Shown piece by piece: positions 1 through 64,000 of a stretch of 64,000 bases of DNA (positions are counted from its first letter, which is position 1; the number at the start of each line of letters is the position of its first letter). The notes beneath the pieces are model-generated. The model did not search any database and was not told where the DNA came from. It was given only the letters and a program-made list of their open reading frames with translations. The translations under genes were made by a program, and so were the position numbers. Origin of the DNA: Streptomyces sp. NBC_01237 (GTDB lineage Bacteria > Actinomycetota > Actinomycetes > Streptomycetales > Streptomycetaceae); NCBI RefSeq assembly GCF_035917275.1, contig NZ_CP108508.1:3472001-3536000 (forward strand), written 5' to 3'.

Positions 1-1233
1 TGGCGCCTCGACTGGTACAACATCGGCGGGGCAGCCGGGGGCATCGGAGGCACGTACAGCGGGACCACGGGGGCCGTCACTCAGATCGAGACGGACTTCT
101 CCTTCTTCGTGACGAACTTGCGCGTGGGGCACATCGCTGTCCTTCCCGCCGCGGTGACGGCCGCGTACACAGGCGCGGACCATGGCTTCTCCGGGGATAC
201 GGTCCTCGCCCGGATGCGGCGCCTCGCGAACGAAGAGGCCAAGCAAGTCAGTCTCCGATGGATCGACGGGGACACCGCCGCGAACTCGGAGCGGCTGGGC
301 CCGCAGCGTCAGGACACTCTGCTGAATCTGCTGGAGGAAGCGGCGGCCACCGACGGCGGGATCCTCTACGAGGACCGTGACCGGCTGGGCCTCATCTACC
401 GGGACCGGGCCTCGCTGTACAACCAGCGCATCGTCCTGCCCTTGGACTACCTGGCGGAGGGTGAGGTGCCGCCGCCGCTGGAGCCGACGGAAGACGATCA
501 GCAGACCAGAAACGACATCACGATCACTCGCAGCGGGGGTTCGTCGGCCCGCGCGGTGCTGGAGTCCGGGCCGCTGTCCGTGCAGCCGCCGCCGGCCGGG
601 ATAGGCCCGTACGACACGTCCGAGACGCTGTCCCTGTACAGCGACGACCAACCGCAGAGGATCGCGAACTGGCGCATGCACCTGGGGACCTGGGACGAGG
701 CCCGCTATCCCACCATCAGTGTCTGGCTGCATGCCGCGCCGCATCTGATCCCCGCGGTCCTCGCCATGGACATCGGGGACCGGCTGACGATCTCGAATCC
801 GCCGGCGTGGGTGGCACCAGGGCTGATCGACCAGCACGCCCGCGGATACACCGAGGTCCTCGACCAGCACGGCTGGACGATCACGATGAACTGCGTACCG
901 GCCGGCCCGTGGACGGTGGGGGTCGTGGGGGACACGGTTCTGGGCCGGGCCGACACGGACGGGACCACCCTCAACGGGCCGATGACCGCGACCACCACCA
1001 CCGCCAACGTGGTCACCGGCACGGGCCTGAACCGGTGGATCGACTCGGCCGCCTTCAGCGCGATGTTCCCGTTCAACATCACCGTCGGAGGTGAGGTCAT
1101 GCGCGTGACCTCCTGCTTCGGTACAGCGCTGTCCCAGACATTCACCGTGGTCCGCAGCGTGAACGGCATCACCAAGCCTCACGCCTCGGGTACTCGTGTG
1201 CGCCTGGCCGCCCCGATGCGCGCGGCACTCTAG
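1..1233 (+). CDS. Phage minor tail protein, 3' part (5' end outside window)
   Basis: The reading frame is open from base 1, so this is the C-terminal 410 residues of a longer gene; the GTG at 109 is probably internal. The content, with mixed beta-type sequence, a run of Thr near residue 320 and no membrane segment, suits a minor tail or baseplate protein of a siphovirus infecting actinobacteria. The position just upstream of small virion genes and a lysis cassette supports this. It would act in the virion, at the tail tip. The exact family is not recognised from motifs. The call rests mainly on gene order and moderate resemblance to actinophage tail proteins. Confidence 0.65.
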   Translation, partial: WRLDWYNIGGAAGGIGGTYSGTTGAVTQIETDFSFFVTNLRVGHIAVLPAAVTAAYTGADHGFSGDTVLARMRRLANEEAKQVSLRWIDGDTAANSERLGPQRQDTLLNLLEEAAATDGGILYEDRDRLGLIYRDRASLYNQRIVLPLDYLAEGEVPPPLEPTEDDQQTRNDITITRSGGSSARAVLESGPLSVQPPPAGIGPYDTSETLSLYSDDQPQRIANWRMHLGTWDEARYPTISVWLHAAPHLIPAVLAMDIGDRLTISNPPAWVAPGLIDQHARGYTEVLDQHGWTITMNCVPAGPWTVGVVGDTVLGRADTDGTTLNGPMTATTTTANVVTGTGLNRWIDSAAFSAMFPFNITVGGEVMRVTSCFGTALSQTFTVVRSVNGITKPHASGTRVRLAAPMRAAL

Positions 1234-1245
1234 GAAGAGGAACCG

Positions 1246-1686
1246 ATGCCGATCTACGCAGGCCAGATCATCACAGAAGGCCAGCTCAACCGGATGCAGC
1301 CACGGGCCTACCTCGCCGAGGCCACCGGTCCGCTCATCGCCACCACCACGTACCAGCTCATCCCCGGATGCACCCTGACGGTGCCGACCACGGTGCCCGG
1401 TGCCACGTGGTCGGCGACCGGGGTGTTCGACTGCAACGTGACCACGGCCCACCTCACGAACCTGATGGTGGGCCGCCTCACGGTGAACGGCTCCTCCCAG
1501 TCCGGTCTTGCCGTCCACGCGATGGACACCCTGGACCGGGACACCGTCGCCATGCTCTGGAGCGGCACGCTCGCAGCCGCCGGCAACCACGTCTTCAATA
1601 TGGAAGGCGTCATCAACGGGGCTGGCGGGACAGGGAGTTTCTTTGCCTACTCGCGGCTCGCCGTCACCATCACCGAACCCGTCTGA
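1246..1686 (+). CDS. Hypothetical phage virion-associated protein
   Basis: This 146-residue protein starts at an ATG 12 bases after the tail gene, preceded by GGAAGAGGAA as ribosome-binding site. It is rich in Thr, Val and Gly and has no signal peptide or membrane segment. Its middle reads like a jelly-roll or beta-sandwich domain, with alternating hydrophobic residues from about residue 35 to 145. Close coupling to the minor tail gene suggests a tail-tip or receptor-binding accessory. No specific family is recognised. Confidence 0.6.
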   Translation: MPIYAGQIITEGQLNRMQPRAYLAEATGPLIATTTYQLIPGCTLTVPTTVPGATWSATGVFDCNVTTAHLTNLMVGRLTVNGSSQSGLAVHAMDTLDRDTVAMLWSGTLAAAGNHVFNMEGVINGAGGTGSFFAYSRLAVTITEPV

Positions 1687-1699
1687 CCTGGAGGACCTC

Positions 1700-1948
1700 A
1701 TGCCCGTGCCCGCAGGCACCACCAGCATCAACTACCAGATCGTGTCCGGCAGCGTCGAAACTCCCGTCCAGGTGATCCTGCCCTTCGAGCTGGGCGGCGC
1801 GGACATGGACTTCCTCGGATCGGCCATCGAAGCAGCGGTGGACCTGCTTCTGGCCCGTATCCGCGAGGAGTACCCCTCCGACCCCTCCATCAGCGCCACA
1901 CGTACCTACAAGTGCGTCGTACCGGACGGCACCTGGCCCGCCCCGTAG
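1700..1948 (+). CDS. Small hypothetical phage protein
   Basis: The gene encodes 82 residues and begins 13 bases after the preceding stop, with GGAGG just upstream of the ATG. The protein is acidic, without Cys pairs or membrane segments. It has an amphipathic helix around residues 30 to 55 and ends in a Pro-rich tail. It belongs to the tail-lysis transcription unit. No function can be assigned; small virion or chaperone roles are common for genes in this position. Confidence 0.55.
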   Translation: MPVPAGTTSINYQIVSGSVETPVQVILPFELGGADMDFLGSAIEAAVDLLLARIREEYPSDPSISATRTYKCVVPDGTWPAP

Positions 1949-2041
1949 CTACCCACCAAGCCAACGCCTGCCCCGTGCCAGCGGCCGGGGCGCCTCTCGT
2001 TTCCTCACCATCCCGGCGAGGCAATCCACAAGGAGATCACC

Positions 2042-2269
2042 ATGTCCATTCCCGTCAGCGCCGACCTGCGCCCCTACTCGGGCTCGGACCCGGACAAGCA
2101 CAAGGCTGTGATCACGATCAGCATCGAGCCCGGTCAGCCGACGTACGGCGACCTGAGTCCGGCTGACCGGCAGGCCCTGCTGGAGGGCGCCATCGCCGGT
2201 ATACGCGGGGCGCTTCCCGCGCTCCAGGTACCGGCGACCATCACCGCGCAGGACGTCACCAGCGCCTGA
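2042..2269 (+). CDS. Small hypothetical phage protein
   Basis: This 75-residue protein has a strong ribosome-binding site (AAGGAG) seven bases before its ATG. It has a beta-rich N-terminal half and a helix near residues 42 to 58, and no signal or membrane segment. The gene is closed by a perfect 13-bp hairpin at 2275-2305, so it probably ends a transcript that includes the tail genes. Function is unknown. Confidence 0.55.
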   Translation: MSIPVSADLRPYSGSDPDKHKAVITISIEPGQPTYGDLSPADRQALLEGAIAGIRGALPALQVPATITAQDVTSA

Positions 2270-2274
2270 CCAGC

Positions 2275-2305
2275 GGCGCCCCCGCACAAGCCGTGCGGGG
2301 GCGCC
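2275..2305 (+). terminator. Strong hairpin between tail and lysis genes
   Basis: A perfect 13-bp inverted repeat (GGCGCCCCCGCAC and its complement) with a 5-nt loop lies six bases after the stop of the preceding gene. There is no U tract, as is usual for Streptomyces terminators. Confidence 0.7.
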
Positions 2306-2362
2306 TCCCCTGCCAGCCCCGCGCCATCGGCCGGGGCTTTCCGCATGTCTGGAGACCTGCGC

Positions 2363-3244
2363 ATGGCCACACCGCTCACCGCCGACCGGCTGCTCAAGGC
2401 GCTCAGGGACGAAGGTCTTACCGTCGTCCAGGTCGGCAACTGGCGTACGCACAACCGCAACCACAAGGGGCCGTGGGGACCGGTGAACGGGGTGATGATC
2501 CACCACACCGTCACCCGGGGCACCGCCCACACCGTGGAGCTCTGCCGCGCCGGACACAGCGCCCTGCCGGGCCCGCTGTGCCACGGCGTCATCGCCAAGG
2601 ACGGCCGCGTGCACCTGGTCGGCCACGGCCGCACCAACCACGCGGGCCTCGGCGACGACGACGTCCTCCAGGCGGTCATCGCCGAGAGACCCCTGCCCTC
2701 CGACAACGAGGCCAGCACCGACGGCAACCGGCACTTCTACGGCTTCGAGTGCGAGAACCTCGGCGACGGCAAAGACCCGTGGCCCGCCGCCCAGCTGCTG
2801 GCGATCGAGAAGGTGTCCGCCGCAATCTGCCGGGCGCACCACTGGTCACAGCGCTCGGTCATCGGGCACAAGGAGTGGCAGCCGGGCAAGGTCGACCCGC
2901 GCGGCTTCGAGATGGACTCGATGCGCGCCCGGATCGGCGCGCGCCTCGATGCGCCGAAGCCTCCGCCGGCCAAGCCGAAGCCGACCGCGAAGCCGAGGTA
3001 CGAGCCGTTCCCCGGTGCCGTTTTCTTCCAGGCAGGCAGGCGCAGCGCGATCATCACCGCGATGGGCAAGCGGCTGGTCGCGGAGGGCTGCGGCCGTTAC
3101 ACGGTCGGTCCCGGACCGGCCTGGTCGGACGCCGACAAGAAGTCCTACGCCGCGTGGCAGCGCAAGCTCGGCTACTCCGGCGCCGGCGCCGACGGCATCC
3201 CCGGCAAAGCCTCGTGGGACCGGCTCAAGGTCCCCAACGTCTGA
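2363..3244 (+). CDS. Endolysin: N-acetylmuramoyl-L-alanine amidase
   Basis: The 293-residue protein cleaves the amide bond between muramic acid and the stem peptide so that phage can leave the host. Residues about 15 to 195 form an Amidase_2/PGRP-type zinc domain: MIHHTV at 45-50 holds the first zinc ligand, and IGHKEW later supplies the catalytic region before a PGKVDPR segment. A Pro-Lys linker near residues 200 to 215 leads to a C-terminal peptidoglycan-binding-like domain (KKSYAAWQRKLG, then DGIPGKASWDRL). There is no signal peptide, so release depends on the holin that follows. I chose the ATG at 2363, which has GGAGA upstream, over the ATG at 2345. Confidence 0.9.
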   Translation: MATPLTADRLLKALRDEGLTVVQVGNWRTHNRNHKGPWGPVNGVMIHHTVTRGTAHTVELCRAGHSALPGPLCHGVIAKDGRVHLVGHGRTNHAGLGDDDVLQAVIAERPLPSDNEASTDGNRHFYGFECENLGDGKDPWPAAQLLAIEKVSAAICRAHHWSQRSVIGHKEWQPGKVDPRGFEMDSMRARIGARLDAPKPPPAKPKPTAKPRYEPFPGAVFFQAGRRSAIITAMGKRLVAEGCGRYTVGPGPAWSDADKKSYAAWQRKLGYSGAGADGIPGKASWDRLKVPNV

Positions 3245-3277
3245 CACCCCTCCAGCATCCCAACCTAGGAGAACCCC

Positions 3278-3511
3278 TTGAAGAAGCAGCTGTTGTTCGA
3301 CCTCGGCGAGCGCGCGGCCTGGACCGGGGCGCAGGCCGCCCTCGGGGTGGCCATTGCCGAGCTGGCCGACATACCGATCTGGTGGGCGGCCCCGGCCGCC
3401 CTGGTCCTCGCCTCCGCGAAGTCGTGGGTGGCTGGGCGCCTCGGCCGGAAGGGCACCGCGTCCACGCTGCCCGCGGCGAAGGACCCGGCGACACCGGCCC
3501 TGAGTCTCTGA
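3278..3511 (+). CDS. Holin-like small membrane protein
   Basis: This 77-residue protein starts with TTG at 3278, placed after a clear AGGAG six bases upstream. It has one hydrophobic stretch, or two closely spaced ones, between residues 19 and 52, with a short turn at ADIPIWW and a basic, Ala/Pro-rich tail. It sits directly after the endolysin, the usual place for an actinophage holin, which would form membrane lesions for endolysin release. The assignment rests on topology and position, not on a named family. Confidence 0.65.
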   Translation: MKKQLLFDLGERAAWTGAQAALGVAIAELADIPIWWAAPAALVLASAKSWVAGRLGRKGTASTLPAAKDPATPALSL

Positions 3512-3530
3512 CCTGAACGGAGCACGACCT

Positions 3531-3824
3531 ATGGCTGATGAGCCGTCGAACGGCGAACTCGGGCGGCTCATCCAGTCGTTGCGCGACGACATGCGCGAGG
3601 ACATGGGAGCCCTGAACGGACGCCTCGACGCCGTCGTCCCGCGCGACGTCTACACGATCGAGAAGACGCAACTGGACACCCGTGTCACCGCGTTGGAAAC
3701 GCACCGGGAGAAGGACGCCGACCGGCTGACCGCGACGCGCCGCTGGATGATCGGCACCGTCATCACCGTGATGGTTGCCCTGCTGCCCTACCTCGCGATG
3801 ACTGTGAAGGGGGCGGGAGCGTAA
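3531..3824 (+). CDS. Coiled-coil membrane protein of the lysis cassette
   Basis: The 97-residue protein has a charged, heptad-like helix over residues 5 to 70, followed by one membrane segment at about 74 to 92 ([21 protein letters not shown]). This resembles XhlA/DUF2746-type phage proteins that assist holins. Its stop codon shares one base with the next start (TAATG), so the two genes are translationally coupled. A role as second holin component or membrane anchor is inferred from topology. Confidence 0.6.
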
Positions 3825-4435
3825 TGCGGCGGCGACACTCGGACCGGGCCCGCCCCTGGCTCGGCAACGTACTGACCCTGCTCGGCGCTGTGCTCGCCGG
3901 TGCAGCGATCCTCACCGTGCAGGACCTCGCCTCGGACCTGCGGGACGCGAACCGTGCCAGGGACCAGCTGGCACAGCAGGTCGAGCGGCTCGGAGCATCA
4001 CCTATCGCAGGGCCGCCCGGCAGCCGCGGTGAGCCTGGCGAAGGGGCGGCCGGGCCTACGGGGCCGGCAGGTCGGCCGGGTCCACCTGGGCCGGTGGGTC
4101 CGACCGGACCAACCGGGCGACCAGGGGACGACGGTGTCGGCTCTCCCGGATCGGCAGGCCCGACCGGCGCCCCCGGCGCCGACGGCCAGACAGTGACCGG
4201 CCCAGCCGGGCCCAAGGGCGATACCGGGCCAGGTGGACCGCCTGGCGCCGCTGGCGAACCTGGCAAGGCCGGAGCGGACGGCCGCGACGGGCAGACCTGC
4301 CCAGCCGGGTACAGCCTTCAGCCGCCGCTTTCTGATCCGGATGCGCTGGTGTGTCGCCGTGACGGGGCGCCGCCTGCCCCGAGTACGTCACCGTCGTCGG
4401 CCGCGCTGGATCCCAGCCGCCGGAAGTACCCGTGA
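3824..4435 (+). CDS. Membrane-anchored collagen-like phage protein
   Basis: This 203-residue protein has a basic N-terminus, a membrane segment at about residues 14 to 32, a coiled-coil segment at 35 to 57, and then about 30 Gly-X-Y triplets (roughly residues 62 to 155) rich in GPTGP and GPPGP. A short Cys-containing tail follows (TCPAGYSL ... LVCRRDG), whose two Cys could form a disulfide or trimer cap. The coiled coil would seed trimerisation of the collagen helix. Collagen-like repeats occur in many actinophage tail and lysis-adjacent proteins. Because of the membrane anchor and the lysis-cassette position, an envelope-spanning role is as plausible as a virion role. Confidence 0.7.
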
Positions 4436-4528
4436 GCCTGCGGCGGTATGACCGTCGCCGGTAGGATCCGAAGCATCAAGGTCAGCGGTTCTTGTGGTCT
4501 GGGTGCGTAAAGCAGCAGGTCAGGAACT

Positions 4529-4803
4529 GTGGTCCCCGCAGATGCGGGGATGGTCCCGTCCGAGCCGACCCGTACAGGGCCGTGGGAGAGTGGTCCCCGC
4601 AGAAGCGGGGATGGCCCCGCGTACAACCCGAACGAAGACAGCGTTGCCCAGTGGTCCCCGTACGCACGCGCGGGGATGGCCCTCGGTACGCGTACCCGCG
4701 GATGGAGAGGCGCCCCTGTTCCCTGCGTCGCGGGGATGGCCCCGACGTCGCGCCCGCAGGGCCGATCTTCATGGAATGGTCCCCGCACTGCGGGGTTGCC
4801 CCC
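4529..4803 (+). CRISPR. Decayed five-repeat CRISPR array, type I-E-like, inside the prophage
   Basis: Repeats begin at 4529, 4590, 4651, about 4715 and 4776. The start-to-start distance is 61 bases throughout, apart from a 4-base insertion within the third repeat. The first two repeats (29 bases) match except at two positions: GTGGTCCCCGCAG(A/T) arm, then GCGGGGATGG and CCC. They carry the CCCCGC/GCGGGG palindrome typical of actinobacterial type I-E repeats. Repeats 3 to 5 are degenerate, as expected at the leader-distal end. Spacers at 4558-4589, 4619-4650, about 4684-4714 and 4744-4775 are 31 or 32 bases and unrelated to each other. No cas gene lies in the window, so any activity would need host Cas proteins. 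Confidence 0.75.
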
Positions 4804-4831
4804 TTCGCCTTCGGGCGGAGGGGGCCTTTCG
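4798..4831 (+). terminator. UUCG-loop intrinsic terminator overlapping the last CRISPR repeat
   Basis: GCCCCCTTCGCC, a TTCG tetraloop, and GGCGGAGGGGGC form a stem with two central mismatches, followed by CTTTC. It would end transcription of the array or of the lysis operon before the cutA gene. Confidence 0.65.
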
Positions 4832-4868
4832 TGCGTTCCGGGGGCAGTGTCGGCCTAGGCTCCCGGTC

Positions 4869-5189
4869 ATGACTGACTACGTGCAGGTATCCACGGCCAC
4901 CGAAACGCGGCAGCAGGCAGTTGACCTTGCATCGCCAGCCGTGCAGCAACGGCTCGCCGCCGGCGCCCAGATCATCGGCCCGGTCACTGGCGTGTTCTGG
5001 CACTTGGGCAAGCAGGGCGAGGGCGAGGAGTGGCAACTCCTGCTCAAGACGACGATGGACCGGTACCCGGAGCTGGAGGCATATCTCTTGGACCACCACC
5101 CGTGGGACAGCCCGGAGGTATGCGCTGTTCCGATCGTCGCAGGCGCGCAACGCTGTCTGAACTGGATCAGCGACTCGGTAACGTCCTAG
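4869..5189 (+). CDS. cutA: CutA1-family protein carried by the prophage
   Basis: This 106-residue protein has the CutA fold signature: a ferredoxin-like core, a W..GKQGEGEEW strand pair near the middle, LLKTTMDRYPEL, then the HHPWDSPEV loop and a terminal CLNWI strand. CutA proteins form trimers and have been linked to divalent-metal tolerance, although their molecular role is unsettled. The ATG at 4869 begins the conserved part. The gene lies downstream of the CRISPR-like array and ends overlapping, on the opposite strand, the stop of a regulator remnant. It is an unusual cargo for a phage and most likely a moron acquired from a host. Confidence 0.8.
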   Translation: MTDYVQVSTATETRQQAVDLASPAVQQRLAAGAQIIGPVTGVFWHLGKQGEGEEWQLLLKTTMDRYPELEAYLLDHHPWDSPEVCAVPIVAGAQRCLNWISDSVTS

Positions 5190-5580
5190 GTGGTTGCCCG
5201 CTCCAGTACGTCCCGGACGACGCCGATCTGAGCATGGGGGCGTAGCCGGTCGAGCAGTGGGGCGATCCGCTGCCGTGGCCGGGTGGACGCGATGCCGTGC
5301 GCGAGGGCGAGGGCGCGGTCTACGGTCTCCGCTGCCTGCTCGATCTCGCTGGCAGTGAAGTAGGCGTCGGCGAGCCAGGAGAGGTAGAGGCTCTTGTCGC
5401 GTGCGTGGTCGTCGGGGTACCTGCCGAGAGCATCGGCCAGGACCGGGACGGCTCGGAGCGGTCGCCCGAGCTCGGTCCAGCACCGGCCAGTCATGATGTC
5501 CAGCTCGGTGTGATCGACCCATGCGGCCCAGTCTGGCTGGGGCTCACCCTCGTCAGCGCCGTCCAGAGCGTCGCGGGCGG
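5186..5580 (-). pseudogene. C-terminal remnant of an XRE/TPR-type regulator
   Basis: On the minus strand the last roughly 130 residues match the C-terminal helical repeats of Streptomyces XRE regulators, the kind encoded in full at 6832-8067. The segment runs from DWAAWVDHTELDIMTGRCWTEL through DKSLYLSWLADAYFTASEIEQA to the stop. Upstream of about 5580 the homology-like pattern stops and there is no N-terminal helix-turn-helix domain. The gene is therefore truncated at its 5' end. The exact break cannot be placed to better than some tens of bases by eye. Confidence 0.55.
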
Positions 5581-5589
5581 CTTGGGAGC

Positions 5590-5827
5590 CGACCGCAGCC
5601 TGGTGGCCGTAACCGCGAAGACGAACCGGTCCAAGAGCGACCAGGACCCGTCGAGCTGGCTGCCGCCGCTGGCCGACGCCCGCTGTACATACGCCGCAGA
5701 TTGGGTCTCGACCAAGCTCCGCTGGAGCCTGACCGCAGACGCACCGGAAGTAGCGGCACTGTCCGTGCTCGCAGAGTCGTGCGGGCAGGAGACCGTCGAG
5801 TACCAGCCTGCCTCCGGCGCCGTGTAG
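5590..5827 (+). pseudogene. C-terminal remnant of a secreted HNH (DUF1524/GmrSD-C-like) nuclease
   Basis: The last roughly 75 residues carry the family's tail: TNRSKSDQDPSSWLPP, then RCTYAADWV..K, and ending near VLAESC. The intact chromosomal nuclease at 43726-44505 shows the same order (NNAKRDSGPASWLPP, RCSYAVRF, TQC). The HNH catalytic part that should precede this is absent. Sequence before about 5590 instead belongs, on the other strand, to the regulator remnant. The piece is a 5'-truncated relic. Confidence 0.6.
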
Positions 5828-5840
5828 CCGATGGTTCGTG

Positions 5841-5870
5841 CCCTTCCCGCCACGTGCGGGAGGGGCTCTT
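5841..5870. terminator. Hairpin terminator between convergent genes
   Basis: CCCTTCCCGC and GCGGGAGGGG pair around CACGT and are followed by CTCTTTC. It lies between the plus-strand nuclease remnant and the minus-strand small gene that ends at 5885. Confidence 0.55.
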
Positions 5871-5884
5871 TCGTGCGTCCGGGG

Positions 5885-6094
5885 TCAGGCGTCGGCTGGG
5901 GGCTCAGGGTGCCGGACCAGGCGCTTCAGGGCGGCCTCGACCTTGTACCGGTCCTGCCCGGTGGCCTGCGCGTGGTCGGCAATGGCCTGCTGTACGGCGG
6001 CAGCGGTTGCCACGGTGAGGCGGCCTTCCTGCTGCTCGGCCCAGGCCGCGCGCTCCAGTGCGATCAGGTCGTCGGTGAGTTCGATATTCGCCAC
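5885..6094 (-). CDS. Small conserved hypothetical protein
   Basis: The gene encodes 69 residues and starts MANIELTDDLIALERAAW. It is mostly helical and charged, with no Cys and no membrane segment. Near-identical small proteins are widespread in Streptomyces chromosomes and mobile elements, usually with no assigned function. It ends beside a hairpin shared with the convergent remnant and is divergent from the HAD hydrolase gene, which starts 95 bases away. Confidence 0.65.
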   Translation of the reverse strand: MANIELTDDLIALERAAWAEQQEGRLTVATAAAVQQAIADHAQATGQDRYKVEAALKRLVRHPEPPADA

Positions 6095-6188
6095 GGGCCG
6101 GATCGTACGCCGCGTCGGGCCGGACCCCGCACCGGCCTGGCCGCAGCCCAGTCAGCAGGGCCATCTTCACCCGTTCTACGATCGCCAC

Positions 6189-6851
6189 ATGATTCGCGCA
6201 GTCGTTTTCGACGTCGGTGAGTGCCTGGTGGACGAGACCAGGGAGTACGGCACCTGGGCCGACTGGTTGGGCATTCCACGGCATACGTTCGCTGCCATGT
6301 TCGGCGCCGTGATCGCGCAAGGCCGTGACTACAGGGACGTGTTCCAGGAGTTCCAGCCCGGCTTCGACCTGTACGAGCAACGTGACGCCCGAGCCGCCGC
6401 CGGCCAGCCCGAGCACTTCGACGAGTCCGACCTGTACGACGACGTCCGGCCGACCCTTGCCCAGCTGCGGGCCGACGGGCTGTGGCTCGGTATCGCAGGC
6501 AACCAGACCGTTCGCGCCGGCAACATCCTGCGTGGCCTCTTCACCCGCGACGTCGACCTGATCGGCACCTCGGACGACTGGGGCGCATCGAAGCCCGACC
6601 CAGAGTTCTTCGTCCGCGTCGCCGCCGTTGTCCCAGCCGAACCAGACGAGATCCTCTACGTGGGGGACCGCGTCGACAACGATCTCCGGCCGGGAGACGC
6701 CGCAGGCATGCGTACCGCACTCATCCGCCGCGGGCCCTGGGGCACCATTCAGTGGAACACCGCTGAGGCCAGGGACCTGCCGACGTTCCGTATCGAGTCC
6801 CTCGCCGAACTTCCGGAGCGGATCGCGAAGTTCAACGAGCGAGTGCGCTGA
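6189..6851 (+). CDS. HAD-superfamily hydrolase
   Basis: This 220-residue protein is a haloacid-dehalogenase-like phosphatase. Motif I is FDVGECLVDET near residues 7 to 17, with the nucleophile Asp followed by Gly-Glu in place of the usual Asp-Gly. Motif II (IAGNQT) lies near residue 103, motif III is the Lys of GASKPDPEFF, and motif IV is YVGDRVDNDLRPG. A helical cap lies between motifs I and II. It probably dephosphorylates a small metabolite; the substrate is not predictable. Its 3' end overlaps the 3' end of the convergent regulator by 20 bases. Confidence 0.85.
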   Translation: MIRAVVFDVGECLVDETREYGTWADWLGIPRHTFAAMFGAVIAQGRDYRDVFQEFQPGFDLYEQRDARAAAGQPEHFDESDLYDDVRPTLAQLRADGLWLGIAGNQTVRAGNILRGLFTRDVDLIGTSDDWGASKPDPEFFVRVAAVVPAEPDEILYVGDRVDNDLRPGDAAGMRTALIRRGPWGTIQWNTAEARDLPTFRIESLAELPERIAKFNERVR

Positions 6852-8067
6852 CGGTCGTTGACCAGCCGTACAGCCGGTCGTCCAGGTGGCGGACGCATGG
6901 CTTGTGCTGGTGCGGGGCCAGAGATCGCCGGACGTCCCGGATTCGTTCCATGCCGGTGGCGTACCAGGTGCGCTCCAGTTGGTCGAGGGCTTGCAGAGCA
7001 TGCTCGCAGGCCGCTTCGGGGGCACCTGCGGCGACCTCTACGGCGGCCAGATCACCGAGGATCACCGACCGTTGCTTCTCCTCCGCCGGCGCCAAGTCTT
7101 CAAGGACTCCGAGGAGAGTGGTGCGTGCTTGGGGCAGGTGCCCGGCGAGCAGCTGCGTGTTGCCCTTGAAAGCGGCGAGGCGGACGGGTGAGAACCAGTC
7201 GAGCCACTCGGGAACGGCTTCCTCTCGCTCGCTGGCGAGGAGGTCCTCGGCGTGGCCGATCAGGTGCAGTGCGGTCCGAGTGCGCCCGGACCGGGTCTCG
7301 CATTCGGCCTCGACAGCGTCCAGCCACGCCATGAGCAGCGCGGGTGCAGGTCCTCGCCGGGCGTAGGTGCGGGCTGCGACGAGCCTCTCGGTTGCTGCTT
7401 CCCGGTCGCCGGACCAGCCGGGGATGAAGGCAGTGTGGCCGAGCACGGCGGCTCCGAGGAGTGGGTCGTCGGCTTCGCCTGCCGCTTGGAGCGCCCGGAG
7501 CCATGTGGCCGCCGCACGGTCCGGGTCCCTCAGGTCGAAGAACTCGATCCGACCGGCGAGAAGGTAGGTCTCCGCGAGTGCGGCGGCGACGGCGCGCCGG
7601 GTCTGACCGGCTGCCTCGGGGAGCAGCGCGCAGCCGAGAGTGGCGTGCGCAATGGCCGCCGGGTGCAGGGTGGCCGGAGCCACCGACCAGTACAAGCGCC
7701 GGTGTGAGCGCGTCACGGCCTCGAAGTCGAGGGCAACCGAAGCGGGTTGCATGGCGGTGGCGGATTGCAGAGGTACGGCGGCGAGGCCGACGGCCGCGAC
7801 CGTCGCCCCGACCAGCTGCCGGCGCACGGGGTCCGGCCCGCGGTCCCGTCCGTGGGGAGGGGTGAATCCCAGCGATACGAGGTCTTGGCCGAGCACGCGC
7901 GTGAGAGCCTGCTGGAGGTCCGGGTGCGGCCATGGCGGCGCCTCCGACTCCCACCGCCTCACCTGCCGCACACCGACTCCGAGGGCGGTCGCCAGGGCCT
8001 GTTGCGAGTGGTAGCCCGCAGTCAGGCGGGCTGCCTTGAGTCTGGTGTTGCTCCCGGCTTGGGACAC
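6832..8067 (-). CDS. XRE-family regulator with C-terminal helical repeats
   Basis: This 411-residue protein has an N-terminal helix-turn-helix domain at residues 8 to 60 (LKAARLTAGYHSQQALATALGVGVRQVRRWE). A linker with a weakly hydrophobic stretch near residue 85 to 105 follows, then about 300 residues of TPR-like helical repeats. This architecture is common in Streptomyces and often sits beside strings of small genes, as here. Effector and targets are unknown. Divergent transcription from the small genes starting at 8258 makes the 190-bp interval its likely operator region. Confidence 0.8.
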   Translation of the reverse strand: MSQAGSNTRLKAARLTAGYHSQQALATALGVGVRQVRRWESEAPPWPHPDLQQALTRVLGQDLVSLGFTPPHGRDRGPDPVRRQLVGATVAAVGLAAVPLQSATAMQPASVALDFEAVTRSHRRLYWSVAPATLHPAAIAHATLGCALLPEAAGQTRRAVAAALAETYLLAGRIEFFDLRDPDRAAATWLRALQAAGEADDPLLGAAVLGHTAFIPGWSGDREAATERLVAARTYARRGPAPALLMAWLDAVEAECETRSGRTRTALHLIGHAEDLLASEREEAVPEWLDWFSPVRLAAFKGNTQLLAGHLPQARTTLLGVLEDLAPAEEKQRSVILGDLAAVEVAAGAPEAACEHALQALDQLERTWYATGMERIRDVRRSLAPHQHKPCVRHLDDRLYGWSTTVSALAR

Positions 8068-8257
8068 GCGGCCACCTCCGTGATGGGTACTCAGGCCAGT
8101 GTCACAGCAAGTCCCGTACCAGACCAGTACTCACCCGGTCAGCGGTATGAAAGTCCTTATCTAGGCCCCTAAGAGTCCTCTGGAAGTCCTCGAATTGCCG
8201 CTGTTACGGGTCGACGCTGGGCGGACCCACTTGGCACCGCCCCCCGAGGAGCTGACC

Positions 8258-8512
8258 GTGACGACGCCTGTAGTGCCATCGACGGTGCCCCCCGAGGTGG
8301 CCGCGACCATGCCCCTCCCGGCGGTGAACGATCTCACCGAGCAGCAGCAGCGCGGTTGGCATTGCGTGTGGTGCCGGTCGCCGCTCGGCACCGACCTGGG
8401 TGTCGACCTCGGCGAGCAGCGCGTCACCCCCGCCACCGGTGCCGCGTACTCCTGGTTCCCCCGTGAATGCGTCGACGCCCTGGCGTGCTCGGGACGGAGG
8501 GCAGCCCGGTGA
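8258..8512 (+). CDS. Small Cys-containing hypothetical protein, first of an overlapping chain
   Basis: It encodes 84 residues from a GTG at 8258 with GAGGAG eight bases upstream; an in-frame ATG at 8195 lacks such a site. The middle has WHCVWCRSPLG, a CxxC knuckle that could bind zinc, and the C-terminal half has two further Cys (ECVDALACSG). Its stop overlaps the next start (TGATG). It is divergent from the XRE regulator, a pairing repeated in Streptomyces genomes. Function is unknown. Confidence 0.6.
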   Translation: MTTPVVPSTVPPEVAATMPLPAVNDLTEQQQRGWHCVWCRSPLGTDLGVDLGEQRVTPATGAAYSWFPRECVDALACSGRRAAR

Positions 8513-8667
8513 TGGCATCGACGCAGCAGCGGACCGCAGTCCCGCCCCCGGAGCTTGCGTATCTGGCGTACCTCGGGCACACCCTCGCGTGTGCCACCTG
8601 CCGTACGGGAGCGTTCTGCGGGACGTTCATACGGCTCGGCCGCGCCTGGCGGGAAGCACGCCGATGA
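8512..8667 (+). CDS. Very small Cys-rich protein, second of the chain
   Basis: This is a 51-residue reading frame starting at the ATG that overlaps the preceding stop. The core YLGHTLACATCRTGAFCGTF has three Cys, including a CxxC. The tail is basic. It is read as real because it is translationally coupled at both ends (TGATG upstream, ATGA downstream) and because similar proteins follow XRE regulators elsewhere in the genus. Confidence 0.55.
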   Translation: MASTQQRTAVPPPELAYLAYLGHTLACATCRTGAFCGTFIRLGRAWREARR

Positions 8668-8831
8668 ACACGCCCATCGGGTACGGGTACTGCTGGGCGG
8701 AGCGCCCCGGCACGTTCGCCCGGTGCACCCAGCCGCCTGGCCACACGGGTCCTCACTACGACTGGCGTGCTCCCAGCGAGCACAGGGAATGGCCGAACAC
8801 CCCAGCCGGCGCGGGGAGGGACGACGAGTGA
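8664..8831 (+). CDS. Very small Cys/His-rich protein, third of the chain
   Basis: It encodes 55 residues from an ATG overlapping the preceding stop by four bases. YCWAERPGTFARCTQPPGHTGPHYDW contains two Cys and two His in an order (C-x11-C-x5-H-x3-H) that could make a single zinc site. The pattern CxQPPGHxGPH is common in short actinobacterial proteins of unknown role. Its stop overlaps the next GTG start. Confidence 0.55.
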   Translation: MNTPIGYGYCWAERPGTFARCTQPPGHTGPHYDWRAPSEHREWPNTPAGAGRDDE

Positions 8832-9121
8832 AGTGTCACCACCGCGGAGGCGTCCACGACTTCCCCATCGAGACCGAGGACATGGCCTGCTGCCCCGAAC
8901 ACGGGGTCACCCTCCTGTGGCACGGCGAACCGATCACGAACACCGAGCTGGCCGAGGCCGCAGCTTCCGGGGCCCGGCTCGATGACGTGCTGGGCCTGGC
9001 CGAGCAGCTCCGCGGCGACACGCACAGCGCCCACTGCCGCGCCGCCCAGCAACCCCACCTCGCCGACGGCCACGACCACTGCCGGCGCCCCGACTGCGCC
9101 TGCTTCTGCCACACCACCTGA
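8828..9121 (+). CDS. Small Cys/His-rich protein, fourth of the chain
   Basis: The gene encodes 97 residues from a GTG at 8828 that overlaps the preceding TGA. It has a CHHRGGVHDF start, a CCPEHGV cluster, a central helical part (NTELAEAAASGARLDDVLGLAEQL), and a C-terminal HCRRPDCACFCH cluster. The two metal-type clusters flank a helix pair, so this may be a small zinc-binding adaptor. Function is unknown. It is the last clearly coupled gene before a 12-base gap. Confidence 0.55.
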   Translation: MKCHHRGGVHDFPIETEDMACCPEHGVTLLWHGEPITNTELAEAAASGARLDDVLGLAEQLRGDTHSAHCRAAQQPHLADGHDHCRRPDCACFCHTT

Positions 9122-9132
9122 ACGGAACCACG

Positions 9133-9249
9133 ATGACCAGCGCGACGCTTCCCGCCCCGACCGCGAACGACGAAGGCGGGCAGGGCTGCTCCGGATGCGG
9201 CACCACGAAAGGTGGCTGCCACGACCCGAACCGGCACGGACTCCGGTGA
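9133..9249 (+). CDS. Tiny Cys-rich peptide, fifth of the chain
   Basis: This 38-residue reading frame starts at an ATG preceded by ACGGAACC. It contains a C-x2-C-x6-C pattern with a nearby His (CSGCGTTKGGCHDPNRH). It is too short for reliable statistics. The support is its position directly after the overlapping small genes and the same metal-site flavour. Confidence 0.4.
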   Translation: MTSATLPAPTANDEGGQGCSGCGTTKGGCHDPNRHGLR

Positions 9250-9258
9250 CCGGCCGGG

Positions 9259-9498
9259 CTACTCGCGGACGAGGTCAGCGAGCGGGACACCGATCGCGTC
9301 AGCGATGCGGATGAGGGTGTCCAGGCGCGGGCTGGCGTGGCCTTGCTCGATGCGGTTGTACGAGGCAAGGCCGACGTCGGCACGGATCCCAACGGCTTCT
9401 TGGGTGAGGTTCGCGTAGAGCCGCGCCGCGCGGATGCGGTCACCGACGGCCCGGCGGCGCGCAAGGACACGCTCCGGTGGTGTCGGCTGGTGGTGCAC
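9259..9498 (-). CDS. Small XRE-family DNA-binding protein
   Basis: This 79-residue protein is almost entirely one Cro/CI-type helix-turn-helix domain: VGDRIRAARLYANLTQEAVG, then LASYNRIEQGHASPRLDTLIRIADAIGVPL. The start is GTG at 9498; no earlier start codon lies in frame before a stop. A stand-alone XRE domain of this size in a prophage is a candidate Cro/excisionase-control or maintenance regulator. The divergent promoter region at 9499-9598 has two related half-sites. Confidence 0.75.
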   Translation of the reverse strand: MHHQPTPPERVLARRRAVGDRIRAARLYANLTQEAVGIRADVGLASYNRIEQGHASPRLDTLIRIADAIGVPLADLVRE

Positions 9499-9537
9499 CT
9501 GCCCACGGTCGCGGGCTCCATGATCATTTGTCTTTAC

Positions 9538-9561
9538 TGTTGACCATAAAACCGTTGATCA
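9538..9561. promoter_or_regulatory. Paired direct half-sites in divergent promoter region
   Basis: TGTTGACCA at 9538 and CGTTGATCA at 9553 are spaced 15 bases apart in an AT-rich patch that is unusual for this genome. They lie between the XRE gene and the plus-strand gene at 9599, where an operator would be expected. Confidence 0.35.
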
Positions 9562-9598
9562 AGCACGCTGTAGGTCCGGTGTCAGGAGGCGAAGCACG

Positions 9599-9805
9599 GT
9601 GACCACGGATCGCTGTTGGCGTGCGCGAACCAGTCAGCGAGTGATGGTGGACACGCGATCCGACAGAGTCGGCCGGCTCATCGAGAGGGACGCTGAGGGC
9701 ATGGTTCTCGAGCCACTCACGCCGGGGCCGGAGTGGTCCGTGCCGTCCCGATACGCGAGAGCCGCCACCCCCGAAGAAGTGGCGGCAGCGGTAGCGGAGG
9801 AGTGA
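9599..9805 (+). CDS. Small conserved hypothetical protein
   Basis: The gene encodes 68 residues from a GTG at 9599. The core MVDTRSDRVGRLIERDAEGMVLEPLTPGPEWSVPSRYARAATPEE resembles a large group of short Streptomyces proteins of the form RD.VGRVM...G....L.PP.GG.EWDVP. They look like small SH3-like beta barrels and often flank XRE regulators. There is no signal or membrane segment. Role unknown. It ends one base before the stop of the convergent regulator. Confidence 0.6.
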   Translation: MTTDRCWRARTSQRVMVDTRSDRVGRLIERDAEGMVLEPLTPGPEWSVPSRYARAATPEEVAAAVAEE

Positions 9806-10756
9806 CTACCCCTCCGCCTGCCGACGACCCCACCAGGCCATCAGCTGGTACACCGTCTGCGCCCCCACGGCCGCCCGCGCGGTTGCCAGCTCTTTCGTCA
9901 CGGTTCGCTCAGACAGGCCGAGCCGCGGCCCGACGCGGTGTTGCGCCTCGCCTTCCTCCAGCGCCCGCAGGATGGCCTTCTGGCGCTCGGTCAGCATGCC
10001 GCTGGACGCGTCCCCCTCCTGCCACCGAGTGCCGCGCGCCCAGAGCTGCTGGTACAGCATGTGCGCCCAGGCGACGGTCGCGCGGTCCGTGACGTGCCAC
10101 CCTGCATCCCGATCCCCGGGCAGAACACAGTTGTCGATGAACAAGTGGACGCCGTCGATGATGACCAGCCGCGGGAAAACTTCTTCCAGGGTGGCCACCT
10201 CAGCCCCGGCCTCCACCGCCGCAGCCAGGTGCCCGCTGGTCGCTGCGTGGTCACGCACCGCCACGTTGTAGAGAGACCTGACCAAGACGCCGCGATTCCG
10301 CAGGTCCAAGACGCGTTCCATCCCGGTGCGCTGGACCTCCGGGTCGCGGTCGACGGGGGCACCGGGCTGCGCCGTCCACATCTCCGAGGAAGCCGTCCGC
10401 AGTGCCTGCTGTATCCGGGCGTTCATCTCGTCGCGCGTCTGGAGCAGCTCACTGACAGGCCCGGAGTACCAGCGGTGCTGATCGTACGCCGGAGCCAGAC
10501 CCTCCACGGCTGACACTTCGGCCATGCACGCGACGGCCTGGGTGATCGCGGCCTGGGCCTGTGCCAGCACCTGCTGTGCGGCGGCCCGGGGGTCACGGGC
10601 AAGGAAACGGCCGGGCTCGTCGGGGTTCGGCGCGATCAGCCCGAGGCCAACCAGGCGTGCCGTGTCGTGACCGTCCAGGGGTGCGCCGTCAGACGCGACC
10701 GCTCGGTACGTTTCTCGGTCTCCCGAGGAGAGCGGGAGGTCTGGCAGGTCCGGCAT
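9806..10756 (-). CDS. LuxR-type HTH regulator with sensor domain, beside a secreted peptide gene
   Basis: This 316-residue protein ends in a LuxR/GerE-like helix-turn-helix (LTERQKAILRALEEGEAQHRVGPRLGLSERTVTKELATARAAVG). The middle (GMERVLDLRNRGVLVRSLYN through LFIDNCVLP) has the fold pattern of phospholipase-D-like sensor domains found in Streptomyces TrmB/LuxR proteins. The RiPP-cluster regulator at 51013-52011 has the same order. The ATG at 10756 has AAGGGG upstream. It is divergent, over 154 bases, from a gene for a small secreted peptide, which suggests a sensor-peptide pair. Ligand and targets are unknown. Confidence 0.75.
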   Translation of the reverse strand: MPDLPDLPLSSGDRETYRAVASDGAPLDGHDTARLVGLGLIAPNPDEPGRFLARDPRAAAQQVLAQAQAAITQAVACMAEVSAVEGLAPAYDQHRWYSGPVSELLQTRDEMNARIQQALRTASSEMWTAQPGAPVDRDPEVQRTGMERVLDLRNRGVLVRSLYNVAVRDHAATSGHLAAAVEAGAEVATLEEVFPRLVIIDGVHLFIDNCVLPGDRDAGWHVTDRATVAWAHMLYQQLWARGTRWQEGDASSGMLTERQKAILRALEEGEAQHRVGPRLGLSERTVTKELATARAAVGAQTVYQLMAWWGRRQAEG

Positions 10757-10910
10757 TTGTTGCCCCTTCAAAGTTGTACTAGATACCGCACGTGCCGTTT
10801 CTGGCACACCGTAACCCCTTTCATTAACAGGATCACCATGCGAACCTACGGTCAGTGACGCTCACTCGTACGGGCGTTCGAATCGAAGGGTTTCCATGGA
10901 GGGAATTCAC

Positions 10911-11099
10911 ATGTCCATCACGCGCACGCTCAGACGCGCGGCAGCCGTAGCGCTGCTCGCAGCCCTCCCGGCTCTGGCCGCCCCCGCCGTCAGCGCGGCG
11001 CAGCCGGACCGCACAGTCGTCGTGGCGGACCCAGGGTGGGGCGTGCAGGTCGCGGAGCCTCAGCCGGAGTCCGCCCTCATGGACCCGGGCTGGGGCTGA
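10911..11099 (+). CDS. Small secreted peptide precursor with repeated DPGWG motif
   Basis: This 62-residue pre-peptide has a classic Sec signal: basic SITRTLRRA, a hydrophobic stretch AAVALLAALPALAAP, and an AVSAA cleavage region at about residue 29 to 31. The mature part is about 32 residues, acidic, and contains DPGWG twice, at about residues 40-44 and at the very C-terminus. There are no Cys. The ATG at 10911 has GGAGGG upstream. The divergent LuxR-HTH regulator suggests it may be an extracellular signal, with the repeats as candidate mature peptides. That role is inference; similar short secreted peptides ending in Gly-Trp motifs occur in other Streptomyces. Confidence 0.6.
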   Translation: MSITRTLRRAAAVALLAALPALAAPAVSAAQPDRTVVVADPGWGVQVAEPQPESALMDPGWG

Positions 11100-11140
11100 C
11101 CGTTCCCCCGTACCCGGGGTGACGGAACGAGGAAACACAA

Positions 11141-11160
11141 CCGGCCCCGCATGGGGCCGG
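11141..11160 (+). terminator. Hairpin after the secreted peptide gene
   Basis: CCGGCCCC-GCAT-GGGGCCGG is a perfect 8-bp stem with a 4-base loop, about 40 bases after the stop. A second, longer GC-rich inverted repeat (GGCCCGGCGG...CCGCCGGGCC) follows at about 11163-11194. Confidence 0.6.
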
Positions 11161-11224
11161 GGCGGCCCGGCGGAGGATGGCGCCCGCCGGGCCGTTGCAC
11201 CAAACCAACGGGGAAAGGCACGAC

Positions 11225-11377
11225 ATGATCACGGTAATTGGGCTCCTCATCGTCGCGGGGCTCGTCGGCCTCTTTCTGCTAGGCCGAGGTCTGCGCATTC
11301 AGGTGGAGGCGCTCAGGGTGGAGATCGCGCTGGCCCGGATCGAGGAGGTACTCGGCAAGGACAGCCCGGTCCCGTGA
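11225..11377 (+). CDS. Tiny single-span membrane protein
   Basis: It encodes 50 residues from an ATG with GGGGAAAGG upstream. Residues 2 to 20 (ITVIGLLIVAGLVGLFLLG) form one membrane helix, followed by a charged amphipathic helix of about 25 residues. Its stop abuts the last base of the convergent integrase gene. The function is unknown; small membrane proteins of this type are common near phage integrases. Confidence 0.5.
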   Translation: MITVIGLLIVAGLVGLFLLGRGLRIQVEALRVEIALARIEEVLGKDSPVP

Positions 11378-12634
11378 TCAGCCCACCTTGCGCAGTTGGG
11401 GCCGTTGCCCCGTGAGAGCGGTCTCGATGGTCAGCATGGCGTCGTCGTCCGCCTCCGGCAGGAGGTGCGAGTAGGTGTCATTGGTGGTGGTGATGGACTC
11501 GTGGCCGAGCCGTCGCTGCACGTACGTGAGTCCGTGGCCGGCGGAGATCAGGGCGCTGGCGTGCGAGTGGCGGAGGTCGTGGGGGGTTGGGTTCTTCTGC
11601 GGGGGTAGGAGGCCCTCCGCCTTGGCCCGCTTGACCGCGCGCTGCCACCGGTTGTGGAAGGTGCTGTAGTGCAGCCGCTGGCCCTGGTCGCCGACGAACA
11701 GCAGCGCGTCGTGGCCCAGCCCGTCGCCCAGCTCGATGAGGGCCTGGTCCACCGTGGTACTGATGCGCAGGGTCCGTCGGCTCTTTTTCGTCTTGGGCTT
11801 CCCGATGTAGTACCCGCCGTCTCCGTCCTTCTTCCAGGCCCGCCGCACGCGAATCCGCCTGTGACCGCCCTCCGTGATGACGCACATCGGGGCCAGCGCC
11901 GTCAGCTCTCCCCACCGCATGCCCGTGCCGTACGCCACGACGGACAGCAGTTGGTCCTGGCGCTGGTTCATGCACGAGATGAGGCCCTCCACCTCCTGGG
12001 GCGTCAGGAACTCGATGTCCTCGCCGTCCTCCGCCCCGTCATCGTCCGACCGCGGCAGCCGTGTGAGCTCGCAAGGGTTGCGGTTCCGCAGCGGCGGCTC
12101 GGAGCGGACCGCCTCACGCAGGATGCCGGACAGCAGGCCGTGCAGGTTGCGGATCGTCTTGGGGCTCATCGGCTTCATCTTCGGGGAGCCGTCCGGCATG
12201 CCGCCCCGGCGGACCAGCGTGGTCTCAAGTCGGCGCACCCAGGGGCGGATTGTGTCGCTGCTGAAGTGCTCGACGCTACGCACGTCGCACTCGCCGAAGG
12301 TGGGGAAGATCCACTTTTCCAGCTCGCCCAGGCACGCCTTGCGGTAGTGCTCCTCGATGCCGGTCCGCTCGGCGATGATGCGGGTGGCGTAGTTCCGGAA
12401 GCGGTAGCGGTCCTCGTCCTGGCGCTCCTGGGTGATGTAGCCCTCGCCCTTGACCCACCCCGGCGGCCAGTGCTGTCCGGCCTCGTTGACCGCGTCACGG
12501 AAGATGGCAGCCGCGGTCTCGTCGTCGAAGGTCTCCGACTGCCCAGGCGCTCCCCGGGTGCCGCCCTCGCGCCATCTGACTTGGTAGCCGGTAACGGCCC
12601 CGGCCGTGTTTTTGCGCTTCACGATGGATGCCAT
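11378..12634 (-). CDS. int: Tyrosine-type site-specific integrase
   Basis: This 418-residue recombinase inserts and excises the element by strand exchange at short identical sequences. The N-terminal ~70 residues are an arm-binding-type domain, followed by a core-binding SAM-like domain to about residue 200. The catalytic domain shows Arg in GTGMRWGELTAL, HDLRHSHASAL (His-x-x-Arg), LGHES, and the nucleophile Tyr in TTNDTYSHLLP. The N-terminus points at, and its start lies only about 100 bases from, the 3' end of the tRNA-Leu(UAA) gene. This is the arrangement expected when a tRNA 3' end is the attachment site. Confidence 0.93.
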   Translation of the reverse strand: MASIVKRKNTAGAVTGYQVRWREGGTRGAPGQSETFDDETAAAIFRDAVNEAGQHWPPGWVKGEGYITQERQDEDRYRFRNYATRIIAERTGIEEHYRKACLGELEKWIFPTFGECDVRSVEHFSSDTIRPWVRRLETTLVRRGGMPDGSPKMKPMSPKTIRNLHGLLSGILREAVRSEPPLRNRNPCELTRLPRSDDDGAEDGEDIEFLTPQEVEGLISCMNQRQDQLLSVVAYGTGMRWGELTALAPMCVITEGGHRRIRVRRAWKKDGDGGYYIGKPKTKKSRRTLRISTTVDQALIELGDGLGHDALLFVGDQGQRLHYSTFHNRWQRAVKRAKAEGLLPPQKNPTPHDLRHSHASALISAGHGLTYVQRRLGHESITTTNDTYSHLLPEADDDAMLTIETALTGQRPQLRKVG

Positions 12635-12735
12635 GGCGGCATAGTAGGGCTCGTGTTCCCCACGTGTTCCCAGAACACGGCAGGCTCATCATCACCCAGC
12701 CGCATATCAGCAGGTCAGAGCTGGTTTGGAAATTG
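12635..12735. other. Probable attachment-site region with integrase arm-type repeats
   Basis: Between int and the tRNA 3' end are two 9-base direct repeats, CGTGTTCCC at 12652-12660 and 12663-12671, plus an inverted GAACACG at 12673-12679. Such clusters are typical arm-type integrase sites. The crossover core should be the tRNA 3' end itself. The matching copy would lie beyond the left edge of the window and is not visible. Confidence 0.5.
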
Positions 12736-12818
12736 TGCCCGGAGCCGGACTCGAACCGGCACGCCCCCGAGGGGCAGCGAGGTTTAAGCTCGCCGTGTCT
12801 GCGTTCCACCATCCGGGC
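12736..12818 (-). tRNA. bldA: tRNA-Leu, anticodon UAA (bldA)
   Basis: The 83-base gene folds with a 7-bp acceptor stem (GCCCGGA with TCCGGGC). The anticodon stem GCGAG/CTCGC encloses the loop CTTAAAC, giving anticodon TAA, and a long variable arm is present, as expected for tRNA-Leu. The T arm is GCCGG-TTCGAGT-CCGGC. CCA is not encoded (CAA follows the discriminator A). UAA is the anticodon of bldA, the only Streptomyces tRNA that reads UUA well and a key control point for development and antibiotics. The gene is complete despite the adjacent prophage. Confidence 0.93.
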
Positions 12819-13319
12819 GTGGCGCGCGGCTCCGCTTTGGCACATGACCCTATCCGGGCACGTCCCCCGATCAGCGGAACAGTGGCTCGATGTTGTCTTA
12901 TTTTATTGACCGTTTGAGGGGTCGTCAGCACATCCTGGGCGGGCTGACCACACGCCCGCACGGGATGTCGGGCAGGAAGTCCGCCGCCCGGGAATGACGG
13001 AAAGTCGCCGCACTCGTACGGCCCAATGCGCCAGGTGCGCGCCATGCTCCGCCAGGGCCGCGCCACCCCTCGGGACCGACAGCCGCCCCGGCCCGCTCCC
13101 TCGCCCGGCCCGGCCGCTCCCCCGCACCCGGTCCGAGGCCCCGCCCGGGGGCCGGGCTCAGGGTCGGTGTCATACCCCAGGAGGACGTCCCCACCCCGTC
13201 GATGCGACTCAAGAGGGCCACCGGAACGGGCACGGGGGCTGACGTCCGGCGGTGATTCCGACGTGACGATGGAGGAGTCCCCGTAGGAACCCCGCATCAC
13301 CCGAATCAGGAGCGTCCCT
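12819..13319. other. Intergenic region between bldA and the ABC transporter
   Basis: I see no convincing gene here. It must hold the bldA promoter (minus strand); an AT-rich patch at 12893-12911 is the best candidate. It also holds the leader of the ABC transporter, with AGGAG six bases before the GTG at 13320. Confidence 0.5.
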
Positions 13320-14090
13320 GTGACCACCACCTCCACCGTTCACCGCGCCACCGCGGTGGCTGCCCGCGCCACGGAGCTGTCGAAGGTCTACGGCCACGGT
13401 GAGACCCAGGTGGTCGCCCTGGACCGGGTCACCGTGGACTTCCCGCAGGGCGAGTTCACCGCGATCATGGGCCCCTCGGGCTCCGGCAAGTCCACGCTGA
13501 TGCACTGCGTGGCCGGTCTCGACAGCTTCAGCAGCGGCTCCGTCCGCATCGGTGACACGGAGCTCGGTTCCCTCAAGGACAAGCAGCTCACGCAGTTGCG
13601 CCGGGACAAGATCGGCTTCATCTTCCAGGCGTTCAACCTGCTGCCGACGCTGACCGCGCTGGAGAACATCACCCTGCCGATGGACATCGCGGGCCGTAAG
13701 CCCGACGCCGCGTGGCTCCAGAAGGTCATCGACATGATCGGGCTCTCGGAGCGCCTGAAGCACCGGCCGACCGAGCTGTCCGGCGGCCAGCAGCAGCGCG
13801 TCGCGGTGGCCCGCGCCCTGGCCTCGCAGCCCGACATCATCTTCGGCGACGAGCCCACCGGAAACCTGGACTCCCGCTCCGGCGCCGAGGTCCTCGGCTT
13901 CCTGCGCAACTCGGTGCGCGAGCTCGGCCAGACCGTGGTGATGGTGACCCACGACCCGGTGGCCGCCTCCTACTCGGACCGCGTGATCTTCCTCGCGGAC
14001 GGTGCGATCGTCGACCAGATGATGCACCCCACCGCGGACGGGGTCCTCGACCGGATGAAGGCGTTCGACGCGAAGGGCCGCACCAGCTGA
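13320..14090 (+). CDS. ABC transporter ATP-binding protein (MacB/LolD type)
   Basis: This 256-residue ATPase has Walker A GPSGSGKST at about residues 55-63, the Q-loop IGFIFQAFNLLP, the signature LSGGQQQRVAVARAL, Walker B IIFGDEPTGNLD, and the H-loop VMVTHDP. This subfamily partners with FtsX-like permeases, as encoded 55 bases downstream. It drives mechanotransmission or extrusion of lipids, peptides or drugs across the envelope. The start is GTG with AGGAG upstream. The substrate is not known. Confidence 0.93.
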   Translation: MTTTSTVHRATAVAARATELSKVYGHGETQVVALDRVTVDFPQGEFTAIMGPSGSGKSTLMHCVAGLDSFSSGSVRIGDTELGSLKDKQLTQLRRDKIGFIFQAFNLLPTLTALENITLPMDIAGRKPDAAWLQKVIDMIGLSERLKHRPTELSGGQQQRVAVARALASQPDIIFGDEPTGNLDSRSGAEVLGFLRNSVRELGQTVVMVTHDPVAASYSDRVIFLADGAIVDQMMHPTADGVLDRMKAFDAKGRTS

Positions 14091-14145
14091 CGTAACCGGC
14101 TGCCGCCCCCGTCCCCCTTCCGGAACCCATCCCAGGACTACAGAC

Positions 14146-16674
14146 ATGTTCCGTACCGCCCTGCGCAATGTGCTCGCGCACAAGGCCAGGCTGCTGATGA
14201 CCGTGCTCGCCGTCATGCTCGGCGTAGCCTTCGTCTCCGGCACCCTGGTCTTCACCGACACCCTCGGCAACGCCTTCCGCAACCAGTCGGCCAAGAGCTA
14301 CGACAACGTCGCCGTCGCCATCACCACCTACGCCGACCAGCGCGACGAGAAGACCCAAGGCATCGACGACGCCACCCTGGAGAAGATCCAGGCCCTGGAC
14401 GGCGTGGCGAGCGCCACCGGCCGGGTCTCCGGCTTCGCCGGGGTCGCCGACCCGGACGGCAAGCTCATCGGCAACGGCTGGTCCAACACCGGCGGCAACT
14501 TCGCCCCCGGCAAGGACGGCAAGGACGCCGCGTACACCTTCACCGAGGGCACCGGCCCGGTGAAGGCCGGCACCATCGCCCTGGACAAGGACACCGCGAG
14601 CAAGGGCAAGTACCGCGTCGGAGACCCGGTGCGGGTCGCCACCAACGGGCCGGTGAAGGAGTACACCCTCGCCGGTGTCTTCACCACCGAGGACGGCGCG
14701 GTCAACGCGGGCGGCAGCCTGGTCCTGTTCGACACCACGGTCGCGCAGAAGCTCTACCTCAAGCCCGGCGTCTTCCAGGACGTCACCGTGACCGCCGCGG
14801 CCGGCACATCGGACCAGAAGCTGCTGTCCGCCCTGGAACCGCTGCTGCCCAAGGACGCCTCCGCCCAGACCGGCGCCGCACTCGCCGACGAGCAGGCCGA
14901 GCAGATCGAGAACGGCCTCGGGGCCCTCAACGGGATGCTGCTCGCCTTCGCGGGCATCGCCCTCTTCGTCGGTGTCTTCCTGATCGCCAACACCTTCACC
15001 ATGCTGGTGGCCCAGCGCACCAAGGAACTGGCCCTGATGCGGGCGGTCGGCGCCTCCCGCAGCCAGGTGAAGCGTTCCGTCCTGCTCGAAGCGGCCGTGG
15101 TCGGCGCGATCGCCTCGGTGATCGGCTTCGTGCTCGGTCTCGGCCTCGCCATCGGTCTGCGCTCCGCGATGAGCCTGCTCGGCGGGAAGATCCCGGCCGG
15201 CCCGCTGGTCGTCTCCCCCACCGCGGTCGCCGCGGCCTTCACCGTCGGCATCGTGATCACCGTGCTCGCCGCCTGGCTGCCCGCCCGTCGCGCCGCGAAG
15301 ATCGCGCCGGTGGCGGCGATGAGCAGTGTGCACGCGGTGGCCACCACCAAGTCCCTGGTCGTACGGAACTCGATCGGCGGAGTCCTCGGCCTGATCGGCG
15401 CGGCGGCCATCGTCGCGGGCGCCTCGGCGGCCGGCACGAACGGCCGCTACACCGTCGCGGCCGGTGCCTTCTTCGCCCTGATCGCCGTCATCGTGCTCAT
15501 CCCGCTGCTGTCGCGGCCGGTGATCGCCCTGGTGCGGCCGCTGCTGATGAAGCTGTTCGGCGTCTCCGGCAAGCTGGCCGCGCAGAACGCGGTCCGTAAC
15601 CCGCGGCGTACCGGAGCCACGGCCTCCGCCCTGGCGATCGGGCTGACCCTCGTCACCGGGATCTCGGTGCTCGGCGTCACCCTCGGCCAGGCGGTCGACC
15701 GGATGACGACGGACAACATCAAGGCCGACTACATGGTCTCGATGGCCAGCGGCGGCATGCTGGACCAGTCGGCGCTCAGCGCCCTGGAGAAGGCCGACGG
15801 GGTCTCCGCGATCTCCCCGCAGCAGTCCTTCTCCCTGTGGGTCGGCGAGGACTACCACTCGGCCTCCGGAGTGACCCCCGGCGATGTGGAGAAGGTCTTC
15901 TCGCTGGAGACGGTCTCCGGCTCGCTGGGATCGCTGAACGACGGCGAGGTCGCGGTCGGCAGCAAGACCGCGAAGTCGAACGGCTGGAAGACCGGCGACA
16001 CCCTCCCGGTGAAGTTCGAGGACGAGAAGAAGGGGAAGCTGAAGATCGGCGCCCTCTACGAGGAGAACGACTTCCTCTCGCCCTTCCTGCTGCCGAAGGA
16101 CATCGTCAACGCGCACACCCCGCAGGCGGACATCCGCGAGATCTGGCTCAAGATGGACGGCGGCGCCACCGCGGCCAACGAGAAGTCCGTGGTGGACGCG
16201 CTGGGTGACAACCCGGCGATGAGCATCAAGGACCGGGCGGACATCCGGGACATGTTCGGCGGCATGGTCAACATCGCGCTGAACATCATGTACGGACTGC
16301 TGGCGATGGCCCTGATCATCGCGGTGCTGGGTGTCATCAACACGCTGGCGATGTCGGTGTTCGAGCGTCAGCAGGAGATCGGCATGCTGCGGGCGATCGG
16401 CCTCGACAAGCGCCGGGTCAAGCGCATGATCCGCCTGGAGGCCGTGGTCATCTCGGTCTTCGGCGCGGTGATCGGTGTCGTGCTCGGAACGTTCCTGGGC
16501 TGGGCGATCGGTCAGACCCTGGCCGCCGAGATCCCGGACTACGCCCTGGTCATCCCGTGGGACCGCCTCGCGCTCTTCCTCGTGCTCGCCGGGCTGGTGG
16601 GCGTGCTGGCCTCGCTGTGGCCGGCCCGCAGCGCCGCGAAGCTGAACATGCTGACGGCGATCAAGACCGAATAG
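14146..16674 (+). CDS. FtsX-like ABC transporter permease
   Basis: This 842-residue membrane protein has an N-terminal membrane helix (residues about 17-38), a large extracytoplasmic domain to about 255, three helices of a first FtsX domain (about 265-410), and further helices near 415-480. A second extracytoplasmic domain and a second FtsX domain lie at about 700 to 842. Each FtsX block has the typical ELALMRAVGASRSQVKR or EIGMLRAIGLDKRRVKR cytosolic helix. It forms the permease dimer for the preceding ATPase. The pair is conserved beside this locus in Streptomyces. Confidence 0.93.
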   Translation: MFRTALRNVLAHKARLLMTVLAVMLGVAFVSGTLVFTDTLGNAFRNQSAKSYDNVAVAITTYADQRDEKTQGIDDATLEKIQALDGVASATGRVSGFAGVADPDGKLIGNGWSNTGGNFAPGKDGKDAAYTFTEGTGPVKAGTIALDKDTASKGKYRVGDPVRVATNGPVKEYTLAGVFTTEDGAVNAGGSLVLFDTTVAQKLYLKPGVFQDVTVTAAAGTSDQKLLSALEPLLPKDASAQTGAALADEQAEQIENGLGALNGMLLAFAGIALFVGVFLIANTFTMLVAQRTKELALMRAVGASRSQVKRSVLLEAAVVGAIASVIGFVLGLGLAIGLRSAMSLLGGKIPAGPLVVSPTAVAAAFTVGIVITVLAAWLPARRAAKIAPVAAMSSVHAVATTKSLVVRNSIGGVLGLIGAAAIVAGASAAGTNGRYTVAAGAFFALIAVIVLIPLLSRPVIALVRPLLMKLFGVSGKLAAQNAVRNPRRTGATASALAIGLTLVTGISVLGVTLGQAVDRMTTDNIKADYMVSMASGGMLDQSALSALEKADGVSAISPQQSFSLWVGEDYHSASGVTPGDVEKVFSLETVSGSLGSLNDGEVAVGSKTAKSNGWKTGDTLPVKFEDEKKGKLKIGALYEENDFLSPFLLPKDIVNAHTPQADIREIWLKMDGGATAANEKSVVDALGDNPAMSIKDRADIRDMFGGMVNIALNIMYGLLAMALIIAVLGVINTLAMSVFERQQEIGMLRAIGLDKRRVKRMIRLEAVVISVFGAVIGVVLGTFLGWAIGQTLAAEIPDYALVIPWDRLALFLVLAGLVGVLASLWPARSAAKLNMLTAIKTE

Positions 16675-16699
16675 CCCGCGCCGGGGGCCCGAGGGGCAA

Positions 16700-16752
16700 G
16701 GGGAGGGCCCGGTGACCGCCGCACGCGGTCACCGGCCCCTCCCCCCTTTTTT
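16700..16752. terminator. Strong intrinsic terminator between convergent genes
   Basis: A long stem (GGGGAGGG...GGTGACCGC pairing with GCGGTCACC...CCCCTCCCC) around a short loop is followed by a run of six T at 16747-16752. It can serve the permease gene and, on the other strand, the CFA-synthase-like gene. Confidence 0.85.
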
Positions 16753-16770
16753 ACGTCCCGTACGTGGGCC

Positions 16771-18075
16771 TCAGCCGGTCGCCGAAGCCGTCCAGGCGCG
16801 GGCGCGCAACGGCATACGGGCGCCGCCGCCCTCCGTCGGGCGCACCACGAGGATCTGGTTGACCCCGATCTTGTTGTGCTCGAAGGAGAGCGCGGAGGCG
16901 GCCATGTACAGCCGCCAGACCCTGGCCCGGCCGGGCGAGGTGGCCCGTACCGCCTGTTGCCAGTGCTGCTCCAGGTTGGCCACCCAGCGGCGCAGGGTGA
17001 GCGCGTAGTGCTCACGGATGGCCTCGACGTCGCGGACCTCGAACCCGGCCTCTTCGAGGGTGCCCACGGTCCGGCCCACCGGGGCGAGTTCGCCGTCGGG
17101 GAAGACGTACGCGTCGATGAACTCGTCGATGCGGTAGGCGTCCTCGTCCCTCTCGGGTCGGCGGGCGATCTGGTGGTTGAGGAGCCGGCCGCCGGGCTTG
17201 AGGAGCGCGTAGAGGTCGTCGGCGTATTCGCGGTAGCGGACCGAGCCGACGTGTTCGGCCATCCCGATCGACGAGATGGCGTCGTACGGGCCGTCCCTGA
17301 CGTCCCGGTAGTCCTGGACCCGGATCTCGATCCGGTCGGTCAGGCCCTCCTCCGCGATGCGCTTCCTGGCGTAGGCGGCCTGTTCGATGGAGAGGGTCAC
17401 TCCGGTGACGCGGGCGCCGTACTCACGGGCCGCGTGGATGGCCATGGAGCCCCAGCCGCAGCCGACGTCCAGAAGCCGGTCGCCCTCCTTCAGCGCGAGC
17501 TTGCGGCAGACCAGGTCGAGCTTGTCGCGCTGGGCGTCCTCCAGGCTCCCGCCGTCCTCCCAGTAGGCGCAGGAGTAGACCATGGAGGGGCCGAGGACCA
17601 GTTCGTAGAAATCGTTGCCCACGTCGTAGTGGTGGCTGATGGCCTTCTTGTCGCGCCGCTTGGTGTGCATGGCGCCGGTGCGGCGGCGGACCTCCTCGGC
17701 CGGCGGGGCCGGCGGGGGCCAGGGGCCGGCCAGTTCGACGAGACCCCGCGCGAAGGCCCTGACCCCGGGGTCGCGGAGCGGGTGTACGGAGTCCTTCTCG
17801 TCGGACCCGCGTTCCCAGAGGAGCCCGGCGAGGTGGTCCAGGGCCTCGTACAGATTTCCTTCGACATCGATCTCTCCGGCCACCCAGGCACGGGCCAGGC
17901 CCAGTTCGCCCGGCTTCCAGAGCAGGCGGCGCAGGGCGCGGCGGTGGCGGATCACGAGGGTGGGGGCACCCGGCGGTCCGGATTCGCTGCCGTCCCAGGC
18001 CCGGATACGGACCGGTAGGGGCTTTCCCAGCAACTCTTCGGCGAGAGCGGTCAGCCGCGATGCGGCGTCTGCCAT
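16771..18075 (-). CDS. Cyclopropane-fatty-acyl-phospholipid synthase family methyltransferase
   Basis: This 434-residue enzyme transfers a methylene or methyl group from S-adenosylmethionine to unsaturated acyl chains of membrane lipids. SAM-binding motif I is LDVGCGWGSMAIHAA near residue 200, followed by VTGVTLSIEQAAYAR. The substrate-side HHYDVGNDFYELVLGPSMVYSCAYW, near residue 150, is the hallmark of CFA synthases. The N-terminal ~140 residues match the accessory domain of the family. The ATG at 18075 has GGAGG upstream. Without experiment it could be a cyclopropane synthase or a related fatty acid C-methyltransferase. Confidence 0.88.
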   Translation of the reverse strand: MADAASRLTALAEELLGKPLPVRIRAWDGSESGPPGAPTLVIRHRRALRRLLWKPGELGLARAWVAGEIDVEGNLYEALDHLAGLLWERGSDEKDSVHPLRDPGVRAFARGLVELAGPWPPPAPPAEEVRRRTGAMHTKRRDKKAISHHYDVGNDFYELVLGPSMVYSCAYWEDGGSLEDAQRDKLDLVCRKLALKEGDRLLDVGCGWGSMAIHAAREYGARVTGVTLSIEQAAYARKRIAEEGLTDRIEIRVQDYRDVRDGPYDAISSIGMAEHVGSVRYREYADDLYALLKPGGRLLNHQIARRPERDEDAYRIDEFIDAYVFPDGELAPVGRTVGTLEEAGFEVRDVEAIREHYALTLRRWVANLEQHWQQAVRATSPGRARVWRLYMAASALSFEHNKIGVNQILVVRPTEGGGARMPLRARAWTASATG

Positions 18076-18290
18076 GGCGCACACCTCCGTGGTGGTGTTT
18101 CCCAAATATGCCAAAATTCGCATAACCATGCCCATAACCCCGCCACGACACCTCGGCGCCGCGACGGGACACCTGCGTCAACTGTCTCCGGACCGCATGC
18201 CATCCCGCTACATGGCAATGGATCGGCAAAGCGCATGTATCCGGCATGTATCACCGGGATTCCGGGCCACCGCCGCCGAGGACCGCACGG

Positions 18291-18415
18291 CCGGGAGCGC
18301 ACGGGGCCGGGGCACACGGAGATGGGCCGGGAGCGCACGGGGCCGGGGCGCACGGTCACGCCCCGGGAGCACACGGGCCGGGAGCGCGCGGTCGCGCCGG
18401 GGAGCGCACGGCGCC
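18291..18415. repeat. Degenerate tandem repeat, GGGAGCGCACGGGGCCGGGG-like unit
   Basis: Four to five imperfect copies of a unit of roughly 28 to 36 bases, built on GGGAGCGCACGG and GGCCGGG, follow each other. They are non-coding on both strands as far as can be seen. Confidence 0.6.
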
Positions 18416-18450
18416 AGAACGCGCCGGTGGACCGGAGGGCGCGGATACGC

Positions 18451-18492
18451 CGAAGGGGCCGTCCGCACCACGGATGGCGGACGGCCCCTTCG
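18451..18492 (-). terminator. Perfect 16-bp hairpin downstream of the NDH-2 gene
   Basis: CGAAGGGGCCGTCCGC (18451-18466) and its exact complement (18477-18492) enclose a 10-base loop, about 40 bases after the stop of the minus-strand NADH dehydrogenase gene. Confidence 0.75.
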
Positions 18493-18533
18493 GGCGTCGT
18501 ACAGGAGGTTCCGGCGGGCCGGAACCGGCGGAG

Positions 18534-19925
18534 CTAGGAAGCCTTGGCCTTCTCGCCCTTGGCGTCCTGGGTCACGGCGGCCGGAGCCGGAGCCGGCTTG
18601 GCGGCCTCGTAGAACTCCTCGCGCGGCGTCTCCATGGCGCCGAGCGAGACGACCTCGCGCTTGAGGAACATCGCCAGGGTCCAGTCGGCGAAGATCCGGA
18701 TCTTACGGTTCCAGGTCGGCATCGCCATGCCGTGGTAGCCGCGGTGCATGTACCAGGCGAGACGGCCCTTGAGCTTGATCTTCACCTTGCCCATGACGAT
18801 CATCGCGACGCCCTTGTGCAGCCCGAGACCGGCGACCGCACCCTTGTTGGCGTGGCTGTACTCCTTCTGCGGGAAGCCCCGCATACCGGAGATGACGTTG
18901 TCGCCGAGGACCTTGGCCTGACGCAGCGCGTGCTGGGCGTTGGGCGGGCACCAGGCGTTCGGGTTGCCGGCCTTGCGGCCGACCAGGTCCGGAACCTGGG
19001 CGTTGTCGCCCGCGGCCCAGATGTAGTCGGTGCCCTGCACCTGGAGCTTCTCGGAGGTGTCCACGTGGCCACGCGGGCCGAGCGGCAGACCGAAGCGCGC
19101 GAGCGCCGGGTTCGGCTTCACACCGGCGGTCCACACGATGGTGTTGGAGTCGACCTCAAGGCCGTTCTTCAGCACGACGCGACCGTCGACGCAGGAGTCC
19201 ATGGAGGTGGAGAGGTAGATCTCCACGCCGCGGCCCTCAAGGTGCTCCTTGCCGTAGGCGCCCAGCTTCGGGCCGACCTCGGGAAGGATCTTGTCGGCGG
19301 CGTCGACGAGGATGAAGCGCATGTCCTCGCGCTTCACGTTCGTGTAGTACTTCGACGCGTCGCGGGCCATGTCCTCGACCTCGCCGATGGTCTCCGCGCC
19401 GGCGAAACCGCCACCCACGAAGACGAACGTGAGCGCCCTGCGGCGCACCTCGTCGTCGGTCGTCGAGTCAGCCTTGTCCAGCTGCTCCAGGACGTGGTTG
19501 CGCAGGCCGATGGACTCCTCGATGCCCTTCATGCCGATGCCCTGCTCGGCGAGGCCGGGGATCGGGAAGGTGCGCGAGACCGCGCCCATCGCGATGACGA
19601 GGTAGTCGAAGGGCAGCTCGTAGGCCTCGCCGACGAGCGGCGCGACCGTGGCGACCTTGCGGTCCTGGTCAATGGTCGTGACTCGGCCGGTGAGGACCTC
19701 GGCCTTGGGCAGCACGCGTCGCAGCGGGACGACGACATGCCGAGGCGAGATGCTGCCGGCAGCAGCTTCGGGGAGGAAGGGCTGGTACGTCATGTACGAG
19801 CGCGGGTCGACGACCGTGACGGTCGCCTCTCCGTAGCGCATCTTCTTGAGAATGCGTCGAGCTGCGTACAGGCCTACGTACCCACCGCCTACAACGAGGA
19901 TCCTGGGACGCTCCGTGGTGCTCAT
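18534..19925 (-). CDS. ndh: Type II NADH:quinone oxidoreductase (NDH-2)
   Basis: This 463-residue flavoprotein oxidises NADH and passes electrons to menaquinone at the inner face of the membrane without pumping protons. The first dinucleotide fold is ILVVGGGYVGLYAARRI (FAD), and the second is FVFVGGGFAGAETIGE (NADH). The conserved TYQPFLPEAAAG and IWAAGDNAQVP segments are present. A C-terminal amphipathic region near residues 390 to 440 (WYMHRGYHGMAMP, WTLAMFLKREVVSL) would attach it to the membrane. The start is the ATG at 19925. A Lys/Ala-rich tail is typical of Streptomyces homologues. Confidence 0.93.
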   Translation of the reverse strand: MSTTERPRILVVGGGYVGLYAARRILKKMRYGEATVTVVDPRSYMTYQPFLPEAAAGSISPRHVVVPLRRVLPKAEVLTGRVTTIDQDRKVATVAPLVGEAYELPFDYLVIAMGAVSRTFPIPGLAEQGIGMKGIEESIGLRNHVLEQLDKADSTTDDEVRRRALTFVFVGGGFAGAETIGEVEDMARDASKYYTNVKREDMRFILVDAADKILPEVGPKLGAYGKEHLEGRGVEIYLSTSMDSCVDGRVVLKNGLEVDSNTIVWTAGVKPNPALARFGLPLGPRGHVDTSEKLQVQGTDYIWAAGDNAQVPDLVGRKAGNPNAWCPPNAQHALRQAKVLGDNVISGMRGFPQKEYSHANKGAVAGLGLHKGVAMIVMGKVKIKLKGRLAWYMHRGYHGMAMPTWNRKIRIFADWTLAMFLKREVVSLGAMETPREEFYEAAKPAPAPAAVTQDAKGEKAKAS

Positions 19926-20374
19926 GCCATCGAGTATCCACCCCCCTCCGAGGGGGTGCTCGTGAGCCCCTTCACAAGGTATCGGGCCACCTCTGCTACA
20001 CTTCGCCGCCCACGTGACCCAGGTCATGATGTCGCGGGGGAACCACCAGGCGGTGGCGAACGTTGTTCACCGCTTGTGAGCTGGCCCTTGGCCCTTGATG
20101 CCGGGCAAACCACCCCCCGGATTCATCCGCGCGCAACACGCCCGGAACACGCCCCCACCCCCTCCGCGAGCCCCGCCGCGCGACCCGCACGGCCCCTTGG
20201 GCGCCGAACTGCGCCCAACGGGGCCGAATTCCTTGTGAAGAAGTTCACGAACTTCGTCGCGGCGCGCCCCCGAAGGGGCCCTCCGGACCGCCCGCGGGGG
20301 CCTGTCGACGGCTCAAAGGTGCAGGCGACGGTGCGTTTGAGCCCTCGGTGAGCGCGGGCCGCGCACAGGTGGTG
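19926..20374. other. Gene-free interval upstream of NDH-2
   Basis: No gene is supported. The interval should carry the NDH-2 promoter near its left side. Close to the right end, GGCTCAAA...TTTGAGCC (about 20310-20342) could form a hairpin that terminates the minus-strand exopolyphosphatase transcript. Confidence 0.45.
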
Positions 20375-21328
20375 TCAGCCGGCGTGCGACGCCGCCGACC
20401 AGGCGATGCCGTCCAGGATGTCGTGTTCGCTGACGACGACCTCCTGAGCCCCGGTCCGCTTCATCACGGCGAGCAGGACGAGCGCTCCGGAGGTGATCAC
20501 GTCGACCCGGCCGGGGTGCATCGCGGGGATCGCGGCGCGCTCCTCGTGCGTCGAGGAGAGCAGGCGTCCGGTGATCTCCTGGACCTGCTCGAAGGAGATC
20601 CGGGAGTGGTGGATGGCCGCCGGGTCGTACTCCGTGAGCCCCAGCGCGATCGCGGCCACCGTGGTGACCGTGCCGGCCAGGCCGACGAGGGTGGCGGCCT
20701 CACCGATCGGGACGGTCTCCTGCGCGAGGTCCAGCGCGGCGTCGATGTCCGCACGGATCGCGGTGACCGCGCCGTGGGTGGGCGGGTCGACGACGACTCC
20801 GTCGCGTACGAGATGGCGCTCCGTCATCCGTACGCAGCCGATGTCCACGGACCGGGCGGCACGGACCTCGTCGTCGCCGACGACGAACTCGGTGGAGCCG
20901 CCGCCGATGTCGACCACGAGGTAGGGCTTGGCGAGGTGGTCGCCGCCGGCCAGTTCCTTGGTGGCGCCGAGGAAGGAGAGTTCGGCCTCCTGGTCGCCGC
21001 TGATCACCTCCGGCTCGACGCCGAGGATGTCCAGGACGCCGCGGACGAACTCGCCGCTGTTCTCGGCGTCACGGGAGGCGGACGTGGCGACGAAGCGGAC
21101 GCGTTCGGCGCCGAGCTCCTCGATCACCGCCGCGTACTCGCGGCAGGCGGCGAAGGTGCGCTCCAGCGCCTCGGGGGCGAGCCGGCCGGTCCGGTCGACG
21201 CCCTGGCCGAGCCGGACGATCTGCATCCGCCGGTCGAGCTCGACGATCTCGCCGGTGGCGGGGTCCGCGTCGGCGACGAGCAGCCGGATGGAGTTGGTCC
21301 CGCAGTCGATGGCGGCGACCCGGGTCAC
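20375..21328 (-). CDS. Ppx/GppA-family exopolyphosphatase or pppGpp phosphatase
   Basis: This 317-residue protein belongs to the actin-like ASKHA phosphatases. The phosphate-1 motif is AAIDCGTNSIRLLVAD at the start and the phosphate-2 motif is LVVDIGGGSTEFVVG near residue 140. A third motif (LVGLAGTVTTVAAI) also fits. It would remove terminal phosphates from polyphosphate or convert pppGpp to ppGpp. It starts with GTG at 21328, overlapping the preceding gene's stop by four bases, so it is coupled to the DUF501 gene. It is the short, single-domain form typical of actinobacteria. Confidence 0.9.
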   Translation of the reverse strand: MTRVAAIDCGTNSIRLLVADADPATGEIVELDRRMQIVRLGQGVDRTGRLAPEALERTFAACREYAAVIEELGAERVRFVATSASRDAENSGEFVRGVLDILGVEPEVISGDQEAELSFLGATKELAGGDHLAKPYLVVDIGGGSTEFVVGDDEVRAARSVDIGCVRMTERHLVRDGVVVDPPTHGAVTAIRADIDAALDLAQETVPIGEAATLVGLAGTVTTVAAIALGLTEYDPAAIHHSRISFEQVQEITGRLLSSTHEERAAIPAMHPGRVDVITSGALVLLAVMKRTGAQEVVVSEHDILDGIAWSAASHAG

Positions 21329-21882
21329 CGGCCCGCCCCCTCGTCGGCCGGCGCGCTGGAGGGCGCCTCGCACGGCGTGACGCACGGGCCCTTCGCCCAC
21401 CACTCGGGCAGCATCGCGATCGCCTCGTCGCCGAGCGGGTTCACTCCGGGGCCCGCGGCCAGGGAGTGACCGACCAGGACGTGCAGGCACTTCACCCGGT
21501 CCGGCATGCCTCCCGCGCTCGGGAAGCCCTCCAGGACCTCGATGGCGTCACGGCGGGCGAGGTAGTCCTCGTGCGCCCCGCGGTAGGCCGCGGCCAGCTC
21601 GGGGTCGGACCGGAGCCGCTCGGTCATCTCCTTCATGACCCCATTGGCCTCCAGCGTCCCGATCGCCGACGCCGCACGCGGACAGGTCAGGTAGTACGTC
21701 GTCGGGAACGGCGTGCCGTCCTCCAGACGGGGCTGCGTCTCGACCACGTCCGGATTGCCGCACGGGCAACGGTGCGCGATGGCCCGCAGCCCGCGCGGCG
21801 GGCGGCCGAGCTGCTGCTCGAACGCGGCGATGTCCGCGTCGGTGGGCGTGGTGGACTCGGTCTGCGGAGGGGGCGTTTCCAT
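21325..21882 (-). CDS. DUF501 family protein
   Basis: This 185-residue protein matches the DUF501 family, conserved in actinobacteria between divIC and ppx. Recognisable segments are QLGRPPRGLRAIAHRCPCGNPDVVETQPRL near residue 25 to 55, TYYLTCPRA, and KCLHVLVGHSLAAGPGVNPLGDEAI near the C-terminus. The CPCG and conserved Cys/His suggest a metal or structural site. The biochemical function is not known. The operon position hints at envelope or phosphate metabolism. Confidence 0.85.
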   Translation of the reverse strand: METPPPQTESTTPTDADIAAFEQQLGRPPRGLRAIAHRCPCGNPDVVETQPRLEDGTPFPTTYYLTCPRAASAIGTLEANGVMKEMTERLRSDPELAAAYRGAHEDYLARRDAIEVLEGFPSAGGMPDRVKCLHVLVGHSLAAGPGVNPLGDEAIAMLPEWWAKGPCVTPCEAPSSAPADEGAGR

Positions 21883-21905
21883 GCCTGCCTAGGTTCTGCT
21901 CGACG

Positions 21906-21972
21906 TTTGCTCGAAAGATGCTGCTCAAAAGGTGCTGCTCAAGGGTGCCGCTCGAAGCCGCCGCTCGGAAAC
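21906..21972. repeat. Short tandem repeat, GGTGCTGCTCAAA-like unit
   Basis: About five imperfect copies of a 12 to 14-base unit (GATGCTGCTCAAAA, GGTGCTGCTCAAG, GGTGCCGCTCGAA, GCCGCCGCTCGGAA) fill the gap between the divIC-like and DUF501 genes. Confidence 0.6.
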
Positions 21973-21989
21973 CGCGGCCCGGAGACGGG

Positions 21990-22460
21990 TCAGTCGCGGT
22001 CGGCGGTGTCCACGCCGTCCCAGAGGTTCGAGTGCCAGGGGCGGTCCGCCGCGCCCGGCTCTCCGCGGCGGTCCTCGGCCGCGTCGGGATCGGCCACCGT
22101 GTAGCCGGTCTCGCCGGGGAGTACGTAATGGAGGTGCTCCCGGGCCAGTCGCCTGATGTACGCGTCGTCCTGGAGCCGCGCCTTCTCGTCGCGCAGTTCC
22201 TCGGTCCGCCGGCCCGCCTCCTGGGACAGCCGCTCCTGATCGGCGATCTCGTCGCGCTGGGAGACGTACTGCCGCATGGGGTACGCGAGCGCGACCACCA
22301 GGGAGCAGACGATCAGGGCCAGGAACGCGGCCCGGCCGGTGAGCCGGGAGCGGTGCGCCTGGCGGCGGTTCTGGGACCGGTAGACGCGGGCCGCGGTCTG
22401 CTCGCCGAGCAGTCGCAGCCTGGTCGCGGTGGAGAACCGGTCGCGGTCCTTCCCGGCCAT
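21990..22460 (-). CDS. divIC: Septum formation initiator protein (DivIC/FtsB family)
   Basis: This 156-residue bitopic membrane protein has a basic cytosolic N-terminus of about 45 residues, one membrane helix (AAFLALIVCSLVVALAYPM, about residues 44-62), and an extracytoplasmic coiled coil (QRDEIADQERLSQEAGRRTEELRDEKARL). It then carries the DDAYIRRLAREHLHYVLPGE segment typical of the family. It would bridge FtsL and FtsQ in the divisome; in Streptomyces it supports sporulation septation. The position between eno and DUF501 is conserved in the genus. Confidence 0.9.
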   Translation of the reverse strand: MAGKDRDRFSTATRLRLLGEQTAARVYRSQNRRQAHRSRLTGRAAFLALIVCSLVVALAYPMRQYVSQRDEIADQERLSQEAGRRTEELRDEKARLQDDAYIRRLAREHLHYVLPGETGYTVADPDAAEDRRGEPGAADRPWHSNLWDGVDTADRD

Positions 22461-22585
22461 GTCTCCCGCCTCCCCATTACGCACGTCCGTCCCCGCACAC
22501 GGTACGGGACCGAGTGCGGGGACGGACGGAGGCTGGTGCCTCGAACCCCCGAAGGGCCGGTGACCGGCCCCCGGGTGCCGGGGTG

Positions 22586-25105
<2,520 letters not shown>

Positions 25106-25389
25106 CCCTTCGACCGACGGCAGGATTCGGCGTGACGGTCGACGGGGCCCGCGGTGCGAGCGGTTCCGACCGTAAACACAGGCAACCCCTACATTCAAAG
25201 ATGGACATACCGGTCAATCGCCCCTTACTTGACCTCACTGAAGTGACGTTTCCGCAGGTCGGGGGCAATGCGGACGGATCCGGCGGACGAGACACGCCAG
25301 TTGAAGCAAAGAGACCCATGTCTCACTTACGCATAAGTGGACATAGGCCCCTGAACTACCCCGGTTTTCGGGGTGTTTTCCGCATGCGA
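25106..25389. other. Intergenic region with rpfA promoter
   Basis: No gene is supported in this 284-base gap. Its AT-richer part near 25180-25350 probably holds the rpfA promoter and the 3' end of the next transcript. Confidence 0.45.
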
Positions 25390-26352
25390 TCAGTTGGCAG
25401 CGGCGTCCTCGGAGTGCTTGCCGAGGTCCAGATCCAGGTTCTGGCCGGGCAGGATCAGGTCCGGGTCCGAGCCGAGTGCGTCCTTGTTCGCCTCGTACAG
25501 CGCGGTCCATCCGCCGGAGAGTTTCTGTGCGTCAGCAATCGCCCAGAGACTGTCGCCCGGCCGGACGGTGTAGTCGCCGTCGGCCCGCTCCGCCCCGCCG
25601 TCGCGCCCCTCGCCGTCGCCGCGGGAGGCGTGCCGGCCGGACTCGCGCCCGTCGTCACCGTCCGCCGCCCGGCTCCCCTCGGGAGCGGGTGTGCCCCGGT
25701 GCTTGCCACCACTGCGGTCGGTGTCCTTCGAGGCGTCAGGCGCCGCGGAGTCCTCGGGTGCCGAGGAGTCCTCGGGCTTCGCGGAACCCTTGGGCTTCGT
25801 CGGGGAAGGGGTCCCGTCCGGGGTGGAAGGGGTGGTCGAGGGGTCGGCGGCCTCGCCGGGCGTGTCGCCCGCCGCGCCTTCCTTGCCATCGTCCGCACCG
25901 CCGTCGGCCGGCGGGGTCGCCGCGTCCGAGGGGTCGGCGGACGGCGTGCCGCCCGGGTCGACGCCCGGCAGGGCACCGTCCACCGCGAGTCCGGAGATCA
26001 CCGCACAGCTGGGCCACGCCTTCGGGCCCTGGTCGTCCAGGACCTTCTCCGCGACGGAGATCTGCTGCGAACGACTGGCGAGGTCGGCCCGGGGCGCGAA
26101 CGCCGTGCCGCCGTACGCCGACCAGGTGTCCTGCGAGAACTGGAGCCCGCCGTAGAAACCGTTGCCGAGGTCGGCACTCCACATGCCGCCGCTCTCGCAC
26201 TCCGCGACCCGGTCCCAGGTCGAGGCGTCGGCGGCGTGTGCGCCGGTCGCGCCGAGCAGCGGAATCGCGATGGCCGATCCCGTCACGCCCGCGGCGACGA
26301 CGATGGCGGGTGCCTGGCGAGGGCGACGGTGTCTGCCGTTCGCGGAGCCCAT
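25390..26352 (-). CDS. Second resuscitation-promoting factor with LysM domain
   Basis: This 320-residue protein is a paralogue of the preceding gene. It has a signal peptide to about residue 40 (ATGAHA) and an Rpf domain ([34 protein letters not shown]). A very long acidic, Pro/Ser/Asp-rich linker follows (about residues 125 to 255). The C-terminal LysM domain is YTVRPGDSLWAIADAQKLSGGW ... LILPGQNLDL. The catalytic Glu is present. In S. coelicolor the neighbour of rpfA is called rpfC; this is its likely counterpart. No ydaO-like leader is visible upstream, so regulation differs from rpfA. Confidence 0.9.
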   Translation of the reverse strand: MGSANGRHRRPRQAPAIVVAAGVTGSAIAIPLLGATGAHAADASTWDRVAECESGGMWSADLGNGFYGGLQFSQDTWSAYGGTAFAPRADLASRSQQISVAEKVLDDQGPKAWPSCAVISGLAVDGALPGVDPGGTPSADPSDAATPPADGGADDGKEGAAGDTPGEAADPSTTPSTPDGTPSPTKPKGSAKPEDSSAPEDSAAPDASKDTDRSGGKHRGTPAPEGSRAADGDDGRESGRHASRGDGEGRDGGAERADGDYTVRPGDSLWAIADAQKLSGGWTALYEANKDALGSDPDLILPGQNLDLDLGKHSEDAAAN

Positions 26353-26492
26353 GGGGTTTGCCTTCCGTGCGACTGACGAGTGGGTACTGAGTGGTTGACG
26401 AGTCATCCGACGCCCGACTGATGCGTCGAACGGTGAACCTAGCGGGACTCGAACGTGTGTCACAAGTCGATGCAGCGGAGATCACGTGAAAG

Positions 26493-28001
26493 TCACAGAG
26501 TTGACGCAGCGTCACCTTCGCCCAGTCGCCGCCCCGGCTCGAACTCCACGGGGAGCGTGCGCAATCCCCGCATGATGAGCCCGCCACGCCACCGCAAATC
26601 GGTGGGTTCTCCCGCAAGTCGCAGCTCCGGAAGGCGTCTCAGCAGCGTAGCGAGAGCGGCCTGCCCCTCCAGCCTGGCGAGCGGTGCTCCCAGGCAGTAG
26701 TGGACGCCGTGCCCGTATCCGAGGTGCTGATTGTCACTCCGTGCGAGGTCGAGACGGTCCGGGTCCTCGAACCGTTCCGGGTCCCGGTCGGCCGCGGCGA
26801 GCACGACGAGCACGGGGTCGCCCTCGGCGACCTCCTGTCCGCCGAGCGTCAGCGCCTCGGTGGCGTAGCGCCAGGTGGCCAGCTCCACCGGTCCGTCGTA
26901 CCGCAGCAGTTCCTCGATGCCGGTGGCCAGCAGGCCGCTCTCCCCCGCGTCGAGCGAACGCTCAAGGAGTGCGCGCTGTTCGGGGTGGCGCAGCAGGGCG
27001 TACGTGCCGTTGCCGATGAGGTTGACCGTGGTCTCGAATCCGGCGAAGAGAAGGATGAAGGCCATCGCCGCGGCCTCATTCTCGGTGAGGTGCTCGCCGT
27101 GGTCACTGGCCCGGATCAGCCCCGAGATCAGATCGTCGCCGTCCCCCTCGTCCCCCAGGCCCTCCCGCTTCCGGTGGATCAGCTCCGCGAGATAGCCGCG
27201 CATCTTCTTGACCGACCGGGCGACCCCGCCACGCGGGCCGCCGCCATGGCGGATCATCATGCCCGCCCAGTCCCGGAAGTCGTCCTGGTCCTCGCGCGGG
27301 ACCCCCAGCAGATCGCAGATGGCGTAGATGGGGAGCGGGAAGGCGAAGTCGTGGATGAGGTCCGCCTTCCCCTCCTCGATGAAGTCGTCGATGAGGCGAT
27401 CCGTCAGCTCCTGCACGCGCGGCGCGAACTCCGCGACCCGGCGCGGGGTGAACGCCTTGGAGACGAGCCGGCGCAGCCGGGTGTGGTCCGGCGGGTCGAT
27501 GTTCAGCAGATGTGTCATCAGCTCCGCCTTGCGCTCCCCAGGGATACCCGTCTTCCCCTTGGCGTGCGCCGGCCCGGCGTGGTGCGCCGGGTTCTTGGAG
27601 AGCCGGGAGTCGGCGAGGGCCTGCTTGGCGTCCGCGTACCGCGTCACGAGCCAGGCGTCGACCCCGCTGGGCAGCGTCGTCCGGTGTACGGGGCTGTGCT
27701 CGCGGAGCCATGCGTAGGCGGGGTACGGGTCGGTGGCGAACTCCCAGGTGAAGAGTTCGGGGGCGGGGGGCGGGGCGGGAGCGGGAGCCGCGCCGGTCTG
27801 CGCGGGCGCGTCGGCGGAGGCGGCGGAGGCGTGCGGGCAGACGGGGGCGTCGGCGGGCGCGGAGGCGCGGGGACGGGCGTCGGCGGGCGCGGGCTCGGAA
27901 GCGGAGGAAGGGGCGTCGGCTGGGGCGGGCGCGGAGGAAGGGGCTGGGGAAGGAGAAGAGGAAGGGGCGTCGGCGGGGGGCTCGGCGGGGCTGGCGTTCA
28001 C
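26493..28001 (-). CDS. Cytochrome P450 with a long Ala/Pro/Ser N-terminal extension
   Basis: This 502-residue haem mono-oxygenase is soluble and class I, needing ferredoxin and a reductase not seen here. The I-helix AGFETT, the K-helix EELLR, and the haem loop GYGHGVHYCLGAPLAR with its Cys ligand are present. The usual Phe that begins the haem loop is Leu (HLGYGHG). About 75 residues before the P450 fold (which starts near ELFTWEFATDPYPAY) are almost only Ala, Pro, Ser and Asp, which is atypical. The GTG at 28001 overlaps the stop of the STAND gene upstream, so a shorter start inside the extension cannot be excluded. Confidence 0.9.
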   Translation of the reverse strand: MNASPAEPPADAPSSSPSPAPSSAPAPADAPSSASEPAPADARPRASAPADAPVCPHASAASADAPAQTGAAPAPAPPPAPELFTWEFATDPYPAYAWLREHSPVHRTTLPSGVDAWLVTRYADAKQALADSRLSKNPAHHAGPAHAKGKTGIPGERKAELMTHLLNIDPPDHTRLRRLVSKAFTPRRVAEFAPRVQELTDRLIDDFIEEGKADLIHDFAFPLPIYAICDLLGVPREDQDDFRDWAGMMIRHGGGPRGGVARSVKKMRGYLAELIHRKREGLGDEGDGDDLISGLIRASDHGEHLTENEAAAMAFILLFAGFETTVNLIGNGTYALLRHPEQRALLERSLDAGESGLLATGIEELLRYDGPVELATWRYATEALTLGGQEVAEGDPVLVVLAAADRDPERFEDPDRLDLARSDNQHLGYGHGVHYCLGAPLARLEGQAALATLLRRLPELRLAGEPTDLRWRGGLIMRGLRTLPVEFEPGRRLGEGDAASTL

Positions 28002-30433
28002 CCCTCGACGTTATCCGGCGCGCCCGGACGGTTCCGTGCCAGCTCGGCGAGGATGTCCTCGGCCTCGTGGTGCCCGGCCTCGGCCGACTTGCGGAACCAC
28101 TCCTCGGCCTCGGCCTCTTCCCCCTGGTCCCACAGCATGACCGCCAGCGCGGCGGCGGCGTAGTAGCTGCCCCGCGCGTGCCCCACCTCGAACCAGCGCC
28201 GCGCCTCCTCGGTATCACCCCGGTCACGCAGGTCGTTGGCGAGGTTGGTGGCCGCGCTGGTGCCGCCCGCTTCGGCAGCCGCCCGGTAGAGCGATTCGAT
28301 CTCGGGGTCGTCGGGGTCCCGTTCCCGCAGGACCAGGGCGAGGTTGTTCGCCGCCCGGAAGTACACGGTCCCGCTGGTCGTGTGGGCCAGGGCCCTGCGG
28401 TACCAGTGCTCCGCCACCTCCAGTTCGTTCCACTCGTGGAACAGGCTGCCCAGGCTCCCCGCGGCCTCCTCGTGCCCCATCTCCACGGCCTTGACGTACC
28501 AGCGGCGCGCCTCGTGGTTGTCCCCGACCCCCGCCGACAGGTCGCCCAGCCGGTTCGCGGACGCACCGTCGCCCGCCTCCGCCGCCCGTGTCAGCCAGTG
28601 CAGCGAACGCTCGGCCAGGGCGGCGCCGAGCGTGCCCTGCGCCTCGACGTCGCCCGCCCGCGCCGCCATCTCCAGATAGGGAATCGCCGCCGCCCCGTCG
28701 CCCCGGGCCGCGAGCAGTTTCCCCACCGCACCGGCCGCCTCGGCACTGCCCGCGTCCGCCGCCCTGCGGAACCAGCGCTCCGCGGCCGGCTCGTCGCCGA
28801 ACTCCCGGTCGATGCGGCCGAGTGTCATCAGGACGTCCGGGTCGCCGGCCGCCCTGCGCTCCAGCACCGCGTGGGCCCGCTCGTAGACAGCGGCCCGGAA
28901 CCGGGCGACGCCCCGTACCGCTTCCAGCGCGAGCAGCCACATCCCCAGCGGCACGGGAGAGGTGAAGCCCGGAGCCTGGTCCTCCGCGTCCGCGACCAGG
29001 GAGCCGTACGCCCGCCAGGTGTTCTCGCCCCGGCCCGGTACGAGCATTCCGCTCACCCCGTGCTGGATGCCGGTCGCCCAGGCGAGGGCGTCCTCGAAGC
29101 TCTCCTGCTCGGCCCGGACGTCATCGGGCCCGTACATCCGGTGCGCCGCGCGCAGCACATCGAGCGCCAGCTCGCCCCGGGCCCCGCAGCGCGCCAGGTC
29201 GATCGCGGCGCGCACCAGCAGGTGCCCGCGCGGGTGGGCGCCGGCCCGGCGGCCGGCGCGACGCCACTGGTCCGCGAGCTCCGGGCCGATGGCCAGGTAC
29301 TCGGTGACGCCGCGGTCGCCGCGCCCGTGGCGGGCGCCCGACAGCCGGTGGTCGGAGAGGTTCCCGTCGAGCCTCGCCAGTTCGGCCGGGCTCCACTCGC
29401 AGCTCAGCTCGACCGGTTCCACACCGATCAGCACCCGGGCGCTCGGGGCGGCGCCGAAGCGGTGGACGTCGTAGGCCTCGTCGCCCATCGTGGCGATCAC
29501 CGGCGTGGTCTCCCGCACGAGGTCGGCCAGGACCGCCGCGGTGAGGCCCTTCTCGCCGAGGTGGCCCTCCAGGTCGTCGAGCCAGACGACGGTGTTCTCG
29601 GCGCCCCGGCGGCGCAGCACGGCGGGCAGGGCGCGCAGGTCCGTGCCGGGTGAGGGCGCGAAGATCCTCGTCCCGCCGGAGAGGTGGTTGAACAGCGCCG
29701 CCCAGGCCGTCCTGGTCTTTCCCGAGAGCGGTTCCCCGGTGACCAGCACCAGCCCGCCGGACCGGGCGGCGTTCCGGACCAGGGCGCCCAGTCCCGCGTC
29801 GCAGTCCCGTTCCGTGTAGGCGGGGAGGACCGGCTCGTCGGGGAGCTTGCGGGTACGTCGCACGCCGAGCGCGACCGGGTCGGCCCGGTCGAGCTGCGGC
29901 CAGTCGGCGACCGCGGGCAGTGCGTGGTGCGGGCCGGCTCCGTAGTAGTTGTTGTTCTGTATGCCGTTGCCCTGGACGGGGCCGGTGAACGTGCCGTCCC
30001 GGAAGTCGGAGCGGGGGTGGTCGGACGGTGCGTCATCGACCGTGAACTGAAGGTTCCGGATCGTGCCGGTCCGGATCACCGAGCCGTGGAGCGTGTCCCC
30101 CGGCGCGAAGCGCCGTACGACGTCCTCACGGACCGGCGCCGCGTCGTCCGGGGCCGCCGCGAAGTCGCGCAGAATCCTGGTCAGCGCGGCCAGGGCGGCG
30201 GGGTGCCTGCTGTCCAGGTCCTCGACTTCTCCGAACACCATGGACCAGGCCGTCGTGGCCGAGTCCGGGTCGTCGTCCAGCAGCACGACGTCCCTGATCT
30301 CGCCGAGCTGGGCCGCGAAGCCGGCCAGGAATCTCCCCGGCGCGCGAGCGGCCAGCTGGAACCGCTCCCAGTCCCCGCCCGCCATCACCCGGATCAACTC
30401 GTCGGCCAGCAGCTTCAGTTCCGCGTCGTCCAC
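27998..30433 (-). CDS. STAND-like NTPase with Sel1/TPR repeats
   Basis: This 811-residue protein has an N-terminal helical domain (1-105) and a beta segment (110-150) ending in the motif GNGIQNNNYYGAG near residue 155. A P-loop follows (LVLVTGEPLSGKTRTAWAAL; Walker A GEPLSGKT) with Walker B-like VVWLDDLEGHL. The C-terminal third is made of Sel1-like repeats ([20 protein letters not shown] and similar). This resembles signal-transducing STAND ATPases. The Gly/Asn/Gln motif resembles bacterial amyloid signalling motifs, but the match is weak. Function is unknown; it is coupled to the downstream P450. Confidence 0.75.
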   Translation of the reverse strand: MDDAELKLLADELIRVMAGGDWERFQLAARAPGRFLAGFAAQLGEIRDVVLLDDDPDSATTAWSMVFGEVEDLDSRHPAALAALTRILRDFAAAPDDAAPVREDVVRRFAPGDTLHGSVIRTGTIRNLQFTVDDAPSDHPRSDFRDGTFTGPVQGNGIQNNNYYGAGPHHALPAVADWPQLDRADPVALGVRRTRKLPDEPVLPAYTERDCDAGLGALVRNAARSGGLVLVTGEPLSGKTRTAWAALFNHLSGGTRIFAPSPGTDLRALPAVLRRRGAENTVVWLDDLEGHLGEKGLTAAVLADLVRETTPVIATMGDEAYDVHRFGAAPSARVLIGVEPVELSCEWSPAELARLDGNLSDHRLSGARHGRGDRGVTEYLAIGPELADQWRRAGRRAGAHPRGHLLVRAAIDLARCGARGELALDVLRAAHRMYGPDDVRAEQESFEDALAWATGIQHGVSGMLVPGRGENTWRAYGSLVADAEDQAPGFTSPVPLGMWLLALEAVRGVARFRAAVYERAHAVLERRAAGDPDVLMTLGRIDREFGDEPAAERWFRRAADAGSAEAAGAVGKLLAARGDGAAAIPYLEMAARAGDVEAQGTLGAALAERSLHWLTRAAEAGDGASANRLGDLSAGVGDNHEARRWYVKAVEMGHEEAAGSLGSLFHEWNELEVAEHWYRRALAHTTSGTVYFRAANNLALVLRERDPDDPEIESLYRAAAEAGGTSAATNLANDLRDRGDTEEARRWFEVGHARGSYYAAAALAVMLWDQGEEAEAEEWFRKSAEAGHHEAEDILAELARNRPGAPDNVEG

Positions 30434-30474
30434 GCCCTGTCCCCCACACCTCGAACGGCCCTGGCACCACCGTA

Positions 30475-31449
30475 CTAACGGGTGTTGCCCTCCGCCGCCA
30501 GGATCGCGTCGCGGTACGTGCGGGCGGCGGCGCGCAGGGCGGCCTCCGGGTCGATGCCGTCGCGTTCGGCCCGCACGGCGAGGGCCAGCAGCTCGTAGCC
30601 GATGGAGTCGCCGGCGGGCAGAGCGACTTCGAGCCCCGCGGTACGGGTGCGGCTGCCGAGTTTGGCCGCCAGGGCCAGACCGGGCTGGCCGAGCGGGACG
30701 CCGTCGGTGACCGAGTCGCGCTGCTTCTCGATCGCTTTGGTACGCAACCAGTGAGCGCGGACATCTTCGGGGGTCTCCGCGGTCTCGTCACCGAAGACGT
30801 GCGGATGGCGGTGGATCAGTTTCTCCACGAGACCGGCCGCGACATCGTCGATGGCGAACGGCTCCTCGGGGTCCTCCTCGGCGATCCGCGCGTGGAAGAC
30901 GACCTGGAGCAGGACGTCCCCCAGCTCCTCGCGCAGCTCGTCGCGGTCGCCGTCCTCGATCGCCTCGACCAGTTCGTACGCCTCCTCGATGGCGTACTTG
31001 GCCAGGCCCCGGTGCGTCTTCTGCGAGGTCCAGGGGCACTCGCGCCTGATCCGGTCCATGACCTGGACCAGGTCCAGGAGCCGGGCGCCCGGCAGGTCGT
31101 ACGAACCGGGCAGCAGCTCCAGGTCCGGCATCGCCACCCGGCCCGAACCGCCGAGGCGGGCCAGTCCGTCGGTGAGCGGCCGGTTGCCCTCGCCGCCCAC
31201 CAGCACCACCACGCTCCGGCCGCCCGCGCAGTCGTCGACCAGCTCCCCGGCCGTCGGGTCGGCGTGCTCGACGGTGACGCCCGCCTCGCGCAGATACGGC
31301 AGCTGCGGGTGGGCCGGGTCGGCGCAGAGCACACGGTCGGCGGCGTGCAGCGTCTGCCAGGCGGGCCAGGACAGCAGCCCGGGTGCCACCCGGTGGCTGG
31401 CGGTGAGCAGGACGATGCGGCCGGGGTCGCCGGGGGCTTCAGCGTTCAC
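30475..31449 (-). CDS. mazG: MazG-family nucleoside triphosphate pyrophosphohydrolase
   Basis: This 324-residue protein has an N-terminal part (1-115) that looks like a degenerate tetrapyrrole-methylase-like domain, as in other actinobacterial MazG proteins. The MazG core is at about 120-215: LVQVMDRIRRECPWTSQKTHRGL, then EEAYELVEAIEDGDRDELREELGDVLLQVVFHA, with the ExxE and ExxD magnesium ligands. A second, partial helical MazG-like region closes the protein. It hydrolyses NTPs to NMPs and pyrophosphate, limiting damaged nucleotides or ppGpp-related signalling. The start is GTG at 31449. Confidence 0.88.
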   Translation of the reverse strand: MNAEAPGDPGRIVLLTASHRVAPGLLSWPAWQTLHAADRVLCADPAHPQLPYLREAGVTVEHADPTAGELVDDCAGGRSVVVLVGGEGNRPLTDGLARLGGSGRVAMPDLELLPGSYDLPGARLLDLVQVMDRIRRECPWTSQKTHRGLAKYAIEEAYELVEAIEDGDRDELREELGDVLLQVVFHARIAEEDPEEPFAIDDVAAGLVEKLIHRHPHVFGDETAETPEDVRAHWLRTKAIEKQRDSVTDGVPLGQPGLALAAKLGSRTRTAGLEVALPAGDSIGYELLALAVRAERDGIDPEAALRAAARTYRDAILAAEGNTR

Positions 31450-31479
31450 CCCTCGAACCTACCCCGGCCCCCGGACGGC

Positions 31480-32136
31480 TCAGGCGCCCGCCTGGGCGTC
31501 CTTCGGATCGAACTCGGTGATCTGGGTGATCCAGGGTGCCTTGAATTCGCCGAGCTGAAGCTTCTGGTCGTCCCAGGTGCCGAAGCGCGGGTTGACGTCG
31601 ATGTCCAGCGCCGTCGACGCCCTGGTGAGCGCCTCGCCCACCAGCTGCTGCCCGGCGGGGGTCCCGAGCTCGACGCCGAGCGCCGCGCCCAGCTTCATCA
31701 GCTGGGCCTCACGGCGCATGTCGCCCTCGATCTGGTCCGGGGCGACCCAGCGCTGCTGGAGCCTCATCGCCTTCAGCTGTGCCTCGCCGCCGGACTCCGC
31801 GGCGGCCGCCAGCCGCGTCTCCTGGATCTCCTTGCGGGTGACGGTCACCCCGGCGTCCTCGGCCGCGCGGTCCAGGATCCGGCCGAAGATCAGGCCGTGC
31901 AGCTTGGCCCGGCCCAGCTGGCCGGACTTGTCGACCAGCTGGGCCGCCTGCGGCGAACTCTCCTGGGCGCTGCGGACGTCCGCGGCCTGGGCCTGGACCG
32001 CCGACACCTCGATCCGTTCCCCGCCGACAACGGCCGCGGCGCCCGGATGGGCCTGGCTACCGCAGGCGGAGAGGAGCGGCGCCGCGACGAGCAGTGCGGC
32101 GGAGACGGCGAGCGCGGTGCGACGGCGGCGGTGCAA
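31480..32136 (-). CDS. SurA N-terminal domain-like lipoprotein with TTG start
   Basis: This 218-residue lipoprotein has a signal peptide with lipobox LLSAC (Cys at about residue 25). A SurA-N-type helical chaperone domain follows (VVGGERIEVSAVQAQAADVRS to QETRLAAAA), but no PPIase domain. It should sit outside the membrane, anchored by lipid, and help fold secreted proteins. The start codon is TTG at 32136, the only in-frame choice with a good site (GGGAGG, six bases upstream). A perfect palindrome lies 20 to 39 bases before the start. Confidence 0.85.
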   Translation of the reverse strand: MHRRRRTALAVSAALLVAAPLLSACGSQAHPGAAAVVGGERIEVSAVQAQAADVRSAQESSPQAAQLVDKSGQLGRAKLHGLIFGRILDRAAEDAGVTVTRKEIQETRLAAAAESGGEAQLKAMRLQQRWVAPDQIEGDMRREAQLMKLGAALGVELGTPAGQQLVGEALTRASTALDIDVNPRFGTWDDQKLQLGEFKAPWITQITEFDPKDAQAGA

Positions 32137-32155
32137 AGGAGCCTCCCGGGGAGAG

Positions 32156-32175
32156 TTTGTGCATCAGTGCACAAA
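32156..32175. promoter_or_regulatory. Perfect 8-bp inverted repeat in the surA-like leader
   Basis: TTTGTGCA-TCAG-TGCACAAA is an exact dyad placed 20 bases upstream of the TTG start. It is AT-richer than its surroundings, so an operator is more likely than a terminator. Confidence 0.5.
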
Positions 32176-32310
32176 GCCTTGCGGTGATCGATGTTAGGCA
32201 GTGGACGTGGTTCGGGCCACCGATTCGACCAACGATTCGGGAGGAGTTGGGGATGTGGGGCGGGCGAGGAGTCGGTACGGGCGTCGGTGACGTGTTCCGT
32301 ACGGGTTCGT

Positions 32311-32760
32311 TCAGGGCACCCGCTCGACCGCCGGGTCCACCGGATCCGGCCGCAGCATGATCGTGCGGGAGACCAGGAAGGTGATCGGGATGGCGGCCGC
32401 GGCGGCGATCAGCGGGGCGTAACGGCTGCTGAGTCCGGCCAGGTCGACCAGGACGTACACGCCGCCGGTCGTGATGAGGAAGTTGGCGGCGTTGGTGAGC
32501 GGGAAGAGCAGGAACTTCCGCCAGGTGGGGCGGGTGCGGTACGTGAAGTGGGAGTTAAGGAAGAAGGACCCGGTCATCGAGAGCGCGAAGGCGAGAACGT
32601 GCGCGGCGATGTACGGCAGCCAGGTCAGCAGGGCCAGGTAGCAGGCGTAGTAGGTGCCGGTGTTCACGACGCCGACCAGGGCGAATCTGGCCAGCTGCCC
32701 GATGACCGGCCTCGACGGCGGGGCGTCGTTCACCGGAATCGACGGCGGGGCGTCATTCAC
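32311..32760 (-). CDS. GtrA-family membrane protein
   Basis: This 149-residue protein has four membrane helices between residues 22 and 140 (LARFALVGVVNTGTYYACYLALL, YIAAHVLAFALSMTGSFFLNSHF, and two more), the GtrA pattern. It probably flips or presents polyprenyl-linked sugars made by the coupled glycosyltransferase. The GTG at 32760 overlaps that gene's stop by four bases. The first 19 residues contain a direct duplication (VNDAPPSxP twice) with a second in-frame GTG, so the shorter start at about 32730 is also possible. Confidence 0.85.
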   Translation of the reverse strand: MNDAPPSIPVNDAPPSRPVIGQLARFALVGVVNTGTYYACYLALLTWLPYIAAHVLAFALSMTGSFFLNSHFTYRTRPTWRKFLLFPLTNAANFLITTGGVYVLVDLAGLSSRYAPLIAAAAAIPITFLVSRTIMLRPDPVDPAVERVP

Positions 32761-33737
32761 CGGCGTACGAGTCCCCGGGCCGGGTGCGGCTCCTGTGGCG
32801 GGCGAGGTCCCTGTGACGCGGAGATGTTGGACGCCTTCACCAGGAAGTGCGGGCGGCGCTTCACCTCGTAGTAGATGCGCCCCACGTATTCACCGACGAC
32901 CCCCACCATCACCATCTGCACTCCGGCGAGCGCGGTGACCACGACGAGGAGCGTGACATATCCGGGGGTGTCGACCCCTCTCACCAGGGCGACCCCGACG
33001 ATCCAGGTGGCATAGGCGAGGGCGAGGGAGAGCAGCAGCAGGCCGAGGTAGAGGGCGGCGCGCAGGGGTTTGTTGTTGAAGGAGAGCAGACCGTCGAGAC
33101 CGTAGTTGAGGAGCTTTCCGAAGGTCCAGGCGGAGCGGCCCTGTTCCCGCACGGCGTTCTCGTAACTGAACGTCGTCGTGCGGAATCCGACCCACGCGAA
33201 CAGGCCCTTGGAGAAGCGGTTGTACTCGGTGAGTTCGAGAATGGCGTCGACGGTGCGTCTGGACAGCAGCCGGAAATCGCCGACGCCGTCGACGAGCTCC
33301 ACATCCACGAGGCGGTTGATCAGCCAGTAATAGGCGCGCGCCCCGACCGTCCGGGTGACGCGGTCGCCCTTGCGGGTGCGGCGGGCGATCACCTGGTCGT
33401 TGCCGAGCGCGTGCTCCTCCAGCATGCGGCCGATCAGCTCCGGCGGGTGCTGGAGGTCGGCGTCCATGATGACGACGGCATCGCCCTCGGCGTGCTGGAG
33501 GCCGGCGAGCATGGCCGCCTCCTTGCCGAAGTTGCGGCTGAAGGAGAGATAGCGGGCCCGGGGGTCCACCGCGGCGAGCGTCTCCAGGATCGGCAGCGTT
33601 CCGTCCCGGCTTCCGTCGTCGACATAGACGAGCTGGAATTCATGGCCTAAGCGCGCAATTTCATCCGTGACACGCGCGTGGAAGCGTTCGAGGATTTCCT
33701 CCTCGTTGAAACACGGCACCACTATCGAGATCAGCAC
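32757..33737 (-). CDS. Polyprenyl-phosphate glycosyltransferase (GT2, GtrB/ArnC type), TTA codon 30
   Basis: This 326-residue enzyme moves a sugar from a nucleotide donor to polyprenyl phosphate on the cytosolic face. It has a GT2 N-terminus (SIVVPCFNEEEILERF), the DXD-like VYVDDGSRDGT and IMDADLQHPPEL, and two C-terminal membrane helices at about 230-255 and 265-290. Residue 30 is encoded by TTA (33650-33648, minus strand), so translation should depend on bldA. It is coupled to the GtrA gene and divergent from the YfhO gene. The pair likely decorates wall polymers or proteins during development. Confidence 0.9.
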   Translation of the reverse strand: MLISIVVPCFNEEEILERFHARVTDEIARLGHEFQLVYVDDGSRDGTLPILETLAAVDPRARYLSFSRNFGKEAAMLAGLQHAEGDAVVIMDADLQHPPELIGRMLEEHALGNDQVIARRTRKGDRVTRTVGARAYYWLINRLVDVELVDGVGDFRLLSRRTVDAILELTEYNRFSKGLFAWVGFRTTTFSYENAVREQGRSAWTFGKLLNYGLDGLLSFNNKPLRAALYLGLLLLSLALAYATWIVGVALVRGVDTPGYVTLLVVVTALAGVQMVMVGVVGEYVGRIYYEVKRRPHFLVKASNISASQGPRPPQEPHPARGLVRR

Positions 33738-33860
33738 CCCAGCACATCACCGCGCCCAGGTGTCGGAACCCAATGCTCCGTATGACCAATGGGCGTCACT
33801 TCAGTGAACTGGCCCAATTCGGCGCGGGGTTACCCGTTCGACGCTGACATATTTCTTCGT

Positions 33861-36620
33861 ATGCCGAACTCCCGCCCCCCTGCCGTGGCCTGCGCTCTTG
33901 CCGCGCTGGTCACTGTCGCCACCGTGTGCGCGGGCGACGCCGCGGCCCGCGGTTTCCCTTTCGGACCGCACACCCGCAGCGTCAATGACCTGGGCAATCA
34001 GTTCGTGCCGTTCCACACCCGGCTGTGGGACCTGCTGCACGGGCAGGCCGACGGCGGGGTGCTGCTCAACTGGCAGTCGGGGTTCGGGACGAGCTTCCCG
34101 CCGGACCTCGGCACGTATCTGACGAGCCCGTTCGCCCTGCTCGTCGGGGTCTTCCCGCGCGACCGCATCGACCTGGCCGTCTATGCGGTGACCGTACTGA
34201 AGATGGCATCCGCCGCCGCGGCGATGGCCTTCCTGCTGCTGACGCTGCGCGGCGGGCACCGGTGGGCGGCCGGGGTGCTCGGCGCCTCGTACGCGCTGTG
34301 CGGCTGGTCGGTCCTGGAGGCCACGTACAACCCGATGTGGCTGGACGGTCTCGTCGCCCTGCCGCTGCTGTGCCTGGCCGGGGAGTGGGCGCGGACGGGG
34401 CGGCACCGGGTGGCGGCGCCGCTGGTCGTGGCGGTGCTGTGGATCGCCAACTTCTATACGGCCTATATGGCGACGCTCGGGGCGGCACTGGTGCTGGTGG
34501 TGCGGCTGGTGACCGAGTCGGCCGACCGGGGGGCGGCGGGCCGGGGGCTGCTGCGGGCCGCCGGGACGGTGGCGCTCGGGATCGGGCTCGCCGCGCCCGT
34601 GCTGCTTCCCGTCTACCTCGGCACGAAACACGCCTACCCCGGCTGGACCCGGCCGTTCGCCCCCGCCGCCTGGCCCGATGTCCTGGCCCGGCTGCTTCCG
34701 GCCACGTACGGATTCTTCACCCCCGCGCTCTTCCTGGGCACCGGAACCCTGCTGCTGGCCTGCGCGCTCGCCTTCCAGAAGCCCGTGCCGCGCCGCGAGC
34801 GGTGGGCCTGGGCGGGGCTGGTGGCTGCCGTGGCCCTGTCCTTGCAGTGGGGGCCGACCCATCTGCTCTGGCACGCGTTCGCGACCCCCAACGGAAGCCC
34901 GTACCGGCAGACGTTCGTGCTGGCCGGAATCCTCGTGATCGCCGCCTGGATCTCCGTGTCGTACGACTGGCCGGGGTGGCGCGCCCTGCTCGGCGGGGGT
35001 GCGGTCCTGGTGGCGGTCGGCGCCGGGGCGGCCTCCAGCGGTCTCGTCACCCGGTGGACGTATCCGCTGTTCGCCGCCGGTCTGCTGGCGGCGGGGGCCG
35101 CGCTCGCGCTGGTACGGCGGGGAGCCGGGCGGAACGGGCCGGGGCGCGGACGCGGGTGGTACGCCGTTCCGGCCGTGCTTCTGCTGGTCGCGGCCCAGGC
35201 CGGACAGGCCGCCGCCACGACCGCGTACGCCGACCGGCAACGCCTCGCGCGGCTCGACGACTACGCGCCCTGGGGCGCACGGCAGAGCGCCCAGGCCGAG
35301 GCGGTGGACCGGGCCGACGGCTGGCCGCGCTACCGCACCGATCCGGGCCGCGAGCCGACCACCGCCAACGATCCGCTGGTGGTCGGCGGCCAGGGCGGCG
35401 CGTACTACAGCAGCCATACGCCGGATGTCCTGACCCGCACCGTGCGGGCCCTGGGCGGTGGCTGGACCTCACGCGGGCGCGCCGTCCAGAGCCTCGACAA
35501 TCCGGTCACCGACGCCATCTTCTCGGTCGGGGCGCGCCTGCGTACGCCCCCCGATCCGCACCAGCCGTGGAACGCGCGGGACGACCGGCCCCCGACGGTG
35601 GCCCGGGCGCAGGTGCCGCCGCTGGTGACCGTACGCGGACCGGGGGCCGGGGCGCCGCCGGTGTACGGGCGCTCGCCGTTCCGGAATCAGGAGAAGCTGC
35701 TCGGCACCTCCGTCTACACGGTGCCGCCGACGACGTTGCGGGACGCGGCGGGGGCCCCGGCCCCGGAGGCGGGGACGTCGAAGACCGAGGCCCCGAAGGC
35801 AGGAGCACCGGGCCGGGGAGGACCGGGCCGGGGAGCTTCGGGCCGGGGGGCTTCGTCCTACCGGGTGGAGGGCGGGGCCGCCTACACCCTGACCGCCGCC
35901 TGTCCGGCCGGCCGTGAGGTGTATCTGTGGGCGCCGGATCTGTTCGGGCGGGCCCGGCTGGCGGCTGCGCGGGACAGCGGGGACAGGGGCGGCGCACGGG
36001 AAACGGAACGAGTGCGGCAGACCGAAGGGGTGCGGGAGGCCGAAGGGGTGCGGCTCCAGGGGCAGTTGCCCTTGAGGAGCGCGGCGATGGAACGTCTGGG
36101 CACGCCCGCGGGCGTGTCACGAGGAGCATCCGGAGGCGCGTCCGTGCAGGTCACGTTGGAGCCCGAGCGCGACGGAACCGTTCCGCACGCCGCCATCGGC
36201 TGTCTCGACACGGCCCGTCTGGCCTCGGCCGTGACCGCGCTGACGCGCACCGGGGCGACCTCCGTCCACGTCACCGGCGACGGGGTGCGGGCCGAACTGC
36301 CGCCCGGCACCTCCGGAACCGCCGTCCTGGCCGCGCCGCGCATCGCCGGGTGGAGCTGTGGCGGACGGCCCGCCGGCGCGTATCTGGGGCTGGTCGCCGT
36401 GCCCGTACCCGCCGGTGCCACCTCGGTCAGCTGTACGTTCCGCCCGCCGGGGCTGCGTGCGGGGGCGGCCGTCGGGACGGCCGCGCTGCTCGTCCTGCTG
36501 GCGACGGCGGCCGCCGGTCGGCTGACCGGCCGCCGCACGGCCCGGCCCCGCCGCCCCTGGGCCCGCCCCGCCGATCCGGTCCGGCGGAGCGAACCGGTCC
36601 GACCGGGCCATCCGGCCTGA
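33861..36620 (+). CDS. YfhO-like multi-pass membrane protein, truncated-form C-terminus
   Basis: This 919-residue protein has about a dozen membrane helices in its first 480 residues. The family's early loop SVNDLGNQFVPFHTRLWDLLHG appears at about residue 40. A large extracytoplasmic part follows, and a final membrane helix lies near the C-terminus (AAVGTAALLVLLATAAAG). YfhO proteins resemble glycosyltransferases and help glycosylate lipoteichoic acids in Firmicutes. The extracytoplasmic part contains low-complexity Gly/Arg/Ala-rich inserts near residues 630-670. I chose the ATG at 33861 over 33789 because similarity begins there. Confidence 0.82.
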   Translation: MPNSRPPAVACALAALVTVATVCAGDAAARGFPFGPHTRSVNDLGNQFVPFHTRLWDLLHGQADGGVLLNWQSGFGTSFPPDLGTYLTSPFALLVGVFPRDRIDLAVYAVTVLKMASAAAAMAFLLLTLRGGHRWAAGVLGASYALCGWSVLEATYNPMWLDGLVALPLLCLAGEWARTGRHRVAAPLVVAVLWIANFYTAYMATLGAALVLVVRLVTESADRGAAGRGLLRAAGTVALGIGLAAPVLLPVYLGTKHAYPGWTRPFAPAAWPDVLARLLPATYGFFTPALFLGTGTLLLACALAFQKPVPRRERWAWAGLVAAVALSLQWGPTHLLWHAFATPNGSPYRQTFVLAGILVIAAWISVSYDWPGWRALLGGGAVLVAVGAGAASSGLVTRWTYPLFAAGLLAAGAALALVRRGAGRNGPGRGRGWYAVPAVLLLVAAQAGQAAATTAYADRQRLARLDDYAPWGARQSAQAEAVDRADGWPRYRTDPGREPTTANDPLVVGGQGGAYYSSHTPDVLTRTVRALGGGWTSRGRAVQSLDNPVTDAIFSVGARLRTPPDPHQPWNARDDRPPTVARAQVPPLVTVRGPGAGAPPVYGRSPFRNQEKLLGTSVYTVPPTTLRDAAGAPAPEAGTSKTEAPKAGAPGRGGPGRGASGRGASSYRVEGGAAYTLTAACPAGREVYLWAPDLFGRARLAAARDSGDRGGARETERVRQTEGVREAEGVRLQGQLPLRSAAMERLGTPAGVSRGASGGASVQVTLEPERDGTVPHAAIGCLDTARLASAVTALTRTGATSVHVTGDGVRAELPPGTSGTAVLAAPRIAGWSCGGRPAGAYLGLVAVPVPAGATSVSCTFRPPGLRAGAAVGTAALLVLLATAAAGRLTGRRTARPRRPWARPADPVRRSEPVRPGHPA

Positions 36621-36676
36621 CCCACCCGATCCGGTCCACGCCGGTCCGATCCGGACACGCACCCCGCCGGTCCGGC

Positions 36677-38236
36677 TCAGCCGCCGCGTACGTCCTGCTG
36701 GTGCGTCAGCCGGCGGCGCAGCTCGACGGGCAGCGGGTGGTGCGGCCCGTACACGCGCTCGGCGTCGTACAGCAGGGCCTGTATCTGGGCCCGCCCCGCC
36801 GTGTGGTCGCCGACCGCGAGCAGCAGGTGTCCGATGCGGTGGCGGATGTCGAAGGCGCGGCCGGGGTCGGTGCCGACCGTGCCGTACCCGTTCTCGTAGT
36901 ACGGGAGGACGCTGCGGTACTCGTGGAGCGCGGCTGCCGTCTCGCCCAGCTGCTCCAGGCACTGGGCCGCGTCGTAGCGGTACTGGAGTGTCTGCCCGTC
37001 GGCCGGTCCCGCCTCCGCCGTGCGGTCCTCGGCGAGGCGGCGCAGCACGGGCAAGGCGCGGCGGTACTGCCCGTCGTCCATCAGCGTCGCCGCGTACTGC
37101 TTGCGCAGGATCCGGACGACGGGTGAGTGCTCGCCGTGTTCGGCGGCGGCGGCCGGGAGGATGCCGCCGAGGATGTCCACCGCCTGCGTGATCCGGCCCT
37201 CACCGAGCAGCCGCTTCACCTCGTCGACGGCCCCCGCCACATCGGGCCGGGCCGCCGGTCCGGGCGCGGGTGCCGCGGGGCCGGGCGGCTGCGGTACGGG
37301 AGAGGCCGCCGGGGTCGCCGCCCGGTCCGGCCACGGGGCGTGCGGCCGGAGGAAGGGGCGGGTCGGATCGAGCGGTCCCGCCGGGGCGCCGCGGGCGGGC
37401 AGCAGCGGGGCGAGCGACTCGTACACCTCCTGGGCGGAGGCCGGCCGGGCCTGCGGGTCCTTGGCGAGCAGCCGCAGGACGAGCGCTTCGAGCTGCTCGG
37501 GGACCTCGGCCCTGAGGTGGCGTACCGGGAGCGGCGGCTCGTAGAGATGGCGGTGCAGGACGCCGAGTGCGGTGGAACCCGCGAACGGCACGTCCCCGCT
37601 GAGGAGTTCGTGCAGGAGCACCCCGAGGGCGTACAGATCGGTGTACGGGCCGACGGCGCCGCCCATCGCCTGTTCCGGGGCCATGTAGGCCGGGGAGCCG
37701 ATCGGTGAACCGGTGTGGGTGAGACGGGTGGTGTCCGTGTCCAGGACGGAGGCGACACCCAGGTCGAGCACGGTGACGGTGCCCTCGGGCCTGACCATCA
37801 CATTGCGGGGCTTGAGGTCGCGGTGGACGATCGGCACGGCGTGCACCGCGGACAGTACGGCGCAGAGCTGGGCGGCGACCGCGACGGCCCAGGGCCAGGG
37901 GTAGGGGTCGTGCTCGGCGAGATGGTCGGCCAGGTCGGCGCCTTCGACGTACTGCATGACGAGGTAGAGGTCGTCGTCGTCGCTGCCCGCGTCGTGGACG
38001 GTGACCAGACCGGGGTGGTCGACCTGGGCGGTGACCCGGCACTCGCGGACGAACCGGCGGCGCAGCTCGTCGGCGGCGTCGCCGCCGGGGGGTCCGGCGA
38101 CCCGGTCGGGGCGCAGGAGCTTCACCGCGACCCGGCGGTCCAGGCGCTGGTCGTACGCCGTCCACACCTGGCCCATGCCGCCCTGGCCGAGGACGGTGGC
38201 CAGTTCGTACCGCCCGGCGATGACCCGTCCGCTCAC
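36677..38236 (-). CDS. PknB-like Ser/Thr protein kinase with C-terminal TPR region
   Basis: This 519-residue cytosolic kinase has the glycine-rich loop LGQGGMGQVW, the catalytic Lys in VAVKLL, the Glu helix FVRECRVTAQVDHP, and the catalytic loop IVHRDLKPRNV. The metal motif is DLG in place of DFG, which is common in this family, and the APE motif is PAYMAPEQA. After a Pro-rich linker (about 285-330), TPR-like helices fill the rest. No membrane or PASTA segment is present, so it is not a wall sensor. The GTG at 38236 overlaps the preceding gene's stop by four bases. Confidence 0.92.
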   Translation of the reverse strand: MSGRVIAGRYELATVLGQGGMGQVWTAYDQRLDRRVAVKLLRPDRVAGPPGGDAADELRRRFVRECRVTAQVDHPGLVTVHDAGSDDDDLYLVMQYVEGADLADHLAEHDPYPWPWAVAVAAQLCAVLSAVHAVPIVHRDLKPRNVMVRPEGTVTVLDLGVASVLDTDTTRLTHTGSPIGSPAYMAPEQAMGGAVGPYTDLYALGVLLHELLSGDVPFAGSTALGVLHRHLYEPPLPVRHLRAEVPEQLEALVLRLLAKDPQARPASAQEVYESLAPLLPARGAPAGPLDPTRPFLRPHAPWPDRAATPAASPVPQPPGPAAPAPGPAARPDVAGAVDEVKRLLGEGRITQAVDILGGILPAAAAEHGEHSPVVRILRKQYAATLMDDGQYRRALPVLRRLAEDRTAEAGPADGQTLQYRYDAAQCLEQLGETAAALHEYRSVLPYYENGYGTVGTDPGRAFDIRHRIGHLLLAVGDHTAGRAQIQALLYDAERVYGPHHPLPVELRRRLTHQQDVRGG

Positions 38237-38835
38237 CGGCCCTCGCCCTCCTTGCGGAGGTAGTCGCTCAGCTCGTCCAGCTCGGCACGGACCTGGTCGA
38301 GGCGCTGGGGTACGGCGGGCGGGGGGACGGCGGGCGGCGGTACGGCGGGAGCCGGGGCCGGGTGCTGCGTCGGGGCGTATCCGCCGTACGGGTGCGGTTG
38401 CTGGGCCCGGAGTTGGGGCTGGAGCTGGGGTGGGAAGTGCGGCTGATACCGGGGCGGGTGCGGGTGAGCGCCGTACGGTCCGTCCGGGCCGTAGTGGCGT
38501 ATCTCCGCGTACAGGTAATAGGCGACCGCACCGACCATGACGCCGAACATCCAGGTCACTCCGATGAACGCCTCCGCGTCCGTGGTTCTGTCGGGGTCCT
38601 CCGGCATCGCCAGCATGAACGCGAAGAGCCCGGTGTTGAGCGCGAACACGAGCGCCAGCAGGGCCCAGTCACGTGCCCTGCGGGTGACGATCGCCAGCCT
38701 CAGCATCGCCCCCCAGGCCAGGAACCCGAGGCTCAGTACGGTCATCGCCACAAGAACCACGCGCACCGCGGTCAGCGTCGCCGAGGACGGGCGGCGCTTC
38801 GGTGGCTGCTCCGGCGGATAGCCGTAGCCGTGCAT
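38233..38835 (-). CDS. Small integral membrane protein coupled to the kinase
   Basis: This 200-residue protein has three membrane helices (about residues 22-45, 55-75 and 88-110). A long cytosolic Pro/Gln/His-rich tail follows with repeated PPPAVPPP, ending in a short coiled coil (LDQVRAELDELSDYLRKE). Its stop overlaps the kinase start, so the two are co-translated. It may anchor or be a substrate of the kinase; this is inferred from coupling only. Confidence 0.75.
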   Translation of the reverse strand: MHGYGYPPEQPPKRRPSSATLTAVRVVLVAMTVLSLGFLAWGAMLRLAIVTRRARDWALLALVFALNTGLFAFMLAMPEDPDRTTDAEAFIGVTWMFGVMVGAVAYYLYAEIRHYGPDGPYGAHPHPPRYQPHFPPQLQPQLRAQQPHPYGGYAPTQHPAPAPAVPPPAVPPPAVPQRLDQVRAELDELSDYLRKEGEGR

Positions 38836-38932
38836 GTGCTGCTCCCGGAGGCGTATGTCGGACGTGTGCTGTGAGCGTATACACCGACACGGACGGACGG
38901 CCCCGGGTTGTGCGCGGGCTCTGTGGTTCACC

Positions 38933-41215
38933 TCACTTCGGAGCGACCGTGCCGTCCGTCAGCCCGTCGTACATCCCCTGTACGAGCAGCCCCCCGAGCC
39001 GCCCCGCCGCCCGCAGCGCGTCCTCGAACTCGGCGAGCGTACGGAACTGCTCCCCGTACCTCCGCTGTTCGGCGAGCGGCAGCCGGGGCAGCTGGAGGCG
39101 GCGGGCGTCGAGCCGGGTGGCCGTGGACGCATAGCTGCTGGCCTGCCGGTTGTTGGCGGTGCCGCGCAGGAATCCGGCGAGGAACCAGGGGTCGATCGCG
39201 GCCGGATCGGGGCGCAGCAGCTGGAGGTTGCGGCCGAGCGCGGCACCCGCGGTGGCCTCGTCGACGACGCGGGTGACGGACCCGCCGCCGAGGACGGGTA
39301 CGACGACGTCGCCCGGTTCGAGGAGCACGGTGTCGTCGGCGCCTTCGGGGTACGCGGTCCCGGCGGCGGGCGTGCCGCCGGGTGCCGCTCCCGCCAGCAC
39401 GTCGTGCTCCGTGAGGACGGGTCCCGTGCCGCCGCCGGAGCCTCCGGTGCGCAGGTGCAGGGCCCCGGCGCGGGCGAGTTCACCGACGGTGGTCAGCGGC
39501 CAGTGCGCCGGGTCGGAGAGGTCGGCGGGCGGCGGGGTGAGGCGGGCGGTCAGCCGCAGGGTGTCGGCCAGCCGCTCCCGTACGCCGATCAGCGCGGCAG
39601 CCCCGCCACCGGCGACGGGCCGCGGCAGATGCCGGGCGGGGGCGAGATCCACGTCGTCGTCGAGGAGTTCGATCACGGGGACGGCACGGCTGACGCCGGG
39701 TACGCCTGCCGGGGGGACCGCGCTGCCGGTGTGGCGCTGCCAGGCGTCGAGCACGGCGCCGCGCACCGCGGGCCAGTCGATCCGGTCGCGTCCGCCGCCC
39801 ACCGGGGAGCCGGGGCCGTGCCCGGAGGCCGGTTCGGCGGGCTCGGCGGTGTCGATGAGGAGCAGTTCGGGGGCGGGGCGCCGACCGCTGCCCGGCTTGC
39901 GCAGGATCCAGAGGTGGAGCGGGATGCCGTACGGGGGCGCGGCCCCGGCGGGGAGCGCGACGACCGCGCGGAGCGCTCCCCGGCGCAGGAGGTCGGCGCG
40001 GATCCGGCGGCCGGAGCGGCGGGACGCGGCGGCCGGGGGCATCAGCAGGACGGCGGTACCGCCGTCCCTGAGGCGGGCGAGGGCGTGCTGGACCCAGGCG
40101 AGTTCGGACTCGGTGCGGGCGGGGAAGCCGTACTCCCAGCGCGGGTCGTAGGCCAGCTCGTCATGACCCCAGTTGCGCTCGTTGAAGGGCGGGTGGCAGA
40201 GCACGGCGTCGACGGCGAGCTGCGGGAAGGCGTCGGCGCGCAGGGTGTCGCCGGTGCGCACGGCGAGGGTCGTCGCATCGGGTCCGGCCCCCTCGCGGTG
40301 GAGTGCGAGCCGGAGTGCGGTGAGCGCGGCGAGGTCGGGGTCGGCCTCCTGTGCGTACAGGGCCGTGGGCCTGTCGGCCGCTCGGAGCAGGGCGCCTGTT
40401 CCGGCGGCGGGGTCGAGGAAGGTGCGGGCGGACTGCTTTCCGGCGGACCGGTCCGTGTCCTTCGCCGGTTCGGCCAGGGCTGCCATCAGCTCGGCGAGAT
40501 CGGGCGGAGTGAGGGTGTACTGGCGCGGGTTGGCGTCGAGCTGACGGCCGAAGAGGAACTCGAATGCCTGCCGGGTGCCGGTTTCGGCGGCGAGCGCGGC
40601 GACGGAGCGCAGGAGCGGGACGGACGGCAGCAGTTCGGCGGCGTCCGGGGTGTGAACAACCCGTACCCCGGGGGCGGACGGTTCACCGGCGGCGGACGGT
40701 TCACCGGGGGCAGACGGTTGACCGGGGGCGGACGGTTGACCGGGGGCGGACGGTTCACCCGATCGGGACGGTGATCCGGTACCGGGCGGCGATCCGGTAC
40801 CGGGCGGCGATCCGGCATCCGGTCCGAAGCGGGCGGTGAGGACGTCGTCCAGCGCGTGCGGCAGCACACCGGCCATGCGCGCGTCCGAGACGGCGGCGAG
40901 TTCCAGCCAGGCGGTGGGGCGGTCCCGGACGAGCAGCAGGCCGCAGCCGGCGTGGACCAGGGCGGCGACCGCACCTGCGGGATGTCCGGTCACCTGCTGC
41001 CAGACCCGCTCCCGAAGGGGCACCTCGGCGAGTTTTCCCTGGTCGCGCAGCCACTGTTCCACCTGGGGCAGGGCGAAGGACGGGCTGGTCTCGGTGCCGC
41101 CGACCGGCTTGGGGAAGTCGGCGTGACGGCGGCGCCAGTTGCTGACGGCGGCCCGCCCCACTCCTGCGAGCCGCGCGATCCCGGCCGCGGTCACCTCTGT
41201 CGAGTTCTCCGGCAC
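38933..41215 (-). CDS. N6-adenine methyltransferase-like protein with HTH and S-like domains
   Basis: This 760-residue protein starts with a MerR/Xis-like helix-turn-helix (TAAGIARLAGVGRAAVSNWRRRH). A tandem GEPSAPGQPSAPG linker follows near residue 130-180, and then the N6-methylase core of type I HsdM proteins. Motif I is FLDPAAGTGALL, near residue 270. Motif IV reads CHPPFNE in place of the usual NPPF/DPPY, so catalytic activity is uncertain. The C-terminal ~200 residues resemble a half target-recognition domain of type I specificity subunits (WPLTTVGELARAG, TRLDARRLQLPRLPLAEQRRY). No restriction subunit is nearby. It lies in conserved chromosome, suggesting a housekeeping or regulatory role. 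Confidence 0.8.
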   Translation of the reverse strand: MPENSTEVTAAGIARLAGVGRAAVSNWRRRHADFPKPVGGTETSPSFALPQVEQWLRDQGKLAEVPLRERVWQQVTGHPAGAVAALVHAGCGLLLVRDRPTAWLELAAVSDARMAGVLPHALDDVLTARFGPDAGSPPGTGSPPGTGSPSRSGEPSAPGQPSAPGQPSAPGEPSAAGEPSAPGVRVVHTPDAAELLPSVPLLRSVAALAAETGTRQAFEFLFGRQLDANPRQYTLTPPDLAELMAALAEPAKDTDRSAGKQSARTFLDPAAGTGALLRAADRPTALYAQEADPDLAALTALRLALHREGAGPDATTLAVRTGDTLRADAFPQLAVDAVLCHPPFNERNWGHDELAYDPRWEYGFPARTESELAWVQHALARLRDGGTAVLLMPPAAASRRSGRRIRADLLRRGALRAVVALPAGAAPPYGIPLHLWILRKPGSGRRPAPELLLIDTAEPAEPASGHGPGSPVGGGRDRIDWPAVRGAVLDAWQRHTGSAVPPAGVPGVSRAVPVIELLDDDVDLAPARHLPRPVAGGGAAALIGVRERLADTLRLTARLTPPPADLSDPAHWPLTTVGELARAGALHLRTGGSGGGTGPVLTEHDVLAGAAPGGTPAAGTAYPEGADDTVLLEPGDVVVPVLGGGSVTRVVDEATAGAALGRNLQLLRPDPAAIDPWFLAGFLRGTANNRQASSYASTATRLDARRLQLPRLPLAEQRRYGEQFRTLAEFEDALRAAGRLGGLLVQGMYDGLTDGTVAPK
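40677..40806. repeat. In-frame tandem repeat within the methylase-like gene
   Basis: About seven copies of an 18-base unit (CGGTTCACCGGGGGCGGA and variants), some diverged, encode the GEPSAPGQPSAPG linker. Length variation between strains is likely. Confidence 0.75.
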
Positions 41216-41307
41216 TGACTGTCTCCCTGATCCGTCCGCGCTGTGTCGGCGAGCATACCGACCTGACCACCCGCCACCGATTCACAGCGTGACCCGACCC
41301 ATTCAGC

Positions 41308-41331
41308 GTGAACCGTGTTGACTCGGTTCAC
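41308..41331. promoter_or_regulatory. Inverted repeat in divergent promoter region
   Basis: GTGAACCG and CGGTTCAC are exact 8-base arms separated by 8 bases. They lie between the divergent methylase-like gene and the small membrane gene at 41424, where an operator is expected. Confidence 0.45.
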
Positions 41332-41423
41332 AAGCTCTGTTGTGATGTGACCCGTTCCCGTACCTGCCGGACGGGGCGCGTCCGTTCACCGTTTCCCGTG
41401 TTCACCGACCGAAGGGCACAGCC

Positions 41424-41834
41424 ATGTCCGAGTACCCGCGCCCACCGCAGCAGGTGTACGCCCCCGCCCATGCGCCGGGCGAGCGTCCGGGGCGCCGCGG
41501 GTTCGGCACGACGGCGTTCGTCCTCGGCATCACCGGCAGCCTCCTGGGGCTGATCCGGCCCCTCTTCTGGCTCGCGGGGGGCCTGGGCCTGCTCGCCCTC
41601 CTCCTCGGTCTGGCGGGCCGCCGCCGCATCGCCCGGGGCGAGGGCGCCGACCCCGGCATGACCAGTTTCGGAGCCCTGCTGGGCGTGGTCGCGCTGACAC
41701 TCTCGCTCGTCGGCGCGGTGCTCGCGGTCAGGGCCGGGGGCGGCGGCACTCCGCCCGACGGCACGGCGACGCCCCCGGTGCTCAGTGCGGCCGGGAGCCC
41801 GGGGCGCGTGGCGGCGCCGACAGCAGTGGCCTGA
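41424..41834 (+). CDS. Small DUF4190-like membrane protein
   Basis: The gene encodes 136 residues. A Pro/Tyr-rich cytosolic start (SEYPRPPQQVYAPAHAPGERPG) is followed by two membrane hairpins: TTAFVLGITGSLLGLIRPLFWLAGGLGLLALLLGLAG and then FGALLGVVALTLSLVGAVLAV. This layout matches DUF4190 proteins of actinobacteria, whose role is unknown. The Pro/Ala-rich C-terminal tail would lie outside. It is separated by a repeat-filled gap from the lipoprotein downstream. Confidence 0.75.
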   Translation: MSEYPRPPQQVYAPAHAPGERPGRRGFGTTAFVLGITGSLLGLIRPLFWLAGGLGLLALLLGLAGRRRIARGEGADPGMTSFGALLGVVALTLSLVGAVLAVRAGGGGTPPDGTATPPVLSAAGSPGRVAAPTAVA

Positions 41835-41939
41835 CCGGCGCCCGCACAGGCACCCGCGCAGACGCCCCGACCGGCGCCCGGTCCACCGCGCCGAGGCGAC
41901 CGGCTCCCCCGCCACGCGCTCCGTTCAGCTCGCTCGCTC

Positions 41940-42003
41940 CGTCCGCCTCGCCCGCCTCGTCCGCCTCGCCCGCCTCGCCCGCCTCGCCCGCTTCGCTCGC
42001 CCC
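41940..42003. repeat. 10-base tandem repeat, CCTCGCCCGC unit
   Basis: About six to seven imperfect head-to-tail copies (CCTCGCCCGC, CCTCGTCCGC, CTTCGCTCGC) lie in the gap before the lipoprotein gene. No gene is supported across 41835-42074. Confidence 0.65.
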
Positions 42004-42074
42004 ATCCACCTCACCCGCCCCGCGAGCCCCTTCACCCTTCGCTCCGCCCACCTCATCTCCCGGAGTCATTTCCC

Positions 42075-42836
42075 ATGCGTCTTCTCGCCCGCACCGCCGT
42101 CAACACCCTCTGCGCCCTGTCCGTGCTCAGCCTCGCCGCCTGCGGCACGGGGGCGGCCGATTCGGCCGATCCGGCCGCTCCGAAGGCCACCGGTCCGTTC
42201 GCGGACCTGTCGGGTCCCGAGGTCACCAACAAGGCGCTGTCGACCACGAAGAAGGCGAAGTCCCTGCGGATATCCGTCGACATCCGGTCGACCGACGGCC
42301 CGGTCAAGGCCGACTTCGCCACGAGCCGCACCGGCGAGTGCATCGGGACCATGTCCATCGGCCCCGCGGGAACCATGGAGATCATCAAGACCGGTGACAC
42401 CGTCTACACGAAGTTCGACGAGGCGATGCTGCGCGAGCAGTCGAAGGGGGAGCCCAAGGCCGATGTCGACGCCGCGGTGAAACTGCTCGCGGGCCGCTGG
42501 ATGGAGTCGAAGGCGACCGACGCGGACACCAAGGACAGCATCGAGTTCTGCGACCTCGACGGAATCCTGAAGGGCTTCGAGGCGAACGACACGGCCGCCC
42601 GCAAGGCCGGCGAGGCCACGGTCGCGGGCAAGCCCGCGCTGCGGCTCACCGAGAAGGACGGCAAGGAGACCTACACGGTCCTGGTGGCCGCCGAGGGCGC
42701 CCCGTACCTGCTCCGGGTCACGTCAAAGGGTGGCGAGGAGCCGATGACGATGAACCTCTCCGCGTTCGACGAGCCGGTCGTGGCGAAGAAGCCCGCCGCC
42801 AAGGACATCGTCGACCTGGACCGGCCGGCCGGCTGA
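42075..42836 (+). CDS. LppX/LprG-like secreted lipoprotein
   Basis: This 253-residue lipoprotein has a signal peptide with lipobox LSLAAC (Cys about residue 23). A single domain follows that reads like the LppX_LprAFG fold of actinobacterial lipid-binding lipoproteins: KAKSLRISVDIRST, TGECIGTMSIG, and long beta strands with a helix pair. Two internal Cys (CIG and FCDLDG) could form a disulfide. It would sit on the outer face of the membrane. Lipid carriage is the family's known role in mycobacteria and is only inferred here. Confidence 0.8.
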   Translation: MRLLARTAVNTLCALSVLSLAACGTGAADSADPAAPKATGPFADLSGPEVTNKALSTTKKAKSLRISVDIRSTDGPVKADFATSRTGECIGTMSIGPAGTMEIIKTGDTVYTKFDEAMLREQSKGEPKADVDAAVKLLAGRWMESKATDADTKDSIEFCDLDGILKGFEANDTAARKAGEATVAGKPALRLTEKDGKETYTVLVAAEGAPYLLRVTSKGGEEPMTMNLSAFDEPVVAKKPAAKDIVDLDRPAG

Positions 42837-42847
42837 CCGCCCCGTAC

Positions 42848-42900
42848 GGGGGAAGGGCTTCGGCAGCGGGGAGTACCCACCCGCCGCCGAAGCCCCTTTC
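42848..42900. terminator. Bidirectional terminator between lipoprotein and GNAT genes
   Basis: GGGGAAGGGCTTCGGC pairs with GCCGAAGCCCCTTTCC around a GC-rich loop. It serves both the plus-strand lipoprotein gene and the minus-strand acetyltransferase gene. Confidence 0.7.
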
Positions 42901-42901
42901 C

Positions 42902-43648
42902 TCAGACCTTGTGCCGTACCCACACGTTCGGCTCGACGTAGACCGCGTACCCGTGCGCGAGCGAACAGTGCACCGGTACGAGCGCCCCCGGCACCTCCAC
43001 CGGACCGTCCGTATCGAACGGCAGCCCGGTCCACGCCCGCCACTGCGCGAGCGAACCGCTCACCGTCATCGACACCGGCGCCACCGCTTCGACGACCCCG
43101 CCCGCCCGCGCATGAACCCGCAGCCAGGGGTCGTACGGCAGCCCGTCCTCTTCCCTGGTCCGGCGCGCGTAGTCCTCCATCGGGACCGAAGCGGACAGGT
43201 GCTTGGCGCTCGGACGGACCGGGGCGACGACCTCCCCGAAGCCGAGCCGCCGGGCGTTGTCCCGCAGCGCCGCCACCATCCGGCCCGAGATCCCCTGCCC
43301 CTGGTGCCCCGTGGCCACGGTGATCTCAATGGCACTCACGGTGTCGGGCACGCGCCCGCGCCGCAGGTCGGAGAACGCCCACAGCAGCACCTGGTCCCAA
43401 CCGCCGGCGGGCAGTTCACCGCGCCCGGGGCCGCCCAGTTCGAACGGAACGCTGTACGCACGGGCGACCACGGCACCGTCGGGGTCGGTGGCCACGAGCA
43501 CGTACTCCGGGAACTCGACCGCGATGCGCGGGAAGTTCGCCCAGCCGACCAGGTCCTCCAGGACGAACTCGGGCCAGGTGTCGGGCATCGCGTTCATGGG
43601 GCCGGCGAGCTCGGGGCGCGCGGCGAGGGTGGTGATGATCAACTCCAT
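42902..43648 (-). CDS. GNAT-type N-acetyltransferase
   Basis: This 248-residue protein shows the acetyl-CoA-binding core of GNAT enzymes: VSAIEITVATGHQGQGISGRMVAALRDNARRLGFGEVVAPV, with the Gln/Gly-x-Gly loop QGQGISG. The C-terminal part is longer than in simple GNATs and has PYDPWLRVHARAGG, a pattern found in one Streptomyces group. The substrate is unknown. The ATG at 43648 is followed by a clean start of the fold. Confidence 0.82.
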   Translation of the reverse strand: MELIITTLAARPELAGPMNAMPDTWPEFVLEDLVGWANFPRIAVEFPEYVLVATDPDGAVVARAYSVPFELGGPGRGELPAGGWDQVLLWAFSDLRRGRVPDTVSAIEITVATGHQGQGISGRMVAALRDNARRLGFGEVVAPVRPSAKHLSASVPMEDYARRTREEDGLPYDPWLRVHARAGGVVEAVAPVSMTVSGSLAQWRAWTGLPFDTDGPVEVPGALVPVHCSLAHGYAVYVEPNVWVRHKV

Positions 43649-43725
43649 ATCGCCGACAGTAAGCGGTACACCTGCGGCACAACCACCCGTTTTCGGCGCC
43701 CCGGCAGTCCCGGGACCGGCTGTCG

Positions 43726-44505
43726 TCAGCCGCCGCACTGGGTGAGCATGGCCTGTTTGTCTGCGGTGGTGACCGGCAGTTCGTACTTCAGCGAGACCTG
43801 CGCGAACCGCACCGCGTACGAACAGCGGACCGGCTTGTACGGCGGCAGCCAGGAGGCGGGGCCCGAGTCGCGCTTGGCGTTGTTGGCGGGGCCGTCCACC
43901 GGGATGAGGTTGAGCGGATCGTTGGCGATCCGCTGCCTCTTCGCCTCGTCCCAGCGGGCGGCGCCCATCTGCCAGTCGTAGGACAGCGGCATCACATGGT
44001 CTATCTGCACCTTGGTGGCCTGCTGCTTGCGCCAGGCGATGGTCGACCCGGTGTACGGGTCCTTGAGGGTCATGGAGATGACCACGCAGTCGGAGCCCGA
44101 GCGGTGCTCTATGTCCTTGCCGTCGCGGGCGAGCAGGTCGTTGCGGGTGTCGCAGCCGTTGCGGGAGAGCGGAATGCCGTCGACCGAGTCCTTCCACGCA
44201 TAGCCGAACTTGTCGCGCTCGTACCCGGTCCTGGGGCCGCGCCCCTTGGTGGCCACCTGCTCGATGACCTTGCGGGCGGCCGCCCGGTCCGCGTCGGTGG
44301 TGAGGGGTGCAAGACCCGGCTTCGTACCGTCGGGGTTGTCGAGCGGGCTGGCCCCGAAGCCGCCCGCCGACTGCCCGCTCCCACCCGAACCGCCGCCCGA
44401 ACCGCCATCGGCCGCAAGGTCGTCGGGGTCGCACCCGGCCAGGGCCAGCACGGCCACCGCGCTCAGTACGGGCAACACCACTCGGTATGTACGGGGAGAT
44501 ATCAC
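43726..44505 (-). CDS. Secreted lipoprotein HNH nuclease (DUF1524/GmrSD C-terminal-like)
   Basis: This 259-residue protein has a lipobox (VLALAGC, Cys about residue 25), a Gly/Ser-rich linker, and a C-terminal HNH-family nuclease domain. The His-metal motif is VQIDHVMPLSYDWQMGAARW, followed by NDPLNLIPVDGPANNAKRD and ASWLPP. Four Cys suggest disulfides, in keeping with an extracellular location. Such nucleases are widespread in Streptomyces and may use extracellular DNA for nutrition or development. A truncated relative lies in the prophage at 5590-5827. Confidence 0.87.
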   Translation of the reverse strand: MISPRTYRVVLPVLSAVAVLALAGCDPDDLAADGGSGGGSGGSGQSAGGFGASPLDNPDGTKPGLAPLTTDADRAAARKVIEQVATKGRGPRTGYERDKFGYAWKDSVDGIPLSRNGCDTRNDLLARDGKDIEHRSGSDCVVISMTLKDPYTGSTIAWRKQQATKVQIDHVMPLSYDWQMGAARWDEAKRQRIANDPLNLIPVDGPANNAKRDSGPASWLPPYKPVRCSYAVRFAQVSLKYELPVTTADKQAMLTQCGG

Positions 44506-44626
44506 GCGTAGCCATCCTGACGGGGAGAAAGCCGAACCCGGGAATCCTATGGACCTCTTCCCCGCCGACGCGCACTCATGACGACGGTTCGGTCAGGATG
44601 CGTCCCGAATCACATCTCCCCCGTGC

Positions 44627-44740
44627 GCTCACACCTTCCCCGCGCGCTCACATCCCCAGCGTGCTCGCATCTCCCCGGCCGCTCGCATCTCCCTGCCGCC
44701 CCCCTCTCCCTGCCGCGCCCCTCTCCCCGCCCGCTCACAC
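44627..44740. repeat. Degenerate tandem repeat, CGCTCGCATCTCCC-like unit
   Basis: About seven imperfect copies of a 14 to 18-base unit (GCTCACATCCCC, GCTCGCATCTCCCC, CCCCTCTCCCTGCC) lie just after the stop of the minus-strand gene ending at 44735. Confidence 0.55.
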
Positions 44741-45601
44741 CTTGCCGATGCCCAGGGTGTTCTCGGCCGGGAGCAGCCCGCTGCCGAGCGTCGTCACCCA
44801 CAGCGGCTCCAGCAGCGCGACGAGACGGACCCGCACCTCCCCACCGAGGGCCCTCCAGGGCTCGGCGGCCAGTTCGTCGGTACGCCGCTCGACTCGCGCC
44901 CGCAGCGCCCGGCCGGCCTCGGTGGCCGTCCCGTCCGGCTCCAACAGACCGCGGGCTTCGAGCCGCTGACGGGCCGCCGTCCACTCCCCCGCACTCCATC
45001 CCCGGCTCTCGAACGTCTCCGGGCTCGCCGCGCCCACGGCGGCGAAGGACACCAGGCACTCGACCGGGTCGAGACCCGCCTCCACCAGCGCCCGGAGGTG
45101 CCCGTCACCCCGGTGCTCGCGCAGGATCGTCGCGGCGTGCCAGAGCGCGAGATGCGGGGCGTCCGGCCAGGGCAGGGCCGCGTTGGCCGCCGCCAGCGGG
45201 CGCCCGTCCACCTCGGCGGACAGCGCGGCCCGCCGGGCCGACTCGGCCGCCGCCGCGAACTCCGGCCCGTCGAGCCGATCCCCGAACAGCGTCCGGTACG
45301 CACGGTCGACCGCCCGCAGCCGGGCCGCGAGCACCGCACCGGGCTCCGCGACGGACCAGACGGCGGGTACGAAGTCGCGCACCATGTCCGGGCTGTAGCT
45401 GTAGAAGGTTTCGGTGACCCTGTCCGCACCGGCCGCCCCGAGCGGTGCCGCACGCCAGGCGAAGTAGCTCGGCCAGCGGTCCTCGGTGCCGTATCCGAGG
45501 GCGGCGGCCTCCTCGAAGGCCTCCGGCGCGTAGTAGAGGACGGCGTGCAACGGTTCCAGCAGATGCCACATCTGACGTACGGGTCCCAGGTCCTCGGACA
45601 T
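44735..45601 (-). CDS. SCO6745-family protein
   Basis: This 288-residue, mostly helical protein resembles the SCO6745 family of actinobacteria: an N-terminal LGPVRQMWHLLEPLHAVLYYAPEAFEEAAALGY, repeated in the second half as APHLALWHAATILREHRGDGHLRALVEAGL, then a C-terminal winged-helix-like part. The fold suggests a duplicated MarR/DinB-like helical bundle. Its biochemical role is unknown. It is divergent from a tetR gene with a perfect palindrome between them, so the TetR protein probably controls it. Confidence 0.75.
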   Translation of the reverse strand: MSEDLGPVRQMWHLLEPLHAVLYYAPEAFEEAAALGYGTEDRWPSYFAWRAAPLGAAGADRVTETFYSYSPDMVRDFVPAVWSVAEPGAVLAARLRAVDRAYRTLFGDRLDGPEFAAAAESARRAALSAEVDGRPLAAANAALPWPDAPHLALWHAATILREHRGDGHLRALVEAGLDPVECLVSFAAVGAASPETFESRGWSAGEWTAARQRLEARGLLEPDGTATEAGRALRARVERRTDELAAEPWRALGGEVRVRLVALLEPLWVTTLGSGLLPAENTLGIGKV

Positions 45602-45659
45602 GTCCGCACCTTCCGTAGTTCTCGGCACCCGGCCACCGGCCAGGCATCCAGTCCCGCAT

Positions 45660-45674
45660 CTAGTCAGTGACTAG
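45660..45674. promoter_or_regulatory. Palindromic TetR operator
   Basis: CTAGTCA-G-TGACTAG is a perfect 15-base dyad in the divergent promoter of the SCO6745-like and tetR genes. A partial second copy (TTGTCAATGCCTAG) lies at about 45713-45726, overlapping the likely tetR promoter, which fits autoregulation. Confidence 0.7.
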
Positions 45675-45746
45675 ATCAAGCGACACCCCCAGAGTGCGCC
45701 TCGCCGATGAACTTGTCAATGCCTAGATTCCGCGTACGGTGCTGGC

Positions 45747-46328
45747 ATGAGCAGCGAACGCACCTATCACCACGGCGACCTGCGGCGCGCCATCCTGACC
45801 GCAGCCCTGGACGTCATCGCCACCGACGGCCCCGCCGCCCTGAGCCTGCGCGACCTGGCCCGCCGGGCGGGCGTCTCGCACGCCGCCCCGGCCCACCACT
45901 TCAAGGACCGCACCGGCCTGCTCACCGCGATCGCCACGGAGGGGTACGGCCTGTTCGCGGACGCCCTGGCCGCCGCGCCGGACCTCCAGGAGCGGGGTGT
46001 GCGGTACGTGCGGTTCGCGACGGAGCACCCCGCGCACTTCCAGGTGATGTTCCAGCCGGACCTCTACCGCACCGACGCCCCGGACCTGCTCGCGGCAAAG
46101 GCCCGCGCCACCGAGGCACTGACCGAAGGCATCGCCGGGCTCCCCTCGTCGGGCCGGGGCGAGGACCCCCGGCTCGCGGGCGTGGCCGCCTGGTCCCTGG
46201 CCCACGGCTTCGCGACGTTGCTGCTCAGCGGCAACCTGACCGGCCCGACGGGCAACCAGCACCCGGAGGAGGTCTTCCGCGCCCTGACGGAGCTGCTGTT
46301 CGTTCCCGCGTCGACCGTGGACGAATAG
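45747..46328 (+). CDS. TetR-family transcriptional regulator
   Basis: This 193-residue regulator has an N-terminal helix-turn-helix (HGDLRRAILTAALDVIATDGPAALSLRDLARRAGVSHAAPAHHFKDRTGLLTAIA) and a C-terminal TetR_C-type ligand domain (FATEHPAHFQVMFQPDLYR, found in the WHG-domain group). It likely represses the divergent SCO6745-like gene and itself through the palindrome at 45660. The ligand is unknown. Confidence 0.9.
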   Translation: MSSERTYHHGDLRRAILTAALDVIATDGPAALSLRDLARRAGVSHAAPAHHFKDRTGLLTAIATEGYGLFADALAAAPDLQERGVRYVRFATEHPAHFQVMFQPDLYRTDAPDLLAAKARATEALTEGIAGLPSSGRGEDPRLAGVAAWSLAHGFATLLLSGNLTGPTGNQHPEEVFRALTELLFVPASTVDE

Positions 46329-46370
46329 CCGCCCCGAGCACCCTCACCCGGATACGAACGGGCTCGGCGA

Positions 46371-46411
46371 CCGTCGCCCCCGTCCGCCGGCGCGGCGGAC
46401 GGGGGCGACGG
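46371..46411. terminator. Perfect 18-bp bidirectional terminator
   Basis: CCGTCGCCCCCGTCCGCC and its exact complement are separated by GGCGC. It lies between the convergent tetR and UTRA genes. Confidence 0.85.
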
Positions 46412-46435
46412 CATCCGCCTCCGTTCCGGGCGCAG

Positions 46436-46978
46436 TCATCCGATCCCGATCTCGTAGCGCAACTGCCCGCGTCGCGGCACCATGACCATCACATCGACCT
46501 GAATCGCCCGGTCGCCGTCGTCCAGGGTGAGTCGCGTCAGCTCCAGCACGGGCTGCCCCGCTTCCAGCGCGAGGCCGGCCCGCTCGCTCCCGGTCGGCAT
46601 ACGGGCGGTCACGTCCTCCCGGGCCCGCACGCCGACGTGCCCCAGCTCGGCGAGGAGACGGACGGCACCGCCCCGGATCCTGCTCACCCCGGCCAGACCC
46701 GTCCCCCTGGCGATCTCCAAGGGGTAGTACGTATCCGTCAACTCACAGGGCTCGCCGTCGAGGTACATGACCCGGCGGCGCGCGATGACGCGTTGCCCGT
46801 GAGCGATCCCGAAGAGATCCGCCACGGGCTCCGGTGCGACCACCTCCCCCGCCTCGACAACGCGCTGGCTGCCACGGCGCCCCGCGGCCGCCGCCTCGGC
46901 ACCCCAGGCGTCACCACCGCCTGCGCCGGACGGGTCCAGATACCGCGCCGAGGTGCTCACTCGCCCACTGTCACCCAT
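46436..46978 (-). CDS. Stand-alone UTRA-domain protein (GntR sensor without HTH)
   Basis: This 180-residue protein contains the ligand-binding half of HutC-type GntR regulators: RRVMYLDGEPCELTDTYYPLEIARGT, AVRLLAELGHVGVRAREDVTARMPT, and VLELTRLTLDDGDRAIQVDVMVM. The N-terminal ~40 residues (GRVSTSARYLDP...) do not form the usual winged helix, and no upstream frame supplies one. Similar short UTRA proteins recur in Streptomyces, so this is not a simple truncation. It may bind a small ligand and modulate a partner regulator; this is inference. Confidence 0.75.
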   Translation of the reverse strand: MGDSGRVSTSARYLDPSGAGGGDAWGAEAAAAGRRGSQRVVEAGEVVAPEPVADLFGIAHGQRVIARRRVMYLDGEPCELTDTYYPLEIARGTGLAGVSRIRGGAVRLLAELGHVGVRAREDVTARMPTGSERAGLALEAGQPVLELTRLTLDDGDRAIQVDVMVMVPRRGQLRYEIGIG

Positions 46979-47000
46979 GTTCCCTCCCCCGCGGCCGGCC

Positions 47001-50000
47001 CTACGACCCCAGGATCGTCGTCAGGAACTCCCCGGTCCACGAGAGCAGTTCGCGGCCCACCACCGGCTTGCCGCCGATCCTGCCCGCCGTGGGGCGGGGG
47101 ACCAGGATCTGGTGGGCGGCCGGTTTGATGACCGTCTTCGGGTGGAGCCGCTTCAGGCGCAGCTCCTGCGACTCGCGCAGTTCCACCGGGGCGAAGCGGA
47201 TGTTCGAGCCCTGGAGGACGATCTCGCCGACTCCGCAGGCGCGGGCCAGCATGCGCAGGCCGGCGACCAGGAGGAGGTTCTCGACCGGTTCGGGGAGCTT
47301 GCCGTAGCGGTCGGTGAGTTCCTCGCGGACCGCCCTGATGTCTTCCTCCGTGTTGGCGGAGGCGATGGCGCGGTACGCCTGGAGGCGCAGCCGCTCGCCG
47401 GGGGCGTAGTCGTGCGGGACGTGGGCGTCGACCGGGAGCTCGATCTTGACCTCCAGCGGCGGCTCCTCCTGCTCGCCGCCCTCCATCTGGGCCCGGTAGT
47501 CGGCGACCGCCTCGCCGACCATGCGGACGTACAGGTCGAAGCCGACGCCCGCGATGTGGCCGGACTGTTCGCCGCCCAGGAGGTTGCCCGCGCCGCGGAT
47601 TTCGAGGTCCTTCATCGCCACGTACATGCCCGCGCCCATCTCGGTGTGCTGGGCGATCGTGGCGAGTCGCTCGTGGGCCGTTTCGGTGAGGGGCTTCTCC
47701 GGGGGGTACAGGAAGTAGGCGTAGCCGCGGTCGCGGCCCCGGCCCACCCGGCCGCGCAGCTGGTGGAGCTGGGAGAGGCCGAAGTTGTCGCCGCGCTCCA
47801 CGATCAGGGTGTTGGCGTTGGAGATGTCGATGCCCGACTCGACGATCGTCGTGGAGACCAGGACGTCGAACTTCTTCTCCCAGAAGTCCACCACCACCTG
47901 CTCCAGGGCCTGTTCCGACATCTGGCCGTGCGCCGTGGCGATCCGGGCCTCGGGAACGATCTCGCGGAGCCTGGCGGCCGCCCGGTCGATGGACTCGACG
48001 CGGTTGTGGATGTAGAAGACCTGGCCCTCGCGCAGCAGTTCGCGCCGGATGGCGGCGCCGATCTGCTTCTCCTCGTACGGGCCGACGAAGGTCAGCACCG
48101 GGTGCCGCTCCTCCGGCGGGGTGGTGATCGTGGACATCTCGCGGATGCCCGTCACGGCCATTTCGAGCGTACGGGGGATGGGGGTCGCGGACATCGTCAG
48201 CACGTCGACGTTGGCGCGGAGCTTCTTCAGCTGCTCCTTGTGCTCGACGCCGAAGCGCTGCTCCTCGTCGACGATGACCAGCCCGAGGTCCTTGAACTTC
48301 GTGTCGGCGGAGAACAGCCGGTGCGTCCCGATGACGAGGTCGACGGCTCCGTCCTTCAGCCCCTCCAGGGTCGCCCTCGACTCGGTCTCCGACTGGAACC
48401 GGCTCAACGCCCGTACATTGACCGGGAACTGGGAGTAGCGCTCGGTGAAGGTGCCGTAGTGCTGCTGGACGAGGAGCGTGGTGGGCACGAGGACGGCCAC
48501 CTGCTTGCCGTCCTGGACCGCCTTGAAGGCCGCCCGGACCGCGATCTCCGTCTTGCCGTAACCCACGTCGCCGCAGATCAGACGGTCCATCGGAACCGTC
48601 TTCTCCATGTCCTCCTTGACCTCGGCGATCGTGGACAGCTGGTCGGGCGTCTCCGCGTACGGGAAGGCGTCCTCCAGCTCGCGCTGCCAGGGGGTGTCCG
48701 CGCCGAACGCGTGGCCGGGGGCCGCCATCCGGGCCGAGTACAGCTTGATCAGGTCGGCGGCGATCTCCTTCACCGCCTTCTTGGCGCGCTGCTTGGTCTT
48801 GGTCCAGTCGGCGCCGCCGAGCCGGTGCAGGGTGGGCGCCTCGCCGCCGACGTACTTGGTGACCTGCTCCAGCTGGTCCGTCGGGATGTAGAGGCGGTCC
48901 CCCGGCTGCCCGCGCTTGGCGGGGGCGTACTCGACCAGGAGGTATTCGCGGGTGGCGCCCTGGACGGTGCGCTGCACCATCTCCACGTACCGGCCGACGC
49001 CGTGCTGCTCGTGGACGATGTAGTCGCCCGCCTCCAGCGTCAGCGGGTCGATGGTCTTCCTGCGGCGGGCCGGCATCCGGCCCAGGTCCTTGGTGGCGGT
49101 GCGCTGGCCGGTCAGGTCCGTCTCGGTCAGCACGGCGAGCCGGAGCGCCGGGTCCACGAAGCCGTGGTCGATGGCCCCGCAGGAGACATGGACGACCGAG
49201 GGAGAGATCTCCGCCAGGTCCGGGTCCAGACGGGCCGGGATGCCCTCGCCGCCCAGCACCTCGACGGTACGGCTGGCGAGGCCCTGGCCCTCGGTGACGT
49301 ACACCGTCCTCCAGCCGTCGGCCAGCCAGCCCTTGGTGTCGGCCAGCGCCCGCGCGGTGTCGCCGCGGTACGACTCCGGGGCGTGCATCCCGAGCTTGAG
49401 GGTGTCCTCGTCCAGCTCGTCGTCGGCCGCGAACGGGGAGAGGGACCACCACATCATCGAGAGCTCGCGGGCCCGGTCCCGGACGTCCGCGATGCCCCAC
49501 AGCGAGGCCGCGCCCACGTCGATCGGGGCCTCGCCGCCGCCCGCCGTCGCCGCCCACGACGCCTGGAGGAACTCCTGGCTGGTGGCGACCAGGTCGGCGG
49601 CCCGGGTACGGACCCGCTCCGGGTCGCAGACCAGCGCCATGGAGTCCTTCGGCAGGACGTCGAGCAGCAGCTCCATGTCGTCCACCAGCACCGGGGCGAG
49701 GGACTCCATGCCCTCGACGGCGATCCCCTCGGCGATCTTCCCCAGCAGTTCGCCCAGCTCGGGGTGGGCCTCGGCGAGGACCGCGGCCCGCTCCCGCACC
49801 TCGTCGGTGAGCAGCAGCTCCCGGCAGGGCGCCGCCCACAGGCCGTGTTCGGCGACCTCCAGCGAACGCTGGTCGGCGATCTTGAAGTAACGGATCTCCT
49901 CGACGTCGTCGCCCCAGAACTCCACCCGGAGGGGGTGCTCCTCGGTCGGCGGGAAAACGTCCAGAATTCCCCCTCGTACGGCGAACTCACCACGCTTCTC

Positions 50001-50531
50001 GACCAGTTCGACCCGGGAGTACGCGGCTGCCGCGAGGGCCTCGACGATCTCGCCCAGATCGGCGTTCTGCCCGCTGGTCAGTGACACCGGCTCCAGGTCG
50101 CCGAGCCCCTTGACCTGCGGTTGCAGTACGGAACGGACCGGGGCGACGACCACGCTGACGGGCCCCGTCTCCGGGTCGTCCGCCCGCGGGTGGGCGAGGC
50201 GGCGCAGCACGGCGAGGCGGCGGCCCACGGTGTCCGAGCGCGGCGAGAGCCGCTCGTGGGGCAGGGTCTCCCAGGACGGGAACTCCGCGACGGTGTCCGG
50301 CGGCAGCAGGGTGCGCAGCGCGGCCGCCAGGTCCTCGGCCTCGCGGCCGGTCGCGGTGACGGCCAGCACGGTCCGGCCGGTCTGCCGGGCCAGGGCCGCC
50401 ACGGCGAAGGGGCGGGAGGCGGGCGGCCCCACCAGGTCGACATGCATACGGTGGCCGTCCGCGGCGGCCTTCACCGCTTCGGCGAGAGCCGGGTCACGTA
50501 CGACGACATCCAGCAGACCGTGCAGGCTCAT
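47001..50531 (-). CDS. mfd: Transcription-repair coupling factor Mfd
   Basis: This 1176-residue ATP-dependent translocase removes RNA polymerase stalled at DNA damage and recruits UvrA. A UvrB-like N-terminal part (AFPSWETLPHERLSP, GGILDVFPPTEEHPLRVEFWGDDVEEIR) is followed by the RNA-polymerase-interacting domain (YIVHEQHGVGRYVEM). The RecG-like helicase then shows MDRLICGDVGYGKTEIAVRAAFKA (Walker A), DEEQRFG (DEEQ box), MSATPIPRTL, and GRVGRGRDRGYAYF. A C-terminal TRCF domain completes the usual length. The ATG at 50531 begins the conserved MSLHGLLD. Confidence 0.97.
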   Translation of the reverse strand: MSLHGLLDVVVRDPALAEAVKAAADGHRMHVDLVGPPASRPFAVAALARQTGRTVLAVTATGREAEDLAAALRTLLPPDTVAEFPSWETLPHERLSPRSDTVGRRLAVLRRLAHPRADDPETGPVSVVVAPVRSVLQPQVKGLGDLEPVSLTSGQNADLGEIVEALAAAAYSRVELVEKRGEFAVRGGILDVFPPTEEHPLRVEFWGDDVEEIRYFKIADQRSLEVAEHGLWAAPCRELLLTDEVRERAAVLAEAHPELGELLGKIAEGIAVEGMESLAPVLVDDMELLLDVLPKDSMALVCDPERVRTRAADLVATSQEFLQASWAATAGGGEAPIDVGAASLWGIADVRDRARELSMMWWSLSPFAADDELDEDTLKLGMHAPESYRGDTARALADTKGWLADGWRTVYVTEGQGLASRTVEVLGGEGIPARLDPDLAEISPSVVHVSCGAIDHGFVDPALRLAVLTETDLTGQRTATKDLGRMPARRRKTIDPLTLEAGDYIVHEQHGVGRYVEMVQRTVQGATREYLLVEYAPAKRGQPGDRLYIPTDQLEQVTKYVGGEAPTLHRLGGADWTKTKQRAKKAVKEIAADLIKLYSARMAAPGHAFGADTPWQRELEDAFPYAETPDQLSTIAEVKEDMEKTVPMDRLICGDVGYGKTEIAVRAAFKAVQDGKQVAVLVPTTLLVQQHYGTFTERYSQFPVNVRALSRFQSETESRATLEGLKDGAVDLVIGTHRLFSADTKFKDLGLVIVDEEQRFGVEHKEQLKKLRANVDVLTMSATPIPRTLEMAVTGIREMSTITTPPEERHPVLTFVGPYEEKQIGAAIRRELLREGQVFYIHNRVESIDRAAARLREIVPEARIATAHGQMSEQALEQVVVDFWEKKFDVLVSTTIVESGIDISNANTLIVERGDNFGLSQLHQLRGRVGRGRDRGYAYFLYPPEKPLTETAHERLATIAQHTEMGAGMYVAMKDLEIRGAGNLLGGEQSGHIAGVGFDLYVRMVGEAVADYRAQMEGGEQEEPPLEVKIELPVDAHVPHDYAPGERLRLQAYRAIASANTEEDIRAVREELTDRYGKLPEPVENLLLVAGLRMLARACGVGEIVLQGSNIRFAPVELRESQELRLKRLHPKTVIKPAAHQILVPRPTAGRIGGKPVVGRELLSWTGEFLTTILGS

Positions 50532-51012
50532 GAAGGGCTTCCGTCCGGGGTAATGAGGGTTCGCTGACAGCCGGCTGCTGCCAGGGGCAACGCGAAGGGC
50601 CCGACACGCGTCCTGGGGCGCCCGCCGGATCAGCCGATCCGGGCCACGCCCCCCAGCGGGCCGGGGGTTCCAGACTACGACCCGACGGTGACAGCCGCGT
50701 GCCCGGCGAAACGCCGGGGCGCCGCCACCGGCCGGAAGCCGCCCGTCGCGCCATCCGTGCCGCTCATCGCCGGTCGCACACCGTTCGTCTCCCATCCGCA
50801 CACAGTTGTGTCCGGGATCCTCACAGGAGTGATCCCACCGTCTAGTCTTTGCCCGACCATTGCACAAACAGCTGTCCGGGCAGCACCACGGACAGCGCGG
50901 CACGGCCGGCAGGACGCGTAGCAGTAGGGCAACGGGAAGCAGTCGTCGACCAGCACCGCAGGGCGATCCCCGGCGGCGCGCGGCCACACAGCACCAGGTA
51001 GCGGGGGCGTAC
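50532..51012. other. Gene-free interval between mfd and the cluster regulator
   Basis: No gene is supported here. Features of interest are two TGACAGC half-sites (GCTGACAGC near 50563 and GGTGACAGC at 50687-50695) like those before the RiPP precursor, and an inverted GGGATC/GATCCC pair at 50814-50836. The region should contain divergent promoters of mfd and the regulator. Confidence 0.4.
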
Positions 51013-52011
51013 GTGGGCGAGAACGAGATGTCCGTATTCGGGGTTTCCGAGGCCGAGGAAGAGATCTACCGGCACTTCCTGCGCAATCCCGGCACCGCCA
51101 CCGACGATCTTCATCTGCTGCTGCACTCCGGGCCCGAGGTGGCCCGCGCCTGCATCGACCGGCTCCAGGAGCTGGGGCTGCTCCATCCGGACGGCGCCGA
51201 CCTGCGGATCTTCCCGACCGACCCCGAGGTCGCGCTGACCCGGCTGGTCGACTTACGGCTGCACGCCCTGCACCAGGAACTCCAGCGCGTCACCCGGTCC
51301 CGGCACGTCATCGACGGTCTACGCGCGGAGCAGGGGGCCCGGACGCCCCCGCCGCAGGGCATCGAGCAACTGGAGGGGCTCGCGCAGATACGTAACCGGA
51401 TCGACGATCTCGCCTTCTTCGCCCGGGACGAGATCCTCTCCGTGGAGCCGTACACCAAGCTGTCGCCCGAGAACATCGCCCGCTCCCGGCCACTGGACCT
51501 GCGCTGTCTGCGCCGCGGGGTCCGGATCCGCAACGTCGTCGCCAGGACCGCGCTCGACGATCCGCCCACGGCCGCGTATCTGCGGGAGCTGGCCGCGCAC
51601 GGGGCGGCGATCCGGGTGACGTCGGAGACCGCGGAACGGCTCCTCGTCTACGACCGCAGAGCCGCGCTCGTCCCGCTGGACCCGCGCAACACCGCACGGG
51701 GCGCCCTGCTCGCCCACCGCAGCGGTCTCGTCTCCAACATCATCGCCCTGTTCGAGAAGATCTGGGACGCGGCCGAGGAGCTCGCACCGGCGGGCTCCAC
51801 CCACGACACCGCGGCGGGCACCGGGCTCTCCGGCATCGAGCAGCGGGTGCTGGTGTCGATGTGCACGGCGGGCAAGGACGAGTCGGGCGCGCGTGAGCTG
51901 GGCGTGTCGGTACGGACCTACCGGCGGCATGTCGCCGACCTGATGCAGACACTCGGCGCGACGAGCCGGGCCCAGGCCGCCCTGCGGGCACGGGAGCGCG
52001 GCTGGATCTGA
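51013..52011 (+). CDS. TrmB/LuxR-type regulator with TTA codon, likely RiPP cluster activator
   Basis: This 332-residue protein has an N-terminal TrmB-like winged helix (SEAEEEIYRHFLRNPGTATDDLHLLL ... ACIDRLQELGLL). A PLD-like sensor part follows (RSRPLDLRCLRRGVRIRNVVARTAL through LLVYDRRAALVPLD). A C-terminal LuxR HTH (GIEQRVLVSMCTAGKDESGARELGVSVRTYRRHVADLMQTLGA) closes it. Codon 81 is TTA (51253-51255), so it should need bldA. I favour the GTG at 51013 with GGGGG upstream; the ATG at 51028 is an alternative. It is the nearest regulator to the RiPP genes and the likely reader of the dyad at 53738. Confidence 0.82.
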   Translation: MGENEMSVFGVSEAEEEIYRHFLRNPGTATDDLHLLLHSGPEVARACIDRLQELGLLHPDGADLRIFPTDPEVALTRLVDLRLHALHQELQRVTRSRHVIDGLRAEQGARTPPPQGIEQLEGLAQIRNRIDDLAFFARDEILSVEPYTKLSPENIARSRPLDLRCLRRGVRIRNVVARTALDDPPTAAYLRELAAHGAAIRVTSETAERLLVYDRRAALVPLDPRNTARGALLAHRSGLVSNIIALFEKIWDAAEELAPAGSTHDTAAGTGLSGIEQRVLVSMCTAGKDESGARELGVSVRTYRRHVADLMQTLGATSRAQAALRARERGWI

Positions 52012-52112
52012 GGAGGGGAGGAAGGGGAAGAGGGGGCGCGGCGGGGCGCGGCGCCGGGGAACCTCTCCCGCCCGAGCCGAGCCCGGTCGACCCCGGCAGG
52101 ACCCAGCGCCCA

Positions 52113-52142
52113 GCACCGGCACCGGCACCGGCACCGGCACCG
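52113..52142. repeat. Six-base microsatellite (GCACCG)n
   Basis: Five exact head-to-tail copies of GCACCG lie just after the regulator gene and before the stop of the minus-strand small gene. Confidence 0.8.
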
Positions 52143-52145
52143 AGG

Positions 52146-52397
52146 TCAGGCTTCCCGGCTCCAGCCGTGCAGCGCCGCGTCGGACAGGACCCGGGAGAAC
52201 GCCAGCCGCACCGCGGCCTCGTCCGTCCCCCCGCCCAGCTCAACCCGCAGCACCACCCGGTCCTGGCCGACCGCCCCGGGCGAGCAGGTCCAGTGCGCCG
52301 GGAGCATGCCCAGCAGCCGTACGACGGTGGTCTCCCCGGTCGGGGCGGTACGGTCGCGGCGCACGACGGCCACATCGGTCCAGCCGGGCCGCGTCAC
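52146..52397 (-). CDS. Small hypothetical protein coupled to the amidohydrolase
   Basis: The gene encodes 83 residues from a GTG at 52397 that overlaps the amidohydrolase stop by four bases. The sequence (ETTVVRLLGMLPAHWTCSP ... DRVVLRVELGGGTDEAAVRLAFSRVLSDAALHGW) predicts an alternating beta-alpha small domain with one Cys. It has no signal or membrane segment. I do not recognise it. Coupling to the amidohydrolase suggests a shared task in RiPP maturation or self-protection. Confidence 0.55.
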   Translation of the reverse strand: MTRPGWTDVAVVRRDRTAPTGETTVVRLLGMLPAHWTCSPGAVGQDRVVLRVELGGGTDEAAVRLAFSRVLSDAALHGWSREA

Positions 52398-53653
52398 CGC
52401 GCCTCCCCGCCGCCGCCCGGCCCGGCTCCCAGCACCTGCCGGGCCGCCGACACCATCGCCCCGATCCCGGCGGGCAGGGCCGTGCGGACATCGGGGGCGA
52501 ACCCGGGCGCGTGGTTGGGCGGGACGGGTTCGCCCCCGGCGCGGGCCGTGCGCCACTGCCGGGCCCCGGTCACACCGAGCATCCAGTACGCGGCCGGCAC
52601 GCCCCCTTCCGCGAACCAGGGGAAGTCCTCCGTGGCGGTGGTGGTCCCGAAGTCCAGGACCCGGTCCGGTCCCAGCAGGCTCTCGTGGGTCCCGCGCACG
52701 GTGGCCGTCAGCACCGGATCGGGGACGAGCACGGGCGAGCGCGCGGTCACCGTGACGTCCGGTTCCCGGGGACAGCCCGACGCCACGCACTCGGCCCGGA
52801 CGATGCGTTCGGCGGCGGCCGTCATCCGGTCGAGCACGGGGCCGGAGAACGCCCGCATGCACAGCGACAGTTCGGCCGTGTCCGGGATGATGTTGCCCCG
52901 CTCCCCCGCCCGCATCGAGCCGACGGTCAGCACGGCCTGTTCGGCCGGGGAGGTCTCCCGGGCGACGACGGACTGGAGCCGCAGCACGATCGCGGCGGCC
53001 GTCAGGACCGGGTCGACGGCGAGGTGCGGGGTGGCCGCGTGACCGCCCCGGCCGTGCACGGTGACATCGACGCTGACGCTTCCCGCCATCAGGGGGGCGG
53101 GGCCGGGGGCCGGGTGGCCCAGCGTGCCCGCCGGGAGCGGTGCGGCGTGCTGGGCGAGGACCGCGTCCGGGGTGCCGAAACGCTCGTACAGGCCGTCGTC
53201 CAGCATGGCCCGCGCCCCGGTCAGGGTCTCCTCGGCGGGCTGGCCCACCACGAGGACCGTGCCGCGCCAGGCGGTCCGGGCGGCGGCGAGTTCGGCCACC
53301 GCACCGGCCACCGCCGCCATGTGCAGATCGTGGCCGCAGGCGTGCATGACCCCGGGGACGGTGCTCGCGTACGCCAGGCCGGTGCGCTCGGTCACGGGCA
53401 GCGCGTCGAGCTCGGTGCGGAGCATCACAGTGGGCCCCGGCCCGTTGCGCAGGACGCCGACGAGACCGTGGCCGCCGCCCACGGAACGGGTGACCGTGCA
53501 GCCGTGTTCCGTCAGCCGGTCCGCGAGGCGGCCGGCCGTGCGGTGCTCGGCTCCGGAGAGTTCGGGGTGGGCGTGCAGGTCGAGGTAGAGCTCGACCGCG
53601 GAGCGCAGCACCGCGTGCTGCACCGGGCGCCGCACCGGCAGGGGTGTGGACAT
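52394..53653 (-). CDS. M20D-type amidohydrolase (hippurate hydrolase-like)
   Basis: This 419-residue di-metal enzyme cleaves amide bonds of N-acyl or aminoacyl substrates. The N-terminal part has LHAHPELSGAEHRTA, TVMLRTELDALPV and VMHACGHDLHMAAVAG (metal-binding Cys-x-His). Further along are VVGQPAEE, the lid/dimer domain (GGHAATPHLAVDPVLTA), and a late EDFPWFAE metal ligand. It starts at the ATG 53653 and is divergent from the RiPP precursor. It could trim or protect a peptide product or be a metabolic gene at the cluster's edge. The shared promoter region favours membership in the cluster. Confidence 0.85.
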   Translation of the reverse strand: MSTPLPVRRPVQHAVLRSAVELYLDLHAHPELSGAEHRTAGRLADRLTEHGCTVTRSVGGGHGLVGVLRNGPGPTVMLRTELDALPVTERTGLAYASTVPGVMHACGHDLHMAAVAGAVAELAAARTAWRGTVLVVGQPAEETLTGARAMLDDGLYERFGTPDAVLAQHAAPLPAGTLGHPAPGPAPLMAGSVSVDVTVHGRGGHAATPHLAVDPVLTAAAIVLRLQSVVARETSPAEQAVLTVGSMRAGERGNIIPDTAELSLCMRAFSGPVLDRMTAAAERIVRAECVASGCPREPDVTVTARSPVLVPDPVLTATVRGTHESLLGPDRVLDFGTTTATEDFPWFAEGGVPAAYWMLGVTGARQWRTARAGGEPVPPNHAPGFAPDVRTALPAGIGAMVSAARQVLGAGPGGGGEAR

Positions 53654-53737
53654 GGAGTCGGTCCTCTCTCCTTCGGACGTGCGAGCGGTACGCGCCGTAC
53701 GAGCCTGCGCCGACCGTCCTTCAGCACCTCGGCGTTC

Positions 53738-53822
53738 CGCTGTCACCGGATGCCAGCGGGGTGACAGCGAAAGCCGGGCCGATCTGACAGCGGCTGCCCC
53801 TGCAATGGACCCACCGCAGGGG
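53738..53822. promoter_or_regulatory. Inverted-repeat operator candidate and leader hairpin before the RiPP precursor
   Basis: CGCTGTCACC (53738-53747) and GGTGACAGCG (53760-53769) are exact inverted arms with a 12-base spacer. A third half-site, CTGACAGCGG, lies at 53784. They sit in the divergent promoter of the amidohydrolase and the precursor. A hairpin (CCCCTGC/GCAGGGG, 53797-53822) lies in the precursor leader. Confidence 0.55.
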
Positions 53823-53871
53823 AACAGTGCCGGATCGGCCGGCCGGTCCCCGTGACCCCAGGGAGAACACC

Positions 53872-54048
53872 ATGGCCCCGAAGACTGAGCTCGCGACCCT
53901 CGCCGACGAGATCCTGGAGCTGGAGTCGGAGACCTTCGAGATCTCGGACTACTCGGACGCGGTCGAGGTCGTCCTCGCCGGTTCGACGTCGTCCTCGTCG
54001 ACGTCCACCTGTTCCAGCACCACCAGCACCACCTCCTGCTGCGCCTGA
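53872..54048 (+). CDS. Ser/Thr/Cys-rich thiazole-type RiPP precursor peptide
   Basis: This 58-residue precursor has a leader (residues 1 to about 37) rich in Glu, Leu and Asp, with LADEILELESETFEISDYSDA. This matches leaders recognised in thiopeptide and azole-peptide systems. From residue 38 the core has 21 residues: 10 Ser, 7 Thr, 3 Cys (47, 56, 57) and a final Ala. Every core residue but one can therefore be cyclised to an azole or dehydrated. The ATG at 53872 has GGGAG upstream. The cut site may be after Gly37. The nearby cyclodehydratase, split dehydratase and nitroreductase fit this substrate. Confidence 0.85.
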   Translation: MAPKTELATLADEILELESETFEISDYSDAVEVVLAGSTSSSSTSTCSSTTSTTSCCA

Positions 54049-54081
54049 TCCCACACCGGGACCGGCGCCTGCGATGCCGTT

Positions 54082-54117
54082 CCGGCAGCCCCCTCCGTCG
54101 GCGGAGGGGGCTGCCGG
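54082..54117. terminator. Perfect 15-bp hairpin after the precursor
   Basis: CCGGCAGCCCCCTCC and its exact complement enclose a 6-base loop. It lies 33 bases after the precursor stop and 50 bases before the stop of the convergent biosynthetic operon, serving both. Confidence 0.85.
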
Positions 54118-54167
54118 TCGTGCGGAAGCGGGACCGGGAACAGGCGCGGAAACGGGAACGGGTGCCG

Positions 54168-56207
54168 TCACGGGAACGGGTGCGGGACGGCCTTGATCTC
54201 TTCCTCCGGCAGGTCGTCGGGGCGGCGGCCCGCCGCCCGCAGCGCGGTACGCAGCCGGGGCATGCGCAACGCCCGCTGCCTGGTCCAGCCGAAGTCCAGC
54301 GGCAGCAGCCCGGGGACGGTGGTGGAGACCGTGTGCAGGCCCATCCGGTGCTGCTCGGGCGTGGTCTGGTCGACGGCGATCACGTCGTACCCCGCCGCGG
54401 TCAGCCGGTCGCGCAGCAGCCGCAGGTCGTCCAGCAGGTCACCCGTGCGGGGCCGCAGCTCCTGCCAGTCGGCGAACGTCTCGTCCAGCGGGGCGACGGC
54501 GGTGGGCTCCAGATACTCGCGGGCGTGCCCGGTCATCGAGGGCAGACCGTAGAGCTGGGCGTGGTCCTTGAGATGCAGCACCTTGGTGAAGTCCCGCGCC
54601 ATCAGCTCCAGTTCGGGCAGGCGCTCGGCCACCTGGTAGGGCAGGTGCGGGATGTAGGTGAGGACTTCGGACAGGGCCGCCTCGACGGTGCCCTCCGGGT
54701 CGAAGCCGGCCGCCGCGCTGAACGAGAGGGTGCCGGTTCCGCCGTCCCGGCGCACCGCGAGCGCGGTGACGACCGGTACCGCCAGATCCATCCGCGTATC
54801 GAAGGCGTGCACGTCGTAGCCGTGCAGCGCGGCGCGGTCGAGCATGGAGCGGACGGCCGGGGAGCGGCAGGAGCCGAGGTCGATCTCCGCCAGCCGGGCG
54901 CGCCCGTACCAGGCCAGCAGGAAGGCGTCCCGCTCGACGAGTTCCAGGAGCCCGAAGAGGATGGCCTCCTCCAGACTTCCGCCGGTGGCACAGCCGTTGG
55001 AGCACTCGAAGACGAAGTTGTCGGCCTCGACCCCGGCGCTGTAGTGCGCGAGCCGGGAGGGCACGAGGACGGGGCGGTCGTCCCGCAGCGAGTGGCCCCA
55101 GACCCAGGGGATCGCCCGGTCCGGGTCGAACGGGCTGACCAGATGGTCCCGTGCGTAGGTCTCGGGGGCGTAGAAACCGCAGTCCGCCGGGTTCAGCGCC
55201 CGGTCCGCGAGGTTGGTGTAGGAGTCGACGACGGGTGAGGTGCCGCGTCTGCGGTGGGTGCCCGCGTACCGCTCCAGGCCCTCCAGGTAGGCGAGGGTGC
55301 GGCTGGTCGCGTACCGGTTGGCCTGGCCGCTCCAGGTGACGTCGTTGAGTCCGGCGTAACCGCGGACGAAGTGGGTTCCGGCGACCGGTGCGGTGGTGGT
55401 GGACGCCGGGTTGATCCAGGTGTCGGAGCCGAGCGCGCCGCAGACCGGGTTGGCGAGGGCGGCGGTCGGCAGCGGGTAGGAGTCGAGGGAGCGCAGCCGG
55501 TAGCCGTCCGGGTCGGGCTTGGGGGCGGGGGCCAGTTCCATCCGGGCGGCGGCCTCGGTGTCGGGCACCTCGTGCACACAGGCGGGGCAGAGCGGTTCGG
55601 GCAGCAGCGGGAAGGTGGCCGTCGCGAGGGTGCCGAGGTCGATCCGGGTGACCTGGGGCAGTGCGCGGTCCGCCGCGGTGGCTTCGGTGACGGCACGGTC
55701 GGCGTGCGGAGCGGCGAGGTGGGCGGTGGTGCGGTCGCCGGGCGGAACGGCACCGCGCGGGGCGCGGTCGGTGGTCAGGACGGCGCGGTACGTGGCCCAG
55801 ACGGCGTCCACCGCGTAGCCGGTGAGCACCGGCCAGTGGGTGGCGCCGTGCGGCTCGTGGCCGAGTTCGAGCGCCTCGCGCTCGGAGCGGCTGCGCAGCC
55901 GCTGCCAGCGCATGGCGAGGCACTGGCCGCAGGCGGTGGCGCCGGGCCCGCCGCCCCAGGGGCCGATCAGCACGGCGCGGGCGGTGAGCTGGACGTTCGC
56001 CGCGGGGCGGGTGGCGGCGTACGGGTCCGGGTGACCGAAGCCGAGGGTGTCGGCGGCGCCGAGCGGGACGACGCGCGGGGCGGGAAGCGCGGGCGGGCCG
56101 GACAGCGGTGCGGGCAACGCGGCGTGGCGCGCGGCCAGTTCGGACTGGAGGCGGGTGCGTGCCGCGTCGAGCGGGGTGGCCGCAGCGGCCACCGTCGTGG
56201 TCGTCAT
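54168..56207 (-). CDS. Fused E1-like/YcaO azoline-forming cyclodehydratase
   Basis: This 679-residue enzyme should convert core Cys (and perhaps Ser/Thr) to azolines with ATP. The N-terminal ~220 residues are a shortened ThiF/E1-like region that keeps two zinc-type knuckles (CGQC at 93-96 and CPAC at 207-210). The YcaO domain follows, with EGLERY at 309-314 and the hallmark ELVERDAFLLAWY from 422. The C-terminus ends Pro-His-Pro-Phe-Pro, the PxPxP motif of azoline-forming YcaO proteins. The N-terminal leader-binding winged helix is not obvious, so recognition may come from another protein. The start ATG overlaps the permease stop by four bases. Confidence 0.9.
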   Translation of the reverse strand: MTTTTVAAAATPLDAARTRLQSELAARHAALPAPLSGPPALPAPRVVPLGAADTLGFGHPDPYAATRPAANVQLTARAVLIGPWGGGPGATACGQCLAMRWQRLRSRSEREALELGHEPHGATHWPVLTGYAVDAVWATYRAVLTTDRAPRGAVPPGDRTTAHLAAPHADRAVTEATAADRALPQVTRIDLGTLATATFPLLPEPLCPACVHEVPDTEAAARMELAPAPKPDPDGYRLRSLDSYPLPTAALANPVCGALGSDTWINPASTTTAPVAGTHFVRGYAGLNDVTWSGQANRYATSRTLAYLEGLERYAGTHRRRGTSPVVDSYTNLADRALNPADCGFYAPETYARDHLVSPFDPDRAIPWVWGHSLRDDRPVLVPSRLAHYSAGVEADNFVFECSNGCATGGSLEEAILFGLLELVERDAFLLAWYGRARLAEIDLGSCRSPAVRSMLDRAALHGYDVHAFDTRMDLAVPVVTALAVRRDGGTGTLSFSAAAGFDPEGTVEAALSEVLTYIPHLPYQVAERLPELELMARDFTKVLHLKDHAQLYGLPSMTGHAREYLEPTAVAPLDETFADWQELRPRTGDLLDDLRLLRDRLTAAGYDVIAVDQTTPEQHRMGLHTVSTTVPGLLPLDFGWTRQRALRMPRLRTALRAAGRRPDDLPEEEIKAVPHPFP

Positions 56208-56959
56208 GACTTGTCGCTCCAGCGGAAGGTCTTCAGCGCGACCGCGCCGAGGACGAGCGCGAATCCGGCGAGCACCGCGCAGGCGACGCCGATGTCGGCG
56301 AGGGAGCCGCGGCCGGTGACGGCGCCGGAGATCCCGTCGTTGAGGTAGCGCAGCGGCAGGACCCTGGAGAGGCTCTGCATCCAGCCCGGCATGGCGTCCA
56401 GCGGGAAGAACGAGCCGGACAGGAAGGCCATCGGGATCATCAGGCAGTTGGCGACGGCGGCGACCGCCTCCGGTGTCCTGGCGTAGCTGCCGACGATGAC
56501 GCCCATCGCGAGGAACGCGGTGATGCCGAGCACCAGAACCGGCAGCGCGAGCGGCCAGCGGCCGTCCAGTTCGAGACCGAACGAGGGGAGCAGGGCCACG
56601 GCGACGAACAGCACGGCCTGTACGGCTCCGATACCGAGCGCCAGGACGTAACGGGAGGCGAGCACCGAGGAGACCGGGGTGGGGGTCATCCGGATGAGCC
56701 GCAGGATGTCGTCGCGGCGCCACTGCATGAGGGTGAAGCCGACGCCGAAGACGGCGGCGTTGCCGACGCCCCAGGACAGCACGCCGGGGGCGATGTAGTT
56801 GATGTAGGGCTTGCCGCTCTCCTCGACCGTCTGGCCGTGGAAGATCAGCCCGAAGACCACCAGGAAGATCAGCGGGAAGGCGAAGGTGAAGAAGAGGGTC
56901 GTCCGGTCACGCGTGCAGGCCCGGTATCCGGCCTGGCTCAGCGCGGCGTATGCGCTCAT
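56204..56959 (-). CDS. ABC-2 type transporter permease
   Basis: This 251-residue protein has six membrane helices in the ABC-2 pattern (FFTFAFPLIFLVVFGLIF, APGVLSWGVGNAAVFGVGFTLM, and four more), with the conserved LSGSFFPLDAMPGWMQSLSRVLPLRYLNDGI near residue 175-205. It exports the modified peptide or gives self-resistance with the ATPase encoded 51 bases upstream. Its stop overlaps the cyclodehydratase start. Confidence 0.9.
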   Translation of the reverse strand: MSAYAALSQAGYRACTRDRTTLFFTFAFPLIFLVVFGLIFHGQTVEESGKPYINYIAPGVLSWGVGNAAVFGVGFTLMQWRRDDILRLIRMTPTPVSSVLASRYVLALGIGAVQAVLFVAVALLPSFGLELDGRWPLALPVLVLGITAFLAMGVIVGSYARTPEAVAAVANCLMIPMAFLSGSFFPLDAMPGWMQSLSRVLPLRYLNDGISGAVTGRGSLADIGVACAVLAGFALVLGAVALKTFRWSDKS

Positions 56960-57010
56960 CGGGGGTGCTCCGTATCGCTCTGGGAGGTGGGAGGGGCGGC
57001 CGGGGCGGCT

Positions 57011-57982
57011 CTACGGCTGCGGGGCACCGGTCAGGGCCAGGTAGACGTCTTCGAGGCTCGCGGTGCGCGTCTGTACGCCCTGGAGTCCGGCGATCGCGTC
57101 GACGGCGGCCAGCACCCGGCCCGATTCGAGGGTCTCCAGCACGATCGAGTCGGCCTCCTCCTCCGCCCGGTCGACGCCGGGGATGGCCCGCGCCGCGGCG
57201 AGTGTGAGCCGGCCCGCCGGGACCAGCAGGCGGGTGGTGGGACTGCCCGCCGCGATCAGGCTGGCGGGGCTGTCGAGGGCGGCGACCTTCCCGTCGACCA
57301 TGATCGCGACGCGGTCGCAGAGCGCCTCCGCCTCATCGAGGTGGTGGGTGGTGTAGACGATGGTGCGGCCCGCGCCCTTGAGGTCGCGGAGCACCTGCCA
57401 CAGGGCGCGGCGGGCCTGCGGGTCGAGGGCGGCGGTCGGCTCGTCCAGGAAGATCAGTTCGGGGCCGTGGACCAGGGCGGAGGCGATGGCGAGCCGTTGG
57501 CGCTGGCCGCCGGAGAGGTCGTCCACCCGGGTGTCGCCCTGTTCGGTGAGCCCGACGGAGGCGAGTGCCCGTTCGGCCGCCGCCGCGTCGCAGCGGTACA
57601 GGGCCGCCATGGTGCACAGGTGCTCGCGGGCCGTCAGCCGGACGAAGAACGCCGATGCCTGGGTCTGCACACCGAGCCGGGGCAGCAGGGCGACATTGCG
57701 CGGCCAGGGGCTCGTGCCGAGGACGGTCACCGTTCCGGCGTCGGCCCTGCGCTGGCCCTCCATGATCTCGACGAGTGTCGTCTTGCCCGCGCCGTTGGGG
57801 CCGAGCAGACCGAAGAACTCCCCGCGTGCCACGGTGAAGGACACCCCGTCGACGGCCCGGGTGTCGCCGTACCTCTTGTGTACGCCGTCCAGGGCGACGG
57901 CCGGGGTGACCGGGGCGTCGGGAGCGGGGGCGGCCGGGGCGTCGGGGAAATCCTTCGGGGGGCGGGGGGCGGTGGCGCTCAT
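57011..57982 (-). CDS. ABC transporter ATP-binding protein (DrrA type)
   Basis: This 323-residue ATPase has Walker A GPNGAGKTT, the signature LSGGQRQRLAIASAL, Walker B LIFLDEPTAALD, and the H-loop YTTHHLDEAEAL. An extra C-terminal domain of about 80 residues (TLAAARAIPGVDRAEEEADSIVLETLESGRVLAAV) is typical of DrrA-like antibiotic exporters. The N-terminus has a Pro/Ala-rich stretch of about 25 residues. It powers the ABC-2 permease downstream. ATP-driven export is the probable means of releasing the RiPP product. Confidence 0.92.
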   Translation of the reverse strand: MSATAPRPPKDFPDAPAAPAPDAPVTPAVALDGVHKRYGDTRAVDGVSFTVARGEFFGLLGPNGAGKTTLVEIMEGQRRADAGTVTVLGTSPWPRNVALLPRLGVQTQASAFFVRLTAREHLCTMAALYRCDAAAAERALASVGLTEQGDTRVDDLSGGQRQRLAIASALVHGPELIFLDEPTAALDPQARRALWQVLRDLKGAGRTIVYTTHHLDEAEALCDRVAIMVDGKVAALDSPASLIAAGSPTTRLLVPAGRLTLAAARAIPGVDRAEEEADSIVLETLESGRVLAAVDAIAGLQGVQTRTASLEDVYLALTGAPQP

Positions 57983-58004
57983 GGAACTCTCCTTGGGGAA
58001 TGCG

Positions 58005-59141
58005 TCAGGCCGTCAGCAGGTGGTGGGCGGCCGCCGCGACCGCCGCGACGAGCGCGGCGAGGACGAGCAGCGAGCCGAGCCCGTAGGCGGTGTAGGCGAT
58101 CCGGGCCCGGCGCGGGTAGTCGGCCGCCGCCGGGTCACGGCGGGTGACGAGCCGCAGATACGTACCGGCCGAGGCGGCGAGCCCGGTCGCTCCGGCCAGC
58201 TGGCTCGCGATCTTGTAGCCGTCCAGCGGCGGGAAGGGCACGAGCATCGCGAACGCCTGGACGCTGCCGAGCAGCAGCAGGCCGGCCAGCGCGTCGTGCG
58301 TGGCGTCGTCGAGCGGGGCGAACAGCCACAGGGCACAGAAGGGCAGCAGGAAGACCAGGTTCATCACCGCGCCCGCGACCGCCGTGCCGATCCTCCGCCA
58401 ACGGCTGCCCAGGTAGAGATAGTTGTCCACCGTGCAGTACATGATGACGACGGGCAGCCGCCAGCGCAGCCCGATCTCGGCGACGCGGCCCCCGTAGTGC
58501 CGGGCGACGACCCCGTGCGCCAGCTCGTGCAGGGCCGTGCTCAGCCAGAGCAGGGTGGCGGCTCCGGTCAGCAGCACCGGGTTGGTGAACAGCTCCCGTA
58601 CGGCGATGAGCAGTTCACCGATCCGCCGGGCGAGGACCACCTCCATGGCCACGACGAGGGCCAGCAGCGGTATCAGCAGGCCCGGAGCGAGAAGGAAGCC
58701 GACCGCCCGGTGCAGGCGGGCGGTGGTGGCGTCCGCGTCGGCGACCAGCCGGACGCTCCCGCGCAGAATTCCCCGTGCGGGCTGCGCACCGGACGCAGGA
58801 GCGGGGCCGGACGTGGCACCTTCGGCCGAAGCCGGCGCGGGCGCGGGCGATCCGGCGAGCAGACCGCGGGTGCCCAGCATCCGCAGGATCTGCTGCCAGT
58901 TGGCGTCCGCCAGCCTGCGCCCGTACTCCGCCGCGTACTCCTCCCCGATCTCCTTCAGGCTGCGCTCCCCGTCCATCCGGGCGATCAGGAAGTGCTCCTT
59001 GACGCCGACCTTGAAGGAGGTGCCGTTGTCCGTGTCCTTGATCAGGTGCACGGTCGCGGAGCCGTACAGCAGCGCGTCGCTGAGCAGCACCCGGGGCCGG
59101 AGCGCGGGGCGGTAGTCGGCCAGGGCCCCGGGGGCGTTCAC
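58005..59141 (-). CDS. PqqD-like domain fused to M50 metalloprotease
   Basis: In this 378-residue protein, residues about 14 to 96 form a PqqD-like winged helix (FLIARMDGERSLKEIGEEYAAEYG ... QQILRMLGTRGLL), the RiPP recognition element that grips leader peptides. After a Pro/Ala linker come at least five membrane helices with the site-2-protease motif HELAH at 205-209 and PPLDGYK (Asp 307). A leader-binding domain fused to an intramembrane zinc protease suggests it removes the leader at the membrane before export. GTG start at 59141 overlaps the preceding stop by four bases. Confidence 0.85.
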   Translation of the reverse strand: MNAPGALADYRPALRPRVLLSDALLYGSATVHLIKDTDNGTSFKVGVKEHFLIARMDGERSLKEIGEEYAAEYGRRLADANWQQILRMLGTRGLLAGSPAPAPASAEGATSGPAPASGAQPARGILRGSVRLVADADATTARLHRAVGFLLAPGLLIPLLALVVAMEVVLARRIGELLIAVRELFTNPVLLTGAATLLWLSTALHELAHGVVARHYGGRVAEIGLRWRLPVVIMYCTVDNYLYLGSRWRRIGTAVAGAVMNLVFLLPFCALWLFAPLDDATHDALAGLLLLGSVQAFAMLVPFPPLDGYKIASQLAGATGLAASAGTYLRLVTRRDPAAADYPRRARIAYTAYGLGSLLVLAALVAAVAAAAHHLLTA

Positions 59142-60226
59142 CCGGTCTCCCGCAGGGCGCGGCCCAGCACATGGCTGAGGTAGGCCTCGTCCCTGATGGT
59201 GACGTGGAGACGGTTGTTGGTCATATGCATGTACGGGGACAGGAGCAGCGGCAGCGAGGCGGCCGGATCGGTGACCAGCTCGTCGCGCTCACCGTCCCAG
59301 GACCGGAAGACCAGGTCGCCGTCGGCGGTCAGCTTCCGGGCCCGGTCGCGCAGTTCGGCGCAGTGCTCGGCCCAGCCGCCCAGGAAACCGGGCAGGGCCG
59401 CCGGGCCGCGGTCCTCCTCCCGGACGGCCCCGGCGGTGGCGTCCATGATCCGCTCGAAGCGCGCGGTGAGCCCGGCGGCCATCGCCGCGTAGTTGCGGTC
59501 GTACTCCTCGGTGCCGATGAAGCCGGTTCCGGGGAAGGCCCGGTGCCAGAACTCGTAGTAGCTGTCCAGGTAGTCCGCCAGTTCCGCGCGGTCCGGGAGG
59601 AAGGTCGCCGACATCACCATCATCAGCTGGGCGGACGTGCCCAGCAGCACGGTGCGCAGGTGGAGGTTCTTGGAGCGGAAGGCGTCGATGACCAGGTCGC
59701 TGGAGTGCCGGAAGTGCCATTCGGCCAGCTCGATCCCGGCCGGACCGCCGTACTTCCCGTACTCCGGCTCGTACGGCTGCGCATGGCGCGAGTTGTTGGG
59801 GCGCAGGTTCATCCGGCCCTGGTCGTCCATGTAGTGGCCGCGCTCGCTGCCGGGGAACTCGATCTCGAAGAGCGTGTTGTAGAAGTCGTTGAGGAAGCCG
59901 GAGTCCACCTCGTACAGCGCGGGCCGCTCGGCCAGGAAGGCGTCCACGGCCTGTTCGGCGCGGCGCGTCACCTCCGCGCCGGCGGCTGGTGAGGAGGGCC
60001 TGAGCCGCAGGCGTACGTGCGGCCCCTCCAGCCAGTAGTTGATGAAGAAGTACCCCGCGAGGAGGCCGTCCGCCTCCAGTTCGTCGATCAGCGGGCGGAC
60101 GCAGTGCAGGAGCAGGGGGCGCGGGTTGGCCGCGTAGAAGATGTGCATGGCCTGCCAGGGGCCGGGGGACGTGTCGGCGGTCTGCGGGGACGGGGTCGCG
60201 GGCGTCGCGGCGGTGGGGACGTTCAT
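59138..60226 (-). CDS. LanB-type elimination-domain protein (SpaB_C family)
   Basis: This 362-residue protein matches the glutamate-elimination half of split LanB dehydratases: WQAMHIFYAANPRPLLLHCVRPLIDEL at the start, the fold segment EGPHVRLRLRP, and PYEPEYGKYGGPAGIELAEWHFRHSSDLV in the middle. Near the end it has SPYMHMTNNRLHVTIRDEAYLSHVL. It would remove tRNA-derived glutamate from activated Ser/Thr to leave dehydroalanine or dehydrobutyrine. The same fold also makes thiopeptide pyridines, but position directly after the glutamylation gene and the conserved segments favour elimination. ATGA overlap joins it to the upstream gene. Confidence 0.87.
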   Translation of the reverse strand: MNVPTAATPATPSPQTADTSPGPWQAMHIFYAANPRPLLLHCVRPLIDELEADGLLAGYFFINYWLEGPHVRLRLRPSSPAAGAEVTRRAEQAVDAFLAERPALYEVDSGFLNDFYNTLFEIEFPGSERGHYMDDQGRMNLRPNNSRHAQPYEPEYGKYGGPAGIELAEWHFRHSSDLVIDAFRSKNLHLRTVLLGTSAQLMMVMSATFLPDRAELADYLDSYYEFWHRAFPGTGFIGTEEYDRNYAAMAAGLTARFERIMDATAGAVREEDRGPAALPGFLGGWAEHCAELRDRARKLTADGDLVFRSWDGERDELVTDPAASLPLLLSPYMHMTNNRLHVTIRDEAYLSHVLGRALRETG

Positions 60227-63003
60227 GGGGTCTGGGTCCTCCTTCGGACGGGTACGGCCGTCTCCACGGCCAGTTCGGCGACATGGCGGCCACGGGCGGA
60301 GACGGCGTGCAGGGCGTCCTCGTCGGGCAGCATCTCCCGGAACACCGCACGCGCCTCGGGGGACTTGAGCAGCGCCTCGAACGCCGACAGGGACAGCGGG
60401 CTGTCGAAGTCGAGGTACTGGGGCTTGGCCCCGGTCGCACCCCGTGCCCCGGTGTCCGACACGGTCACGAAGACCCGGTCGGGCAGGCCGTGCGCACGCC
60501 GGAAGCCGTGCCAGCCGAGGAACCAGCCGTCCTCGGCCGTCCCCGGCTTCCGCAGCGGCAGCACGGCGGCGGGCGCGCTCCAGCTGCGCCGGCTCAGTAC
60601 GACACTGCCGTGGCGCACCCTCGGGCGCCCGGTCACCCCGCCGGACGGTGCCCCCTCGGGGACGCCTCCCCACACGTTGACCGGGGCCATCGAGGTCGGG
60701 GAGAGCAGCAGCAGGGTGCGGGGCAGTTCGGGCAGGGCCAGTGGTACGAGATAGCCGAGGTAGACGGGGATCACCTCGCGTCCGAGCCGGGTGGAGCGCA
60801 GGACCAGCCGGTCCTCGTCCGGGTCGTGGACGAGGTGGAGGTCTTCGAGGTCGATCCGGAACTCCTCGGGCAGGGTGCCCCTCTCCCCCGGGCAGACGAT
60901 CTCGTACCGGGTGAGGCGCCCGTGCAGATTGAGGTTGCTGGTGACGGGGCCGCCGGTGATCTCGGCGAGGACGGCCCCCTCGGGCACGATGTCGTCCGCG
61001 CCGGCCAGCAACTGCCCGTCGAGACCGCCGTGCAGACCTTCGTGGAGACTGCCGTCGCCGGGTGTTTCGCCGGGTGTTCCGCCGGGTCCCTCACCGTCCC
61101 GAACGCCGTCGAAGAGGTGGGTGAACCGGCTGAACGGGAAGGACACCCCGCCGTAGGAACGGTTGAGGACGACCAACGGGTCCTCGGGCCGGTCCACGAG
61201 CTGGAGGTGGTGGCTCATCGGCGCGAAGCCCGGCGCGATCGGGCCCAGCCGGTCCGCCACGGCGGCCAGGAAGTCCTCGTCGACGCTCACTTCGGCGCAG
61301 CCGGGCCCCGTCGTCTCCCACAGGGCCCGCATCCGCTCCACGAACGTCTGCCGGGCCGCGTCCAGGGCCTTGAGCTGGGGCTGACCGAGCCAGTTCACCT
61401 CCGGTACGTAGGTGCCCTCGGCGTCGAACGTGGTGTGCCCGGCGGTGAACGACATGTACTGGTCGAAGAAGTCCTCGTGGAAGTCGTGCACCAGCTTCAG
61501 CAGGTCGTCGCAGCGGCCGCCCTGCCCGTACCGGGCCAGGAAGAAGCCCTTGAAGGTGATCCGCTGCGGCAGCGTCAGATCGAACGCGGGCAGGATCCGC
61601 TCCACCGCGCCCAGCGGCCGGGCCGCCAGCTCCTGCCAGGCCGCCGGGTCCAGCTCCACGCCCCGCCCCGCCGCCACGTCCTCGTACAGCAGGGTCTGCG
61701 GGACCTTGGCGCGTACGGCGCCCAGTTCCTCCTCCTGGACGCCGCGCAGCTCGTCCCGCAACTCCGCCAGCAGCGCCCGGCGTTCGTCCGGGGAGGCGTC
61801 CGCGAACCGCTCGACGCGGGAGGCGGGCCCGTTCAGCCGGTCCGCGAGCCGGTCCGCCCAGGGCCGCCCGAGGCCCCGCAGCGAACCCTGGAACGCGCGC
61901 AGCGGGTCGGTGTCGTGCACCTCGGTCCGCAGACACGGCACCTGGACCATGCCGAGGTCCAGGAGCGCCTGGAGGTACTGCGCGCACTCCTCCTCGGTGG
62001 CGTCCCGGTCCTTCGCGAGCCAGCCGGACAGCTCCCCGTAGCGCAGGGTCCCGCGCTCCTCGAACAGGCCGAGCAGACGCTCCAGGGTGCCGCTGCGCCG
62101 CAGGAAGAACAGCCGGTCCTTCACCGCGTCGAACGTGACGGCGGTGTCGTCGTCGCCCGCCGTGACCCAGCGGCGCACATAGCGCACCCGGTCGTCGTCA
62201 CGGCCCCAGCCGGAGGCGAGGGCGACCGGCAGATCGGCCCGGCGCACCGGGTCGGCGATCACGGCGTCGGCGAGCCGTCCGAGGGCGACGACATTGAGCC
62301 GCACCCGGCCGTGCCAGTCCGCGCCGACCCGGACCCGCAGCCCGCCGTCACCGCCCAGCGAGCCGAGGGCGACGCCGGTGAACGTGGAGAACGGGCTGGT
62401 CTTGCAGACCGTCCGGTAGAGGTAGGAGAGGAGCGAACGCTCGATCTTGCGCTGCTTCTTGTCGGGCGGGCCGTCCGCCGTACGGTGGACGAAGGCGTCG
62501 GTCTGGGCGTCCAGGGTGGGCGAGGCCAGCAGCAGCGCCTTGCGCAGCCGGTCCTCCCCCGCCAGCCGGCGCAGCTCGGTGCGGCTGCGGCCCGTCTCGG
62601 CGGCGAGCAGGGCGGCGCCCGCGTTCCGGCGCTCGTCGAGCCCGCGCCGGGCCTCCAGCCAGGCGGCCAGCGTGTCACCGGCGGCCGGGTCGAGGGAGCG
62701 GACCAGGGCGAGTGCGCGGTCGGCCGCCTCGGCCTGCGGCAGCCGGTTGTTGAAGACGTCCCGGCGCAGCTTCAGCAGCGTCCGGCGCAGCGGCTCGTCG
62801 TCGCTGCCGCCGATCAGCTCGTGCAGCTGATCGCCGACCGTCCCCGCGGCGAGGCCCAGCCGCTCGGTCCCGTCGAGGATGTCGTCGGCCCAGCGGCGGC
62901 TTTCGGGGCAGCGCAGGCCCCGCACGCTCTCGACCGGAAGCCCGGCGACGCGCAGCATGAACGCGGGCCGGATCACGGCGGGGTTCGTGGAATCGTGAGG
63001 CAT
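60223..63003 (-). CDS. LanB-type glutamylation-domain dehydratase (split LanB N-terminal protein)
   Basis: This 926-residue protein corresponds to the tRNA-Glu-dependent glutamylation half of class I lanthipeptide/thiopeptide dehydratases. Recognisable parts are the N-terminal MLRVAGLPVESVRGLRC, and KIERSLLSYLYRTVCKTSPFSTFTGVALG near residue 190 to 220, and the middle region DLTLPQRITFKGFFLARYG. The C-terminal third shows ADDIVPEGAVLAEITGGPVTSNLNLHGRLTRYEIVCPG. It activates Ser/Thr of the precursor using glutamyl-tRNA. I start it at the ATG 63003. The following gene supplies elimination. Confidence 0.9.
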   Translation of the reverse strand: MPHDSTNPAVIRPAFMLRVAGLPVESVRGLRCPESRRWADDILDGTERLGLAAGTVGDQLHELIGGSDDEPLRRTLLKLRRDVFNNRLPQAEAADRALALVRSLDPAAGDTLAAWLEARRGLDERRNAGAALLAAETGRSRTELRRLAGEDRLRKALLLASPTLDAQTDAFVHRTADGPPDKKQRKIERSLLSYLYRTVCKTSPFSTFTGVALGSLGGDGGLRVRVGADWHGRVRLNVVALGRLADAVIADPVRRADLPVALASGWGRDDDRVRYVRRWVTAGDDDTAVTFDAVKDRLFFLRRSGTLERLLGLFEERGTLRYGELSGWLAKDRDATEEECAQYLQALLDLGMVQVPCLRTEVHDTDPLRAFQGSLRGLGRPWADRLADRLNGPASRVERFADASPDERRALLAELRDELRGVQEEELGAVRAKVPQTLLYEDVAAGRGVELDPAAWQELAARPLGAVERILPAFDLTLPQRITFKGFFLARYGQGGRCDDLLKLVHDFHEDFFDQYMSFTAGHTTFDAEGTYVPEVNWLGQPQLKALDAARQTFVERMRALWETTGPGCAEVSVDEDFLAAVADRLGPIAPGFAPMSHHLQLVDRPEDPLVVLNRSYGGVSFPFSRFTHLFDGVRDGEGPGGTPGETPGDGSLHEGLHGGLDGQLLAGADDIVPEGAVLAEITGGPVTSNLNLHGRLTRYEIVCPGERGTLPEEFRIDLEDLHLVHDPDEDRLVLRSTRLGREVIPVYLGYLVPLALPELPRTLLLLSPTSMAPVNVWGGVPEGAPSGGVTGRPRVRHGSVVLSRRSWSAPAAVLPLRKPGTAEDGWFLGWHGFRRAHGLPDRVFVTVSDTGARGATGAKPQYLDFDSPLSLSAFEALLKSPEARAVFREMLPDEDALHAVSARGRHVAELAVETAVPVRRRTQTP

Positions 63004-63019
63004 CGTCCGTACCCCCGGC

Positions 63020-64000
63020 TCAGGCGATCTCGTAGCGGAAGTCGGCGGGGGCGGGCCGTTCATGGCCGATCATCATGATCAGCAGCGGCGCTTCGCCCGT
63101 CGCCGCCAGGCCCAGTTCCTCGATGTAGGAGATGTTGTCGAAGCCGAGCGCCACACCGCAGCCGAGGTCCACGGCGGACGCGGCGGTGTACACGCTCTGC
63201 GCGACGGCGCCGATGGTGGCGTTGACCAGGCGGTATCCCCGGTCGCCGACCGCGTCCAGGACGGCGGTCGTACGGACCGTGGGCACCAGGACGGCGCCCG
63301 CCTGCTCCAGGTTGTAGTTGGAGAGGAAGTAGTTCTTCTGGAGGAACTCCCCCGGCCGGCCCTCCTTGACCAGCCGCAGACTGTGCGCCTCGGGGTCGTA
63401 GGCGTAACTGCCGGGCTCCAGTCCCTCGACATGGCTGACGAACGCGTACAGCTTCGCCAGCCGGGTGCCGCCCGTGTCCCCGCCGATCCGGGACCCGGTG
63501 ACGGCCGCCGCGAGACAGGTCGCCAACTGAGCCGCACTCACCGGGCGTTGTGCGTCGAAGCGGCCGAAGCTGCTGCGGCGGCGGCGCAGGGCGGTGCGTA
63601 CGTCGGTGTCCAGCGGCAGCGCGGGGGCCAGGGCCACTTCGGGGAGCGCCGGGTCGGCGGGAGGCGCGGCGGCGGGGGCCAGCGCGCCGGGGGCGGGCCG
63701 GGCGGTGGCACGGGCGGAGGTGGCCGCCTGCATCCGCTCCAGCGCGTCGAAGCCGAGGACGGTACGGGAGCGCTCGACGTCCTTGCGCCGCACCGGGTAG
63801 AGGGGACCGGAAGACGCGCCGGAAGCTGCCGCAACGCCCGAGGTACCCGCCGCACCCGTCCACTTCAGCGGGACGACGGCGAAGATGCCCTCCTCCTTCG
63901 TGCTCACCCCGAGCAGCGCGGCGAGGCGTTCCTCGTCGAACCAGAGCGCGGGCTCGACACCGAGGCCCCGCGCACCGGCCCACATCCGCCAGGTCTGCAC
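63020..64000 (-). CDS. SagB-like dehydrogenase with two nitroreductase domains (5' end outside window)
   Basis: The visible 326 residues begin inside the protein. The first about 55 residues (WRMWAGARGLGVEPALWFDEERLAALLGV ... EGIFAVVPL) look like the end of one nitroreductase-like domain. After a linker, a second domain starts (RTALRRRRSSFGRFDAQRPVSAAQLATCLAAAV) and ends with LVNATIGAVAQSVYTAASAVDLGCGVALGFD. FMN enzymes of this type oxidise azolines to azoles. The tandem layout is the usual SagB-type double domain. Its stop lies 16 bases before the dehydratase start, so it belongs to the operon. Confidence 0.85.
   Translation of the reverse strand: MQTWRMWAGARGLGVEPALWFDEERLAALLGVSTKEEGIFAVVPLKWTGAAGTSGVAAASGASSGPLYPVRRKDVERSRTVLGFDALERMQAATSARATARPAPGALAPAAAPPADPALPEVALAPALPLDTDVRTALRRRRSSFGRFDAQRPVSAAQLATCLAAAVTGSRIGGDTGGTRLAKLYAFVSHVEGLEPGSYAYDPEAHSLRLVKEGRPGEFLQKNYFLSNYNLEQAGAVLVPTVRTTAVLDAVGDRGYRLVNATIGAVAQSVYTAASAVDLGCGVALGFDNISYIEELGLAATGEAPLLIMMIGHERPAPADFRYEIA

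Follow-up and report, generated by a model that had tools for sequence, protein, structure and literature searches.

Goadsporin, made from the godA-H genes of Streptomyces sp. TP-A0584, is described in the excerpted text of PMC5303826 as a linear peptide carrying azoles and Dha, with a cyclodehydratase, a dehydrogenase and a split LanB, and an excerpt of PMC4603692 gives no [4+2] protein for it. The locus described here lies at the right edge of a window of 64 000 nucleotides (C1:3472001-3536000 of the 10.19 Mb genome of Streptomyces sp. NBC_01237) and beyond it, and likewise combines azole enzymes with a split LanB, the set that marks goadsporin-type clusters, while a pyridine synthase was not found. 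There are differences, too. According to the same excerpt of PMC5303826, goadsporin has one cyclodehydratase, an acetyltransferase (GodH) and a transporter with an N-terminal peptidase domain (GodB), whereas the present locus has two YcaO proteins, an F protein, a double dehydrogenase, M50 and M20 enzymes and a SARP regulator. No acetyltransferase family comparable to GodH was detected among the 13 proteins scanned with Pfam from window position 51028 to the SARP gene, and the Pfam matches of the ABC transporter ATPase (ABC_tran, AAA_21 and SMC_N only) include no peptidase domain of the GodB kind.

Thiopeptides such as nosiheptide, berninamycin/geninthiocin and lactazole share with the locus the precursor family, Ser-rich cores and the set by which thiopeptide clusters are recognised, i.e. 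YcaO, F protein, dehydrogenase and a split LanB (adjacent PF04738 and PF14028 proteins). In contrast to them, the locus lacks a detected pyridine synthase, its core has 21 residues that are all S, T or C except the last Ala, and Cys is allowed at core position 1. Similar in architecture are the coryneazolisins predicted by Cox et al. (2015), which are uncharacterised and were compared by their published description alone; an excerpt of PMC4603692 gives them two D proteins, lanthipeptide-like dehydratases, no [4+2] enzyme, a very conserved precursor and a core almost only of C/S/T (10 C/S/T residues, Ile, then 5-7 C/S/T), the Ile being the difference from the core found here. The core of geninthiocin B comprises 15 residues, 10 of which are Ser (excerpt of PMC6306032). 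The initial annotation's view that so uniform a core has no precedent must therefore be narrowed, since the precursor belongs to a catalogued family and other near-pure Ser/Thr/Cys cores exist in geninthiocin B and the coryneazolisins.

Two further groups are related by their chemistry. Spongiicolazolicins A/B of Streptomyces sp. CWH03 are linear azole peptides grouped with goadsporin and contain azoles and dehydroamino acids, and carnazolamide and the dehydrazoles also join azoles and dehydroamino acids in a single peptide, with the difference that a DUF4135 protein dehydrates, not a split LanB (both from an excerpt of PMC10676384). Spongiicolazolicin was considered as the product of the cluster, which is also present (L149) in the strain listed as CWH03 in the genome collection, but it was rejected: a length of 29 and 28 residues (PMC8838263) and a tripeptide pattern like Dha/Dhb-azole-unmodified residue (PMC11583998), both taken from excerpts of secondary sources, do not fit a 21-residue core. 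In the open-licence PMC text, beyond which print may differ, we found no paper with the three core strings and, among the matches and passages listed, none describing the cluster or a characterised product.

The cluster is real, conserved and widespread, with a chemistry most like that of goadsporin, a precursor akin to those of thiopeptides and an architecture like that of the predicted coryneazolisins. We consider it likely that it makes, by goadsporin-like chemistry and from a thiopeptide-family precursor, a hypermodified linear peptide bearing azoles and dehydroamino acids.

The precursor gene and its gene cluster

The RiPP precursor gene (53872..54048, plus strand; ATG preceded by GGGAG at a spacing of 6 bases) encodes 58 aa, MAPKTELATLADEILELESETFEISDYSDAVEVVLAG-STSSSSTSTCSSTTSTTSCCA (leader-core), with a predicted leader/core border at about residues 37/38, so that the leader would comprise residues ~1-37 and the core residues 38-58. 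Its translation bears out exactly the composition given by the initial annotation for residues 38-57, i.e. 10 Ser, 7 Thr and 3 Cys, followed by Ala. Since S, T and C together take up 16.8 % of the six-frame codons in the window, only about 3e-11 runs of 20 such residues are expected there by chance, and the core run is therefore not a chance event. Among the 1.9 million codons scanned (window, L002 and L062-L111), S/T/C runs of at least 15 residues occur at precursor hits of this cluster type (window, L062-L079, L081, L093, L094 and L105), and the sole other one lies in a different cluster, at the edge of a TIGR03892 hit in L097. A peptide search of the genome returned one match, and no second precursor was found in the cluster, where other S/T/C-rich tails have 11-12 such residues among their last 20, against 19 in the precursor.

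A Pfam scan of the peptide gave no match. The comparison with precursor families that the initial annotation had proposed placed it above the cut-off of two NCBIfam models of thiazolylpeptide-type precursors, TIGR03892 (46.7 bits, cut-off 25) and NF033400 (36.9 bits, cut-off 30). These models assign the precursor to a known family, the name of which does not settle the product. Of the 297 genomes of the bacterial family, 91 had a TIGR03892 match (90 above the cut-off); the matches include loci L032-L034, whose cores we take to be nosiheptide-like.

Convergent to the precursor, ten genes follow each other on the minus strand in the order SARP, F protein, YcaO2, nitroreductase, LanB-N, LanB-C, M50, ATPase, permease and YcaO1; positions beyond the window are given for region L002, in which position p equals window 61999+p. 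YcaO1 (54168..56207) fuses a leader-binding part (cyclo_dehyd_2) to a YcaO cyclodehydratase and matched PF02624 (280.8 bits), TIGR03604 (328.8 bits) and TIGR03882 (86.8 bits) in scans run on the longer open frame 54168-56723, the start codon being picked by overlap with the end of the permease gene. The ABC-2 type transporter is formed by a permease (56204..56959, minus; PF01061, 94.1 bits) and a DrrA-like ATPase (57011..57982, minus; PF00005, 105.6 bits; TIGR01188, 219.1 bits, under its cut-off). An M50-family metalloprotease with the motif HELAH (58005..59141, minus; PF02163, 34.9 bits), a candidate leader peptidase, had as its nearest NCBIfam model the daptide metalloprotease NF041824, at 69.1 bits below the cut-off of 300. 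The split LanB consists of a C-terminal protein of the glutamate-elimination type by homology (59138..60226, minus; PF14028, 144.9 bits; HMTNNRL motif) and an N-terminal protein (60223..63063, minus; PF04738, 155 bits), presumably a tRNA-Glu-dependent glutamylase, whose nearest solved sequences are 6ec7 ‘Lantibiotic dehydratase domain protein’ (E 3e-42), which we take to be TbtB, and 9jhq ‘Goadsporin biosynthetic protein’ (E 1e-14). The double SagB-type nitroreductase, a predicted azoline dehydrogenase (63020..~64618, i.e. L002:1021-2619, minus; C-terminal part up to 64000 in the window), matched TIGR03605 (136.5 bits) in two stretches and PF00881 in its second half only.

The initial annotation had named a YcaO cyclodehydratase, a double nitroreductase and a split LanB in the convergent operon, all of which Pfam and NCBIfam confirmed, and had proposed a look to the right of 64000. 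Among the six proteins scanned there, a second YcaO (YcaO2, L002:2634-4745), an F protein (L002:4735-7053) and, at the upstream end of the cluster, a SARP-type regulator (L002:7058-8860) were found, all on the minus strand. Both YcaO proteins carry an NGCA.GG...EEA motif and a C-terminal PHPFP, which is the proline motif of YcaO enzymes that form azolines; PHPFP was present at 38 of the 40 orthologue frame ends listed, two genes being counted twice, with L074 (runs off the region) and L073 (seemingly broken) as exceptions. The F protein combines an ocin-ThiF part with a YcaO-like C-terminal part that lacks the NGCA motif (PF02624, 57 bits); it remained below the cut-off of TIGR03693 (89.6 bits, cut-off 561.9) and passed that of TIGR03882 (55.4 bits, cut-off 36.9). 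Upstream of the SARP gene lies a MacB/LolCDE-like permease and ATPase pair (L002:9499-12866).

On the other side, divergent from the precursor, is a gene for an M20-family peptidase/acylase (52394..53653, minus; PF01546, 99.9 bits; PF07687, 42 bits), whose nearest solved sequence is the N-alpha-acyl-glutamine aminoacylase 6slf. It is followed to the left by a plus-strand regulator gene (window 51028-52011) with a weak LuxR-type C-terminus (below the Pfam cut-off), which was found in 7 of 20 regions, several of which may be too short to show it.

These 20 regions are the ones read around precursor-family hits. Seventeen contained the precursor together with nine genes (YcaO1, permease, ATPase, M50, LanB-C, LanB-N, nitroreductase, YcaO2 and F protein), and the count rose to 19 of 20 after L105/L106 had completed two loci (G036, G303:C17); the remaining region, L080, is a nosiheptide-type locus without the nine genes. 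In L074 (G092) the nine genes stand in a rearranged order and no M20 gene was found within the region, while YcaO1 and LanB-C of L073 are apparently broken, or affected by assembly errors. When the 79 named Streptomyces loci were counted, taking as eligible only those that reach far enough to show the gene in question, YcaO1 was present in 77/78, the permease in 75/77, the ATPase in 70/72, M50 and LanB-C each in 68/71 and LanB-N in 67/69. The suggestion that a RiPP precursor is worked on by azole-forming and dehydrating enzymes is therefore well supported, both by the family matches and by this conserved synteny.

The M20 gene accompanies the cluster though it is transcribed away from the precursor: it occurs in 18 of the 20 regions, and all of the 73 eligible named loci (73 of 73) have it to the left of the precursor. 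As YcaO1, M20 and precursor genes follow in that order on one strand in two divergent loci, the M20 gene is tied to the cluster. One genome (G405; L093/L094) has a copy of the cluster that is divergent and apparently decayed, with YcaO1 in pieces, beside precursor-like genes with other S/T/C-only cores.

Upstream of the precursor, a direct repeat TGACAGC at 53762 and 53785 (53762..53791, plus strand; 23 bp apart) is a candidate activator site. The usual form of a SARP site is a direct repeat whose copies are spaced by roughly one or two helical turns, and at least two TGWCAGC copies within 60 bp, mostly spaced by 11, 23 or 34 bp, were found in 47 of 94 upstream regions of precursors (some from the same genome), compared with 89 of 5000 control windows, the repeat controls being drawn from the same loci with some true sites included. 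The TGWCAGC repeats are thus candidate SARP activator sites and, since half of the upstream regions lack such a pair, support for SARP regulation and no proof of it. An inverted repeat, GCTGTCACC/GGTGACAGC, is also present in the intergenic stretch that separates M20 from the precursor (window 53739-53791); an inverted repeat TGTCA...TGACA, considered as the upstream motif (46/94 regions, control 110/3000), was given up in favour of the direct repeat. A perfect 16-bp inverted repeat with a 4-base loop (54082..54117; arms checked), situated between the precursor gene and the convergent YcaO1 gene, forms a terminator-like hairpin without a T run, i.e. a putative terminator.

Conservation of the core

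With the window peptide as query (E <=1e-3), matches with an identity of 58-100 % were obtained in 52 of 343 genomes of the genus, its own included. Named carriers include S. griseus NCTC13033 and S. globisporus JCM 4378, and the cluster extends from the window's genus to two more genus groups of the same family (g7, g14: L077-L079). From 190 loci, 156 hits were collected, corresponding to 111 distinct DNA variants and 12 core peptides, every core being 21 residues long; many loci share genomes, so counts over loci are not independent, and the core statistics use a leader pattern that leaves out the divergent relatives L075, L076, L093 and L094. Those relatives have S/T/C-only runs of other sequence (L075 16 + 20, L076 15, L093 17, L094 19 + 19 residues). 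Several precursor hits in one locus were seen in L125, L137, L164 and L188.

Fourteen of the 21 core positions (3, 5-9, 11, 13, 15-19 and 21) are invariant among the 111 variants, including the C-terminal Ala (111/111). The others vary between S/C (position 1; Ser in 109, Cys in 2), T/C (2), C/S/T (4), C/S (10), S/A (12), T/C (14) and S/C/T (20). Changes at six of these seven positions are thus confined to S, T and C, the exception being position 12, where Ala occurs in 2 of the 111 variants (L125 and L164, each with more than one precursor hit). Cys was seen at positions 1, 2, 4, 10, 14, 19 and 20, which fits azole-forming sites. The commonest core, STSCSSTSTCSSTTSTTSCSA, accounts for 61 variants, and the window core is the rarer Ser4/Cys20 form (3 of 111); both have three Cys. 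In L074 (G092) the core starts with Cys, and its position 10, elsewhere always Cys, is Ser.

The invariant Ser positions are encoded by both TCN and AGY codons (position 3: AGC 50, TCC 32 and TCG 26 of 111). As Ser is kept despite these codon switches, the reading frame is selected at the protein level, and the precursor frame, for which a lack of translation had been named as grounds for dropping the initial annotation, is upheld. Naive pN/pS was 0.59 for the core and 0.20 for the last 25 leader codons; since switches between TCN and AGY pass via other residues, the core value is inflated and the ratio alone is no proof of strong core constraint.

How many of the 20 residues are modified bears on the proposed linear peptide itself. 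In one form of it, only the Cys and a few neighbours would be modified and most Ser/Thr would stay free, an outcome that we regard as quite possible though somewhat short of an even chance. It would agree with the three Cys of the commonest and the window core, and with the selectivity of known enzymes, e.g. in goadsporin, whose 19-residue core carries six azoles and two Dha (excerpt of PMC5303826). Against it speak the conservation of two YcaO proteins, double dehydrogenase and split LanB alike, and the 14 invariant positions, which, while synonymous codons vary, suggest that most residues matter.

LanB-C type and pyridine synthase search

In same-family genomes with thiopeptide loci, two kinds of LanB-C protein were recognised, one with a strong PF14028 match and the front of NF045556, the other matching NF045556 to its end. 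For the tree, we sampled 13 elimination and 13 pyridine-type proteins from family loci and 13 of the cluster type (that of the window and 12 orthologues), the reference types being assigned by the part of NF045556 matched and by cluster position, not by assay. The cluster LanB-C proteins grouped with the 13 elimination homologues, with all 13 pyridine-type proteins on the other side (support 100/99), and the elimination proteins formed one clade only when the cluster proteins were included. In BLAST, the cluster's LanB-C matched the 13 elimination homologues at E 9.7e-30 to 3.2e-7, compared with 1.5e-4 or worse for 10 pyridine-type proteins, the remaining 3 giving no match at E 10. All 13 elimination and all 13 cluster proteins, but none of the 13 pyridine-type ones, carry a C-terminal H[MT]xxNR motif. 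On this evidence, the one LanB-C of the genome is of the glutamate-elimination type.

A PF14028 search of the whole genome (G000) returned one protein and hence no second LanB C-terminal protein; G005, G105 and G273 likewise have one each. An NF045556 search of the genome (E <=1e-20) matched only the cluster LanB-C, revealing no separate pyridine synthase. No presumed pyridine synthase reached the NF045556 cut-off of 325 bits; as this cut-off is therefore unable to part the two types, tree, motif and a profile of our own were used. The latter, built from 11 pyridine-type proteins, matched in the genome (E 0.1) the LanB-C only, at 29.3 bits across 69 positions, 64 of the 180 first-look candidates having been scored. 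Over 32 genomes it gave 48 matches: five pyridine-type proteins (486, 414 and 285 bits for those in the profile, 86 and 75 bits for those outside it), two elimination proteins of thiopeptide loci, 32 cluster LanB-C proteins (22-39 bits) and nine others (17-28 bits). A second LanB-C lies ~3 kb left of the precursor in G272, carries the elimination motif HMTLNRL and is near both types by BLAST; it belongs to a separate YcaO/nitroreductase/M50/LanB set (L191:2587-11005), so that it was rejected as a part of the precursor's cluster and taken as a neighbouring cluster.

The initial annotation regarded closure of a pyridine ring as unreadable from the window, which stands for the window itself, and the genome search now answers the question in part: no pyridine synthase was detected in the genome, which makes ring closure unlikely. 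A ring-closing enzyme of a family other than the LanB-C type is possible. We therefore consider it improbable, and reject as the likeliest reading, that the product is a true thiopeptide, with two dehydroalanines joined into a pyridine and the leader expelled by the single LanB-C or by some unrelated enzyme. Its attraction lies in a precursor within TIGR03892/NF033400, a family named after thiopeptides, in an enzyme set shared with thiopeptide clusters (F protein, YcaO, dehydrogenase, split LanB), in the 94.6 bits of LanB-C against the pyridine synthase model NF045556 with a TbtD match in the PDB at E 6e-5, and in Ser at core position 1, the residue that thiopeptides build into the pyridine, in 109 of 111 variants. 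However, tree and motif place LanB-C with the elimination proteins, thiopeptide loci of the same family have both LanB-C kinds while this cluster has one, and two of the 111 variants have Cys at position 1, where lactazole thiopeptide formation needs Ser1 (excerpt of PMC7210931).

Among relatives of LanB, there are also PEARLs (peptide aminoacyl-tRNA ligases), whose scaffold ends in Ala and which are recognised as a LanB-N without an elimination partner. That LanB-N is a PEARL, an enzyme that extends a scaffold peptide by an amino acid at its C-terminus (excerpt of PMC11117183), here at the Ala kept in all 111 variants, is most improbable, given the conserved elimination-type LanB-C adjoining it, the YcaO/dehydrogenase set, and 6ec7 and a goadsporin protein as its nearest solved relatives. 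With no pyridine synthase found and a LanB-C of the elimination type, the product is most likely a goadsporin-like linear peptide, not a thiopeptide.

Proposed pathway and significance

For this linear peptide we infer as follows the chemical steps and their sequence, how far modification goes, and what peptidases and regulator do. Holding the leader would rest with the F protein and with the parts of the two YcaO proteins that bind it. The YcaO proteins would convert Cys and some Ser/Thr to azolines, to be oxidised to azoles by the double nitroreductase. Other Ser/Thr would be turned into Dha/Dhb by the split LanB pair, i.e. glutamylase and elimination protein, with Glu-tRNA. Azoles are assumed to form before dehydration, and no [4+2] step would come after; in goadsporin, azoles are described as required before glutamylation by the split LanB (excerpt of PMC5303826), and in lactazole some dehydration takes place without azoles and the remainder after them (excerpt of PMC7210931). 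If azoles come first, sites that accept Cys should be azoles, predicted at core positions 1, 2, 4, 10, 14, 19 and 20, and Ser/Thr-only sites may be dehydrated.

The M50 protease probably removes the leader, for which it is the better candidate as the transporter lacks a peptidase domain. Trimming or deacylation of an end may be the task of the M20 enzyme; its relation to the N-alpha-acyl-glutamine aminoacylase leads us to guess that its target might be an acyl group, a glutamyl group or one end of the peptide. Export of the product would fall to the ABC-2 transporter, and the cluster's SARP regulator probably switches expression.

The system lends itself to a clean test of the way in which 20 near-identical residues are shared out among azole, dehydro and unmodified states by two YcaO proteins and a split LanB. 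The extreme outcome, a linear azole/dehydroamino-acid peptide with all 20 core Ser/Thr/Cys converted and almost no ordinary side chains, seems rather unlikely. If it were realised, an extended, electrophilic, rod-like molecule would arise from a widely shared, nearly invariant pathway. Cores of antibiotic-type RiPPs often vary, and the keeping of this core for its exact Ser/Thr/Cys pattern suggests a conserved target or role; a fully converted product would perhaps serve a common physiological role in the bacterial family rather than being a variable antibiotic.
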